Source of the DNA: Aphanomyces cochlioides
Taxonomy: Eukaryota; Oomycota; Saprolegniomycetes; Saprolegniales; Verrucalvaceae
Direction: 5' to 3'
Length of the DNA stretch: 64,000 nucleotides
Assembly (NCBI GenBank): GCA_019828595.1
Contig: JAHQRK010000001.1
Span: 2,046,001-2,110,000 of the forward strand
The position numbers and the translations under genes are program-made. This document shows positions 1-64,000 of this stretch, piece by piece; the first letter of the stretch is position 1, and each line of letters opens with the position of its first letter. Below the pieces are notes generated by a model that ran no database searches, was not told where the DNA came from, and saw nothing but the letters and a program-made list of their open reading frames with translations.

Positions 1-1373
1 CGTGCTTGGCGTAAAGCCCTCGTCGTCGAGCTGCATATGGCGCAGGCCAAGCCCGCCTCCGCCGAGAGCTCGAGGGGTGATAAGCCACTCGCAAATCTCG
101 ATGTGCCCTTTGATCGCGGCTTTATGAAGAGCGCTGTGCCCATTGCGATTCAATATGGCGCAGTCCAGGCCTTGGTCGACTAAATACTTCAACATCGCAA
201 CGTTGCCAGTCATGGCACACCACTGCGATGCATTGCAGCCAAATGTATTTAGTCGATGGATGTCGCTGCCGCATTCGCCCCTATTGCATTCGTCAGTGAG
301 CCTGTTGACAGTAACGACAATGTACACGAGCCACCGGACCATTTCGAGCTGTTCTCCGTAGACTGCATAATGGAGTGGTGTTGTCCCATCGAGCGTTGGC
401 GAGTCGACATCCATCTTGAGGTCGTGGATCAACCATTCGCACAATTCACGATGGCCATTGCGTGCTGTCCAGTGCAGGGTATTGCGTCCAAGCTTGCCCT
501 GCAACGCAGACACGTTCATGTTATGCGTCGCATGAAGGTACTTGCACACTTCGACATGGCCTTCGATGGCGGCCCAGAGCATAGCGTCGTTGCCGTGTAT
601 GTCGCGGGCGTCGTTCGGGTTCCATCCTTGCGCCACCAACAATTGCACCGCTGCTAAATCGCCGCGTCGTGCAGCATCAAGACCAGGCTCCAAAGCTCGC
701 CGTTGCCGCTTGGTTGCTTCGGCTGTTTGTTTCCACAAGCGCAGGTCGGACGCAGGCGCAGTGTAGACAATCAGTTGTCGCTGTGTCGTTACTACGTCCA
801 GCTTTGCATCGGCGTACGCGAGCTGGTGTTGAATCTCTCGATGGACGCGGAGACCTTTGGGGCCATTGAAGAAGAGACCGCAGAGAGAGCATGGCAATCG
901 TCCCATGATTGTATGCCACTCGAGATGAGCCTTTGTCGTGAGCTTGACCATACCACGAGCATCATGGCGAATGTCGGCAACGAGGGTTTGAATTTGTGGA
1001 AGTTCGGTGAGATGATCGACCAAAGCAGCAGCTAGCGCTTCGGACGTTGCGTATTCTTTTTCGTGGATGAGCCCAAAGGATGAAGTGACTGTAGTGCGCA
1101 GAGGAGTGTCCTTCGGAAATGAGGCATCACAGAGAGTTCGAATGTGTTGCTTGAAGACTTGGTTGGCGAAGAACACTTGGAGATCTGCACCGCTTTGACT
1201 TCCTCGAGCTGTGCAACAAATGAGCGCCAGGTGAATTCTTAGCATGATGGCTTACAAGCAGAGACTCTGTTGCGACTGACGGCATACTGCTCGACGTAAT
1301 CCAATCCAAGCGTGGACTGAATGGCGTCGGCCATGCACTCATTCAGGCATTCCGTGACGTCCATCTCTCTCAT
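1..1373 (-). CDS. Ankyrin-repeat protein with a C2H2-like zinc finger (3' end outside window)
   Basis: Two exons are visible on the minus strand: exon 1 from an ATG near 1373 down to 1256, a 47-nt GT-AG intron (1209-1255), and exon 2 from 1208 to the window edge, open throughout. The N-terminal part has one zinc-finger-like motif (CSLCGLFFNGPKGLRVHREIQ, at about 860-910). It is followed by at least five ankyrin units such as GNDAMLWAAIEGHVEVCKYL and GHSALHKAAIKGHIEICEWL. Ankyrin stacks are protein-interaction scaffolds; no partner can be named. The start is uncertain: in-frame ATGs at 1334, 1364, 1373 and 1403 are all possible. The gene is divergent from the membrane-protein gene at 1439, so the two share a very short promoter region. 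It is partial, and its C-terminus is not seen. Confidence 0.75.
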
Positions 1374-1438
1374 TGGCAATTTATTTCTACCAATGGGCAT
1401 CATGATGAAACCGCAAGATAAGTGTCCAAGGAAACGCC

Positions 1439-2235
1439 ATGGGATGGTCCTGCACGAGTCTCATCTCGATGTTGCTTCGAGTTTTGGGCTTTCTCTTCTC
1501 AATTGCAGCCTTGTTCATTCCTGAGTGGTCAGCGACGGAACTTCGATCCGCGCAATTTCCATCGGCAGCAGTTGCCTTCACAGCTGGAGTGTGGAGCTTT
1601 TGTATCCAAGCCAGAAAGACAACATCCAGCGTCTATGATGCTTGCTTCACTTACTTTGGGACCTCCTCCGACGTTGTTCATTTGAGCAATTCCACTAGCA
1701 CGTCGTCACTTGTACACTCAGGCAAGGCGTCGTAAGCTCTGCTTCAGTAGTTGACCTATGACTTCATAGGGGCATGCCATTCCTCCAGCTCGTTTTCAAT
1801 TCGATTGCTTCCTTGACATTGATCGCCGCTTCAGACTTCGACTTGTACTTGCATCACGTCTGCGGATATTGGGTACAAGTAACATTTGTCTTGGCCGTGC
1901 TGGTCGTTGTGTTTGGACTCGTGTCCATCCTCTTGTCACTGCCGAGGGGCGAGCATTCAACGTGGTCAAACATCGCCAACATATCACTGTGCCTTGCGAT
2001 CATCAGCTGCGTTTCGAGCGTTGCATCGTGGCTCTTTGTGGCAAATGGCTTGTCTTCGTCGGGTGTTTCCATCGGCGTGTCTCTCTTCCTCCAAGTCTGG
2101 GCAGCCATGTTGTATCTCGCGTCGGGGATTGCAGTCGTTGCATCCCGACATCGCACTCGTCGACGACGCAGTGATCCAAACAAAGACTCCAATACAATAC
2201 AATCCGTGACGTCTCCTCTACAGCATGTAATATGA
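1439..2235 (+). CDS. Claudin/PMP22-like four-transmembrane protein
   Basis: Exons 1439-1731 and 1770-2235 join across a 38-nt GT-AG intron (1732-1769) to give 252 residues. Four hydrophobic segments are visible: near residues 8-28 (LLRVLGFLFSIAALFIPEW), about 127-150, about 165-185 and about 200-225. A large first loop and a short basic, Arg-rich cytosolic tail complete the claudin/tetraspan layout. The first segment acts as a signal anchor, so plasma membrane or endomembrane location is expected. No enzymatic motif is seen and the function is unknown. Family assignment rests on topology only. Confidence 0.7.
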
Positions 2236-2577
2236 ACATCGACTCTTGTAAATAAGTCAGCACAAGGATGCGCGCCGCTGCCGCCGTGGCAACAAGATAC
2301 TTTGGCCATGTCTATGCAAAGGAATCATCCAAGGATAGATTCGACGAAATCCCTGTCTTGTGATTGGTCAGAAGTGTCCCTAATGGACCAATCAAAATGT
2401 GTTTTGCATGATGACGTCAGGGCGTCACGATATTCACGTGTACGACATACGTACGTATCACTTCAATTGTATCAGACTTGTTTTAATCAAGTAAAACAGT
2501 ACATAAAAACACGACATGTATATGGGTTGTACATGAGGGAAGTGCTAAGGGGATGCCATTTTAGAAAAAGCATAACA

Positions 2578-3909
2578 ATGGTCAAGCTAAGTTTGAAAGA
2601 TGTGGATGTCCAAGGCAAGCGTGTCTTGATGCGTGTGGACTTTAACGTGCCATTTGCCAACGGAGAGATCTCCAACACGCAACGTGTGGATGCCGCCCTC
2701 CCCACCATTCAATATGCGCTTGACAATGGTGCCAAGAGCGTCGTGTTGATGTCGCACTTGGGTCGCCCGGACGGATCCGTCATTGCCAAGTACTCGCTCC
2801 GACCTGTGGTGGACTTGCTCAAGAAGCGCCTTGGGCGCGATGTGACTTTCTTGAACGACTGCGTTGGTGAAGAAGTTGAATCCGTCTGTGCCAACCCTCC
2901 CAACGGATCGGTCATCTTGTTGGAAAACTTGCGCTTCCATGTTGAAGAAGAAGGCAAGGGCAAGGACAAGGATGGTAACAAGATCTCTGCTACCAAAGAA
3001 AATGTTGCTGCTTTCCGTGCCAGCTTGAGCAAGTTGGGCGATGTGTATGTCAACGATGCTTTCGGTACTGCCCACCGTGCCCACAGCTCCATGGTTGGAT
3101 GTGACTTGCCCATCAAGGCTGCTGGTTTCTTGATGGACAAGGAATTGGTTTACTTCGCCAAGGCTTTGGACGCCCCTGAACGTCCTTTCTTGTCCATCTT
3201 GGGTGGTGCCAAGGTCGCAGACAAGATCCAATTGATTATGAACTTGTTGGACAAGGTCGATGAAATGATTGTTGGTGGTGGCATGGCCTTCACCTTCAAG
3301 AAGGTCATTGATGAAATCAACATTGGCTCGTCCTTGTACGATGAAGAAGGATCCAAGATCGTCCTTGACATTGTGGAAAAGGCCAAGGAAAAGGGCGTTA
3401 AGCTCCACTTGCCTATCGACTTCGTCATTGCCGACAAGTTTGCTGCTGATGCCGAACACCGCGTCGTGGATGACTCTGAAGGCATTCCTGATGGCTGGAT
3501 GGGTTTGGATGTCGGCCCAAAGAGTAGCGCTCTTTTCAAGGAAGCTGTTCTTCGCGCCAAGACCATCGTGTGGAACGGTCCAATGGGTGTGTTTGAATTC
3601 GACAACTTCGGTATGGATTCTCACTGTCAAAAAATCTCATGACTTCCTTTTAGCTCATGGCACCAAGAGTGTGATGGACGCGGTTGTCGAGGCTACGGCT
3701 AGTGGTGCTACCTCCATCATTGGTGGTGGTGATACCGCCACGTGCTGCGTCAAGTTCGACACTGAAGACAAGGTATTTAACTTCTCGTTGAGCTATTCTC
3801 ATAGTGCTTGATTAATTAGGTGAGCCATGTCAGTACTGGTGGCGGGGCCAGTTTGGAATTGTTGGAAGGCAAGATCCTTCCTGGTGTGGCAGCTTTGACC
3901 AACGTGTAA
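2578..3909 (+). CDS. PGK: Phosphoglycerate kinase (cytosolic-type)
   Basis: Three exons (2578-3610, 3654-3772, 3820-3909) with 43- and 47-nt GT-AG introns give 413 residues, the usual PGK length. The enzyme converts 1,3-bisphosphoglycerate and ADP to 3-phosphoglycerate and ATP in glycolysis. Diagnostic stretches are [10 protein letters not shown] near the N-terminus, the LSHLGRP-type motif (MSHLGRPDG), [12 protein letters not shown], the hinge and nucleotide region, and GGGDTATCC near the C-terminus. The start at 2578 is chosen because [16 protein letters not shown] begins there as in other PGKs and the context is acaATGg. The open frame extends further upstream, but that part has no PGK homology. 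There is no obvious mitochondrial presequence, so a cytosolic enzyme is inferred. Confidence 0.96.
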
Positions 3910-3996
3910 TGTTGCGTGTGTCTTGATATGTTTGCTGCATATTCATTCTGACTTTTGCCCATTTTTGATGATATTAATACACTTCCTCCTAATTGC

Positions 3997-4197
3997 ATGC
4001 AGTCTTTCTCACATGTTGTTGTGCACAGTTCGACATCGGTCAAAGCGAACGCTACGAAGCCAACTTCCGCGGCGCCTGGCGCACCAAAACCATCTCTCAT
4101 CGAGACATTGACTAAAGACTACGGTATGTACGTAGCTGCAGCCGCAGTAGCTATTTCAGCCGCCGCCATCGCGCTCAGCGTCCTGCGCAAGAATTAA
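3997..4197 (+). CDS. Small putative tail-anchored protein
   Basis: A 66-residue frame (80 residues if the ATG at 3955 is used) starts only about 90 bp after the PGK stop. The N-terminal half is polar (Ser/Thr/Pro/Lys). The end is a single hydrophobic, Ala-rich segment (about residues 44-62) followed by LRKN, a layout typical of tail-anchored proteins of the ER or mitochondrial outer membrane. No homologous family is recognised. It could be part of a longer spliced gene or chance coding. The AAxAI-rich membrane segment and basic tail are the only support. Confidence 0.4.
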   Translation: MQSFSHVVVHSSTSVKANATKPTSAAPGAPKPSLIETLTKDYGMYVAAAAVAISAAAIALSVLRKN

Positions 4198-4372
4198 GCG
4201 ACGCTTGTTGACAGAGTAGGCCATGTATAATTCACATAATCCATTCATGCCTTTAAAGTTGCATCGAGTTGTGATTGTGAACTCTTTGAGATCTGGAAAA
4301 TGCATTGGCATTGTACGATGTAGATGTTGGCGTTTGTGTTGCTGATCGAGTGTGTTCCCATGGAGATTCGAA

Positions 4373-5027
4373 ATGGTCGACGAAAACGAGCGACAAGATA
4401 AGCTCTTTCACAAGGGCAATTACCACGAAATGGTCCAGTATATCGCGCTTTCGAGGTGTAGCTGCCAGTGCCCAGCAAAGAGCGTTCGAGGTAGCGTTGC
4501 CGCTGACAAACAGAGACTCAACAATTGTGTCTGGCAGCGCACGTGCCATGGCCACCATGTCCATTGTCACAAAGATTGGTCTGACTGATGTTGAGGAATC
4601 GCATGGAAGAACGGGGTAAGCTGGCTATGAGATGCTCAGCACCAGTGGAACAAAGCGAGTTCATTGAATTGATTGACAAGGCAAGGTGAGCCAAGCTGTT
4701 CCTTCCACGAACACAGGTCGCAACGTACACCATGCCAATGCCAATGATGCAATTGTGCCCAAGACACTAAGGAGTCTAAAGCCAAATCGACAAGATTGGT
4801 ACCCTGGCATCGTTGTTGTTGGCCGTCATTGGTGCTTGACTTGGATCTTCAGATTTGAAGACTTGAGCTCGTTCTGTCGGTGGTAGGCTTTTCAATGTTG
4901 AAAACGAAGAGTTCCCAGAGTTTGTCGAGGGGGATGCCAGCGAGTTGGTGCCCCGACTCGGATCGATCGTGGTAACAACAATTGGCGTCGTGACGACAAC
5001 TGCTGGTCATGTGTTCAAAGTCTGAGT
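4373..5027 (+). pseudogene. Decayed gene fragment of unknown family
   Basis: Protein-like stretches occur one after another in different plus-strand frames without convincing splice sites between them. They are a start reading MVDENERQDKLFHKGNYHEM (4373 on), a segment VAASAQQRAFEVALPLTNRD (about 4460), PVEQSEFIELIDKAR (about 4640-4685), a hydrophobic piece near 4800, and NVENEEFPEFVEGDASELVP ending at a stop near 5027. At least three frame changes and several stops are needed to connect them, so I read this as a degenerate gene. A real gene with unusual introns cannot be excluded. No function is assigned. Confidence 0.35.
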
Positions 5028-5373
5028 TGGTTGAGCTGTCGTGTCGAGTCTTCTCCAGCTCTACTCAGGAGCTAGATCGCTCTAACTTTAACATAATGCA
5101 TTATTACAAAGGATGGAGAGGGAATTTCCTTGCCTCATGCCGTATCCCCCATAGAGAAAGGAGGCAGTTACTTCATTTATACGCCTTCATGCTTGATTTG
5201 AATCAATGGTTCATCCTTCCCGTCACGACTCGGAAATGAGAGAACATAGGGGAATGGAAGCGCATGTGTCCACTTTGGAGCGACTGTGAAAGTGAAGCAA
5301 AGACGAAGTGTCCGCGGGATCACCAAGCAACAAAGCCATCCAAGTCACGACGGTGGGGAGCAAAGAAGATTGT
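5028..5373. other. Intergenic region, no gene seen
   Basis: No frame here shows a recognisable domain or a plausible splice model. It separates the decayed gene from the 3' end of the minus-strand methyltransferase. Confidence 0.5.
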
Positions 5374-6151
5374 TCATTTTTCAGGACTTGGTGGTTTTCG
5401 AAACCCGAGACCGACGGCAAAGATTTCAACCGACTCTTGCCTTGATGAATCGGGCTTGAATGTCTTGACCTCGTTGAAGAAAGGCTTCATTTCGGCACGG
5501 AATTGATCTCCAGCAGGCGAGCGCAAGATCTTTGCAACAAATTTCCCCCCTGGCTTCAAGTACAATTGTGCCATTCGCAGCGCATTTTGGCAGAGTCGCA
5601 ACTGCTCTTCGCTGTCTCGGAACGCAACGCCTGAAAACGACGGGGCCATATCGCTGAGTACGACGTCAGCTTGACGGCCGTCCATTAGATCTGTGATTTT
5701 CTCTCGGATTTCGGGGCGACGAAAGTCTCCAATGACAACGCCCACACCGGGAAATGCGTCAAGCGGAAGAATATCCACCGCAATGACGTTCACGCGCTTA
5801 TCAGAGGACGAGTCATTCTTGCGGCATTCCTCAATTGCAATCTATTCAATCGTACGAGAGCTACCAAGATCAATCAGGAAAGAATTACTTGAGTCCATCC
5901 ACCAGGCGCAGCGCCGAGATCGATCACGACGTCTCCTTTGCGAATGAGTTTGAATTTCTATGCCAGTTTTGTCATCAAACACAGCGGGAAAGGTATGATA
6001 CCACGTTCAATTCGCGCAGTTTAATCGCAGCTCTGGAACGAAGACCTTCTCGTTTTGCTTGCTTTACAATGTGATCATTCTGCTGCCGAGCGAGCCATCG
6101 AGCGCTCGAGACGGACTTGCCCTTGCGGATCGTCGAGAATCGCCGCAGCAT
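5374..6151 (-). CDS. MRM2: FtsJ/RrmJ-family rRNA 2'-O-methyltransferase (MRM2-like)
   Basis: Exons 6005-6151, 5889-5957 and 5374-5841, joined across two 47-nt introns, encode 227 residues. The protein is a SAM-dependent ribose 2'-O-methyltransferase of the RrmJ fold. The motifs are RWLARQQNDHIVKQAK (N-terminal basic helix with the catalytic Lys region), DLGAAPGGW (SAM binding), DVVLSDMAPSFSG (catalytic Asp), PGGKFVAKIL (catalytic Lys) and QESVEIFAVGLGF (catalytic Glu), so the K-D-K-E tetrad appears complete. The N-terminus MLRRFSTIRKGKSVSS is basic and hydroxylated like a mitochondrial targeting peptide. A mitochondrial large-subunit rRNA U-loop target, as for MRM2, is therefore inferred. A palindromic TATCCGG element lies about 30 bp upstream. 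Confidence 0.88.
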
Positions 6152-6177
6152 CCAGCAATTTGGCCAGGAATGGTCAA

Positions 6178-6198
6178 ATATCCGGACACCCGGATAAG
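6178..6198. promoter_or_regulatory. TATCCGG(A) palindromic element upstream of the methyltransferase gene
   Basis: The sequence ATATCCGGACACCCGGATAA holds two facing CCGGA half-sites. It begins 27 bp upstream of the minus-strand ATG at 6151. Similar palindromes precede five other genes here. Confidence 0.45.
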
Positions 6199-6342
6199 AA
6201 AATGACACAATGTGGCGATGTGGGCATACCTGGTGCATGGTTGTCCACATCGGCACCGCAACATTTCTGGAAGAACTTAGAGATCTTATCGCGATAAACA
6301 AGCTTTTTTCTGGAAGCTACAGACTCTGGTCTTCCCTGGACG

Positions 6343-8353
6343 TCATGGTTGACCCTGGTCTGGACGTTTTGCAGGCGATTCAACCTGCTCAAACGCCAAA
6401 GAGCTCACTTTCGCCAAAACGACTTTGAGTGGCACATTCTGGGACAGCGCCAGCGCCTACAAGCATTGCAAGCTCGACGCAGCTGAAACGTTTGACTTAC
6501 TTTGCAGTCTTCGTATTCTGGCTGGACATTTACGACACGATCGTCCATGTAACCAATCTGTTCGACAGAGAGAAAATCGCATTTTGACAAATTGTACCTT
6601 GGCGGATGCAATCCCGTACGGAGTGGCGACATTGATCTTCTCGCGGCGGAGGACTAGTCGGTTCACGGTTTTTCTACAGTCAAGTGCATCAAATTGATGC
6701 CGAATTGGGAGCAGCGTACCTTCGAATCCCAAGAGTCGTTGTCTCGTCGAAAAGAATTTGAGAGAGCTCGTCGACCTTTTGATGGTGACATAGGACACTA
6801 CCAGCGTCAAGTTTACACTTTGTGAATTGTTTGCTCTACCTCAGAAGTGTCGCTGGCCGATTCTTCTTCATCTAATGCTCAAGTTTAATGCGAAAAGGAC
6901 CAAGACGACAGACTTGAATGGGTTGTAGCCAAACATCGAGAGCTCCTCGTTGAAACAAGAGGTCTTGGACATGACCAAAAACCTAAATCAATGTCAATTT
7001 TGCATTAGATGTCGTTTCTATCGTACTTGTGGGTTCATGTCGTCGAGGTTGGTTTCCAAGACGATGACATTTTCCGCAGACGCGTCAAGTTGCCTTTCAC
7101 GGGGAAGCATTGGTCGCCAGCTTGCATTTGGGACAGATGCGCTTGGTTCAATAGCATCACCGATGACAACGCGGACAATATTGGCGTGATTTGGAAAGTC
7201 CTTCGTGCCGGCACCAGAGCCTACAATCTTGCTGACACTCGATAATTGGTACAAAACCCATACCTGAAGCAGTCGGCAAGAAAGGAGGAGGTTGGCCAAA
7301 TGTTTTAGCTAGCGCTTTCATCAAACTTGCACCAGTAGGTGTGACCAATTCACCGACGGCACTACAGATTGCAGTAAATGTGAAGTTTATTGAGGATTTC
7401 ATACCCATTTGGAGCAGGCGCAACTGGAATCCCCATGAACAAACGGAGCGTAGCTGGAGCTGGCACTGGCATCACACCATGCATGCATTTGACAAAGCCT
7501 TTGGAAAATGGCAGGAATGAGCAATGAACCTCCTCTACTTGAAGCAATTCCAGCGCTACGACAGATCCAATCGTATCGATAATGCTATCGATAGCTCCCA
7601 CTTCATGAAAATGAATCTATAAAGGTGTGACGCAAAGTCATTTGTGATGGAGAGTACTTTGTCAATCGTGGTACCATGAACTGAGGCTTCGGCCTCAGCC
7701 AAGCAATGAAAGACGCGTTTGCTGTTTTCTTTGACCCAAGGAGACAGTTCGCTCGAGTCAATCATGTTTTCGATCGTTTTGAGGTTTCGTTCGAAATCTC
7801 CATGTCCTCCTTCATGGTTATGATCGTGGTGATGATCGTGGTCGTGTTCATGGCTGTGGTGATGACTGTGACTGTGATTGTGATCGCGTTGATGGTCATG
7901 GTGGTGATCATGCATATGGTCGTGGTCATGGCTATGATAGTGGTATCTATCATTGTCCCCATGATTCAAATCATGATCGTGGAAATGATCGTGATCATGG
8001 TCGTGGTTAACCTCTCCACTAGGATCATTGCTCAGTATTTCAGAACTTTCTTTAGCTGCCTGGTCATCATGCTCTGGCGCTGGCAATGGTGTATGTCGAT
8101 GAATTGAATGCACGTGTACTTTCGTGGCTGCAATCTGTCCTTTTCCTTTCCAAACACGGTTAGACGAAAGATCCCATTCGCCTCGGATTGCAGTGAGATG
8201 TTCCAGGCTTGCTTTAACACGATCCAAAGGCGCTCCCTACTTTTACCAATCATATCAAGCGCTATCTCTTGAGCTTACCGCATCAATCAAGGCACCAAGG
8301 ATCATATCGCCAGCTGCACCTGCCGAGCAATCGAAGAAAGCGATCTTCCCCAT
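6343..8353 (-). CDS. larC: LarC-family nickel-pincer cofactor protein with His-rich insert
   Basis: Eleven exons (8279-8353, 7658-8236, 7405-7616, 7264-7361, 7027-7220, 6914-6982, 6840-6871, 6720-6797, 6598-6673, 6501-6557, 6343-6456) joined across ten 40-46-nt introns give 527 residues in frame. LarC inserts nickel into the pyridinium thiocarboxylate ligand to make the pincer cofactor of lactate racemase-type enzymes. Family signatures are FDCSAGAAGDMILGALIDA at the N-terminus, HFHEVGAIDSIIDT, VTPTGASLMKAL, GSGAGTKDFPNHANIVRV, ETNLDDMNPQ, MKKNRPATLLSVLC, ATPYG and QPEYEDCK. A His/Asp-rich stretch at about residues 100-172 (nt about 7795-8010) could bind Ni or Zn. It is divergent from the gene at 8463, with two TATCCGGATA-like elements between them. 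No LarB, LarE or LarA gene is in the window. Confidence 0.9.
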
Positions 8354-8391
8354 GTCGTAATTACTAAAGTGATCAAAATTTAAATCTTCCG

Positions 8392-8418
8392 TATCCGGAT
8401 ATAGCCACCATCCGGATA
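8392..8418. promoter_or_regulatory. Double TATCCGGATA element in a bidirectional promoter
   Basis: TATCCGGATA at 8392 and ATCCGGATA at 8410 sit midway in the 109-bp gap between the LarC ATG (8353, minus) and the adaptor-like ATG (8463, plus). This is the clearest pair of copies of the motif in the window. Confidence 0.5.
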
Positions 8419-8462
8419 ACGGACAGAAACGTTTTGGTTGAATTCTTGCCGCAGCAGCACCT

Positions 8463-11400
8463 ATGGAGGTCGGCAAGACTTCTGCCATCCAAGACATTGA
8501 CGACTTATTCGGTGATCCCGACGAGGATTCCAGTGAAATAACAGCTGAAGAAAAGAATGGATCAATCCCTGCTTCAAACTCGAATCTCCACGACATCGAA
8601 CTGGACTTGCAAGACGAAACTCATGACGTGGCCGCTGTAGACGTGCGACTGCAGTCTTCCGAGAAACTAGAGTTGCCACTGGAGCAAGATCAAGCTGCTG
8701 CTAATTTACCAGACACATTGTCGTCTGTGTTGAATGTTCCGTGTGACAATGCTGTGAAGACGCAGATTGATACGCTTGACTTTCTCGACACTCACGACAC
8801 CGATGCATGTGCTGCATCTATTGAATTTGCACAAACTGAATCAATTTCCATGAGCTTTCTTGACGTCCCAGCTGACCATGAACAATCGGCAACATCTCAT
8901 CTTGACGCGCAAGAATCCTTGTCGACGAGCTTCCTTGATGTTGACAACAGTGTGACCTCTCAACCTCATGCAACAGAGTCCTTGAGCTATCTCGATATTA
9001 ACAATACTCAAGAGCCAAAGATGGATTTGAAGGAGGACCACCAAAGTGAAGCATCGTTGCTCGAAATTGCATTGTCTGTCGAAGCGACATCTTCCCATGA
9101 TGCCGTTCCTACATCGGCGTCGACAAATGACTGGGATGACCTTCTCCGCGAGACTCCCTCGACCCAATTCTCAACTAATATTTCTGGAAGCAATGAAATC
9201 GTTAGCCTGGAAGACACCGAAGATATTCATGATGAAGTCGCCTCGATTGAAGAGGCAGAGCAACTTCCATTGGACTCTCATCAATCCTTCGATGGCATCA
9301 GCAATGAACCCGTCCAAGAGAACAATATGTGGAATGCTTCGCATAGTGAAACTCTTCTACCTGAAGTCATACATGCGGCAGACAGCCAAGAAATTTCTCT
9401 CGATGAAGAAAATGACGAAGTGCTGAGCAATGGCGTCAGCGACCACATCGGACACAATGAGCTTTCGGTCGTGAACACGGCAATAGAGCACATTGAATTG
9501 ACTAATTCTTCAGAGAATGAGCGTTCACAGCCTTCAAATGACGAACCATTGCCTAGTACGAGCACCATCGACTCTGGAAGTTCTATCAGCCATTTTCCAA
9601 CTAAGGACAACCTCGTTGAAATCGACATTGACACTGAAGAAGAGTCCCAAATGGTCATCGAGAGTGCACAATCAACTGACACATTCCACTCTACCTCTGG
9701 AACATTGACAAGCAATGCTGATAGCCTTGATCCCACATTTCTCCAGCCACCACAAGTACTTGGCACGGCACCGTCAGACGAAGTTGCCCACGATGATGAT
9801 GCACCAAGCGATCAATCAACGAATGGAATTATGCCCGAGACGATTTCAGAATTGCATGATGCCAAGAATGCAATTTTCGATGTATCATCTCACAGTGAAG
9901 AGATGGTAGAAGAAACCCAAGTCGAACAAACTCCAAGCTATGGGGACACAAGGCCGATTGAGGAGTTAATCGCATTCTCCGACGCATCTCTGACGAGCGT
10001 GAACGAGGATGTGATTTTATCATCAAATACGACCTCGCCACCATCTCTGGACCACACAGAGGAAATCGAGAGAGAAGATGTGGATGGCTTTATTCAAGTG
10101 GACAATGATCCAAGTAACTCAAATGAAGCAGCTGCAGCTGAACTGCGTGACTCGAACGAATCCTCCTACTGCGATGTTGAAATCCCTCAAGAGGTCGCCT
10201 CCACATTTATTTCAAACGAACCGACGAGTGATTCTAGCTTTGCACTCTCAACTGACACCGGCGATGGTGAGAAGTCAATCGAAGTTGTGGAAATCGCAGA
10301 GGCTAATCCCTCCGAGGACTTCTCTGCTGTTGCAAATGACCCGAATGAGCAGAATGGAAAAGAGGACTTTGCAGGCGTCAGGAATATTTACTCCGAGGTC
10401 TCCGGTCCACTTGAATCTCTCGATCCTCCTCATGCTGTCGAATCAAGTTTCCTCGAGGTGACCAAACCTTCTATTAGGGTTGATGAAGAGATCGCGCATG
10501 GCTCCTTCACCACTCTGGAACTCACACATGATGCAACAGAATTGCAGCCGTCAAGCGAAGAATCGCCCAGCGAAGCAAGTACCTCGTTCTCCCATGGCCA
10601 TGACCTGAATGAGACGAAAACATCCACTGACGATAACGTGGATGCAGTCAATCAACCCACCGACACATTCGTCGTGGATTCGTCAGAAGAGCCGTTTAGC
10701 TCTCCTGATGCCTCGTCACTCGATGATTTCTCGCAAGCTTCGCCGCCAAGTGACGGTCCATCTGATCTCCCTGGTCCAGAGACTGCTCTTTTGAATCTCA
10801 GTGACGTGCAGACACCGCCATCTCCAACCACATCATTACCAGAAGGGGCGTCAAATCCATGGCTGAGCGTACCCCCTGCCGCCAAACCATTTACGCCAAC
10901 TCAAAATGTGTCAAGCAACAATCCGTGGGATATGTTTCACTCGGCACCTGCAAATAGCTACAATCCGTTTGAGTCAATGGCCGAGGAAGAACTCCGAGCA
11001 GCTAGTGAAGATCCGTGGTTCAAGTTCCAGTCGGCGCCAGTAAACTATGACAAATCGTTGGTGGATGTCAATAATCCGTGGACTGCCGCCGCGAAAAAGG
11101 ATGTCAGTGCAGAAGATGACTTTGGAGGCTTTGGGGTCGTCGATTTCAAACAAGAATCTACAACTACGTCACAAATTATCAAGGACGTGGCAGTAACAGC
11201 AACGAACTCGTGGCTTGAAACAGCTACGACCAAGGTCGCGAACTCACCTGGTCCTTGGAATACTTCTATTGAATTTGATGATTTCGGCAATGTGAGTCGA
11301 GAAAGTTTTGGCGATTTTCATCAAGCCAGCGACGATTTCCATCAAGTCAGCGACGATTTCGGTGATTTTGGAGGTGCCCAAGAGAGCCTCGGGGGCGCCA

Positions 11401-13113
11401 GAGAAAGCTTTGGAGACTTCACATCTGCAGTTGTCCCACCAAACCCGACTTCAGACAATGATGGCAGGGATAGCTTCGGTGATTTCTCATCAGCTACAGT
11501 CCCACCGACCTCCGCTTCAAACGATGACGGCAGGGAGAGCTTTGGCGATTTTTCATCTGCTGCAGCTCCAGTAAACTCTTCATCGAACGACGATGGCGAT
11601 GAATTTGGCGATTTTTCAAGCGGAGCGAATGACTTCGCTCAAAGAGGATTCTCCGACGCTAAATCAGCACCACAGTTTGATGGTGGGGACGATTTCGGTG
11701 ACTTTGAATCGTCTGCACCTACTCAAGAATCTTTCGGAGATTTTTCATCGGTGGCTCCACCAGTTGCCTCATTCGGGGTACGTTTCTTGCCGTTCCTTCA
11801 GCTCTAACGACAACTTCTAGGTTCCATTTGACGAAACGAAAATTACTTCATTGTTCTCCCAAGCTTTCCCTACCAAGGAGACGATTGCACCAAACGCAGA
11901 GGATGCTGTTGATTCGAGTTCGACGAGGCAGAAGATTCTGAGCTCACTCGATGCGGTACCTTCGACTCCCTTCTCTTTTTTTCTGACCGAGTGATCGCAG
12001 GACACATCCCAGAGATCCACTGTTTGCACGGAGCTTCTGGTTCCTCTCGTTGAGGATATTCATGCAAATTCTGTGAAGGTGGAGTCGACAAAAGCTGAGG
12101 AACAAGACTTTGTCTTTTCACAATGCAAGTTTGCCTTGACGCAGAAATTGCAAGAAGCTGTCGTTCATCATTCCCTCTTTACCGACAAGTCGCCAGCCTA
12201 CACCGAGTACCAGACGACGCTGAATTCGTCAGACATGGCGGCAATTCTAGCAAGTTTGAAGAAATTACAGCTCGAGATATTTGACGACATGTCGACCAAA
12301 GCGACGTTGTCGATTGCAGAACAAGCTGCGCTCTCGGCCCAGGCATCCATCGCAAGTCATGCTCAAAGCAAGGAGCAATCGAAAGTCCCCGGTATCAAGT
12401 TTCAGTTTGCATGGGGCAAAGAAAAGGAAGACGACAAGCCAGCGTCCATCCGTGTACTCACACCGACGGGAGCGTCCATCTCTAAATTAAACCGCAATTC
12501 GTTCAGCAACCTCCATACTACGTCTGGAAGCACAGGAAGTGAAGGCGAACACACGAGCGGCTCCGATGGCGACGGCGAGGCATGGGAGAATACAAGCGCC
12601 AACAGCGACGGCGGCATCGAAGACCGAAATCATCCGCCTCCACCACCACGAACGCGCTCAGGCTCGCTCGCCGGCGCCGTCACCAGCACTGGTTTGATGA
12701 AGAAGTTCACGTCCAAACTGGGTCTCTCAAGTCTGCGGTCAACGCTGTCCATCTCGTCGACCAAGCACAAGGTCCGTCAGTTTCTCGGAAATTTTTCTTA
12801 CATTTCCCGTCCTGAGAAGGTTGTGAGCTTAAATGTGCGGCGAAAAGGAGACGCAGCGACGCGGACGTTTGACGTGCCAATGGATAGCATTAGTGGCGGG
12901 TTTGACGAGCTCAAGTGGAAATGCGCCGTTTTCCTCTATGATGCCGATGAAGTCGCGGCGGTTGCGCCGTCCCAAATCCAAGTTATCGGCAGCAATGGCG
13001 TCGAATTGTCGTCGAAATCCGACAAGTCGGCGCTGCAAAAGCTGCTCAAGGACAAGACTGCCGTGTGGACGATCGACATCGGCGACACACGCGACTCGAC
13101 AGGCGAGACTTAA
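8463..13113 (+). CDS. Large acidic protein with NPF/DPW/DFGDF trafficking motifs
   Basis: Exons 8463-11777, 11821-11955 and 12001-13113 with 43- and 45-nt introns give 1520 residues. Residues 1 to about 790 are acidic, Ser/Thr-rich and probably disordered, with repeated SFLDV-type units (about 130-180). Residues 797-880 carry NPW, DPW and NPF motifs, known ligands of EH domains and AP-2 ears. Residues 884-1100 hold about ten DFGDF/FGDF repeats of the kind that bind AP-1/GGA gamma-ear domains in gamma-synergin and aftiphilin. The C-terminal 370 residues are conserved-looking, with a helical block, a Pro/Ser linker and a compact final domain (about 1425-1515). A role in clathrin-coat trafficking is inferred from motifs alone; no orthologue is claimed. 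Confidence 0.75.
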
Positions 13114-13164
13114 CGTAATATAGGGAGGACGTCAAGGGTGAATTATCTCGGCAAACTAAATTTG

Positions 13165-14226
13165 TCAAGCTTCAAAACTGAAAACTGCATTGTCGATGAA
13201 CGAGCCAGGCGTCGGGAGCATGGAGTACAAGTCGCTCGACTTGAGGCCGTCGGTGGACAAATCCAGCGGCGGAATCGTCCCGTCCAGGCCCTTGCTTCGG
13301 ACTTTTTTGCTCAACATGGGCGTTGCGATGTATTGCTGTTGCTGTGGCGGCTGCTGCTGGTGCTGCTGCTGGTGATGATGATGGGAAGCTGCTTCCCCCT
13401 CGAGAAGTTCCTGGATCGGCAGCGCCATGACTGGAACCTTGTACGCTGTCATGGGCATGATGGAATGGCCAATGACGGAATCGACGTGGTCCATGAGCGA
13501 CATCATTTCCTTTGCCTCGGGCCAGCCAGACCCTCGATGCGCGTGTTGTGGCTTGGCTTTTGCGCTCGCGACGGGCGACGGCGGCAGCGGCATCGATCGA
13601 TTGTGGGTTTGCATGTGCGAGTTGCGGTTCGACGCTTGAGCAAACGTGCGATTGCAGCCTGGAACGAGGCAAGCGAACGGTTTGAGTCCTGTGTGCGTGC
13701 GCAGATGTGTCTTGAGGTTGGCTTTGTATGCAAACTGCTTGCCGCAGCCTTCGAATGTGCACATGAACGACTTTTCGCCCGTGTGGACGAGCATATGCCG
13801 CTTGAGCTTGGCTCGCTCGTAGAATCGCTTGTCGCATCCGTCAAAGGAGCAGAGGAAACGCTTCTCTTGATGCGTGAGGAGATGTTTCCGCAAGACCTAC
13901 GAGGAATCCATGCGGTGAGAAAGGAAGGAGGAATCGGAATCAAGGCGGACCTTGCGATCCGAGACGCCCTTGCCGCAGTTGAGGCAGACAAATGTCTTTG
14001 TCCCGTCGGGGGCTGTCTGGATTGTGTGGGGGCCCCATGTGTGCTGCGTCATGTGGTCTTTGAGACTCTGTGCGTCGTCAAAGTAGTGGTTGCAGCCAGG
14101 CTCTGTGCACGCATGCGTTGTATCCAAGGCCGGCGCTGCGTGGAGTGGCACGTGGTGCAGCCGGAGGTTCGCCCCATAGAATGCAGGCACGCTCGACCAG
14201 CCTCCAATGTCTTGCATATACGCCAT
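13165..14226 (-). CDS. C2H2 zinc-finger protein, five fingers
   Basis: Exons 13951-14226 and 13165-13896, joined across a 54-nt intron whose donor is GTCCGC, give 335 residues. Five consecutive C2H2 fingers span about residues 37-190: CTEPGCNHYF, CLNCGKGVSDRK, CSFDGCDKRF, CTFEGCGKQF and CLVPGCNRTF, each followed by a paired-His helix and mostly joined by TGEK-like linkers. The intron splits finger 2. The tail has a His/Gln-rich run near residues 258-280. A nuclear DNA-binding transcription factor of the TFIIIA/YY1 finger style is inferred; target genes are unknown. Its 3' end is convergent with the adaptor-like gene, about 50 bp away. Confidence 0.85.
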
Positions 14227-14635
14227 GGGGAACTAAAGTAGCGCACTGTTTCCAAGTCAAAGCGGGAAGTGCAGACTATAAATACGCCGCCAAAAATAAC
14301 TAACGCGCTTGAAATAGCAGCGTTGAGAGCTTGGCTCACGTCAAGCAACATGCTGCAGAAGTCAACCAAGCTGAACGCGTGATTGGTTCCGTTCTAAACG
14401 ACAGAAATAGCAAACGACGCGGCGTCTTGCCTGGTCGACAGCTCCAAGCGCATCACTGAGCATCACGAAGAGTGCGCATGCTCGCTTGTCGTCGCTGGTT
14501 TCCCGTCGGTGGCTTGCTGCATCTGCGCGTGAACTGTGCGATGGACATTTGAAATGTGTGAAGTATTTTGTGCAATTTTGTGTACCAGTGTAACTGCTAG
14601 CGGTTTCGTCAAAGTCTTATCGGAAAAACAAGTCC
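14227..14635. other. Shared upstream region of two divergent genes
   Basis: No coding signal is recognisable in this 409-bp gap between the zinc-finger ATG (minus) and the UPF0193 ATG (plus). The TATCCGGATA palindrome is not present here. Confidence 0.5.
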
Positions 14636-15583
14636 ATGAACAACGACGGCGAGAACCAGCCCGAGCTGACGGAGGCATGGCGGTGAGTGCGCTCTGCTGC
14701 TCATGTCGGCATTGACGGACGTGGATGGTCTAGAGCCTTTGGCAGCGACACGGAGGCGGGACGATTGCTCAAGAAGCTCTACTGTGGCAACGCGAAACTC
14801 GTGATCAACTACCCAAGTAGAGCTCAACTGGATTGCAATTTTGGGATTCTCTGATGTGCTCTAGAGGTCAAGACAAAGAAGCAAGCGCCTTCAGGACCAT
14901 TCATTCCAGGCGGTGGAAGTGGCGACGACGCACGAACAGCGCACTTGGCTGCATCAAATACCGCCCGAGCGGTCAAAGTTCCATCTCTCGGCAATCAATC
15001 CACAGTACGACGCTCTTTCGATTGTGCTTGTCATGCTGGTAGCATCAAATCCACGCCATTGACGTGCTGCCCATCCATCGCCGTCCGAAAGAAGTGATCG
15101 ACAAGGAGATGGCACAAATCAAGCACAGCGTCGAAGGATTCCGGCCGTCAGTTGCGAGGTCCGCCCGAGCTCTTGACAAGTCTCCACGTCTTTCTAGCTA
15201 TCCTGGCTCGCAAGCGGAGAAGCAGAAACTTCAGCAGCGATTCACATACACACAAGGATCAATTCTGCCGCGCGAGATGCTTCCTGGCGCTGGTAAACTT
15301 TGACTTCCATGCCCATCATCAGTTGAAATTCCATGCAGATTTGCTCGACAAGGAACTTTCACACTTGGATGCGAAGCGAGAAGGCGGCGGCCGCACGACG
15401 CTCCAAGAGCTCAAGAAACTCAAAGCGCAAGTGCTGCAAGACATCGATGCGCGCAAGCAGTACGTCGCTGAGATGGCCGCGCTCGGCAAGCACGCAGACA
15501 ACGACCAAATGCAGCATGACATCGCCCAGCTCCTGGGCGAGCTCAAGCAAATCAATGCGCTCATTCAAGAGCATGGCAAATAA
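14636..15583 (+). CDS. UPF0193/EVG1 family protein (human C22orf23-like)
   Basis: Six exons (14636-14682, 14734-14816, 14865-15004, 15043-15158, 15198-15292, 15339-15583) with 38-51-nt introns give 241 residues. The C-terminal half matches the family pattern: an AEKQKLQQRF helix, then LQELKKLKAQVLQDIDARKQ followed by YVAEMAALGK and a final Ile/Leu-rich helix. The middle has the HRRPKEVIDKEM segment. The biochemical role of UPF0193 is unknown; its distribution suggests a link with cilia, which fits a zoospore-forming organism. That link is inference. Confidence 0.75.
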
Positions 15584-15707
15584 GTCATGGCAATGTATTC
15601 ATGCAGGATGAATGATGTAAAACCTCTTGGGTGCGCTCTTGATTCCTATCCAAAACTCGCCGCACTTGACTTTGACGGCGACCTAATGCTTCATCTTGAT
15701 GCTGTGA

Positions 15708-17366
15708 CTATGAGTTCGAAGCAACTTCGAGAGGGGTTTCAGTCGTGCCATCACCGCTTTCTTGTCGCCGCATGGGGGTCTCACAACGGCGTGGATCAAT
15801 CAAAATGCTGTTGAAGGCCGTGTCGAAAATACGCTGCGCGCCGCGAAAGTATGGAAACTGAAGCCACATGAGGGCAAGTAATTTCGCATGATAGATGAGA
15901 GGAATCCATGCCAAGATGCCAGAGAGCGCATCGCACCAGTACTCAAAGAGGGCGACGACGGTGAAATAGCAGACCCACCATTCGTGCGTGCGGCGTTCGT
16001 TGGAGAGCAAGGAGCCCATGACGACGTAGGCTGGAAATGCCAGGCCGACCAAATCGCAGCCAACTTTGGTCAAGAAACCCGGCATGACGAGAAAGGTGAG
16101 CCCAAACAACGCTGGGCCTTGGGAACGAAGATCTCGGAGAACATTGGCCGTGTTGGTCGATAGAACACCAACAGAGGCCAGCGTACGTAGTACCATATTG
16201 GACGACTCGGAGTCCGCCGCCGCTTGGACAGTTTGGATTTGCGTCGCGTATGGATCCATGTAGGAGGTGAGCGCGGCGTACAATTTCTGGTCGCCTTTGA
16301 GAGAATGGAGCCAATTGAGGAAAAGGTTCAAGTAGATCGTGGATGGCCGCATTGACGGGAGAATAAATTCAGGAACAAAGGCAAGGAAGAGCCCAGCACA
16401 CGTCAGACTCGTTCGATAAAAGCTCCAGAGGACCCAAAGCTTCAAGACGCGCTCGAAAAATTCGTCCGCGCTGTGATTTGTGTGGCGACGAGTCTTGACC
16501 GCCCGGAAGGAGCGATACATTGGATAAAAAGTCGAAAGCCAAGCAAAGAGGACGTCGTGGGAGAGCACGTCGTAGACGACTTTTGGAGAAAAGGTGACGA
16601 TCAAGTAGCAAGAACCGACGTAGGCCACATGGGGAAGCATCATGGCCGCTGTCTTGGACTTGGTCGCAACTTGTTGACTCACGGCGCGTTGCGCTTGCTT
16701 AAATTTGAGTTTCAATCGCCTCCACGCCAGGACTGCCTTGCGGAAATAGCCAAGTCGCCATGCTAGAAAAGACAGAGCAAGCGAGACGCCAATGCACACT
16801 TGAAGGCGGAAGTCCAACCTACTGAAAGCCTTGAACGCAGCAATCGCCATGACTTGCGTATGGGGCATGAGCGCTTCAATCACCAAAAGCAACACAGCAA
16901 GGAGGGGAATCACAACAAGTCGAAGGAAGTAACACCAGTGCGCGATGGCAGTCCACGTAGCGCAAATCGCATCTTGGAAACTCGTTGCAATCGCGTGCCA
17001 ATCGGTTGGTTGGGCGAGAAACTCGGGCAGTGTGAAGTTGATCAAGTGCGCGTTATCCTCTGGAATGATCGCGATATCAACGAGCCACGGTGTATCTTTG
17101 GTTTTGGGCAATGCGAGCGAGGGCTGGTCTAAGTTTGATACCGCGCACGTCGTCGGTTCCGTCGGAGGAAAGAACGCATGTCGATCGTTGCCGTCGCAGA
17201 CTCTCGAGTCTTCCTCGAGGTGTAGCGGGAGCGACGCGTTCACACCTACAGCACACGATCCAAGGATCTGACTGAGCAGATTGCACGATATCACGACCGC
17301 CAGGGACTTGCGCAGCTTCATATATCGCCGTCGACTTTGAGGATGAGGACTCAACGTTTCCTCCAT
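15708..17366 (-). CDS. Multi-pass membrane protein with C-terminal TB2/DP1/HVA22 (REEP) domain
   Basis: A single-exon frame of 552 residues. If Met16 is the start, the protein begins MKLRKSLAVVISCNLLSQIL, a good signal peptide. A luminal stretch of about 100 residues follows, then several membrane spans (around 140-165, 190-210, 250-270, 320-345). The REEP/HVA22 signature lies at about 435-520, with LAFPAYVVMGSLLSNERRTH, WVCYFTVVALFEYW and KLLALMWLQFPYFRGA. REEP/HVA22 proteins shape tubular ER membranes. The long N-terminal part is not typical of that family and is unassigned. The gene is convergent with the UPF0193 gene. Confidence 0.75.
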   Translation of the reverse strand: MEETLSPHPQSRRRYMKLRKSLAVVISCNLLSQILGSCAVGVNASLPLHLEEDSRVCDGNDRHAFFPPTEPTTCAVSNLDQPSLALPKTKDTPWLVDIAIIPEDNAHLINFTLPEFLAQPTDWHAIATSFQDAICATWTAIAHWCYFLRLVVIPLLAVLLLVIEALMPHTQVMAIAAFKAFSRLDFRLQVCIGVSLALSFLAWRLGYFRKAVLAWRRLKLKFKQAQRAVSQQVATKSKTAAMMLPHVAYVGSCYLIVTFSPKVVYDVLSHDVLFAWLSTFYPMYRSFRAVKTRRHTNHSADEFFERVLKLWVLWSFYRTSLTCAGLFLAFVPEFILPSMRPSTIYLNLFLNWLHSLKGDQKLYAALTSYMDPYATQIQTVQAAADSESSNMVLRTLASVGVLSTNTANVLRDLRSQGPALFGLTFLVMPGFLTKVGCDLVGLAFPAYVVMGSLLSNERRTHEWWVCYFTVVALFEYWCDALSGILAWIPLIYHAKLLALMWLQFPYFRGAQRIFDTAFNSILIDPRRCETPMRRQESGDGTTETPLEVASNS

Positions 17367-17679
17367 CTTCGTCCAGATAATGCGGTATTTTTAAATGTGT
17401 GTATCCGAACATGTACTTTTCTGGATTGCGACCGACAACTTGGCATCTCGGACTTCCAACTCTCTGACACTCCCCACGCATCTCCATGGTCTCTAGCTCG
17501 CTATGAGGCCTTCTCTAGCTCACGATCTACCTAGTCTTGGCCGTCGCATCGCTGTCCTTAGTCGCTCTTTCCTTGGTTTCTCTGTGGATGAAGAAAATAG
17601 TCTGGACAGAGTTACATGCGCTACAGCCACAGAATTGCCTCCCCAGTGGGTTCTAGATGGAGATGGAGGTGCCAAGGAG

Positions 17680-18579
17680 CTAGCCTTGGATGATTTTGTT
17701 GATGAAGTCAAGGAAGAAGTCCCAGAGTCGACTCGCGAGATCCATGTCTTGACCGAGGGCATTCGTCTCGCTCAGTTCAGCGATTGGGACGAAGTACTGG
17801 CCGTGCCAATTGTTCGTCACGATGTCTTCATGTGTGGCGACGTAGAGCTGCGTCTTGGCGCCATCTTCCGCGTTATAGAGGACAAATTTCGCCAGAAATC
17901 GAACGACCCAAGGGAAACCGTCAATCACGCCTGTGAAGACGCTTGCAGGATGGAGAGTATTCACGTAGACGTTCTGAATGCCACGAGCATGCAAGCGACA
18001 GCATAGTTCACGGGTAAACAAGACATTTGCAAGCTTCGACTGGCTGTATGCCGCCCACGCGTAATATCCATGCGGGTTGTTGATCTTGTCCCAGTCAAAG
18101 CCGTCTGCGGAAGCCCATACATGTGCCATGGAGCTCACATTGACAATTCAAGAAGGTGCTGAGGTCTCAAGGATCGGTAGAAGTCGCAATGTGAGCGCCA
18201 TGTGCGCAATGTGATTCGTTCCAAATTGCGATTCGATGCCGTCCATGGTGAGTGCAAACGGCACACCGGCGATTCCTGCATTGTTGACGAGAAGATGGAG
18301 AGGAAGACCGCGCGCCTTGTATGCGTCCGTGAAGGCTTGGACGGCCTTGAGACTTGCGAGATCAAGCTCCATGAACTCGACATTTGCATTCGGCGCTGTT
18401 TCTTGGATCGCTTTGATCACAGGCTCCGTCTTGGCCTTGGATCGACAAGCAAGGATGACATGGCAGTGTTTCTTGGCGAGTTCTCTGGCTGTAACGAGGC
18501 CAATGCCAGAGCTGGCGCCTGTGACGATGGCGACTTTGCCGTCAAGAGATGGGATGTCACTGAAGTCGAAGCGCATCAA
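17680..18579 (-). pseudogene. SDR copy 1, interrupted by a nonsense codon
   Basis: This copy aligns over its full length with the intact SDR at 19280-20179, including TGASSGIG and the YSQSK active-site motif. An in-frame TGA at 18148-18150 splits it after residue 143. The intact copy has CGA at that position, so one C-to-T change explains the break. The rest of the frame downstream (MSSMAHVWASADGFDWDKIN and on) is still open to the normal end, so the lesion looks recent. A re-initiated C-terminal fragment would lack the cofactor-binding half. Confidence 0.85.
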
Positions 18580-18639
18580 GTTTCAAAATGGAGTCGAGAT
18601 CTACTGAGAACACCCAAGAGTTGCCTTGATGACGGCAAA

Positions 18640-19150
18640 TGACTCCTCGAATCATCCGACGTCAGCAGCAACGTTTTCATTGGGAGAATGACCTTTGTTG
18701 ATGCAGGCGACTCAGAGAACAACGTGATCCTCTCCATAGGTGCAACCATGGAAGTCTTTGGGGTGTGAATCGAGCTGCTTCGATGTGCTCTATGTGCTCC
18801 AACTTGGGTTCGAAACCGAGTCATCCGCTGCAGGACGTTGCACCAAAGAAGTGACGAAATATCGAGACTTGTCTGCATTCCGTCACCATCCATCATCTAC
18901 TGGCATATCAGCTGAAATTTGCGACGGACATGCAGCCAAGACCGTGAAGCTGTCCTGTGGTGCGTTAGTCAATCGATGCCGAGAAGATCGACCACCGTGG
19001 GATTCCAACGATGAAAGGACTACCATTGTCAAGACCGAGGCAGCTTTGATACCTTTGTCTGAAGCAACGTGGACAGACTCGTACTCACCCTCGTACTGAA
19101 TGTCGCGGTCTTCTCTCAGATAGAAAGCGACTTCCCACCTCATCTATGAG
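18640..19150 (-). pseudogene. Remnant of a companion gene, unit 1
   Basis: Minus-strand coding-like stretches occur here (for example RWEVAFYLREDRDIQYEGEY at about 19080-19140). They are interrupted by stops and share recognisable nucleotide similarity with 39690-40400. The same companion gene therefore seems to have been duplicated with the SDR gene and then decayed. The family is not recognised. Confidence 0.45.
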
Positions 19151-19279
19151 AAGCCCTTCGTCTGCCCTCATTCGTAAATTGCCGAGACAAAGCCACCTCA
19201 ATGCTACTGGATGAGACTGTCTTTCCTCGAGTTACTGGAGTTTGGATGATCTACAGCCACAGGATTGCATCCCACAGGG

Positions 19280-20179
19280 CTAGTCTTGGATGGTCTTGTT
19301 GATGAAGTCAAGGGAGAAGTCCCAGAGACGACTCGCAAGGTCCATGTCTTGACCAAGGGCATGCGTCTCGCTCAGCTTCGCTATTGGGACGAAGTACTGG
19401 CCGTGCCAATTGTTCGTCACGATGTCTTGGTGCGTGGCGACGTAGAGCTGCGTCTTGGCACCGTCGTCTGCACTGGACAACACAAGTTTTGCGAGAAATC
19501 GAACGATGAAATTGTGTCCTTCAGCTATGCCTGTGTAGACACTTCCAGGATGGAGAGCATTCACGTAGACGTTCTGAATGCCACGAGCATGCAAGCAGCG
19601 GCTCAGCTCGCGGGTAAACAAGACATTTGCAAGCTTCGACCGACCGTATGCCGTCCACTTGGAATATGTATCCGGGTTGTTGATCTTGTCCCAGTCAAAG
19701 CCGTCTGCGGAAGCCCATGCATGTGCCATGGAGCTCACATTGACAATTCGAGACGGCGCTGAGGTCTCCAGGATCGGCAGAAGTCGCAATGTGAGCGCCA
19801 TGTGCGCAATGTGATTCGTTCCAAATTGCGATTCGATGCCGTCTTTGGTTAGTGCAAAGGGCACCATGGCAATACCAGCGTTGTTGACGAGAAGATGGAG
19901 AGGAAGATTGCGCGCCTTGTATGCGTCCGTGAAGGCTTGGACGGACTTGAGACTTGCGAGATCAAGCTCCATGAACTCGACATTTGCATTCGGCGCTGCT
20001 TCTTGGATCGCTTTGATCACAGGCTCCGTCTTGGTCTTGGATCGACAAGCAAGGATGACATGGCAGTGTTTCTTGGCGAGTTCTCTGGCTGTAACGAGGC
20101 CAATGCCAGAGCTGGCGCCTGTGACGATGGCGACTTTGCCGTCAAGAGATGGGATGTCACTGAAGTCGAAGCGCATCAA
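19280..20179 (-). CDS. Short-chain dehydrogenase/reductase, intact copy 2
   Basis: An intronless frame of 299 residues, the normal SDR length. Cofactor-binding TGASSGIG is at residues 20-27, CRSK after beta-2 suggests NADP(H) preference, NNAG is near 96, and the catalytic Ser (VNVSS) and YGRSK (Tyr-x-x-x-Lys, about 175) are all present. The order resembles retinol dehydrogenase/WWOX-like SDRs acting on lipid or retinoid-like carbonyls; the substrate is not deducible. It is the only undamaged member of three tandem copies. Its first about 280 bp are almost identical to those of copies 1 and 3, which suggests recent duplication or gene conversion. Confidence 0.9.
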   Translation of the reverse strand: MMRFDFSDIPSLDGKVAIVTGASSGIGLVTARELAKKHCHVILACRSKTKTEPVIKAIQEAAPNANVEFMELDLASLKSVQAFTDAYKARNLPLHLLVNNAGIAMVPFALTKDGIESQFGTNHIAHMALTLRLLPILETSAPSRIVNVSSMAHAWASADGFDWDKINNPDTYSKWTAYGRSKLANVLFTRELSRCLHARGIQNVYVNALHPGSVYTGIAEGHNFIVRFLAKLVLSSADDGAKTQLYVATHQDIVTNNWHGQYFVPIAKLSETHALGQDMDLASRLWDFSLDFINKTIQD

Positions 20180-20584
20180 GTTTCAAAATGGGGCTCTGCT
20201 GGCAAGTGCTGATTGACGACGTGCAGTGTTCAAGGGTGCAATGATCCATTGTCAACCTTTCCATTGGAACAGCATGGAATAAAGTTGCTCGACTGCAGTA
20301 CGTGCTCCAGTCATGGGTGCGCCCATGACCAGATATCTACCTTTGCCAGAATCGAGCGATATGCTGCCCACCTTCCCGTGCGTATGGTTTCAAATGTTGC
20401 TGCCACGCAGAAGTGTGAGGGCGATTGCCGCGATCTTCTCGACCTCATGAGGTTAAAAGATTCCATCGCGCCGTTATTGCGGATGTCATTCTCACTCGAT
20501 TAGACGACGCCGGCCATGCATTTTGGCTCGAATTCGAGTTACGATGAACAACAGCCACAGAATTGCATCCCGCAGAGCTATGAG
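20180..20584. other. Spacer between SDR copies 2 and 3
   Basis: No intact gene is seen. Short stretches resemble the 18640-18840 spacer, consistent with a duplicated unit of SDR plus flanking DNA. A 96-codon plus-strand frame (20213-20503) has no recognisable features. Confidence 0.45.
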
Positions 20585-21207
20585 CTAGTCTTGGATGATC
20601 TTGATGATGAACTCGAGGGAGAAATCCCACAATCGACTCGCGAGGTCCATGTCTTGACCGAGGGCATTCGTCTCGCTCAGCTTCGCTATTGGGACGAAGT
20701 ATCGACCGTGCCAATTGTTCGTGACGATGTCTTCATGTGTGGCGACGTAGAGCTGCGTCTTGGCACCATCGTCTGCGCTGTAGAACAAAAGTTTTGCCAG
20801 AAATCGAACGACGAAGTTGTATTCTTCAAGCAGGCCAGTGAAGACACCGCCGGGATGGAGAGCATTCACATGGACGTTTTGAATGCCACGAGCGAGTAAG
20901 CGACGGCTCAGCTCGCGGGCGAATAGCACGTTGCCAAGCTTTGATTGACCGTACGCCGTCCAGGCGGAATATCTGTTCGGGTTGTTAATCTTGTCCCAGT
21001 CAAAGCCGTCCGCCTTGGCCCATTTGTGCGACAAGGAGCTCACGGTCACGATCCGCGATGGCGCTGAAGTCTCAAGAATTGGCGAAAGTCGCAGCGTGAG
21101 TGCCATGTGCGCAATGTGGTTCGTTCCAAACTGCGATTCGATGCCGTCCTTGGTTAGTGCGAACGGCACACCGGCGATTCCTGCATTGTTGACGAGAAGA
21201 TGTAGAG
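20585..21207 (-). pseudogene. SDR copy 3, C-terminal part, cut by the Gypsy insertion
   Basis: This encodes the C-terminal two-thirds of the same SDR (from the NNAG region through YGQSK to the end). It stops being SDR-like at 21207, where the Gypsy 5' LTR begins. The missing N-terminal part lies on the far side of the element at 28106-28387. Apart from the insertion, the frame in this part is open. Confidence 0.9.
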
Positions 21208-21459
21208 TGTAACCGTGCCATGTCTGGCAGGTACATGAGATAAAGGCGCGGTCTGTGAACAGACCTGGCGCCCTGCAGTAGCGATTCCCCGCGCTCTGCT
21301 GTGTGATTGGGAGGCCACAGAAGTTGAAGCTCCTAGTGAGGCTGTGCGATAGCCAACGAGAAACAAGACAGGAATGAGACTTAGGTTGCTTTAACTTTAA
21401 TTTACTCTTACATTCAGTCGCAGTTCACACGCGCCTGATATCCTCTGCGCCCGGTTACA
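21208..21459 (+). repeat. Gypsy 5' LTR
   Basis: 252 bp with terminal TGTAAC...GTTACA. It lacks about 11 bp that are present in the 3' LTR near its middle. Confidence 0.95.
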
Positions 21460-21488
21460 CCTGGTAGCACTCTAGTTCGTCCAGGACC

Positions 21489-23789
21489 ATGGACAATTCG
21501 CCTGCAACGTCGACGATCGACGTTTCCCACTTCTCACCCGAACAGCAAGCTACTCTGACCGAGCTGCTTCGCTTGATCCCCGAGGACATCGTTCGGGGAT
21601 TGTTCAGTGGGGTGAACCCTCAAGACCAGATTATGGTCATTGAGAGCTTCCGCCTGCATGGCGAAGCAACCGCGCAATCAGCGGCCCATGCCGCTGCGCA
21701 ACGCACTCAAGAAGAGGCGGCGTTGCTCTACGAAGCAGACCTGTTGAAGGCCACGGCGAAGATCGCCGGCCTTGAAGAGTCCAACAGGAACCTGGCTAGC
21801 CAATCCAGACGATCTGAAAACCCCTCACCGGGAATTGACGACATCTTCATCGACTCCAGAGTGTCGCGTGACCGACCTCTGAAGCTCGAAGTTTCAAAAT
21901 ATGGCGGTGCCGCGGACGAGCACCTGTTCCGCTGGGTTTCCGAAGTGAAACTCGCCCTTCGCGCCCAGCTCATTACAAACGAGACGCTGCGCGTTGCTTT
22001 CGCGCTTTCCAACTTGCAAGGACGAGCCCGAGATTGGGCCTACAACCTTCACATGTTGGACGACGAGACTTTCCCCAGGTTCGAATCCTTGGTCGAACAA
22101 CTCAAGGAGCAGTACGTTCACTCCAACGTCGAAATGCGCTATCGCGCAAAGTTCAACCAGGCCAAGCAAGGCAAGGGGACTATTCAGGAGTTTGTAAACG
22201 AACCTCGGGTCCTTCGAGAACTCCTACAAGATCGAGAGATCGGTCGAGTCTCGGTCTTTATGTACGGCCTGAATCAAGGCCCACCTCGGAACGAGCTTTT
22301 CCGTTTGCAGCCTCAGAGGTTCAATGAGGCAATCAGCATCGCGCTGAACACGGAACATTCGCGCGGCTTGGCGCGCTCTTCCGGCGGATCCCTCGATGTC
22401 TCAGTGGACATGGAGATCTCGCGAATGGAAGCGGCCTCTGGTGAAGAGGGCCGCTGTTTCAATTGTGGCCAGACTGGTCACTTCGCAAGAAAATGCCCTC
22501 GGCCTTCACAGGCGAGGAAGAACCCGAATTACTCCCCACACCGCTCGCGCCTATCGTGGGTGTGGGCGTGGCTACGGCCATCGCCAGGGGAAAGAGAACT
22601 CCCAGTAGGTCGCCTCGCGCCTACTGGGACAACTCTAGGCTCTGATGAAGAGCGTTCTGGCATACCGCCTGTTCGTCAGAACCTAGCCTCTGACACATTA
22701 CTGTGTCAACTGGGACAGCATACTACGATGCTGCATGTCGAGATGCCCGTGGAGGGCTTCTCCCGAAAGCTCCGAGTCTTAATCGACTGTGGAGCGTCGA
22801 AGAATTTTGCCCGTCGACAGACGCTCGAAGAGAATGCGAGCCTCTATGCCAAGGTCGACAGCGGCACGTCTCTGACTGATTCTGTGCGCGTCAAGTTGGG
22901 TGATGGGTCGGTAGTGACCGCACCCAATAGATCAGTGCGCCTGTTAACACAGGTTGGCACGTTCAGTAGTCTGGAAGACTACTTCGTCATAGACCTAGAT
23001 GAGCGCTGGGACCTCATCCTAGGCATGGGCTGGTTGGAGAAACACCAGCCCTGCATAAACTGGCGGGCCAAGACCATTCATGAGGTCGGCCCCGACTTTC
23101 TCAAAAGCCATATGGGCATGGAGAGTAATGAGCCCATCCCCTCGCCAGCTGGCGATGAGCAGTTAGCTACGCTGCGTCAGCTCCCGGCTACGGGAAAGTC
23201 GACACGCCAGGGCGGCCCTATGTCTTCCAAGGAAGATATCGGCCGTCAGGCCTTCAACAACACTTGGGCAAACACCCGACGGACTGGGTTGCCTGTGTAC
23301 AAGAGTAATGCCCAACGGACCGGGCTTAAAGTCTCCTTCGCGAGTGCACCGACGGACCGCGTGCACGGAGACGTGATTGTTGAAGAGGATGCGTTGGAGC
23401 GCAGTCCTATGCCGACGCTGCCCGTGTCTGGGCGCGTCTTTGTTGAAGATGTCATTTTGTCGCATTGCGACTTGACTGAGCTGCCGAAGACAGCTGAAGA
23501 AATATGCAAGCTCGAAGAGATGAGCTTTACCGAGTTTAGAAGTGCTCTGCGCTCCAAGCGCATCACCTGTATCGCAGTGATACAGAGTGTTGATGAGATT
23601 GACCTCTACACGACGTCCGCGGAGGATCCGGACGTAGCTGGCGAGACACCGCCAGCACACTCTCGCGTTTGGGATAGGCTCCGAACGAGCCCGTTTTACC
23701 TCCTCGTGAAGGAATACGAGGATATCTTCCCGGAGGAAGTTCCGCGAGACTGCCCAAGGACAAGGGCGTGCGTCATGAGATTGACCTGA
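21489..23789 (+). pseudogene. gag: Gypsy gag and aspartic protease frame
   Basis: 766 codons. A capsid-like retrotransposon Gag domain is followed by a CCHC zinc knuckle, CFNCGQTGHFARKC (nt about 22456-22497). A retropepsin-like domain follows, with the LIDCGASKNF active-site motif (Asp-Cys-Gly in place of the usual Asp-Ser/Thr-Gly) and LILGMGWL further on. The frame ends at 23789, just after the sequence passes out of register with the RT frame, so the polyprotein is broken here. No slippery heptamer is obvious, so a mutation is more likely than programmed frameshifting. Confidence 0.85.
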
Positions 23790-26700
23790 CGCCAGAGACA
23801 AAGTGGTGTGTCACTCGACAGTGGCCACTACCACGTGAGCAAGTCGAGTTCATCGACTCATTCTTCGCCGCACGCAAGAAGGCGGGGCACGTACGGGAGA
23901 GTACGTCGCCACACTCGAGTCTGACCTTCTGCGTCAAGAAGCCTAGCGGCTCTTGACGAATCGTTCATGCTTATAACAAGCTGAACGCAGCAGCCACCAT
24001 CCCGGCGCAAACGCCGATTCCCAGGAAAGATGTCATCATTGACAGCATGGGTGGCTCGACGATCTTTTCAACGATCGATCTGCGCGATGGATTCTATCAA
24101 ATTCTCATGCGCGCATGTGACATTCCCAAGACAGCTGTCTCGACGCCGTCGGGCATGCTGTGGGAGTGGCTGGTGATGCCACAAGGGCTCGCCAATGCCC
24201 CAGCGACCTTCAACCGAATGGTCACGCAAAAGTTGCGCCCGTTGCGCGACTTTGCGCCATCGTACTTCGACGACATATACGTGCACAGCCGTGCAGACAA
24301 GAATCGCACAGACGTGCAAGTCCATCTTGGAACCCTGCGGCAGGTCTTTCAGACGCTGCGGGATGCAGGATTGTATGCCAACTTACAGGAGTGTATGTTC
24401 AGCGTTGCAGAAATACCCGTACTCGGGGAGTACGTTGGTATCAATGGATGTCAGCCAGACCCGGCCAAAGTCACCACGATCACAACTTGGCCTGTCCCGG
24501 CCACTGCGACAGAGCTCCGCAGCTGGCTTGGTCTCCCGACCTACCTACACAAGTTTTCGAAGAACTTTGCCGACATCGCAACGCCGCTGACGCGGCTACT
24601 CATGAAGGATGTCCAGTGGGACTGGACACGAGAATGTCAAGAGGCTTTTGACGGCATCAAAGCCAGCCTCACGCAAGCGCCGATCCTGGCGTTGCCTGAC
24701 TTCAATCGACCATTCTCGGTCGTCTGTGATGCATCTGTGCGAGCAATAGGTTGCTCCCTCATGCAAAAGGATGACGAGGATCGTGACCGACCCGTCTCCT
24801 ATCAGTCACGGCAGCTGCGCGCTGCTGAGCGCAACTATCCGGTCTATGACCTAGAATTACTGGCGATGAAATGCGCCTTGGTCAAATTCCGCATCTACCT
24901 TCTCGGCTCGAAGCCGTTTACGGTATACACGGATCACGCGTCCTTACGGACTGCTGTGAATTCGCCGCACATCTCTGACCGAATGGCCAGGTGGCTCGCG
25001 TTTTTCGCGGAATACAACATGACTGTTGAGTACAAACCAGGGCGTACCAACGTCATTGCACACGCGCTGTCGCGCCGTCCAGCGGAGGAGGAACCTCCCT
25101 GCCTGTCTGCCCTATCCGCAGTCCGTTCGGACTTGTTTGATCGCATTCGAGGAGCGTATAGCCTCGATCCTGCACTTAGCCGGACGATTGATGCCATTAC
25201 CGCTGGCAAATCACTCTCCACCAAGGTAGTCCAGATCGGACGTTTCACCTTCCACGACGACCTGTTGTGGTACGCGGTCACCCCGGGGGACGCCCCGAGA
25301 GTGGCTGTGCCGTGTGACCCGGATCTTCGTGCGGAGATCATCCGCGAATTCCATGACACTCCGAGCGCCGGCCATTTCGGTCGCGAAAAGACATACTTGT
25401 CTGTCGCTCGCTCCTTCTGGTGGCCACGCCTATACAAGGCGGTGGCGCGCTTTGTCGCATCGTGTGGTGCCTGTCAGGCCGTTAAGGCCGCCCCACACTC
25501 GCAAGCTCCGCTCCAGAGTTTGGACGTTCCACTCGAACTGTGGGAGTCCGTGAGCATGGACTTTATCTTTGGCTTGCCCACCGACAAGTCGGGCAATACG
25601 GGTATCTTCACCCTTGTCGATCGCGCATCCAAGTACCTGATCGCGCTGCCAGTTAAGGCATCCGTCACGGCGGAGCAGTCAGCTCGCCTTTTCTTTGACA
25701 ACGTCTATTGTCATTTTGGACTCCCGTCCAGTATCGTCTCGGATCGAGACCCTCGGTTTACGTCCCATTTTTGGCGAGCGCTGTTCGCGCTCTGCGGGAC
25801 GACGTTAAACATGTCCAGCTCGGACCATCCAGAGTCTGATGGTCAGACCGAACGCGCGAATCGCGTTCTCGAAGACATCCTTCGAAGCTATGCCTTGTCT
25901 AGGCCGAAAACATGGAGTTCCATGTTGCCAACAGCGTGTTTTGCCTATAACACGTCTGTTCATGCGTCAATGGGCTTTACGCCCTTCTACGCGGTGCATT
26001 TGCAGCACCCGCGGCTCCCCACGGACGTGGATCGTCCTGTTTTAAGTGTGGGAGGAATCACCGATGATGTTCCGCGGCGGACAGCCGCTTCTGTCGAACA
26101 CTTCGCGTTGCAGCGCGAGTCATTGTTATTGCATCTGCGCGAAAACATCGCCAGCGCTCAGGCCAAACAGGCTAGACAAGCCAACAAACACAACCGAGTA
26201 AATACAAATGTGTATTCGGTTAACGACCTAGTCTACGTGCATCGGTCGGTCGTGAAAGGACCTAGCGGCCCTTCGAAGCTTCGCTGCCCTTGGTTGGGGC
26301 CGTTCCCTATTCGAAAAGTTATTAGTCCAGTGGACTACGAGCTCGAACTGCCCGATGACTGGGACATCCATCCCGTCATCTACATGGGCAAGCTCAAGAG
26401 ACACATACCTCAGGATGAGGTTACCCCTTCTTCAGTTCCTCAAACGGAACGTAGTCCTGTTGGATCTTCGAATAGAGCGCTTGAAGGTGCGCGTCCACAC
26501 GATCTCTCTCCTGTGCGAGACGCTCGATCAAGCGCTCAAGTTCCGAGCACTTCTTGTAGAAGTCCTGGCGTTGAACGTCCGTCTCGCGGGCCCAGTTCTT
26601 CAAGCCCTCGGCGGTCGCCGCGTGTTGCTCGCAGAGCTGCGACATCTTCTCAAAGCGCGATTGCAAGTCGCGACGCTTCTCGCGCTCAGTCTGGAGCTCA

Positions 26701-27130
26701 TCTTGAAGGTCCTAAAGCCGACCTTCAAACTCCTGTTCGGAGTGATCAAGTTGGCGGGTCAACTCCGCAACTTCATCACGCAGCTTGTAAAGATGTTCGT
26801 CCAGCGCATATCTCGGCCGGTCCCGACTCGGACTACGCCCCGCCTCTCGGCGCGAACGTTTCGCCTCAGGCTCGGTCGAGCGAGAGCGAGAACGAGGGGC
26901 GCGATGACGACGCGCGGATTGTCGCGCAGCGCTGGGGCCAGCACGGCCGCGAGTATCGCCTCTCGGCGCATAATTCGGAGGCGGCTCCTACGGACACATG
27001 GGTGAGAGAAGCGGACCTTGGTCCAGACTCACATAGACTACTTTCAGCTTTTGGTACGCGACAGCGATCGCTCCGACGGTCTCGGCAGCGAGGCGTACCT
27101 TCAAGCCTTGGCGCTCACGCGCGAAATTAA
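23790..27130 (+). pseudogene. pol: Gypsy RT, RNase H, integrase and chromodomain-like region
   Basis: The RT N-terminus is readable from about 23768 but meets a TGA at 23954-23956. The frame is open again from there to 27130. Motifs in order are STIDLRDGFYQI, YFDDIYVHS (RT catalytic), CDASVRAIG (RNase H), an HHCC zinc domain (about 25350-25480), and integrase catalytic residues in DFIFG, DRDPRFTSHF and GQTERANRVLED. The end reads RWGQHGREYRL...DTWVREADLG, a chromodomain-like pattern that may guide integration. From about 26420 the sense reading is Ser/Pro/Arg-rich because it overlaps an antisense coding region. Confidence 0.88.
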
Positions 27131-27693
27131 CGACACGCTCTTGGAACTTAGCGTAGTTGTGGCCACGTCGTGGTGTCAAGCGAAATACGCGCCAGCATTC
27201 GGTTGGCCCAGATGGCCACGTACTCAAATTTCGTTTCGTCCCGCAAGGGAGAAACAGGTACAAACGCGCACATACCACCAAAGCGGCGCTGGTCTTGTCG
27301 GATCGAAGGCCATTCGGCCATATCGACGATGACGGGGTTGCAGGACTCCCACAAAGTCACTGCAAAGGCAAACCCCGCCGCAAAATCACTCTTTGACTCG
27401 CCGCGCAGGCGAGAAGGCAATTGCGCCAACAAATCTCGAAACTTGCCCGGATCGGGCGTGCCACTGCGAGAGGCTGCAAAGCCTGGCATTTGATCGAAGG
27501 TCAGATCGCATCCTGTGTCGGATGCCTGACAACGCGCGTGGACACCACCGCCAAGTCGAGTTTGGCCCTCACGGATCCAAAGGTACTCAAGGTATTTGGG
27601 GCACCCCTGCGCCGGCGCTGCGCTTTGCTCGCGACTGCCCAGATCGGGCGAGGGCGGCGTGTACTCGTAATCGACCTCTTCGTCGGCGTACAT
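26421..27693 (-). pseudogene. Antisense gene inside the Gypsy element, with a likely intron
   Basis: Starting MYADEEVDYEYTPPSPD at 27693, the minus strand reads as a coherent protein. It has a globular part with MCAFVPVSPLRDETKFEYVA, then GHNYAKFQERVVNFARER. A GTGAGT...CCGTAG segment of about 49 nt fits a spliceosomal intron. After it come an Arg/Ser-rich basic stretch and a long coiled coil (ERLIERLAQERDRVDAHLQA) ending at 26421. One frame change near 27185 and one stop near 26720 break it in this copy. Codon bias and heptad structure on this strand are better than the Ser/Pro/Arg-rich sense reading. The family is unknown, and so is its role: regulatory, host-derived or element-encoded. Confidence 0.6.
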
Positions 27694-27842
27694 TTTTGAA
27701 AATGTTCCTGATTGGCTCAGTGAGAGCCAATGTGACAGTTGGAACACACCAGTCCTAGTTCAGACGGGACTGTGGATGGATTGCCCCCAGCGAGGGAGGC
27801 ATCTCTGCAAAGCTACGGGCTTTCGCCCTGAGTGTGGGAGGA

Positions 27843-28105
27843 TGTAACCGTGCCATGTCTGGCAGGTACATGAGATAAAGGCGCGGTCTGTGAACAGACC
27901 TGGCGCTCTGCAGTAGCGGTTCCCCGCGCTCTGCTGTGTGAACGACTGGCCTTGGGAGGCCACAGAAGTTGAAGCTCCTAGTGAGGCTGTGCGATAGCCA
28001 ACGAGAAACAAGACAGGAATGAGACTTAGGTTGCTTTAACTTTAATTCACTCTTACACTTCAGTCGCAGTTCACACGCGCCTGATATCCTCTGCGCCCGG
28101 TTACA
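27843..28105 (+). repeat. Gypsy 3' LTR
   Basis: 263 bp, nearly identical to 21208-21459 and with the same TGTAAC...GTTACA ends. It is followed directly by the TAGAG target duplicate. Confidence 0.95.
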
Positions 28106-28387
28106 TAGAGGAAGACCGCGCGCCTTGTATGCGTCCGTGAAGGCTTGGACGGACTTGAGACTCATGAGATCAAGCTCCATAAACTCGACGTTTCCGTCCG
28201 GCGCTGCTTCTTGGATCGCTTTGATCACAGGCTCCGTCTTGGTTTTGGATCGACAAGCAAGGATGACATGACAGTGTTTCTTGGCGAGTTCTCTGGCTGT
28301 AACGAGGCCAATGCCAGAGCTGGCGCCTGTGACGATGGCGACTTTGCCGTCAAGAGATGGGATGTCACTGAAGTCGAAGCGCATCAT
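28106..28387 (-). pseudogene. SDR copy 3, N-terminal part
   Basis: Encodes MMRFDFSDIPSLDGK, TGASSGIG and the next 65 residues, nearly identical to copies 1 and 2. It ends at the Gypsy insertion site. Its start codon is immediately abutted by the degenerate Copia element, so both coding sequence and promoter are separated from the rest of the gene. Confidence 0.9.
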
Positions 28388-31300
28388 CTTGAGGTGAAAT
28401 GGAAAGTGAGATTATCAAGTTAGACTAAAATGTAAGACTACACTAGAGTATATGTATGAAAATGAAAGCTTGTTCTTGAAGTAGACAGTGTAGCCGTGCT
28501 GGCAATGCGCGTGGTCAACGTGTGTGTGCACCAAACATTTGATTGGGTGGATCAAATATTTGGCGCACACTGGCGACACGTTCCTGAACACTCCCCTCTA
28601 ATCGAGACGTTTCTTCATTGTTGCTTGGGGGAATGGAGGTCACAAGTTTCGGCATGTGCTCTTCAAACTTGGGTTTGGGTAGAGCCTTCGTGAGAATGTC
28701 AGCGAGCATTGAGTTGGTTTGGCAGTAGTTGATCTTGATGATGCGCTGCTTGACTAGATCACGGATGAAGTGATGGCGGATATCGATATGCTTAGTCCTT
28801 TGTTGAAGAGTTGGATTCTCAGCCATCTTGATAGTGCTTTGATTGTTTTCGTAAACGTTGATGGGTAACTTGATAACCAATTGGAGTTCTTCGAGTAGAG
28901 ACTTGAGCCAGAGTGCTTCTTGGACACCATAAGACATTGAAATGTACTGGGCTTCACAAGTCGAAAGAGCAACGATATTCTGTAGCTTTGATTTCCACGA
29001 ATTCAAGCATCCGTTGAGAAAGAGAAGGAAACCAGAAGTCTATCGTCGAGTAGAAATGTTGTTCGCATAGTCGGCGTCAACATAGAGATCGATCGTAAAA
29101 TCTTCTTTGTCAGACTTGGAGTAAAGTAGACCATAGTCTTGTGTTCCTTTGAGGTAGCGTAATACGCGTTTTGCTATCTGTTGATGTTCTTCAGCAGGTT
29201 CATTGAGGTGTCATGACAGCAAAGTTACTGTATAGGCTATGTCGGGACGAGTTGTCGTAGTCAGGTACAGAAGTTCGCCCACCCCTTGGCGGAAAGGCAA
29301 CGGTGATGAAGCGTTTGGTGGTCTCAAGCACAGCAGTGCTTGTAGAGAGTAGAATGAAGTCGTCAATGTAGACGCCCACCAAAACTAAACATTGTCTTGT
29401 ACGTTGAAAATAGATGCAGGGGTCAGTCTTCAGCTGAACAAAGCCTTTAGACTTGAAATAGGAATCGAGAGCAGAATTCCATTCTCGCGAGGATTGCTTC
29501 AGACCATAAATACTCTTGTTTAGACGGCAAACAAGATGGTCTTGTCCAGGTTGGATATTTCCAGGCAGCTGACGCATGTAGTGCGTTTCTTGTAAAGTTC
29601 TATTGAGGAAAGCAGAATGTACGTCCATGTGACATATTTGCATCGATTGCAAAGCAGCAACAGCAAGTAGAAAGCGAATACTTGACGTACGAATCACAGG
29701 AGCAAAAATATCCGTATAGTCGATACCAGCAACTTGAGTAAAACCTTGAGCAACAAGGCGTGCTTTGTATTGCAAGAGAGAACCATCGGCAGAATATTTC
29801 TTGGTAAATAACCACCGACAGCCAATGGGTTTGCGACCTGGGGGTAGATCGCAAAGAGTCCAGGTTTCATGTTCCATGAGAGAGTCGTATGCAGCATTAG
29901 TGGCCTTGATCCATTCTTCTCGTTCTGGTGAAGAATGTGCTTGTTGAATAGTCGTAGGGAGGCCAGTAGAGTGAACAGCAAATGCAACAAGAATACGTTG
30001 ACGTTTAGAAACGATTATGTCGTCTTCTGTTTCAAATTCTTCGTCAATAGTTTCTTCACGTGGTCTACGACGCAGGCAAGGTGCATCATAGATAGTGGAT
30101 ACGTCCATATCCTCAGAGTCGTCGAGAGCAACCGGGATCGAAGCTGAATTGTCTTCAATCGTGTTGACATCCTCTTGAGCATTGGACACAGAGTCGTCAA
30201 TGACATCTTCGTGGTGTTCAAATGTCGGGACAGAAGAACTTTGTGGAGGTGAATTCGCAGCAGGTTGGAAAACTGGAGTTGTATCCACGAATCGCGTTGG
30301 AGGTCGACGAATACGAGTCGAGCGTCGTGGAGGTAGAGGACTTTCATCTCTTGGAGAGTCTTCATCAGCAAAAATGTCTTGCGCGGGCAAGAGCAGCGGA
30401 GAAGGAGAATTCGCATGGTAGGAATTTGACTCATTAAATTTTACGTTCCGACTGACGAAGAATTTCTGACAGTACAAACGGTATCCCTTGACATTAGGCT
30501 CATTCCCAACGTACATTGTACGAATAGTTCTGGATGCAAACTTGGAGCGAGCACTTTCATCAATAAGAGCATAGGCTTCACATCCAAAAATGCGCAGTTG
30601 GGATAGGTCTGGTTTGGATTTCCAGAGGCGTTCAAAGGGTGTTGTACCGGGTGTGGATGAAGAGTACGAGCGGTTTCGAAGGTACATAGCATGAGCTACA
30701 GCTTCAGCCCATAATTGCAAGGGTACATGCGAATAATGCATCATAGCACGAGCACATTCGACGAGTGTACGATTCATTCGTTCGCTGACTCCATTTTGTT
30801 GCGGAGTGTGGACCACTGTCTTCTCATGGCGAATGCCGTTCTCAATGAGAAAAGTAGAGAAGGCATGTGAAATGTATTCTCCGCCATTGTCAGAACGAAG
30901 GCAACGCACTTGTCGATCGAATTGCGTGCGACAGAAAGCTGTAAAGGCTTGAAAACGCTGTAGAGCTTCCCACTTGTGCTTCTGAAAATACACGAAGCCA
31001 TATCGCGAATAGTCATCGGTGAACGTGATAAAGTATCGCTCTCGATTGCTGATGGAGGGATGACGCATCGGTCCACAAATGTCCGAGTGAACAAGATCAA
31101 ACGGCGCGGAAGACGAGGTTAACGACCGATGTGGAAAGGGTAGTCGCAATTGTTTTCCAGCGAGGCAACTTTCACAAAATTGATGTTTGCAGTCATCAAT
31201 ATCAATCCCTTCAGTGTATTGACGAGTCTTATTCATATGCTTGACACTAATATGGCCAAGTCCAGCATGCCAGACATCGGCAGATGGAGTCGTAGCCAAA

Positions 31301-31405
31301 GAGAGGTTTGAAAAATCCCGGGAAGGCTCAGCGGGGACAATTGGAAGAGGATTGGCGATATCCAGCGTATAAACTCGGACCTGAGGCCCTGGTCCGTGCA
31401 CAACA
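28388..31405 (-). mobile_element. Degenerate, 5'-truncated Ty1/Copia retrotransposon
   Basis: Minus-strand frames 29200-31401 and 28515-29006 read in Copia order. The gag-pre-integrase zinc region has H-H-C-C (WHAGLGH, CESCLAGK). The integrase follows (DLVHSDICGPM, SDNGGEY, QQNGVSERMNRTLVE), then the RT (VYIDDFILLS) and the Copia RNase H (STCEAQYISMS, and TKHIDIRHHFIRD). Gag, the element start and one LTR are missing. The RT frame breaks near 29280, and stops follow between 29200 and 29006. The left end abuts the SDR copy 3 start codon. The right end at about 31405 abuts sequence matching the region upstream of SDR copy 1 (18582 onward). Confidence 0.85.
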
Positions 31406-31577
31406 CATCAAGTTTGAAAATGGCTTCTGGATCGTCCAAGAGTGACTTGATGACTACAAATGTCCTTCTCTAATCATTCGACGTCAGCAGAAGTTCTTCA
31501 ACTTTTTCATTGGGAGAATGAACTTCGTCGATGGATGGGACTCAGATGCAGAGAACAACATGGTCCTTGTCGTGGGT
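31406..31577. other. Displaced upstream region of SDR copy 3
   Basis: Similar to 18582-18740, the region upstream of SDR copy 1. It marks where the copy 3 promoter lay before the Copia and AT-rich insertions. Confidence 0.6.
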
Positions 31578-31888
31578 ATGCGGGAATTCACGACTTTTAA
31601 TAAAACTATAAATAATTTAAAAAATATTCCCAAAATTTAAAAAAAAGTTTTTTCAAGATTCTTTTAGAGGATTATATTGTCTTTTTCACTGAAATTTGTA
31701 TTTTTGACTAAAAATTGAAATATTCTCAAATACTATTCAGGTATAGTGAGTTCAAGTGTAATATGAAAGTACATTCAAAAAATAAAGTAAAGTTTTGAAT
31801 GTGTGTTTTGCGTTTTTTTTTGTCAAGAAGGCAAATACTTGATTCTGATTGGCTATCGATTTCAAATTGATTTGGAAAAATAGATACA

Positions 31889-32111
31889 ACTGCTGCATCT
31901 ATGATAAAAACATGATCTTTTTGTATCAGAGTGTGATAGGAAATCTATCACAGTTGCCTGAAAAAACATTTTCAAAACAAGTTTTTGACTTGATTTCAGT
32001 ATACAGATCTGAAATGTGCAAAATTCTGAGCAACTGTGATAGAGATTCTATCACGGTTTTTCAACAAGCAAATATTGGCAGATATGAAGCTTCATTTAGT
32101 CGCCAGCATGA
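31889..32111 (+). repeat. Direct repeat A, left copy (about 223 bp)
   Basis: Nearly identical, in the same orientation, to 34660-34880. The two copies flank the mariner-like gene. Each contains two palindromes of the form GTGATAG-N-CTATCAC. Confidence 0.9.
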
Positions 32112-32553
32112 AGTCTAACCAAGAAACAAAGATGCTCTGAATAAATTTAACGTCTAGCACGGATATAAGCTAAGCTAGCTGCAGCAGAACACGACACTTG
32201 TTGACGTTTTTTGCGCTCACTCGCCTGATTGTACTGTTAACATATGCAAATGTCGAGCACAAAACACAAAGCATTGTGGATATCTTGAAAACTACTACTC
32301 TGGTCCGAAATGATGGCAAGGTTTGCCTTGCCATTGGCGGCATTTTTCTAAATATGTCTGTTCTTAACTTCTGATTGGTTCATTAAAAAACGCAAAATTT
32401 CTTCTTTGATTGGATAGTTTGAGCACTTTCCAACTCGTTTTTGTTCATGAGTTGTCGGACATCAAAGTCAACCACTCATTGCAAGCACATGCATAGTGAC
32501 AGGCCAACGACTCATTTTTGAACTTAACTGCCTTCTAACACTTTCGTCTTGCT

Positions 32554-33989
32554 GTGCCATATCTACTTATGCTAACCGAACCATCGCGCTTGAGCTCTCG
32601 GGGCCCAACGCGTCGACATGGCAAACGAAACCTCCAACACGACGAACGACTTGCCATCTACGAAACTCTTCTGGCTTGTAGTTCAGGGGGTGTTTTGCCA
32701 CATGGGATATTCACCACACTAGCGAGCAAGTACTCATGCCACTGGCAGACAATATCTCGCATCTGGGCTAGAGCTAGGCTCTCTTTACGTGAAGGCTCTC
32801 GGACCGCCGACATCAGCGCAAAAATTAAAGGTAAAACCTTCATAAAATTATATTTATGGAGAATTTATTAAAATATAAGGGTATCATTTTCTAAAGGTTT
32901 ACTGGAATAGGGAATTCTGGTCGAAAGAAGAAACGAACCACGGAGCAAATCACAGAAGCTGTCAAGTCCGTCGCACTCGAAGACCGGCAGACCACGCGGA
33001 CCATGGCAGAGCAATCCCACATTCCCAAGACCACGTTGATACGCTTCATGAAATAAGAACAAAGCCTGAAGGCTAAGTCAAGTCACACGAAGCCCTACTT
33101 GAGCGATGCCAACAAGATCCAGCGTATGAACCATGCTCTCTCCTTTCTTCGGCCTTCGTCTCGTTCGAACCACATCTTCAGCAGCATGTACAATGTTGTA
33201 CATGTTGACGAGAAGTGGTTCTACGTCACGAAGGTCAAGAAGAGGTTCTATGTGTTTGCAGACGAAGTCCTCCCAAAACGATGCGCGAAGTCCAAGCACT
33301 TTGTCACGAAAGTGATTCTCGCCGCTGTGTCCCGTCCCCATTATGGCCACCACAATGAATGCATGTTCGACGGCAAGCTTGGCGTGTGGCCTTTTGTCGA
33401 GAAGGTCGTTGCCAAGCGTGCAAGCAAAAATCGGTCGAAAGGAACGGTTTTGACACAGCCACAGACCGTGACGTCCGACGTCTACAAGAGCATGATATTG
33501 TCAAAAGTGATTCCTGCAATCCAAACTAAGATTCCAAGAGATGCGCTATCTAGAACAATCTTTTTACAACAAGACAACGCAAGCCCACATCGTCGTGTTA
33601 CAACGACATTTCTTGTCGAGAATGGAATTTCGGGCATTGAAACAACATCACAGCCTCCAAATAGCCCAGATTGTAATGTTCTAGATTTAGGATTTTTTAA
33701 CTCTATTCAAAGTCTGCAAAATAGTAAGCGTACTCGTACTATCGATGAGCTTATCGATGCTGTAGAAAGCTCATTCAATGAGCTGCCTTCCAGTACTCTT
33801 TCAAAAACTTTTATTACCTTGCAGAAGGTAATGGAAAAGGCGTTAGAGGCTAAGGGCGGTAATGATTTCCAACTGCCTCACATGAAGAAAGACGCTTCAA
33901 TCAAGGATTTGTCAACCTTTAATGTGATTTGCGATCCACTCACCCTTGAAAGCGCTCGAAGGCACCTTGATGGCGTCGAATCTCCTTGA
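32554..33989 (+). pseudogene. Mariner/IS630-Tc1-type transposase with one intron and one nonsense codon
   Basis: Exon 1 (32554-32830) encodes an HTH-like N-terminus with LASKYSCHWQTISRIWARAR. An 80-nt GT-AG intron (32831-32910) keeps frame into exon 2, which runs to 33989. The catalytic domain has HVDEKWFYVT (first Asp), LQQDNASPH (second Asp) and SPDCNVLDLGFF (third Asp), with about 36 residues between the last two, so a DDD rather than DDE triad. A TAA at 33054-33056 interrupts the linker between the DNA-binding and catalytic parts; everything after it is open. This suggests a recently inactivated element. Confidence 0.8.
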
Positions 33990-34659
33990 ATAAGAATCCA
34001 AAATATAAATGCAGTTTTTCATTATAATTTCCGCAAGGAATATTAGATTTCGAGGCTCAATACAAATTTTAGTATATTTCCACCGCGATCGCATACTTTA
34101 ATCAAGATAAATTACCTTGCAATCATTTTGGACCAGAGTAGTATACGAATACAGTCAATTAAGGCAAAAACAAAACTGTAGGAGTCATAAATAATGATGA
34201 CGGATGTGATCTCCACATCTTCGCCACAACTTCATAACCCTATAAACTTTTGACGTTGCCAAAGTCTAAAAGAAATCTCGCATCCCCCTCTACATGTTGA
34301 ACAGTAGGTAGTAGAGCAATAATCTATTGAATCAGCACCACGCACAATAAACACCCTCTACAAGGTACATGACTCATTCACTTAGATTGCAGCACATGAG
34401 TTCGATGTGTCAATATTTCTTTTGTATAGCCGGAGTGAGAAACGGCACAGAACAACGAGAGACAGAAAAGGAAAACTTTCGATTACAGTTAGCACGAAGG
34501 AGGACTAGGCATGATAGTACTGCTGGTATGTGCTTCTGGAATATCTTCTTGAGGTTCATGTTGTGTTTTCGTCAAGTCAATCCATTATATTAACGTCCAA
34601 TCATATTGCGTCATTCGGTGTGATAGGAATCATATCACAGTTGCAGTCATTATATACAT

Positions 34660-34880
34660 CTGCTGCATCTATGATAAAAACATGATCTTTTTGCATCAGA
34701 GTGTGATAGGAAATCTATCACAGTTGCCTGGAAAACATTTTCAAAACAAGTTTTTGACTTGATTTCAGTATACAGATCTAAAATGTGCAAAATTCTGAGC
34801 AACTGTGATAGAGATTCTATCACGGCTTTTCAACAAGCAAATATTGGCAGATATGAAGCTTCATTTAGTCGCCAGCATGA
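34660..34880 (+). repeat. Direct repeat A, right copy
   Basis: Matches 31889-32111 with a handful of changes. It ends exactly where the CRESS-virus-like sequence begins (34881). A further palindrome, TGTGATAGGAATCATATCACA, lies just before it at about 34619-34640. Confidence 0.9.
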
Positions 34881-34925
34881 CCAACTTTGCTCTACAACGT
34901 GTTGCTTAACCATAATACATTTTGC

Positions 34926-35099
34926 ATGGTATCCACCAGATCTCGCAGAGGACGTCCATTGCCAGCGCCTAGACTTCCAAATGCTCGCCGACCTTCTTAC
35001 TCTGATAATGACAATTGCCATCGTCATCGTTTGCCAGACCGAAAACCAAAGAGCGTACAAGTTACAACGAATCATAGAAGGAACCCTGTTAGAACTTAA
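34926..35099 (+). CDS. Small basic viral-unit protein, duplicated at 38379-38552
   Basis: 57 residues starting MVSTRSRRGRPLPAPRLPNA, rich in Arg, Pro and Asn. The identical frame is present in the second copy. It overlaps a hydrophobic frame, so which of the two is translated is unclear. A nucleic-acid-binding role would suit the charge but is inference. Confidence 0.35.
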   Translation: MVSTRSRRGRPLPAPRLPNARRPSYSDNDNCHRHRLPDRKPKSVQVTTNHRRNPVRT

Positions 35100-35287
35100 C
35101 TAACTATACTTCTTCAGTAGTCGCATCGTCCTCTTCTACTTCTTCGCTGGTCTCTTCCGTTTTTTTCAATCGTTCGAATCTGTTTGCGGGATAGCGCGCA
35201 ACTTACATAACACGCCATTCTTCTTGGCAATCGCTTGGAATCTCTTGTTTTGATTGTTGACATGAGAGAGCAGGCGCATAGCGTGGT

Positions 35288-35560
35288 TTAGACTGCTTCG
35301 AAGATGGTTGTTTTTCTTCTCCAATTGTTGTACTCCATACGCATGACATTGATGCGGCTCTCCAATCGAATCCGCTGTTGATTAAAATGGTCACCAAGAT
35401 TGAGACTCTCGGTCAAGACAGCAGTGTACTTACGACAGAGATCCTCATAAGCCGTACGAATACGGTTGTTCTCACATTCGAAGGCATGGCTCTCGCACAT
35501 CATGTATTCCCCGAGTGGACCAAGACTCTGGTCCCAGGCTGTACGTGATGGATGCGGCAT
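35288..35560 (-). CDS. Antisense coiled-coil frame of the viral unit, left copy
   Basis: 90 residues on the minus strand beginning MPHPSRTAWDQSLGPLGEYM, with an amphipathic helical C-terminal half. It is conserved intact in both copies of the redundancy, with one base change. It is transcribed towards rep's opposite side, as ambisense CRESS genomes often are. The function is unknown. Confidence 0.45.
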   Translation of the reverse strand: MPHPSRTAWDQSLGPLGEYMMCESHAFECENNRIRTAYEDLCRKYTAVLTESLNLGDHFNQQRIRLESRINVMRMEYNNWRRKTTIFEAV

Positions 35561-35656
35561 GTTTCGAAATATCTGCTTTTAGTAACAACTGTCAGTCCTA
35601 CATGGGTCTATCTATCATAGGGTTCCATAGACCAGATGTCTGTCACACACCTTGTA

Positions 35657-35744
35657 AACTTTATGGTTCGATATTATAAGGTTGTACGGTAAAGACTACG
35701 CTTATTCTTTGCCGTACAACCTTATAATATCGAACCATAAAGTT
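35657..35744. repeat. Large perfect-stem hairpin, candidate replication origin
   Basis: Two arms of about 39 nt are complementary except for one G-T pair and flank a loop of about 8-10 nt reading CTACGCTTAT. It sits about 30 bp upstream of rep, where CRESS genomes carry their nicking hairpin. The loop does not show the canonical NANTATTAC nonamer on either strand. In the second copy (39111-39163) only the left arm and loop survive; the insertion ends there. Confidence 0.75.
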
Positions 35745-35776
35745 ATAGAGAAGAAAGAATCCATGGATACTCACGT

Positions 35777-37046
35777 ATGACACAAAATGGACGATCGCAC
35801 CCGTTACCATTTCCAAAAATGACCCAACGAACACCAATTGAAGAACAACACGTGCCAACAATGGACATGGAAGAGAAGACCGCTACCGTGAAAGAGTTTG
35901 ATCGGCAATGGGACTGCCGTTTCAACATCAACTCGGAAGACTACCTGATGATGCTAGTTGCAGCAATTGAAGAGCACTACGCTGAAGGAAAAATCCGATA
36001 TGTACTTGTGAGCGGAATCGAAGTTGGGACAAAACCTCAACATACGGACTACCAAGTTGAACATGTGCACGTTGCACTCATCCTCCACGATCTTATGACT
36101 GCTATGGCCATCTTGAAGAAATGGGGAATCAATCTGTCTTTGGGTTATTATCTCAAACCAAGGAATCGCTCTTTGCCCTACAAGGGTTGGAGAGATCACC
36201 ATTTGAAAGAGTTTTCGAAGAAAGATCCGACTGCGTTAATGACATTGGAACGTGGAACTCTACCTGAAGATCTCAAGCGATCGGGAACGGCCCTCAGGAG
36301 CGAAGCAGAGAAGAGAATGAAGGTCGACGATGTTATTCGTGAAATGAGAACTTTGATCGAGGCTGGCAAGGAAGATGAAGCATTCAAGACGTACCCAAGA
36401 AACTTCCTTATGTATGGAGAAAAACTGAAGTCTATGGTGAACCAACGGAAGAAGACGTTCTTTGGAAAGCATATCGACCCTCACATTTGGCTGTTTGGAC
36501 AACCTGGTACTGGGAAAACCTCGATCCTCAAGTTTCTGTATCCTCACATTTTACAAGAAAGACCTTGCCAATCGATTTTGGGACTTATACAACGAGTCAC
36601 AATTTAGTCACGTTATTCTCGAAGACTTGGACAGTGTGGTTATTGACAAGCTCGGGGTACAATGGCTCAAGACAATCTGTGATGAAGCAGGCTTTGCTAT
36701 CGACCAAAAATACAAGACACCTCAATTGACACGAGCAACGAGTCTTGTATCGTCAAACCAAACGATTAACCAATTGATTGATGGTTTGGATGAAACCAAG
36801 TGCATCGAGGATACCAAGCGTGCCATTCGTCGACGTTTCTTTCAACTGCGTGTAGATGACCTCTATCGTATATTGGGCATCGCCTTGATTCCAGAGTATG
36901 AAAGGAAGCAATTGAAGCGTGCTGGCAACGAAGACTTCTCGAAGCTGTTTATGTCCTACAATTATGCGTTGGACTGCCCCACAGGAGAACCTCTAAAGGA
37001 ACCGGAGTCCTATCAGCAATTGATTCGAGATTTCTATTTCAAATAA
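35777..37046 (+). pseudogene. rep: CRESS-type replication-associated protein (Rep), frame-broken
   Basis: Two overlapping frames (35777-36607 and 36462-37046) make up one Rep of about 420 residues. The HUH endonuclease part shows a motif-1-like CRFNIN, the HUH motif VEHVHVAL and a motif-3 YYLKP with the nicking Tyr. The superfamily-3 helicase part shows Walker A GQPGTGKTS, Walker B HVILEDLD and motif C VSSNQ. The break is a one-base frame change between about 36545 and 36565, just after Walker A. Rep would nick the hairpin and start rolling-circle replication. As it stands, only the endonuclease and Walker A part would be made. Confidence 0.82.
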
Positions 37047-37068
37047 TGGAGTCATTTTTGTTTTTTCC

Positions 37069-37335
37069 ATGGTCTTCGTAGATAATGCATACGTCAGAGG
37101 AAGAGAACTCGAGCAACGCTTACGTCGAAACCATCAGTTGCGTGAAGCAGAGAGAAGACGTCCAGGTATGATCGGTACAGCCGTAATGCTAATGGAGATT
37201 GCGAATCGAAACGGTTACGACGTGCCATACATCCTTGGAGGATTAGCCACGGCAGGATACCAGTTACGAGTGGCGTCGCAAGCGTCATTTCACAAGTTGC
37301 TACGAGGTACGCATGTCAGCTTGGGTCGGTTCTGA
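37069..37335 (+). CDS. Small frame between rep and capsid
   Basis: 88 residues, Arg-rich at the start and with a Gly/Ala hydrophobic stretch (VPYILGGLATAGYQL). It overlaps the capsid frame by 23 bp in another register. It could be a separate product or the N-terminus of the capsid protein joined by frameshift or splicing. No family is recognised. Confidence 0.4.
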   Translation: MVFVDNAYVRGRELEQRLRRNHQLREAERRRPGMIGTAVMLMEIANRNGYDVPYILGGLATAGYQLRVASQASFHKLLRGTHVSLGRF

Positions 37336-38362
37336 AGTATGGCGAAGATCTCAGCAAACTCTCCAAGCCCGTCAGGCTGCACAACCTGTGGCAGCTCCAC
37401 CACAACGACTACGAGGAAGCCAAGGCACTCCAGGAAACCCCGCATCCGTCCCACCAGACGACGACGACGCTGGAACGAGTGAAGATGTGGACATGGCTTT
37501 GGGTGTATCCTTTGCGTCAGCTACAGGGAACGGACGAGTTGGAAGAACCGATGGCAGCGAGACATCAGTGGATCCTTTCAGTAGCGTCCGTCTACGTCCA
37601 TTTATGGATACCCAGAACTCTCAGCATCCTTTCTACATGACTGGATCGGTTACTCTCGACACCTCCACGGGTACTGGTGCCGTCAAGGAAGTTGGCTTTC
37701 GACTAAACTCCATATTCGACGTTCGCAATGACCCTGGCTACACAGCTGACCCCACTCCGGCTGCAGATGTTGCAGATGCTGCTGGCAGTATCGACCTTGT
37801 CATTATGCGCGATTTTTGGGCTTCCATCTACCGTTATTGGACTGTGGTTCATTCCAAACATCGTATTCGTGTATGGACTCAAAATACTGATGACCAAGAA
37901 GCAGATATTTGGAATTATCATCATGGTCAACAAGCTCCTCCCTTGGTCAGCTCTACCTCCAACTCAGTCATCTACTCGAAGTACCGACGTTTACACCGTC
38001 ATGCACACTACAAGACTCTTCAAGGACATGCCTCGACATCTACCGAAAAAGATCTATTCAAACGCGAAGTTGTCTTTGAAGGAGAGTACAGAATGGGCAA
38101 CGAAACAGTGGTGAACGATGTTTCAGAAGACGAATACAAGTAGACTTGGCACCGAATCAACGAAGTACCAAGCCTTTTCGAACGATGCTCAGTTATCTTT
38201 CAACGAAGCGAGCGTAGCGCCAAGCCCACAAATTTTGTACTCTATTGGGATGTTGAGATTGTGTATGACGTGCAATGGAAAGACCTTCTCAGCAAGTTTC
38301 AATACATGGAACCCGACGCAAGCTTCTCTGTGGCCAACTTTACTCTACAACGTGTTGCTTAA
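37313..38362 (+). pseudogene. Putative viral capsid protein with an internal stop
   Basis: 349 codons. The N-terminus is Gln/Arg/Pro-rich and then acidic (PDDDDAGTSEDVDMAL). It is followed by a beta-rich-looking core with alternating hydrophobic strands (PFYMTGSVTLDTSTGTGAVK, DLVIMRDFWASIYRYW, HKIRVW-type strand). A TAG at 38141-38143 interrupts the frame, which stays open after it to TAA at 38360. The capsid call rests on position downstream of rep, size and strand-rich pattern, not on a recognised motif. The left viral copy starts within its final codons. Confidence 0.6.
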
Positions 38363-39163
38363 CCATAATACATTTTGCATGGTATCCACCAGATCTCGCA
38401 GAGGACGTCCATTGCCAGCGCCTAGACTTCCAAATGCTCGCCGACCTTCTTACTCTGATAATGACAATTGCCATCGTCATCGTTTGCCAGACCGAAAACC
38501 AAAGAGCGTACAAGTTACAACGAATCGTAGAAGGAACCCTGTTAGAACTTAACTAACTATACTTCTTCAGTAGTCGCATCGTCCTCTTCTACTTCTTCGC
38601 TGGTCTCTTCCGTTTTTTTCAATCGTTCGAATCTGTTTGCGGGATAGCGCGCAACTTACATAACACGCCATTCTTCTTGGCAATCGCTTGGAATCTCTTG
38701 TTTTGATTGTTGACATGAGAGAGCAGGCGCATAGCGTGGTTTAGACTGCTTCGAAGATGGTTGTTTTTCTTCTCCAATTGTTGTACTCCATACGCATGAC
38801 ATTGATGCGGCTCTCCAATCGAATCCGCTGTTGATTAAAATGGTCACCAAGATTGAGACTCTCGGTCAAGACAGCAGTGTACTTACGACAGAGATCCTCA
38901 TAAGCCGTACGAATACGGTTGTTCTCACATTCGAAGGCATAGCTCTCGCACATCATGTATTCCCCGAGTGGACCAAGACTCTGGTCCCAGGCTGTACGTG
39001 ATGGATGCGGCATGTTTCGAAATATCTGCTTTTAGTAACAACTGTCAGTCCTACATGGGTCTATCTATCATAGGGTTCCATAGACCAGATGTCTGTCACA
39101 CACCTTGTAAACTTTATGGTTCGATATTATAAGGTTGTACGGTAAAGAATACGCTTATTCTTT
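38334..39163 (+). repeat. Terminal redundancy of the viral unit, right copy
   Basis: Repeats 34881-35710 and ends inside the hairpin, three bases after the loop's flanking CTTATTC. It carries second copies of the basic frame (38379-38552) and the antisense coiled-coil frame. Confidence 0.92.
38741..39013 (-). CDS. Antisense coiled-coil frame of the viral unit, right copy
   Basis: 90 residues, identical to the 35288-35560 copy except for one residue (His to Tyr near position 25). Function unknown. Confidence 0.45.
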   Translation of the reverse strand: MPHPSRTAWDQSLGPLGEYMMCESYAFECENNRIRTAYEDLCRKYTAVLTESLNLGDHFNQQRIRLESRINVMRMEYNNWRRKTTIFEAV

Positions 39164-39680
39164 TTATCGCTGGTATTAATATATGGTGGTAGTGGTAACA
39201 GATGGTAGCTGAATGAGCTCATCCTGAGCTTGGATAAAAAAACGACCTAGAAAACCCTCACTTCCCATACGATTCAAAGCTTGATATTTTAGGACAAGGT
39301 ACTTAGGAACACTTCATGAGGATATCAGTCGAGAAACATCAACTTTTGTCATGTCTTCTTTGGTTTTTTCAACGTCAAAGTCGGAGTTTTTAGAAGCTTC
39401 TTTTAACTTTACATTAAAAAACCCACATTCAAACCATTTCAATCCTGGATTTCATTGTTCTCAACTGTAGACTGTACTTATAGCTGTAAGTTTCAACGAA
39501 AAGCAATCGCAAGTGGAAACGTCTTTGTTAGTTTTTTAAGCGACAATTCAGACATTTTGGAACTTAAAGAAACTTTTGTAAATGTTGTATACACCAACAA
39601 TCATGTAATTTAAAAAAGTTTTGAGCAATATTTTTTTTAAAATAATGGCGTATTTTTTTTAAATTGTTGATTTCCCGCAT
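39164..39680. other. Non-coding AT-rich right flank of the island
   Basis: Poly-A/T runs and no open frame. It ends in the right-hand terminal inverted repeat (TTTCCCGCAT at 39671-39680). Confidence 0.5.
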
Positions 39681-39689
39681 CTCCCAGCA

Positions 39690-40480
39690 GACAGACTCAT
39701 GTGAACATAGGACGCTCTCCTCCGACCTTCACAGTCACTCGGTCAAGCGTGCAGCGCAAACGCGCGCAAAATCGCCTCAAAGCCTCCATTCACAAGATGC
39801 GATCTGGACGGGATGTCGGGCAAGTCATTGTGATGGAAATTGTGCTTCTCCGTTGAGTTATTCCCTTTGAATGTGGTTTCCTCTCCCAGATCATCTTGTT
39901 CGGACAAGCGCGCGAAGCTGACGCATCTGCTGCGGTACGTTGCACTTGAGTAAAGAAAAATCGAAAGATCGCATTGACGAGCGTATTGCAGTGCAAGACA
40001 AGTCTGCGTTCCGTCAGTGTCTATCATCGACTCTCGTGTCTGTTGGAATTCGCGACAGTCATGTTGCGAAGACCATGTCGCTGTACTGTGTACATTTGTG
40101 AATCTGCGCTGAAGATCATCATCTACCGTGGGATTCCATCGACGAAAGAGCCACCATTGTCAAGACCCATGCAGCTTCCAAGCGTTTAAACCTTGTCGGA
40201 AGCGACTAGCACTCACGGACCCCCTCATGCTGAATATCGTGGAAGTATCGAGGGGCGTCAAGTCTTTCTTTAGACGGTCGCGAAAGGAAGCAACGTCCCA
40301 CCTTATCTTTGAGAAGATCGTCCTTGTGGGTCCCAGGATTGTCAACCGTCCATTTCTCCTTGGAATCTTGCCCTTCAAACGAGGGTAAGTAAAGCTCAAT
40401 CTCCCATTCCCAACAGAAAGTGTAGCTCAGAAGCGTCTCGATCTCGATCCCCTTCCATGAAGATGCTTGACACGTGACAC
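39690..40480 (-). pseudogene. Remnant of the companion gene, unit 3
   Basis: A minus-strand frame reading WEWEIELYLPSFEGQDSKEK and HDIQHEG (40200-40450), then out-of-frame pieces down to about 39740. The nucleotide sequence is recognisably similar to 18640-19150. It marks the original right border of the tandem SDR array before the insertions. The family is unknown. Confidence 0.45.
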
Positions 40481-40594
40481 CGCCGTTTCTTCTTTGTCGA
40501 GCTTGGTCTAAATATACGACAGCAGCAATGGTCCTATAAATAACGCCAACATGGGCAAGAAGCGTAACCTCTGAAACACCCAAAAGACATCGAC

Positions 40595-43500
40595 ATGGGC
40601 TGCGTGTCGTCGCTTGGCGTCCAGACAAAGGTCGCGGACACGGGCCATGTCGAAGAGAAGCAGCAATTGGACAACTCGCCGCTCACGCCAGAGGAAATCC
40701 GATCGCGCATTGTGTGCTCCGACAAGTCCGTGAAAGCTCAGCTCACGCCGTCGCTCTCGATCGAGTATGCCTTTGTGACGCAGCGTGGCTATTACCCCGA
40801 CGGTAATGCATCGTCGATCATGCCGGCATTGACATCGTCTGTTTGTAGCTGTGGACAAGCCCAACCAGGACAGCTATGCGATCATTCCCAACTTTGCGGG
40901 CGACCCAAGCAAGATCTTCTTCGGTATTTTTGACGGCCATGGAGCGACGGGCGATCTCTGCTCCATCTTCGCCAAGAAAGATGTGCCCGATCGACTGCAA
41001 AAGCTCATGGGGAAGGCCAATTCGTCCGTGCCGTTCACGGAGATCTACTCCAACTGCTTCACCGACACGAATGCCAAAGTAGAGATGCTCCATCGAGTTC
41101 CTTCATGATTGACATGGCGCGTTCTGTAGCTTCACACGTCGCGCATTGACGACAGCCTGAGCGGAACGACAGCCATTACATGCTTCATGGACGGCAATAT
41201 CATCCACGTCGCCAACGTCGGTGATTCCAGAGCTGTGATTGCCAAGTCAGATCAATCGCGCATTCTCGCGTCGCCGCTTTCTGTCGATCAAACGCCATAC
41301 CGGACGGTGCGACTGCCCTCCAACTCCGCTAGCACTGACTGCCCATACTTAGGACGAGAGAGAGCGCGTCAAGCGGTACGGCGCGCGTGTTTTGACGATG
41401 GATCAGCTCGAAGGAATTGCTCCAATTCATGAGGTGCAGCTTGCTGTCGACATGAAACTCACGGCGTGTAGAACTGGGCGTCGGCTGTGAATGAAGAAGT
41501 CGACGAAGATGGCGATCCGCCGCGAGTGTGGTCTCCCACTGGAAATTTTCCCGGCACGGCGTTCACGCGGTCGATTGGCGATGAAATCGCAGAGACGCTT
41601 GGTGTCTTTGCCGTCCCTGAGATCGCCAGTCTCCAACTCACGCCACATGACCGCTACATCATCATCGCAAGCGACGGCGTCTTTGAATTCCTCACGAATC
41701 AAGCCGTCGTGGACATCATCAAGACGTACACAGATCCCCTCGAAGCGTGCGAGAAGGTCGTGGCCGAGTCGTACCGCCTGTGGCTCCATTATGAATTGCG
41801 CACGGACGACATTACGATCATTTGCATCTACTTGGAACACTCGGCGACGGGAACTCCAGACGACCGAGGCGACTCTGCCGAGCGCCTTGCAAGTCAAAAG
41901 GCCAGCGATCTCATGACGACGAACCTGCTCAACTCACGCGTCACGGAGCAGCGTCCAGTCCGTCGTGGCATGTCGAAACAGAAGCGCCGCGACCAAATGA
42001 AGAAAGACATGGCCAAGATGGTCACGGACGAAGATCTCAACTACAACATGAGCGACCACATCGTGCCGAAAACCAAAGCCGAGATGGACAAGATCCTCGA
42101 GATCACGCAGTCGAATTGGCTCTTCAAGCAACTCAATGCCCAGCAGCGGGCTGATGTCTACCAAGTCATGGTGCGCGTCAACGTCAACGAAGGCGATGTC
42201 GTCATTCGTCAAGGCGATCCAGGCGATCGGTTCTACTGCGTCCAGAGCGGCGACTATCAGGTAGACGCCATCTCCTGCGTCGAGTCCCTCATTTCGTTGC
42301 GAGTAGGTGGCCGTCACGAGCGATTCCGCGACTGGAAAGCGTCAAGATATCGTCCATCAGTACCGTGGAGACACGCATCCGTCGTTTGGCGAACTTGCGC
42401 TGATGCACAATGCACCACGGTCGTCATCCGTCATTGCATTGACGAAAGGCGTGCTTTGGGCGATTGACTGCCGCGCTTTCCGCCTCGTCTTTATGAAATC
42501 GCCCACGAATGTCATCGTGCAAACACTCAAGAAGGTCGACGTGCTCAAGTCGCTCACGACAGCGCAGGTCGAGCGACTGGCGACCAATTTGACGGAAATC
42601 ACATTTGAAGACGGCGACTACATCCTCAACCAAGGCAGCATCGGCAATACTTTCTACGTCATCAAGGAAGGCGCTTGTATATGTACAGTCTGGGACACAG
42701 AGCCCGGCACCGAAGAGCGTCGAAGCCGTGAAGTTCTCCGCTTGCGCCAGCATCAATATTTTGGCGAACGAGCTCTCTTGAACGACGCGCCGCGTGCCGC
42801 CAATGTGATCTCCGTTGGTCGAACTAAGCTCCTCCAAATCGGCCGTCAAGCTTTTGAAGAAATCCTCGGTCCGCTGCAGCAGATCATCGACAACGATCGA
42901 GCTCAGCGTGAAGCAAAACATCATTTCCAATCGGCGGTGGCTAACATGCGCGATGCGTCCACTGCGACGGATGGTGCCAGCAGCACCCTCAAGGACGACG
43001 TTATTCGCGGCGCCGTCGTGCCCAAGTACGTTGCGCACACGATGGAAGTTGGGATCTTGGTCACGTACGAATCGTTCTCGCATGTGCCGCTGACCGTGCG
43101 AACCATCTCAAAGAAGACGACGAAAGCGTTCAACAAGATGGAGGAAGTTATGCGGGAAGTCAATCTGCACAAAAATATCCGCGTGCATTGTCAAGTCGCA
43201 ACGGTACCGGCGCTCTTGGGTACATGGACGGATGCCAATGGCCTCTACATGGCGTTCGATTCCACGATGGTGACGGACTTTGCGTCTGTCATGTATGAAT
43301 CCGACACGAAAATATCGGAAGATATGGTCCGACAGTACGCTGCGCAGCTACTTGTCGGCCTCGAGACGCTTCATGATGCTGGCTACGTCTACCGAAACAT
43401 GAACCCGGAAAACCTTGTCTTAGACATCCATGGCTACGTTCAATTCCAAGACTTTCGGTACGTCTGTTGCTTAACTTCCTCGTCGTTGACGGCGGCATAG

Positions 43501-44038
43501 GTATGCCAAATACATCGACGACACTCGGACGTATACATTGTGCGGCACGGCCGAGTACTCAGCGCCAGAGATGGTCTCCGCGCAAGGACATAGCTTTGGC
43601 GTTGATATTTGGGGTCTCGGCATTGTCATTTACGAGATGCTGTTCGGCGTGACGCCGTTTGCATGCAACGATTTGGAAAACGACAAGGATGTTGTGCTAG
43701 CCGTCTACTCGAAGATTTCACGGTACGACAAGAAGGATTTGGTCTTGCCCGACAACGAGCGGTCGCGGGAGGCTGCGGATCTATTGAGCAAGCTGCTGCA
43801 TCATTCGCCCGACGAACGCCTTGGATGCCAGGGCGTCGTCGATATCACAACTGGAGGGTCCGTCATTCGAAGCCATCCATGGTTCGCGTCGATCGACTGG
43901 GTTAAAGTCGCTGCGGGCATCCAGCCGGCGCCTCAAGCCGAGGCCATTGCCAACAAAGCGAAGCAGATCGAGGCGCAAGGAACGCAGTGCATCCTCGCCG
44001 AGTACACCGACTCGAATGTGTGGTTTGACGGGTTCTAG
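40595..44038 (+). CDS. PP2C phosphatase - double cNMP-binding - kinase-like fusion
   Basis: Seven exons (40595-40802, 40849-41078, 41130-41306, 41353-41433, 41472-42260, 42307-43457, 43501-44038) give 1057 residues. It starts MGC, a likely N-myristoylation and palmitoylation site. PP2C domain (about 60-350): NQDSY, FDGHG, ANVGDSRAV, TRSIGDE, ASDGVFEF and DDIT keep the metal-binding Asp residues. Two cyclic-nucleotide domains (about 450-545 and 575-680) have phosphate-binding cassettes FGELALMHNAPRSS and FGERALLNDAPRAA. The kinase domain (about 735-1015) has YRNMNPEN instead of HRDLKPEN, DFR instead of DFG, and VRTI where VAIK is expected, so it looks catalytically impaired. Plant PP2C-PKG proteins share this order. 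Cyclic-nucleotide-controlled dephosphorylation at membranes is inferred. Confidence 0.9.
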
Positions 44039-44095
44039 TGTCGTCCGTTCGTAACTGGTGTGTCAATAAACTTACACTTCAACATTGACCCCATG

Positions 44096-44113
44096 TATCC
44101 GGATGTCCGGATA
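44096..44113. promoter_or_regulatory. TATCCGGATGTCCGGATA element upstream of GPN2
   Basis: Two overlapping CCGGAT half-palindromes lie 38 bp upstream of the ATG at 44151, in a gap of 112 bp after the preceding stop. Confidence 0.5.
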
Positions 44114-44150
44114 AAGTTCAGTGGAGTTCGAGAAGGTTGTGAACGAAGGG

Positions 44151-45277
44151 ATGCCATTTGGACAGATCGTGCTGGGACCGCCCGGTTCGTCCGAGGAATT
44201 GTGGCGTCTGGACTAAAGAACTGATGGCTAGGCAGTGGCAAGACGACGTATTGCAATGGCATGCAGCAGTTCCTCGAAGCGTCCGGTCGAAAAGTCGCCG
44301 TGGTCAACGTGGATCCTGCGAACGAACAGCTCCCGTATGTAGCAGACGTGGACATTTCCGACTTGATCTGCCTCGAGAATGTCATGGAAGACTTAAATCT
44401 AGGTCCGAATGGAGGTATGTTCGAGTCTACAGCCAAGATGGAGCCTTTCTATGACTCTAGGATTGGTCTACTGCATGAACTTCATCGATCAAAACTTCGA
44501 CTGGTTGGTCGAACGACTCGAGCCACTGAAAGGTTTGCATGAAACGACGTATCGAGGATGAATGACAAGCTGTGAGTAGATCGGTATATTCTCTTTGACT
44601 TTCCAGGGCAAGTCGAATTGTACACACATGAAGAAAGCGTTCATAGTCTCGTCCACAAGCTCGAGAAGCAATTGGAATTCCGGGTATATACATAGTGTTT
44701 CCCATGTTCATAATGCTGACGAAGGCACTAGCTATCAGTAGTTCATCTCGTCGATGCCCATCATTGCACGGACAGCTCCAAGTTTATTTCAGTCGTGCTC
44801 CTGAGTCTGTCGTCTATGGTGCGCATGGAACTTCCACACATCAATATCCTCTCCAAGATGGATCTCATTCAGCAATATGGCAACTTGGCATTCAATCTCG
44901 AGTTTTATACAGACGTGCTGGACTTGCGCTACTTGCTCGATCGTCTCGAAGCCCAGGAATACGGCGACGTGGACGACAAGAGTGAGTCCAACGACGACAA
45001 CGACACCATTCCTGCTGCAATTGCCGAGCGGAAAAATCGCGTCAAGGAACGTTTCCGCAAGATGAACGAAGTTCTCATCGAAGTCATCGAAGATTTTTCC
45101 CTCGTGAGCTTTCTTCCCCTTCAGATCGAAGACGTCGAGAGCCTCCAGCGAGTGGTCAATGCGATCGACAAATCCAACGGGTATGTCTTCAATGGCAAGC
45201 CAACAGGATCGATCCTGAGCGACAACGAGTACCAGTCGGAGCGAATCGGAGACATGGAGGAGAGATATGTGCGATAA
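44151..45277 (+). CDS. GPN2: GPN-loop GTPase 2
   Basis: Five exons (44151-44184, 44232-44414, 44461-44532, 44580-44683, 44732-45277) with 46-48-nt introns encode 312 residues, normal for the family. Motifs are the P-loop GPPGSGKTTY (split by intron 1), VDPANEQLPY, the defining Gly-Pro-Asn loop in LNLGPNGGLVYCM, FDFPGQVEL (switch/G3), and SKMDL (G4). GPN GTPases assist assembly and nuclear import of RNA polymerase II and III in the cytoplasm. The 34-nt first exon ends inside the P-loop codon run. The start at MPFGQIVLGPP matches other GPN2 proteins. Confidence 0.93.
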
Positions 45278-45404
45278 TGGAAATCATGGACGTGGTTGAG
45301 AGACACAGTTGAAACGGCATTTCGAATTCTCAACTTTGCCGCATTTTTCTCGTTGTCGCACAGAACTTGGATGAAAATGGCAGGAACCAAAGGCTCATTT
45401 CGCA

Positions 45405-48044
45405 ATGTCCAAGACACCTCTCGCGACGAAAGAGTACTTTGACGAGGACGACGACAGCTATGCACGCCGTCGTGAGAATTGCTGGAGGAGTATGTGCTAT
45501 GCGACGGCCAGAAAGACGATCTTCTTGGTTGTGTACGTTGTCACGACGTTAGCAACGTCTGCTGTTGTCGTGAGCTGGATCACGGATGCAATTGCAGCCA
45601 GACGCAGTGCCGTCGCTCCTTTCTCGATCGACATCGCGAGCAACGTCATGAGTGAATATGAAACCGCCTACTCGATGTGCATCGAGACCGCGATTCAAGA
45701 GAGCTTTGGAGAGGCCGTCGAGCATTGGCAAAGTGAACAAACGCGCTTCTTGGATGCTCTTCAGGCCAGCAAAGTTGCAATGGATGCCGTCATGACGCAA
45801 ACAAAGCAATGTAAGTTGTTTCTCGCAATGACATCCAATGAGAGCGTCATGTCTAGGCAAAGACGTGCTTTTCCAAGCCCAGTCTTCATTCAAAGCCGTC
45901 GATCTCGACTGCGAAATGGACGACCAACTCCAACTCGAAACGATGAGCAATGCATGGTCGCTGCGTCAACCGGCGTCCGAGTCGTGGGTCATGATTCAAG
46001 TGCGGCCTCCGTTGCATCCCAAAGTCGCAGATCAAGTTGCGGCGGCTGTGGCCGAAGCTCAGCTTCGTGTCGTGAAGGACTTGAACGCAACTACACAGTC
46101 GCTCGGGCAAGTGGTAGACATGGGCAAAGAGCAGACGGAGGAGCGCTTTGATCACTTGAAATACATGACTGGCAAATTGAAGACGAGCTTTGAGCTTCCA
46201 GGCGGGAATGGCAAGTCGACGTCATTTCATCAAGCTCTCGAGAAGGCCAAGAAATCGATTGCCGATGCAAGGCAGATGTGGGACTCTGTCATTCCTGTCG
46301 TTGGCGCTGGATCGTCGTCATTTCCCATTTCCCACGACGTGGATGCAAGTTTGGACGGAATGATGCAAGCAACGGAGAGCTGGTCGTCTCACCTCCGTGA
46401 ACTTGAAACTTTGGTCAACGATACCTCCACGAATGTGAATCAATGGCAAGAAGCGGTCGAGGTGCACGTGCTCGACACGAAACAAATCTTGGACGAGTTG
46501 GCAGCTCAAATCGGCAACGAATCGTCGACCTGGCCGACGTTTGCCAACTGGACGCTTCGCTCCAAGCTCCTGCAGCAGCAGCAACATCCAACAGCTCCAT
46601 TCTTCCCCAACTTGTATGGCATCCATGATGCAATACGACTGACAACGTGACGTATTAGGAGTATGGCCAACCTGAGCTTGTCGATGACCAAAGGGCTTCA
46701 AGGGGGACTTCCACTAGCTGAAGGATGGAATGTCGACATTGAAGGCACGTCGATTGCCTTGCCGATTGACCTGATTCTTCGCATTTTCACAAGCATTGCC
46801 ATCATCTTTCTCGTTGCGTACTCCAACTACACCGACTTGCCTCAGGTATCCTGCACGCCCCTTCTTGTAGGACTAAGGTCTTGTCGTAGCTGGACAACCA
46901 AGGCTTCACGGCAATTCAAACAATCGTAGAGTCGACGTCTGCAACTCTTGAGCTCACGCGTGACTAGGGCGATTGGTTTGGCGTCTTGTGCTGTCGCTTT
47001 CACATCTTTGACATCTTGTACAGCTTGAGTCTTGTCAACTTGTGGCCCTTTTTCTGGACAGTTTTCATCTGGTACGACTCCATGACGAAAGTCTCTGACA
47101 ATGTGATCATGACTAGCTTCCTCCTCGCTTCACTGACGTTTGGTGTCGTCGTTCCAGTCAATCGATATCATACGATGGCATGCGCTGACGGCGACGAGGC
47201 GAGTCGCAATTTGGGCTTGAGCAGTTTTATTGTCAACTTGGCTTCGAACACGGTGATCGAGCGAGGAAATTACCAAGCCATGGAGGTCCGTGAATGGCTG
47301 CATGGATGTCACGTCTTGACGGTGACTCGTAGGGATATTTCCAACTCAAAACCATTCATGAACGAACATGTTCTTCGTATGAGATGCAAATCAAGTCCAT
47401 TGGCATGCAGAACCAAGGTGCGTTGAATCTGGCTCATGAAGAGTCTTGCTCATGTGGTCGTAGCAAATTTATCTGCCATGCTGGTCGACTACGAGGACAT
47501 CTTTACGACTGTCCAGCAGTTTCGCAAATGCATCCCCGAGAAAGATCCACGCAACTCGACCGCGAGTGCATGCAATGTTGAGCCTGGGGTTCTCTTGTCC
47601 ATGACGTCTGAAGCAGCATGGAAGTGTCCAGACTTCAATTTGACCCTCGCCGCTTTGAAAAAACCATGCACATCGACTGTAATGCATGATTTCAAGCACA
47701 TCGATGGAAGAGAGCAAGCTTGTCGACTGGAACGCGTTGTCTTGGAGTACATTTCGATGGTGTGGGTGTGGTGGATCATCATGGCGACGCTCAATCTCAC
47801 ACGTGCGGTCGTGCTCAAAGGCACAAACGTCTTCCTCTGGCGAGCTTTGAACGGCGGTCGAATCCCATTTCTTGGCTTTACGACTGAAGACGGTGAAATG
47901 CTTGATCAAGATCGTCTTGCTCGTCGATGCAAACGTCAGCTCACTGAATACAAAGTGCTCAGGTTCATCTACTGCTCGACCGCCATGTTCTTTTGCACCC
48001 TTGGCATTGTTCTCACCGTTGCGACGCTCAATAGCTTGCAATAG
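45405..48044 (+). CDS. Large multi-pass membrane protein of unknown function
   Basis: Seven exons (45405-45810, 45857-46613, 46659-46845, 46890-46925, 46968-47285, 47333-47417, 47464-48044) give 789 residues; exon 4 is only 36 nt. One hydrophobic segment near residues 38-59 is followed by a long helical, mostly hydrophilic ectodomain (to about 420). More membrane segments lie near 425-445, 485-500, 515-530, 690-708 and 762-785. A Cys-bearing loop (about 590-680) lies between the later spans. The single anchor, ectodomain and C-terminal span cluster resemble fusogen or receptor layouts, but no family motif is recognised. Confidence 0.75.
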
Positions 48045-49090
48045 AGCGATTTAATATACACGAGAATCATGTTGACCATTGCGCAAGCGCTTTATGACGC
48101 ATACAAACCATGACATGCCGACATTTCCACGCGACTCAATCCTCAACACGAGCACAGAAACGGTCAACATGAAATACTGATTGCCACGTCGTGGAGCTCC
48201 TTTAAAACTTCGTCATCGCTTCGCCGTCAGACAGACTGATCTTGTTTCTTCAACATGTCATGAGGAAGAGGATCAGGAGGAGCATGGGCAGACGAACGAC
48301 AGGATCCATGATGGTGTCAGCAAGTTGAACCTTCCAGTTGACCAATTAAAGAGAGTGATAGACTGTAAAATCAGTTACGCAGAACATCTCGTCTGGGTGC
48401 ACACTCTCTCGGGCCTTTCTCCGCTCGTTCCCCTGAGTTTCTCGGTCTTTTAGTGCCGCGGATTAGCGCGATTCGTCCGTGGTGTTTCTGTGGACGGCCT
48501 CTGCCACGTAGCTCATTGACGTCTCCATGATGGCTTCTTTATTGTGAAACGGACGAATGAATGCTCATTCAATTCCTTTAATCAAGTACTCTACTTTCTT
48601 GCAATATTAATTCCATAATTCCAACATTTCTATTCTCAGTTCAATCTCACTCCAACTGCTGGTCCAGCTATCGGAAATTACCCTGGAGATTCGATTCCTT
48701 CATGGACATCAGGCATAACCACATGGGCGTGGGCAGAAGCACACAAGAGGGGTATCTTCTGAGCTTTCCAAGCAAAATCAACCGCAATGTTTTGTAAACA
48801 ATGGTTTCATTTGTTATTAATTTTCTTATGTATTTTTCACCTCGCTTTAATGACAGTAACTTAAAATCAAATAAGAATAAAATGTAAAATGTCATTATAA
48901 TCAAGTATTGTAGTGTCTTTAAATCATTAAAAGGAGGTTAATTGAATTAAAATATATTTTGGCATAAATTTTCGATGCCATTGAAGTATACTGGATTAAG
49001 AAAATTCCACATTCCGTTTCTCCAAAACCAACGACCATATGCCAGGAGCTGACCCTCGACCAGAGCGCTCCACTCTCCTCTTGGACTCTT
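48045..49090. other. Intergenic region with a very AT-rich centre
   Basis: No gene model could be built. A short plus-strand stretch (48641-48762) reads FNLTPTAGPAIGNYPGDSIP after an AG acceptor-like site and may be a lost exon. 48790-48970 is extremely AT-rich without clear inverted repeats. Confidence 0.45.
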
Positions 49091-50658
<1,568 letters not shown>

Positions 50659-50698
50659 AATGTAATATTCAATGGAGAAATGCTTAAGGAGAGCTAAA

Positions 50699-51786
50699 TC
50701 ATCTCTTTCGCTTGTCCGACGGAGCGTCGGGGAAGGGTTCGTAGGGCGGCAGATTGTCCAGCGATGTCGAGTCACTGGTCTTCTTAAAGTACCGCGTGAT
50801 CACAACTGGCGCTTTATCCTTGTCTGGCAGAGTCAGCGTCAATTCCACACGCATTCGACCGAGTTCGTCCAATGTACGCACGTCATGGAGAATGCCACGG
50901 AAGCCCGAAAGATGGGTCACAGTCTTGATGGCAGTTGGCTCTCCCATGACTTTGATCTACGAAGTACCATGTCAATAATTGAGGTTGCCCATGACTAAGA
51001 CTGACCGTGTTGGTCTTGATGACGACTTCCTGGCCAAATTTGAGCTGTTTCGTCTCAAGGAAGATGCGTGTGCGCCGCGTGATGGTGAATTCACCAGCGG
51101 TTTGGAGAATAATCACAGTTAAATCCAACTTGTCGGCAGCTTGTCGGGCAATCAAAGGCAGTCCCTGGAGAAAGAGTAAACGCAAGCAGTCTTTGGATAG
51201 GTACCATAGCTTCCAAGTAGTCGTTCGTTGAATCAGACGCTTCGCGATCGAGTTCCCAAGTTCCAGACAAGTTGAGTGCACCGGCACCGGCTGTGTTGAC
51301 AGGCACAGGAACAGCCGATGCTGATGCCACTGCTACTGCAGAGTTTACACTGACGTTTGTCGGTTTGAAGGCTCGGTTGTGCGCTTGAGCAGATGCGACG
51401 TTCAAACGATGTTGCTGCTGGTTCATTTGCATTTGCATAGCCGCAACATTCATGTTGTTCAATTGCTGCAGTGCATTCAAGTTGGCCCCTGCAGGAAGTT
51501 GCATGCCGATTCCCAATCCCATTCGTTTGAGTTGCTGTTGCTGTTGACTTGACAATGCCGCGGCCGCAGCCGCTACCATCGCAGCTGACGGAGCAGGCGC
51601 CATTGCTATTGACGCAGGAGGGTTTCCAATCGACATGGCAGCGCTACCAGCGCCAGTATTCGGAGGAGCTGCTGCTAGGATGGGATTGGACATAGATATA
51701 GGGATTGGCTTTGAGCTGGTCGAGCTCGTGGGCGTCTTGTTGGTCGACATCGCGGCTGCTTGTCTAGCAACGTTCGTTGGCAGCAC
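50699..51786 (-). CDS. Ala/Gln-rich protein with a conserved lipocalin-like C-terminus
   Basis: Exons 51205-51786, 51006-51164 and 50699-50956 joined across 40- and 49-nt introns give 332 residues. The first about 165 residues are low complexity: Thr/Ser/Pro, an Ala run, poly-Gln and Met/Asn-rich. From LSGTWELDREASDSTNDYLE (about residue 175) a compact domain of alternating strands follows, reading like a small beta-barrel of the lipocalin/FABP kind (GEFTITRRTRIFLETKQLKF), and it ends in a basic tail (DKRKR). The function is unknown; the fold suggestion is inference. Met13 is an alternative start. TATCCGGATA lies 45 bp upstream. Confidence 0.72.
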
Positions 51787-51830
51787 TCACTGGGCGGCGG
51801 AAACTTTGTTCTACATCTGGGTGTCAAAAT

Positions 51831-51840
51831 TATCCGGATA
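51831..51840. promoter_or_regulatory. TATCCGGATA palindrome
   Basis: A perfect 10-bp palindrome 45 bp upstream of the minus-strand ATG at 51786. Confidence 0.5.
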
Positions 51841-52150
51841 CAAACTCACCTAGGAGAGTAGACATAGTATAGTAAAATCAAGATTAATTGCGGGATGTCT
51901 TGGCTAAATCTTTGGGAGCGACAGGTTAGAGTCCTTACGTGCAATAGAGACGAGAGGACTCATGAAGGAAGGATGCCGTCGTGGACGACGAAGATGGTAG
52001 GAAGAGGAAGCACATCAGAGGATGGAAATGAAGAGACAAAGGTAAAGCTGAAATGAATTGTATTAAAATACGGACGACGCCATGCGCCTTCAAAAGTGCC
52101 CTGCGCTATCTAACCGATCCAATCTCGATTGAAGCGAAGGGGCCGTACGT
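51841..52150. other. Intergenic region, no gene seen
   Basis: Lies between the promoter side of the Ala/Gln-rich gene and the 3' end of the calcium pump. No open frame of note and no repeat. Confidence 0.5.
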
Positions 52151-55100
52151 TTAGTCTTCCTTGAGGTGCTTCTTTGCACGCATGCGTTGCGCCAATTCTC
52201 GGGCAGCCATTTGTCGGCCAAAGACCTTCAAGATTTCGTCCATGAGAATCACCGGAAGGGAGAAAGCAAGGACAACAAGCCATTCGTTGAAGTCCAAGGG
52301 GCACACGCTGAAGATTTCAGCGAGCCAGTCGACGTACAAAATGACAAAATGCAAGCCGAATGAGACAAACATGGCAATGATCAAGTAAGGGTTGGACCAC
52401 GGTGGCATCGTGACCAAACTGCCATCTTCAGACAAAGCATTCAAGGCGTTGAACATTTCAATAGCGACCAAGACAGACAAAGACATGGTCGATGCCTTGA
52501 CTTTGCCGACCGTGAAGTAGGAGCAAGGATCCTTGGAGAAGTCCATACCACCAAAGTTGGCCACCTTGAAATCCTTCCACGTAGAACATTGTCCAAAGTG
52601 GGTCAATTGGTCATACGTAATCAAAGTGTGGCCATCGTTGGAGCCTTCGTAGTACATGTACCAGTAGCCAAAGACACCGACACAAGCAAAACCGACGTAG
52701 ATACCAACGACCATGTAGCGGAAGAAGGTCCAGCGGTTGATCAAGACATCGTTGGCACGGCGAGGGGGCTTGGTCATAATGTCCTTGTCAGCAGGGTTGA
52801 AGCCGAGAGCGGTGGCAGGAGGACCATCAGTGACCAAGTTGACCCACAACAATTGCACCGGAATCAAGCCTTCAGGGAATCCAAGGGCAGCAGTGAAGAA
52901 GATAGCAGCGACTTCACCGATGTTGGACGAAATCAAGTAGCGAATAAAGGCTTGCATGTTGTTGTAAATGGAACGGCCTTCTTCGACGGCAGACACAATG
53001 GTCGCAAAGTTGTCATCAGCCAAAACCATGTCAGCTGCTTCCTTGGCAACTTCCGTACCGGCAATACCCATCGCAATACCAATATCAGCTTGCTTCAAGG
53101 CAGGAGCATCATTGACACCATCACCAGTCATAGCAGCGACTTCTCCGTTTTGCTTCAACATTCTGACCAACATTTGCTTGTGCTTGGGCTCAGTGCGCGA
53201 GAAAGCCAAACCGTTGCCATCCTTGTTCATCAACAATTCGACTTGTCGGGCAGTAGGCAAAGCAAAGAATTCAGCACCAGTGAAGGACTTTTCAGAGACA
53301 TCTTCATCAGCTTCAAAAATACCAATCTTGCGGCACACAGATTCAGCGGTCAACTTGTTGTCACCAGTAATCATAATCACGCGGATACCAGCGTTACTAC
53401 ACACTTCAATCATGGGGCGCACTTCAGGACGTGGAGGATCTTCCATGCCGGCCAAGCCAACAAAGGTCAAGTTCGATTCGATCTGGGCAAAGTTTTCAGT
53501 TGATTCCAATTTCTTGTGGGCAGCGTGGTGACGGTCGCCATCATAAGAGTTCAATTCACCCAAGTCTTCCTTCTTGGCCAAAGCCAAGCATCGGAGACTC
53601 TTTTGGGCCATGCTGGTCACCTTGGCCAAGACTTCCTGTTTACCCTTGTCAGTGAAAGGAACAACACGACCGTCCTTCAATTGAATCGTGGTGCATCGAG
53701 TAAGCAAACCTTCGGGAGCGCCTTTAACGAAAAGAATATTTTGTGCAGCTGGAGACGAACGAGTGGCGCGTTTTCCTTCGCTGTCTTGAGAACACAAGAC
53801 GGACATCGACTTGCGATCGCGGGAAAACTCAAGAGTTGCAAGTTTCTTGTATTGGCTAATCCAGTAGTTGTTCGCATGTTGCACAACTTTGGCAGGGTCA
53901 GAGGTACGTTGTGAAGCCACAGTAGCTTGTTGAGCCTTGTCTGGGACGCCAATCTTTTCGGTCAACACGCGCAAAGCAGCTTCTGTTGGTTCACCAACGC
54001 GTACGTATTTGCCATTGTTGTACTCAATGGTAGACTCGTTACACAAAGCGCAAATCGCAGCAATACTGTTGACTGCCTTTTCATTTCCAGGGGTCATGGT
54101 CGAAATGGCGCCGATAGGAGCATACGTGTGTCCTTCGACATCGTACGAGACCAATTCCGTCTCGGAAGTTCCAGGATGCGAAAAAGTCACGCAAGACATT
54201 TCGTTGGTCGTCAGAGTTCCTGTTTTATCCGAGCAAATAACTGTGGTGCATCCAAGTGTTTCGACTGAGGGGAGCTTTCGCACAATAGCATTCCTGGCCG
54301 CCATTTTCTTGGTGCCTAGAGCCAAGCAAGTTGTGATGACTGCAGGAAGACCTTCGGGAATGGCGGCAACAGCAAGTGCGACGGCAATTTTGAAGTAGTA
54401 AATACATCCCTTGAAAACAGAGCCGTGCACTGGATCAAAGAAGTTCTTGTAATTGATGAGCCACACAACCAAACAGATAACACCAATGACCTTGGACAAC
54501 AGTTCACCGAATTCGTCCAATTTCTTCTTCAATGGAGTCGACTCTTCTTCTTCAGCGGCGTCTTGGACACTCTGTTGAATTTGTCCAATTTCAGTTTCCA
54601 TGCCTGTCTTGACGACGACACCATGGCCCATGCCATTGACGATAACAGTGGCAGCAAAGAGCATATTCTTCTTTGCTTGAATAATGTCTTCGGTGGTCGA
54701 TGGCAATTCATCGATTTCCTTGTTCACACTGACACTTTCACCAGTCATTTGGGATTGTTCCGCTCGCATGGAGGTCGTCTTGAGCGAAATCAATCGCATA
54801 TCCGCAGGTACTTTGTCACCGACACGGATTTCTACAATATCACCTGGGACCAAATCGCGTGCAGGGAGAGTTTGCATCACTCCGTTGCGGAGCACACGAG
54901 CGTTTTCAGGTTGAAGGTTCTTCAAGGCTTCCAAGGCTGATTCAGCATTGGATTCTTGCCACACACCAACAATGGCGTTCAAAATCAAGATGACTAAAAT
55001 CACAAGAGGTTCCACATAAGCGCCAATGCCTTCTCCATGATTGTCTTCGTCAAACCAGGCCAACAAAAACGAAATGGTCGCAGCCCCGAGTAAAATTCGC

Positions 55101-55341
55101 ACGAGGGCGTCTTCAAATTGTTCGAGGACCAACTTCCACAAAGGCGTTGGCTCTTCTTTGTCGAGTTCATTCCATCCGTGGGTTTTGCGCGCTTCTTCGA
55201 CACGCGCGTCATTCAACCCGACACTTTCTTTCACATCAAAGTGTTTGAGGACTTCGTCCACACTTTTCTACAAGAGCGGCAAGGTCAAACTATACTCCAT
55301 GTCATGTCCTTTCTTACAAGTTCGAAGCGCTGAGCCGCCAT
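52151..55341 (-). CDS. SERCA-type P-type calcium ATPase (type IIA)
   Basis: A 24-nt first exon (55318-55341, MAAQRFEL), a 50-nt intron (55268-55317) and exon 2 (52151-55267) give 1046 residues, typical for SERCA. The pump moves Ca2+ from cytosol into the ER at the cost of ATP. Signatures are [11 protein letters not shown] (actuator TGES loop), the M4 calcium site [25 protein letters not shown] (phosphorylated Asp), [37 protein letters not shown], and the M5-M6 region [16 protein letters not shown]. The first in-frame codon of exon 2 near the N-terminus is GTG, so the small upstream exon is needed to supply an ATG. It fits the usual N-terminal sequence ahead of [11 protein letters not shown]. 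Confidence 0.95.
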
Positions 55342-55403
55342 CCGCACGTCGGATCTCGCTTCTCTAAAATCTCAAAGTGATTCCAAGCCTTAAAGCGTCG
55401 CAG

Positions 55404-55413
55404 TATCCGGATA
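55404..55413. promoter_or_regulatory. TATCCGGATA palindrome upstream of the calcium pump
   Basis: A perfect copy 63 bp upstream of the ATG at 55341. A related TATCCGGAAA lies at 55783 with no assigned gene. Confidence 0.5.
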
Positions 55414-56802
55414 CCTTTAACTGATTGCTTTTCATCAGTTTACTGTACTTTCCTCTGGGAGGTTTTTTTCAACATTTCTTTTCTGTTTGATTGGCAGTAG
55501 GCCATTACAAATTTTTGTACCGAGCCAATCGAAGTCTCATTCCTGGATGTCCCAGCGTAAAAAAAGCTTCACGATCAACAAGACTTGAAGCAATTGCCCC
55601 TTCGATGAAGTTGCAAGGAGAAGTTTCTGTCAATTGTCTTTTTTTCGTATCTTTTTTCCTCGTGTTTTCAAGCTGATCCAGTCGTAAAAATCCCACAGAC
55701 GACCAAATTAAGGCAATAAACTGATGACGCTGTCCCATAGTCCACGTGGCCTTCCTTCACCTTCCTTCGCTTTGGACTTTGGTATCCGGAAAGTCCATCG
55801 AAGGATTTCGAGAAAAAATCGTCCCACGGCTGAAGGTTCACTGAGGCAATCCAAGCGCCAATTCGAGAGATATCGTGGTTTGTGTAGCTCGACGCGATTC
55901 CCATCAGATGATATTCAAGGCAGGTGAGCATTCTAGTCTGTGTCGTGAATCCTACAGCTGAAGCGAGGAAGGCTGACGATATATTACAAAGATATGGTCG
56001 AGCGTACGGAGCAACGGAGCGAGTGTGTATAACGCTCTTTTTCGCGTCTGTTCGACCGAATAGATGCATATGTGGCTCGTCGTGAGGAGAAAATAGTAGC
56101 AGTGGAAAGCATTTGAGAAAGCTTTTGGGACCCCGAAGAGCAAATGAGGAAATTTGAAGTGGGAAGTAGCGGGTTCTAGATTTGAAAAGGTTTGCTCGGT
56201 GTGTGTGGATCTTTTCGCTTGTCAAACGAGCTCACATATTTTTGTTTTTCTTTTCGGAGGGCTTGAAAGGCCAACAGGAGAAGCAACAGCATAATCACCT
56301 GTATGATCCATGCATGAGTATAGGCGGCAAAGAGGTGGTCATACCTCGAACATCACAACATCGTGGCATTCTGAATACGCTGATGACACCGCGATACATT
56401 CCTTGAACTTGGTTCGGTTCACACCGCCTTCCAGGCATGAAAGTTCTTGTTTATGCCCGCTCATCTTGCAAAACTGCTCGCTCTTCATATGATGATTCTT
56501 GTCAACGATCGCATTTTGGAACGACTCTTACCATTTCAGACTTTGCGCATGGAAGACAGTCTCCAACGATAACACACGAAGCCGAAATGGCATTAGCAGT
56601 ATTTTGGGCATAGGTAAGGGCTGTCATTGCAAGGCAGATGGCGCTTAAGCGGACATGGACACTCCTCCGCAGCGTCATTGACGGCAAAGCCAAGTGAGCT
56701 CCGTTTGTCGGGAAAGAAGTTAACCGAAATTATAATATATAGCGGTTTTATTTGGATAGTCTGTATCATTTTATATTGCGTTGTCCGAAAGGAAGCTTCG
56801 TT
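55414..56802. other. Region without a confident gene
   Basis: The longest frame is a 185-codon minus-strand frame (55668-56225) with no recognisable domain and unconvincing composition. Shorter plus-strand frames at 55724, 56182 and 56438 are equally weak. A diverged pseudogene or untranslated regions could lie here. Only the lone TATCCGGA element at 55783 hints at a lost promoter. Confidence 0.4.
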
Positions 56803-57903
56803 ATGCATCAAGTCGAAGAGGAATACGCGCAAGATGACATCACAATAGACTTGTCCTTTGAGAATGCGGAGCTCGATTTTGAACTGCTGGATGAATCTAC
56901 TGAAGAGTCAAAGGATGCACCACAAACGGATTCGGAAAGAGTGCAGATATCAGTCCAACAAGTGAAAGAGGCATTGCAGTCTGTCCCAAATACAGATTCT
57001 AGCCTCCAAGCACACATATCGACCATTGCAGACTACCTGGTATGTGACTCCACAATTAGCGCTGTGTTTATGATAATGTGCAGGCGCAATTGGATGAGAA
57101 AGTCCGGGATCTGACTGTGAAGAATGCCATGCAAACCATTGACCTGCACAATTTGAGACAGCTATACCATGCGAGCATTGAAGAAAACGAAGCCCTGGCA
57201 ACAGACAAAGAAGCTCGAGAGGCTAAAGAGGCAAATAAGACGCTTCTTGATTCAAACAAGTCTTCGAACCAAATCGTATGGATTGTGTGAATCGCTGCCT
57301 GACGAAATACTAGAAAGCTCAATTGCAAGAGTACATGGAATTGGACATGGAGGTGCACAAGGCCAAGCAAGACAACAGCAAATTGACTGCAGAGCATGAG
57401 GTAAGCCTCGCTTGTGATTGCACTTGATAGCTTGCATGCTGTGCAGAGAGTTGTTGAACTATGCGCGAAATTCCAAGAGGAGGTGCTCTTGAAGGAAATT
57501 GAAGTCGCCAAGAGCGATAAAAGGTTACACATCATGGCCGCCCAGTTAGATAATACAAAGGAGCTCCATGAACAAGTGGTGAAAGAAAATGCTGACTTGC
57601 GAGCCCAAATGGAGGCAATGACTACACAAAACCAGACTTTGCTCAAGCACAAGAAACTGCTCGTCCTGGAGGTAAAAGCTCTTCAGAAATATTCGCACGT
57701 CAACATCGCTGGGCTCGAGCAAGAAGCACAAGAAGCGCGCATGATGCAGAAGAGCATCGCAGCTCAATTAGAGCGGTACGGCCATATCTGTCAGTTTTCT
57801 TTCATCAAATGCTCGAACTTGAGTTATTAGAGCGCAAGAAGAACAAGACGAGCTGAAGGAGAAGCTAAATGAGCTGAATATTTCTGCCGTGGATACCGCT
57901 TAA
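56803..57903 (+). CDS. Coiled-coil protein of unknown function
   Basis: Five exons (56803-57039, 57084-57275, 57314-57400, 57447-57775, 57831-57903) with 38-55-nt introns give 305 residues. After an acidic N-terminal 70 residues, almost the whole protein is heptad-rich coiled coil (for example QLDEKVRDLTVKNAMQTIDL, EVAKSDKRLHIMAAQLDNTK, KENADLRAQMEAMTTQNQTL). The pattern resembles basal-body and axonemal coiled-coil proteins, which suits a zoosporic organism, but no specific orthologue can be named. The start is the Met before HQVEEEY; an upstream in-frame Met at 56752 is possible. Confidence 0.75.
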
Positions 57904-58172
57904 ATTTGTAGCTCGACAAGTTCAGTTGGAGCATTTGTTGTCGCCCGAATTCCTTGTAGATCCACATCATCCTGGACGAATTGCGCTAACTGTTGACCTA
58001 ATCGAAGTGAGGCAATGACGTCTAAACAGTTAGCACGTAGTTAAGCCTCAATCATTGTGTTTCCAGCCCTTGGCGGCTCTGGCCTGCCTTCGGGAAGGCG
58101 GTCAACCCGTGACGTGGCCGTTGGTCATCGTGATGTGCGTGTTTCTTCGTCGCTCGACTGGCCGATCTTGTC

Positions 58173-58224
58173 GTTATCCGGACTATTCTTCATCGCTTTT
58201 CGATATCCGGATATCCGATAATCC
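58173..58224. promoter_or_regulatory. Cluster of TATCCGG/ATATCCGGATATCCG elements
   Basis: TTATCCGG at 58174 and GATATCCGGATATCCGATA at 58202-58220. The latter ends about 14 bp upstream of the TPS-TPP ATG at 58234. Confidence 0.5.
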
Positions 58225-58233
58225 AAATTGACG

Positions 58234-61200
58234 ATGTTCCAGCGCTTGCGCCACGCCGTGGGATGGGGATCTTCCTCTGGCTTGGGCATGCATATGAGTG
58301 GCGGACAAACCCGTGTGGACTTTCAGGTGCATGCCGAGCTCGGTCACGGAGAGAGTTTGTACGTCGTTGGTGATGCAGCTGGTCTTGGAAATGCTCTGTC
58401 GACGCATGTTGATGTTGGAAGTCTGAACAGCCCACTGAATCTTCAACGGAATTTGAGCTACAACGAACAATCCCCTCGCGGATCATCATTGAGATCGCTG
58501 TCGTCTGGTCCGCCTGACGAGACGCCTGAACTCAAACATAGTTCGTCCAGTCTAAGCTCTTCAGTGTCAAGTTGCCGATTGGTTACCAGGCCCGAGATGT
58601 ATCCCTTGTGGTACAATGCAGATCCAGTCGTGTTGAACGCCAATACGAATCTCACGTACCGCTATGCGATTTGTTCGGGTGGCAAGTTTGTCCGATATGA
58701 ATCGTTTGAGCGAACTTCCTTTATCGTCGGCGACTCACATCAAGTGCAAGATGTTTTGGACCAACGTCAAGGCGAAGAACCTAGTGAAGTGGAGCGTACA
58801 CATGCGTTTGTTCCTCGCTTAAGCAGCGGTCAGGCTTTTGTCGATTTGCATGCCATCTCGTCTGCTAAGAAGGAGGACATGTCCACCCGTGGCATAAAGC
58901 GCCCCACTTCTTCGTTTCTCCAAGATTCATTCTCTATCCCCGAAGGAGATGAAAAGGAAGAATCTGAGCCTGTCCAGCCACCAAAACAGCCACAATATAC
59001 TATCGAAGAAGGCAGCAGCCATACATTTGGTCAAGGTGGTGTTGGTTTGGGCCAGAGACGCCGCACCAGCGGCGGATATGGGCTAAGCTCCCCACGACAC
59101 AACAAAGAAGACCCCAATTCGCCACTGTCGCCTCAAAATTTGACTATTCAACCCACAGATGGCGTCATTATCGTTGTTCATCGATTGCCAGTTCTGGTGA
59201 CGAAGATTGCCGATGGTGAATACCAAATCGATTGGGAAGACGACAATCTGCTGTGTCCATCCGGGTTGCTAAAGGAAAACCAAAGCAATGGCCTGCTATA
59301 CCGCGATGGAGCAGCTAGTTCAATGCGTTTGACCTGGGTTGGTATGATCCATTGTGACAGTCCAATTCCAAAGCAAGATGAAGAAAAATTGGCTCGACAA
59401 TTACAAGCTTACCACTGCGTGCCAGTGTTTATCGCGCCAGCGATGGGTCAAACCTTCCACGCGTTTTGCTACGGCACACTCTGGCCTGTGATGCACAATA
59501 TTGTCGACGTCTATGGAAAGCTACCTACTCGTTGGTGGAATCCATCGCAACAGAAGAACGCATGGAGTTCCTATATGTATGTGAACCGAATGTTTGTCAA
59601 CAAAGTCATCGAAGTATACAACGAAGGCGACTTGGTCTGGGTCCATGGCTTGCATTTGCTGGTTGCGCCGTCGTTTTTGGCCCGTCGACTGCCCTATGTG
59701 AACGTCGGCCTCTTTTTGCACACTCCATTTCCGTCGTCGGAAATTTTTCGCACTTTATCAGTCCGAGCTGATTTGCTGCGCGGCATGCTCTCGTCAGATC
59801 ACATTGGTATGTTACACTATGTGTTTTATTTCTAACGACAGATTAGGCTTTCACTTGTATGAGCACGCTCGTCATTTCCTTACAAGTTGTCGGCGAATAT
59901 TGGGTCTCAAGTACAATGCCCAAGCTGGTGGCTATATTGGAATTGAATACAATGGTCGGATGGTTGCGATTACAATTAGTCACATCGGAATTGAACCTCC
60001 TTTTGTTGACCGATTATCGACAAAAGATCAGGTCATTCAAGAGACGGCGCGTTTGCGTGCTCTCTATGGAGAGAAGAAGATTATCGCTGGTATTGATCAG
60101 GTGGAGCGGTTGAAAGGTCTCGTCCTGAAAATGCTGGCGTTGGAACATTTTTTCAATGTCAACCCTGAGTATCGCAACACCGTGCAAGTTGTCCAGGTAA
60201 TTACAGTCAAGAATGACTTTGTAACAAAGGACGGTAGATCGGTATTGTGGATGCTTCGGACAAATCGGATGCCAAGGTGAAATTGCGCAACGAAATCCAA
60301 TCAATCGTGGATCGTATCAACAATGCATATCCGCAACCCGAGGGAACTGAGCCACTCGTTGTGTACACGGAACTTTACAACACCGATTTGTCAATTCGTT
60401 TGCCTTTGTGGAATGTGGCTGACGTCATGGTACGGTATTTTCAGTGGAGGCTATATTTATTGTCTATGTAGCTCCAGACGAGTGTGCGAGATGCTGTGAG
60501 TTTGTACCCGTTTGAATTTGTCTATGCCCACAAGCTGACAACAAATCCTGGTGTTGTGATTGTGTCCGAGTTTTCAGGCAGCAGTCGAGTCTTGACAGGA
60601 AGTCTGGGAGTGAATCCATGGAAAAAGAATGAAATTGTGCAAGCTCTCCGCACTGCTTTGGAAATGAATCAGGAAGAAAAAGCTGCTCGTCATCTGCACG
60701 ATTTTGAGTACATTTCCATGAACACGCGAACTAAGTGGGCAGAGCGCATCCTGGTCGATTTGAAACGTACTAGCAAAGCATCGACCGTTGGAATGCAATA
60801 CATGGGGTATGTACGATAAAGACACCAGTGCATCAATCAGCTCCTAGGTATGGTTTGGGATTGGGATATCGCATGCTGGAGTTCAACGCTGGTTTCAAGC
60901 AGTTGGAAGCAGAGCAAGTTGTCCGTGCTTACCGTCACAGCTTTCGCAGAGTCCTGCTGTTCGATTACGGCAACACTTTGGCATCAGAAGCACAGACACG
61001 TGACAATTTTTCCAAGTACTTGACAGAAGACGAAAGCAACGTGACGGGTGATTTGAAACATGGCACAGCTCCAGCCTCTCCAGAATTATTGAGCAACCTA
61101 TCTAAACTATGCAGCGATCCTCGAAATACCGTTTTTGTCCTGTCTGGAAAAGATCGCCAAGACTTGGAGAAGACTCTTGAGTCAGTTCGTGGTCTTGGTT

Positions 61201-62219
61201 TGGCTGCCGAACATGGCTACTTGTACCGCTGGGGAGACAATGACGACGGATGGCTGTGCACTAAAGAAAACTTTGACGACTCGTGGAAAGATATCACCCA
61301 CTCTGTTATGGATATCTATACCCAGGTATGATTTCTTTAGCGGGTTATTGAGTAAATCTTTTGTAGCGTACTCATGGAACGTACATTGAACTGAAAGGCA
61401 GTGCGTTGCTATGGCAATATCGTGATGCCGACCCTGAATTTGGACAGCTCCAAGCCAAAGAACTGCATGAGCAATTGCTTCAAGTGTTGGAAGGCTTTCA
61501 AGTCGAAGTGTTAACTGGCAGTGACTACTTGGTAAATATTACCAACTACCAGTGAGTATTTGACGACAATGTAGGAGGTTCGCCCTGAAGGTGTGGACAA
61601 AGGCGTCATGGTGGATCGCATTTTATCTACACTGGAATTCCGCGGTGGCACTCCCGTCGATTTTATCTTGTGTATCGGTGATGATTTGTCGGACGAAAAC
61701 ATGTTTAGTTATCTGGAAGATCAGCATCAAATGTCCAAGACGTACACTGTGACCGTAGGCAAAAAGCCCAGTGCCGCCAAGCATTTCCTCAATGATGTCG
61801 ATGAAGTGATGGAAGTGTTGGGTGCGCTTACGAAAGTGAGCACGACGGCAAATCGCAACTTGTCCATGAATGATTTGCGACTCGCGGAACGACAGTATGC
61901 CATCGCCTCATGAGCCTTGTAATTATTAACCTTGCTTGTTTCTAGATGGCGGGATCCTGGTATACGCATGCCTCCTGTCGTGGATGCGATAGCTAGTGAA
62001 CCTACGACTCCAATGGCACACTCAACATTGACAGGAATGACTACGTTGAAGAGCGCAAAACATTCCATGTCAATGAGCAGTCTATCCACCGTGGCTGCCG
62101 CCGCGGCGCAAGCAGGCACTTTCCCTGCGTTCCAACGACCTGCTCCTGCGTCGACGTACGAGCAATACTTCAGCAACATCGAAGATGACGACGACGATCA
62201 AGGCGGCATTTTCTTCTAG
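58234..62219 (+). CDS. CBM20 - trehalose-6-phosphate synthase/phosphatase-like protein
   Basis: Eight exons (58234-59806, 59847-60196, 60238-60429, 60472-60806, 60848-61325, 61367-61531, 61575-61894, 61946-62219) give 1228 residues. An N-terminal starch-binding (CBM20) domain (DFQVHAELGHGESLYVVGDA) is followed by a disordered linker. The GT20 synthase domain (about 305-870) includes VGLFLHTPFPSSEIFRTL and SEFSGSSRVL. The HAD phosphatase domain (about 900-1130) includes GDDLSDENMF. Several key positions differ from active enzymes: VHGLHLL for VHDYHL, GIDQVERLKGL for GxDRxDxxKG, and FDYGNTLA for DYDGT, which removes the second HAD Asp. A regulatory or altered role in trehalose metabolism is inferred. 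The tail is Ser/Thr-rich and ends in an acidic run. Confidence 0.88.
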
Positions 62220-62315
62220 CGAGACATGATATATCTTATGTAAATTCCCGTTTTCTTATTACCTTTGGTTTCTATGCATGCGAGCAACTGTGCGATATAA
62301 TGTCAAGAACGGTCG

Positions 62316-62627
62316 ATGGATTGGTGCTTTTGCCAACGGACTGTTCTCTATGTGGGAACATGCTGTTTGGCTCTCGCCTTTGTGCATTACTGGATCTGCG
62401 CAGTAGTGAAACCCCCGAGCAATACCATGGAAACCCAAGGCCGTAGCAAATCTGAAACCACTGGAACGAGCAGCAGTGGCTGCAAGGCATGTCACTGCGA
62501 CCCTTGCATGTGCCGCAGCCAAAGCGGATCTCCCAGCGCGAAAAGTGGGGGAACCTGTGGAAACTGTCAATGCGATCCCTGCACTTGTGGTAGCAAAGGC
62601 CATCAATCCAAGGAAGGCATGCAATAA
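62316..62627 (+). CDS. Small cysteine-rich, metallothionein-like protein with membrane segment
   Basis: 103 residues. Residues 9-31 form a Cys-containing hydrophobic segment (VLYVGTCCLALAFVHYWICA). Two matching Cys clusters follow: CKACHCDPCMC (about 56-66) and CGNCQCDPCTC (about 81-91), each CxxCxCDPCxC, separated by a Ser/Gly/Lys linker. Such spaced Cys pairs are typical of Zn/Cu/Cd-binding metallothionein-like domains. If Met38 is the true start the product would be a soluble 66-residue thiol-rich protein. No known family was matched. Confidence 0.6.
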   Translation: MDWCFCQRTVLYVGTCCLALAFVHYWICAVVKPPSNTMETQGRSKSETTGTSSSGCKACHCDPCMCRSQSGSPSAKSGGTCGNCQCDPCTCGSKGHQSKEGMQ

Positions 62628-63113
62628 AACTCGAGCAATTGCCTCCAATATGTCGTGTTAACGTGTTATCAACATGAATTTGTTGCCGCCTATCAATCGC
62701 TTACGTGTCGTCTCGATTTCACGGGGGGAATGTCGTGTTCCTTACTGAGGGGGGCAGCTCTCAGCCACGACAAGAACGCCATTCGCGTCAATTCACAAAT
62801 TCACTTTCGCCCGGAGAGTCGATATAAATGATAGGCATCAACTCGAAGCAAGGCAGTTCATGGCTTCATGGCGATATTGCCCCGCACGTTTCCACCAAGA
62901 TTCTTTTCTTTCTTAAAATATTCTTTTTCTATTTAAGATTTCGATGTGTATTCTTAAAGTCAACATTTTGTCCGTATTTTCTATCTACCAATAGAACGAT
63001 TTCTTTTAACCGGATTTTATTCAGTCTTACTAGTATGAGAAATAATAAACGGGCAAAACTCTTGTGACCAAATTTGACAAATTCGCGGAGATCCTTGATC
63101 GACGAGAAGCAGC
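62628..63113. other. Intergenic and promoter region of CDK7
   Basis: AT-rich, pyrimidine-rich stretch (62900-63010) and no supported gene. Frames seen here are short and featureless. Confidence 0.5.
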
Positions 63114-64000
63114 ATGAATCGGTATACTCGTGGAAAGAAGCTCGGTGAAGGTACGTATGGTAACGTGTATTCAGCTGTACAAAAGTCAACCGGTCGAACC
63201 GTTGCCATCAAAGAGTTCAAGCGTGGGCAATTCAAAGACGGTGTCAACTTTACTGCCGTGCGTGAAGTGAAGCTTCAGACAGAATTGAATCACCCGAATG
63301 TTACGCGACTTTTGGACGCGTTTGTCCACAATGACACGATCAATGTCGTCTTTGAGATTCTCCCCAAGAACGTCGACGATGTGATCAAGGACAAGTCGAT
63401 TGTGCTCTCACGAAGCGATATTAAAGCATACATGCAAATGCTCCTACGAGGTGTCGAATATATTCACGCCAATTGGATTCTCCACCGCGATCTGAAGCCT
63501 GAAAATCTTTTGATCGGATCTGATGGACAGATCAAACTAGGGGATTTTGGTCTGGCACGAATCTATGGCAGTCCCAATCGCAATATGACATCTGAAGTAT
63601 GCACCATTTGGTACCGACCTCCCGAACTTCTCTTTGGTGCAAGGGAATACAGCGGTGCTGTTGATATCTGGGGCGTTGGCTGTATTTTTGCCGAGCTTAT
63701 GTTGCGCACTCCTTTCTTAACAGGTCAAAATGATCTGGACCAACTTGGCAAGATATTCCAAGTTCTTGGAACTCCAACCGAAGAACAGTGGCCAGGCATG
63801 TCGTCGTTACCCAATTATTTGGAATTTACTGCAAGCAAAGCTCCACCTCTCTCGACTATCTTCAGCGGTGCGTCTGAAGACGCTTTGGATTTATTGCGTC
63901 AGTTGCTCATTTTCAACCCCTCTGAGCGTATCACCGCGTCTGAAGCTCTCAAGCATCCCTACTTCACAAATGAACCGCCGCCAACTCCCCCTGAGAAGCT
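63114..64000 (+). CDS. CDK7: Cyclin-dependent kinase 7 (CAK/TFIIH kinase), 3' end outside window
   Basis: An intronless frame open from ATG 63114 to the window end, 295 residues seen. Kinase motifs are KKLGEGTYGNVYSAV (Gly loop), VAIKEF (Lys), the cyclin-binding helix VNFTAVREVKL, HRDLKPENLLIG, DFGLARIYGSPN and WYRPPELLFGA. The SPN segment after DFGLA and the ending FNPSERITASEALKHPYF with PPPTPPEK are CDK7-like rather than CDK1- or CDK2-like. CDK7 with cyclin H and MAT1 phosphorylates the RNA polymerase II CTD and activates other CDKs. Only a few C-terminal residues should be missing. Confidence 0.92.
   Translation, partial: MNRYTRGKKLGEGTYGNVYSAVQKSTGRTVAIKEFKRGQFKDGVNFTAVREVKLQTELNHPNVTRLLDAFVHNDTINVVFEILPKNVDDVIKDKSIVLSRSDIKAYMQMLLRGVEYIHANWILHRDLKPENLLIGSDGQIKLGDFGLARIYGSPNRNMTSEVCTIWYRPPELLFGAREYSGAVDIWGVGCIFAELMLRTPFLTGQNDLDQLGKIFQVLGTPTEEQWPGMSSLPNYLEFTASKAPPLSTIFSGASEDALDLLRQLLIFNPSERITASEALKHPYFTNEPPPTPPEK

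Follow-up and report, generated by a model that had tools for sequence, protein, structure and literature searches.

The analysed window, a stretch of 64,000 nucleotides from a chromosome of Aphanomyces cochlioides, the oomycete causing sugar-beet root rot, contains an integrated and broken copy of a small DNA virus, slightly longer than one genome unit. We favor, with a probability of roughly 0.76, the explanation that the element derives endogenously from an Oomyviridae-type virus with a linear, hairpin-ended genome, two units of which were joined head-to-tail and then end-joined into the host DNA. The original prediction, made from the sequence of the window, had described an endogenous copy of slightly more than one unit of a virus in an oomycete, and this description agrees with our results; ICTV places the virus in Cressdnaviricota. 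The same prediction expected the element to reveal a virus lineage of water moulds. However, the family Oomyviridae (Lineavirales, Arfiviricetes, Cressdnaviricota), with linear ssDNA and Stramenopiles as likely or proposed hosts, was ratified in 2025; according to ICTV it contains three genera, and parvovirus labels on viruses of this type are a misclassification. Since the family had already been named and Stramenopile hosts proposed, the lineage itself is not new, and members of the Rep family were already present in the databases as 'hypothetical' or unnamed proteins of A. cochlioides, A. euteiches and Pythium insidiosum. What is new here is an unusually complete endogenous Oomyviridae-type copy in A. 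cochlioides.

The element is marked by two direct repeats of 830 nt on the forward strand (34881-35710 and 38334-39163; spacing, 3453), which were predicted to differ at about four positions and in fact have exactly 4 mismatches (positions 34889, 35074, 35488 and 35696) and no gaps. This repeat pair is far beyond chance, and the sole longer match among the self-matches listed in the window has 922 nt (90.6%, at 17.7-20.2 kb). Between or within the repeats lie a near-perfect hairpin and the two main genes, Rep with one frame break and capsid with one in-frame stop, and the viral content amounts to about 1.24 units in head-to-tail order. The left repeat is a partial first unit, consisting of the last codons of the capsid gene, the small ORF p57, an antisense ORF and the inner part of the terminal repeat, and the right repeat lies inside the complete second unit. 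The repeats are nearly identical, as predicted, but the claim of a recent integration is weakened in that it depends on 4/830 differences and on a rate that is not calibrated; an assumed, uncalibrated rate of 1e-8 to 1e-9 substitutions per site per year would give approximately 0.24-2.4 million years. Differences between such repeats may also be older than the integration, and gene conversion may remove them.

The element had been placed at 34881 to 39163, of which the left edge was correct and the right edge was not. The match to the host satellite ends exactly at 34880/34881, and on the other side viral sequence extends as far as about 39238 and is followed directly by a dispersed repeat. 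The left flank (34142-34880, forward strand) is part of a tandem satellite of about 921 bp, with 95% to the tandem units on contig C67, and is interrupted by the virus; a second satellite copy in the window (31881-32298) runs on as satellite without such an interruption. The dispersed repeat of about 448 bp adjoining the right edge (39239-39686, forward strand) is a host mobile element with at least 48 genome matches, a count that includes its own site and some short pieces. An empty integration site was not found, the satellite of the left flank not being resumed on the right. Seven viral loci were found in the A. cochlioides genome, four of which lie less than 14 kb from a telomere-bearing contig end.

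The Rep gene is read on the forward strand in two frames. The first piece (35777-36607), recognized from the ORF list, homologues and motif matches, has the HUH-type motif (HVHV) and Walker A (GQPGTGKT), and the second piece (36462-37046), recognized from the ORF list, motifs and the family profile, has the remaining motifs of an SF3-type helicase (ILEDLD, LVSSN and RRRF). The HUH and superfamily-3 helicase motifs attributed to this gene were recovered as motif matches; with Pfam, the first piece gave no Rep endonuclease domain and only ATPase models below the cut-offs, and the second piece gave nothing. A search with 630 candidates yielded 95 homologues (E<=1e-3), and those with names telling the organism were three Reps of parvo-like hybrid viruses and nine oomycete proteins. 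Among the 86 homologues of at least 350 aa, the HUH pattern was present in 82, Walker A in 84 and a Walker-B-like motif in 81. The tree of all 95 matches placed the window copy inside a clade of nine rows (support, 97) comprising seven oomycete and two environmental sequences, with five A. euteiches proteins among the nine, and placed the named hybrid-virus members (P0075, P0083 and P0089) elsewhere. The A. cochlioides protein AC1031_000690 showed 100% identity across 83% of the window Rep piece. In the Pfam scan, Parvo_NS1 exceeded its cut-off, over the helicase part only, in P0020, P0015, P0075 and the free relative L056 described below, remained below it in P0089, and gave no match in P0005 or the window Rep pieces. 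The best matches of the Rep family profile were replication factor C ATPases, and PHROGs gave weak matches only, mostly of the ATPase type.

The capsid protein gene (37313-38143, forward strand), recognized from the ORF list and homologues, is closed by an in-frame stop after EDEYK, and the homologues run about 70 aa further; the one break each predicted for Rep and capsid was thus present in both genes. A preceding ORF of 88 aa (37069-37335, forward strand), which resembles the N-terminus of P0098 by eye only, is possibly an N-terminal extension of the capsid protein in a different frame. Fifteen capsid homologues, including the window copy, were obtained from 800 candidates. Precomputed annotation assigned the phospholipase-A2-like domain PF08398 to 3 of the 15, a rescan of two of these, P0104 and P0110, found it in both, and it is also present in L056; the window capsid pieces had no Pfam domain, and PF08398 was absent there and from P0097. 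A profile search found no solved capsid structure, and the predicted structure model was of low confidence. From sequence comparison, the window Rep and capsid appear to belong with the 'parvo-like hybrid viruses', namely Oomyviridae. In the comparison with the features of that family, the window Rep falls among the Reps of parvo-like hybrid viruses, and a Stramenopile host is present in A. cochlioides.

Two further ORFs look conserved, as far as the sequences suggest. The basic ORF p57, of 57 aa, occurs on the forward strand in both repeats (34926-35099 and 38379-38552, stop included), as the end of the ORFs 34887-35099 and 38118-38552, respectively. Its frame is open in all five copies read, pN is lower than pS in 9/9 comparisons (the window repeat pair excluded), and its C-terminal motif is present in L056. 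The antisense ORF3 is represented on the reverse strand by N-terminal pieces at 35288-35560 and 38741-39013, and its C-terminal part matches in another frame at 35181-35309 and 38634-38762. On C34 and C19, counterparts of ORF3 lie next to the capsid genes. When the 100-aa antisense piece from C19 was used as a database query, in a search that detects only relatives with shared exact words and similar length, two matches out of four candidates were obtained, both in the A. cochlioides genome. L056 also has an antisense ORF, but no homology between it and ORF3 was found, 417 of 1000 shuffles scoring equally high.

The large hairpin was confirmed as an 88-nt palindrome (35657-35744) having 42-nt arms with 95% complementarity and a 4-nt loop, with a folding energy of -40.2 kcal/mol (DNA parameters, 120-nt stretch). 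It looks like a shortened repeat-to-repeat junction joining two viral units head-to-tail, a reading that derives from the comparison of copies. The right terminal repeat (39110-39238, forward strand), defined by its match to the Rep end of the copy on C5, ends by eye about 4 nt beyond the apex loop. The segment 39164-39240 matched the outward Rep (left) end of C5 with a score of 51 (shuffled maximum, 27; 0/500). In the window, 39110-39238 points outward from the capsid end, and in the C5 copy it points outward from the Rep end; since the sequence recurs in this way, it looks like an inverted terminal repeat such as a linear genome would have. The copies on C34, C19 and C56 have the same pattern, with terminal sequences alike outward from either end (C34 right against C56 left, 142, shuffled maximum 29, 0/200; C19 right against C56 left, 99, shuffled maximum 29, 0/200; plain letter shuffles). 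The distal terminal sequence of the window matched C56 weakly, with 13 of 500 shuffles equally high. GAGCTC was found in the terminal stretches of the window, C34, C5, C56 and L056, and neither the window element as far as 39163 nor C56 10650-13682 contains it; C19 is without it near the apex (by eye), and the interior of L056 has one. The apex loops at the right ends of the window and C34 copies are in opposite orientations. The left edge of the window copy and the outer ends of C56 lie outside the terminal repeats. Note that the case for a linear genome is built on comparing copies from different strains, the window and C5 copies having 74% DNA identity.

A free relative was obtained from a scan of prokaryote genomes, where one of 51 pattern matches (L056) was a relative. 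Its 3952 bases contain Rep and capsid side by side and one perfect palindrome of 186 nt, identical at both contig ends. L056 is an assembler contig, in which a circle and a hairpin-ended line can appear alike. No free relative was found among the viral contigs scanned with P0003, alignment A1 and capsid P0097 (19, 41 and 8 pattern matches, respectively) or in the phage collection searched with P0075.

The original prediction regarded the element as an integrated rolling-circle product, longer than one unit, of a circular CRESS virus, in which case the 88-nt hairpin would be the replication origin. The head-to-tail order, the single complete palindrome where the units meet and the CRESS-type Rep motifs all agree with this explanation; if a circle contained one large palindrome, the same arm would likewise flank the unit on both sides, and the palindrome at both ends of L056 is compatible with a circle, given the ambiguity of the contig. 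The recurrence of 39110-39238 in C5 at the other end of the viral genome, that of Rep, weakens it, however, since the right end of the window copy runs 75 nt past the hairpin into sequence that is outward of the Rep end in C5, beside which no second viral unit was found. Oomyviridae are moreover described as linear, and we consider the circular virus unlikely.

Duplication by the host, through unequal exchange after the integration of a single unit and with no viral concatemer, is rather improbable: satellite and subtelomere surroundings do rearrange, and C56 has inverted and repeated pieces, but the viral right and left ends are connected within the terminal repeat, an unexpected place for such an exchange. 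Errors of assembly or base calling could account for the 830-nt repeat or for the broken Rep frame. That an 830-nt end of one integrated unit was falsely duplicated by the assembly, as the near identity of the repeats might suggest, is nevertheless very improbable in view of the four substitutions between the copies and the different edges (satellite on the left, dispersed repeat on the right), both flanks having copies elsewhere. A non-viral mobile element, such as an LTR element, a Helitron or a Rep plasmid, would explain the long, LTR-like direct repeats, but it is scarcely conceivable, because Rep adjoins a capsid gene with parvovirus-type relatives, as in the free L056, and there was no reverse transcriptase or integrase among the pieces scanned.

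Under the favored explanation, an endogenous copy of a linear Oomyviridae-type virus, the virus would have had a linear ssDNA genome, about 3.6 kb long, whose inverted terminal repeats could form hairpins. Inside an infected cell, the right end of one such genome may have been joined to the left end of another, or to its own left end in a circularised intermediate, at TATTCTTT, an 8-nt sequence common to both terminal repeats, and each repeat would have lost at least about 75 nt of its outer part. The joined molecule would then have been broken within the last codons of the capsid gene of the first unit, its broken end being end-joined into the satellite array, on the left side apparently without visible microhomology, and the right hairpin end would have come to lie beside the present-day dispersed repeat. 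Replication probably proceeds by hairpin transfer, with Rep nicking the hairpin ends and unwinding them. More tentatively, oomyviruses in general may combine a CRESS-type Rep with linear hairpin-transfer replication as in parvoviruses, recombine at their terminal repeats into head-to-tail joints, possess two extra genes (basic p57 and the antisense protein) and build up preferentially at oomycete chromosome ends. Head-to-head copies on C56 were rejected as a rolling-hairpin dimer: their 9-kb near-palindrome (99.3%) enters host subtelomeric repeats on both sides, so that host rearrangement suffices and the structure is not taken here as evidence of replication.

AAV, a parvovirus, shows in its integrated or circularised forms head-to-tail joints, shortened terminal repeats, hairpin ends and two apex-loop orientations. 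The window element resembles AAV in these joint and end features, a likeness of arrangement, whereas its Rep is nearest to the hybrid virus Reps. Endogenous circular CRESS elements of eukaryotes have an HUH-type motif and an SF3-type helicase and need no integrase; the window element shares the motif and the helicase type, but its terminal repeats suggest a linear genome. With Oomyviridae, the parvovirus-like hybrid virus and NIH-CQV it shares Rep and capsid homology, the order Rep to capsid on one strand, a unit of about 3.5 kb, an oomycete host and terminal palindromes; it differs from them in being integrated, broken and head-to-tail and perhaps in having p57 and the antisense ORF. The database proteins of A. 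euteiches and Pythium insidiosum share the Rep family and are known here as proteins alone.

In the available portions of the respective papers, the virus family was encountered in bird cloacal swabs (PMC9896142) and in contaminated silica columns (PMC4279886), and the corresponding portion of an A. cochlioides transcriptome paper citing the published reference genome UMN_Aphcoc_1.0 (PMC11653986) makes no mention of such a virus. The family of these swabs and columns is now tied to a named oomycete chromosome, in which both main genes, the extra ORFs and the genome ends are kept. These ends offer information, open to testing, about the way in which a linear genome may be replicated by a Rep of the CRESS type, a matter relevant to how circular CRESS viruses and parvoviruses with hairpin ends are related. 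The Rep-like sequence in Phytophthora mitochondria, as described in part of PMC3198968, is of a different kind.

The element in the window comprises about 1.24 units, arranged head to tail, of an Oomyviridae-type virus (34881 to about 39238). As originally predicted, two near-identical 830-nt direct repeats start at 34881 and 38334 (spacing 3453 nt; 4 differing positions), and the span from the start of the first repeat to the end of the second contains, on the forward strand, a large hairpin (35657-35744), a Rep gene and a capsid gene. Both genes were also correctly expected to be broken: the Rep gene is split over two frames, and the capsid gene is interrupted by an in-frame stop. An 88-aa ORF in another frame, upstream of the capsid ORF, may mark a second break of that gene. 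The Rep frame break could be a base-calling error; this is less likely for the capsid stop, which is a substitution. Given the frame break and the stop, the window copy is probably inert. The Aphanomyces cochlioides protein AC1031_000690 is 100% identical to the Rep piece over 83% of that piece.

Of 630 candidates, 95 matched the first Rep piece at E ≤ 1e-3, and the 12 whose names tell the organism were from parvo-like hybrid viruses (three), A. cochlioides (three), A. euteiches (five) and Pythium insidiosum (one). Among homologues of at least 350 aa, the HUH pattern was found in 82 of 86 and Walker A in 84 of 86. A family profile built from 19 of the 95 homologues matched replication factor C best (2.2e-5), followed by chain 7lar (entry name ATP-dependent helicase Rep, 3.6e-5), from a porcine circovirus, and further by Rep40 of AAV (2.9e-4) and an NS1 (7e-4). 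These matches place the ATPase part only. No Pfam domain scored above the cut-off in the Rep and capsid pieces of the window. We reconstructed a tree of all 95 Reps by a quick method with SH-aLRT support only, in which the window was represented by the database model P0001, which lacks part of the broken gene. The window Rep fell into a nine-row clade (support 97) with the copy on contig C5, five A. euteiches sequences and two environmental proteins; the Rep on C56 paired with the environmental protein P0007 (support 96), and that of P. insidiosum with the hybrid virus UC4 (support 87). With the nine oomycete rows taken as one label, at least four changes were needed on this tree, making several separate acquisitions likely.

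The capsid piece matched 15 proteins, itself included (among 800 candidates). The phospholipase-A2-like domain PF08398 was present in 3 of the 15 by precomputed annotation, and the two of these that were rescanned both carried it. Structure modelling of the capsid homologue P0097 gave eight strands and three helices, with a mean pLDDT of 63.9 and 119 of 345 residues below 50. The expectation that a new virus lineage would be revealed was not borne out, since the hybrid viruses are already placed in Oomyviridae (order Lineavirales), a family whose genomes are linear and whose hosts are likely Stramenopiles, according to an ICTV summary (PMC12451638); an older note records that both diatoms and oomycetes had been proposed as hosts (PMC4279886). 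The element is a real, well-preserved endogenous oomyvirus of a known lineage, and its value lies in the genome ends and two small ORFs.

The assembly (76.2 Mb, 94 contigs) contains at least seven loci of this virus group (the window, which is C1:2046001-2110000, C5, C56, C34, C19, C1 at 4.154 Mb and C3), with an inverted pair on C56 counted once. Terminal sequences, read outward, close the capsid side of the copies in the window, C34 and C19, and the Rep side of those in C5 and C56. The match of the window end (39164-39240) to C5 scored 51, compared with at most 27 in 500 letter shuffles, and the reverse-strand control scored 18, a value reached by 46 of 200 shuffles. The C34 and C19 ends matched that of C56 with scores of 142 and 99 (best of 200 shuffles, 29 for each); the match of the distal window end to C56 alone was not convincing, with 13 of 500 shuffles equally high. 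The matches of the window to C5 and of C34 and C19 to C56 indicate that one sequence is present, in inverted orientation, at the two ends of the viral genome. The internal hairpin has the inner 42 nt of this putative terminal repeat on either side, with the change-over at TATTCTTT (by eye), and lacks the outer 75 nt present at 39164-39238. By eye, the terminal ends of the window, C34, C19 and C5 copies lie between a few and about 20 nt beyond the apex. GAGCTC (expected 0.03 per 130 nt) occurs in the terminal stretches of the window, C34, C5, C56 and a free relative, L056, and once in the L056 interior; it was absent from window 34881-39163 and C56 10650-13682 and was not seen by eye in the C19 end. 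Read outward, the window has the apex loop TGAGCTT, and C34 has AAGCTCA; these opposite orientations, with one example of each, hint at hairpin transfer.

L056 is a 3952-base contig (JAKKUQ010000096.1) in a Thermosediminibacteraceae MAG, encoding a Rep 52% identical to the protein P0003 (best segment) and a capsid that likewise has a phospholipase-A2-like domain. It also has an antisense ORF and an ORF resembling p57, a 57-aa basic ORF of the genomic copies. The contig is most likely a binning contaminant from a virus akin to those of eukaryotes. Each of its ends carries the identical 186-nt perfect palindrome, which fits a linear hairpin-ended genome, although an assembly like this could also stem from a circle. 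For the window element, a rolling-circle product of more than one unit had been proposed; the head-to-tail order agrees with this, but the matching ends and shortened junction point to a linear genome. The head-to-tail order, shortened junction, matching ends and broken genes are observed, and on this basis linear viral genomes, replicated by Rep-driven hairpin replication, would have been joined end to end and then end-joined into host DNA.

The p57 ORF follows the capsid gene in every copy read, five in all: the two window repeats and those on C56, C19 and C34. Its pN was 0.056-0.273 versus a pS of 0.242-0.662 in nine comparisons that share branches and exclude window versus window, the two window repeats having one nonsynonymous difference. 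Its C-terminal motif was found in L056 with scores of 75-100 versus shuffled maxima of 51-59 (for none of the four copies did any of 1000 shuffles score as high), and the single comparison of C19 with L056 gave a BLASTP E of 7e-8. In the window, C34 and C19, the antisense ORF (reverse strand) is located after p57 and before the terminal repeat; it is in two frames in both window repeats and interrupted in C34 and C19 too. Its C-terminal part has a pN of 0.19 and a pS of 0.79 between C34 and C19, and its only two database matches are both from the A. cochlioides genome. Neither ORF was found described in the literature under the virus or host names, and we make no claim to a first report.

On the left flank, a tandem satellite with units of about 921 bp (31881-34880), with a copy uncut by the virus at 31881-32298, stops exactly at 34880 without visible microhomology. 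The satellite, which contains short palindromes (GTGATAG...CTATCAC), is also found at C67:2036725-2039489, and the far end of C56 (L052) apparently stops inside it (by eye). The right edge of the virus adjoins a repeat of about 448 bp. The satellite does not resume there, so the site has undergone loss or rearrangement of DNA. For four of the seven loci (C56, C34, C19 and C3), a telomere-bearing contig end is no more than 14 kb away (chance under uniform placement 4.6e-5), but this cut-off was picked once the data were known, and copies may have been relocated by subtelomeric exchange. The copy in the window does not lie in a subtelomere. Of 11 contig ends examined, 7 carry a telomere repeat of 8 bases, (CCCCCAAA)n or (TTTGGGGG)n: the starts of C56, C34, C3, C1, C5 and C67 (L022, L025, L048, L049, L050 and L055) and the end of C19 (L026). 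It differs from the TTTAGGG-type repeat known from other oomycetes. Near the C56 telomere, two head-to-head viral copies lie in a 9-kb near-palindrome (C56:6050-15024; L022, L023; 99.3%), and a viral remnant at about 3604 adjoins a short CCCCCAAA tract. Beside the virus in the window is a DDE-type transposase ORF (33099-33989), whose match to Pfam DDE_3, with E 9.8e-5, falls short of the curated cut-off, and a look-alike was seen by eye upstream of the C19 copy (L026:892-1686, reverse strand). Long imperfect repeats (600-920 nt, 82-91% identity) occupy window 17672-21207, with more pieces of 95% identity near 28 kb.
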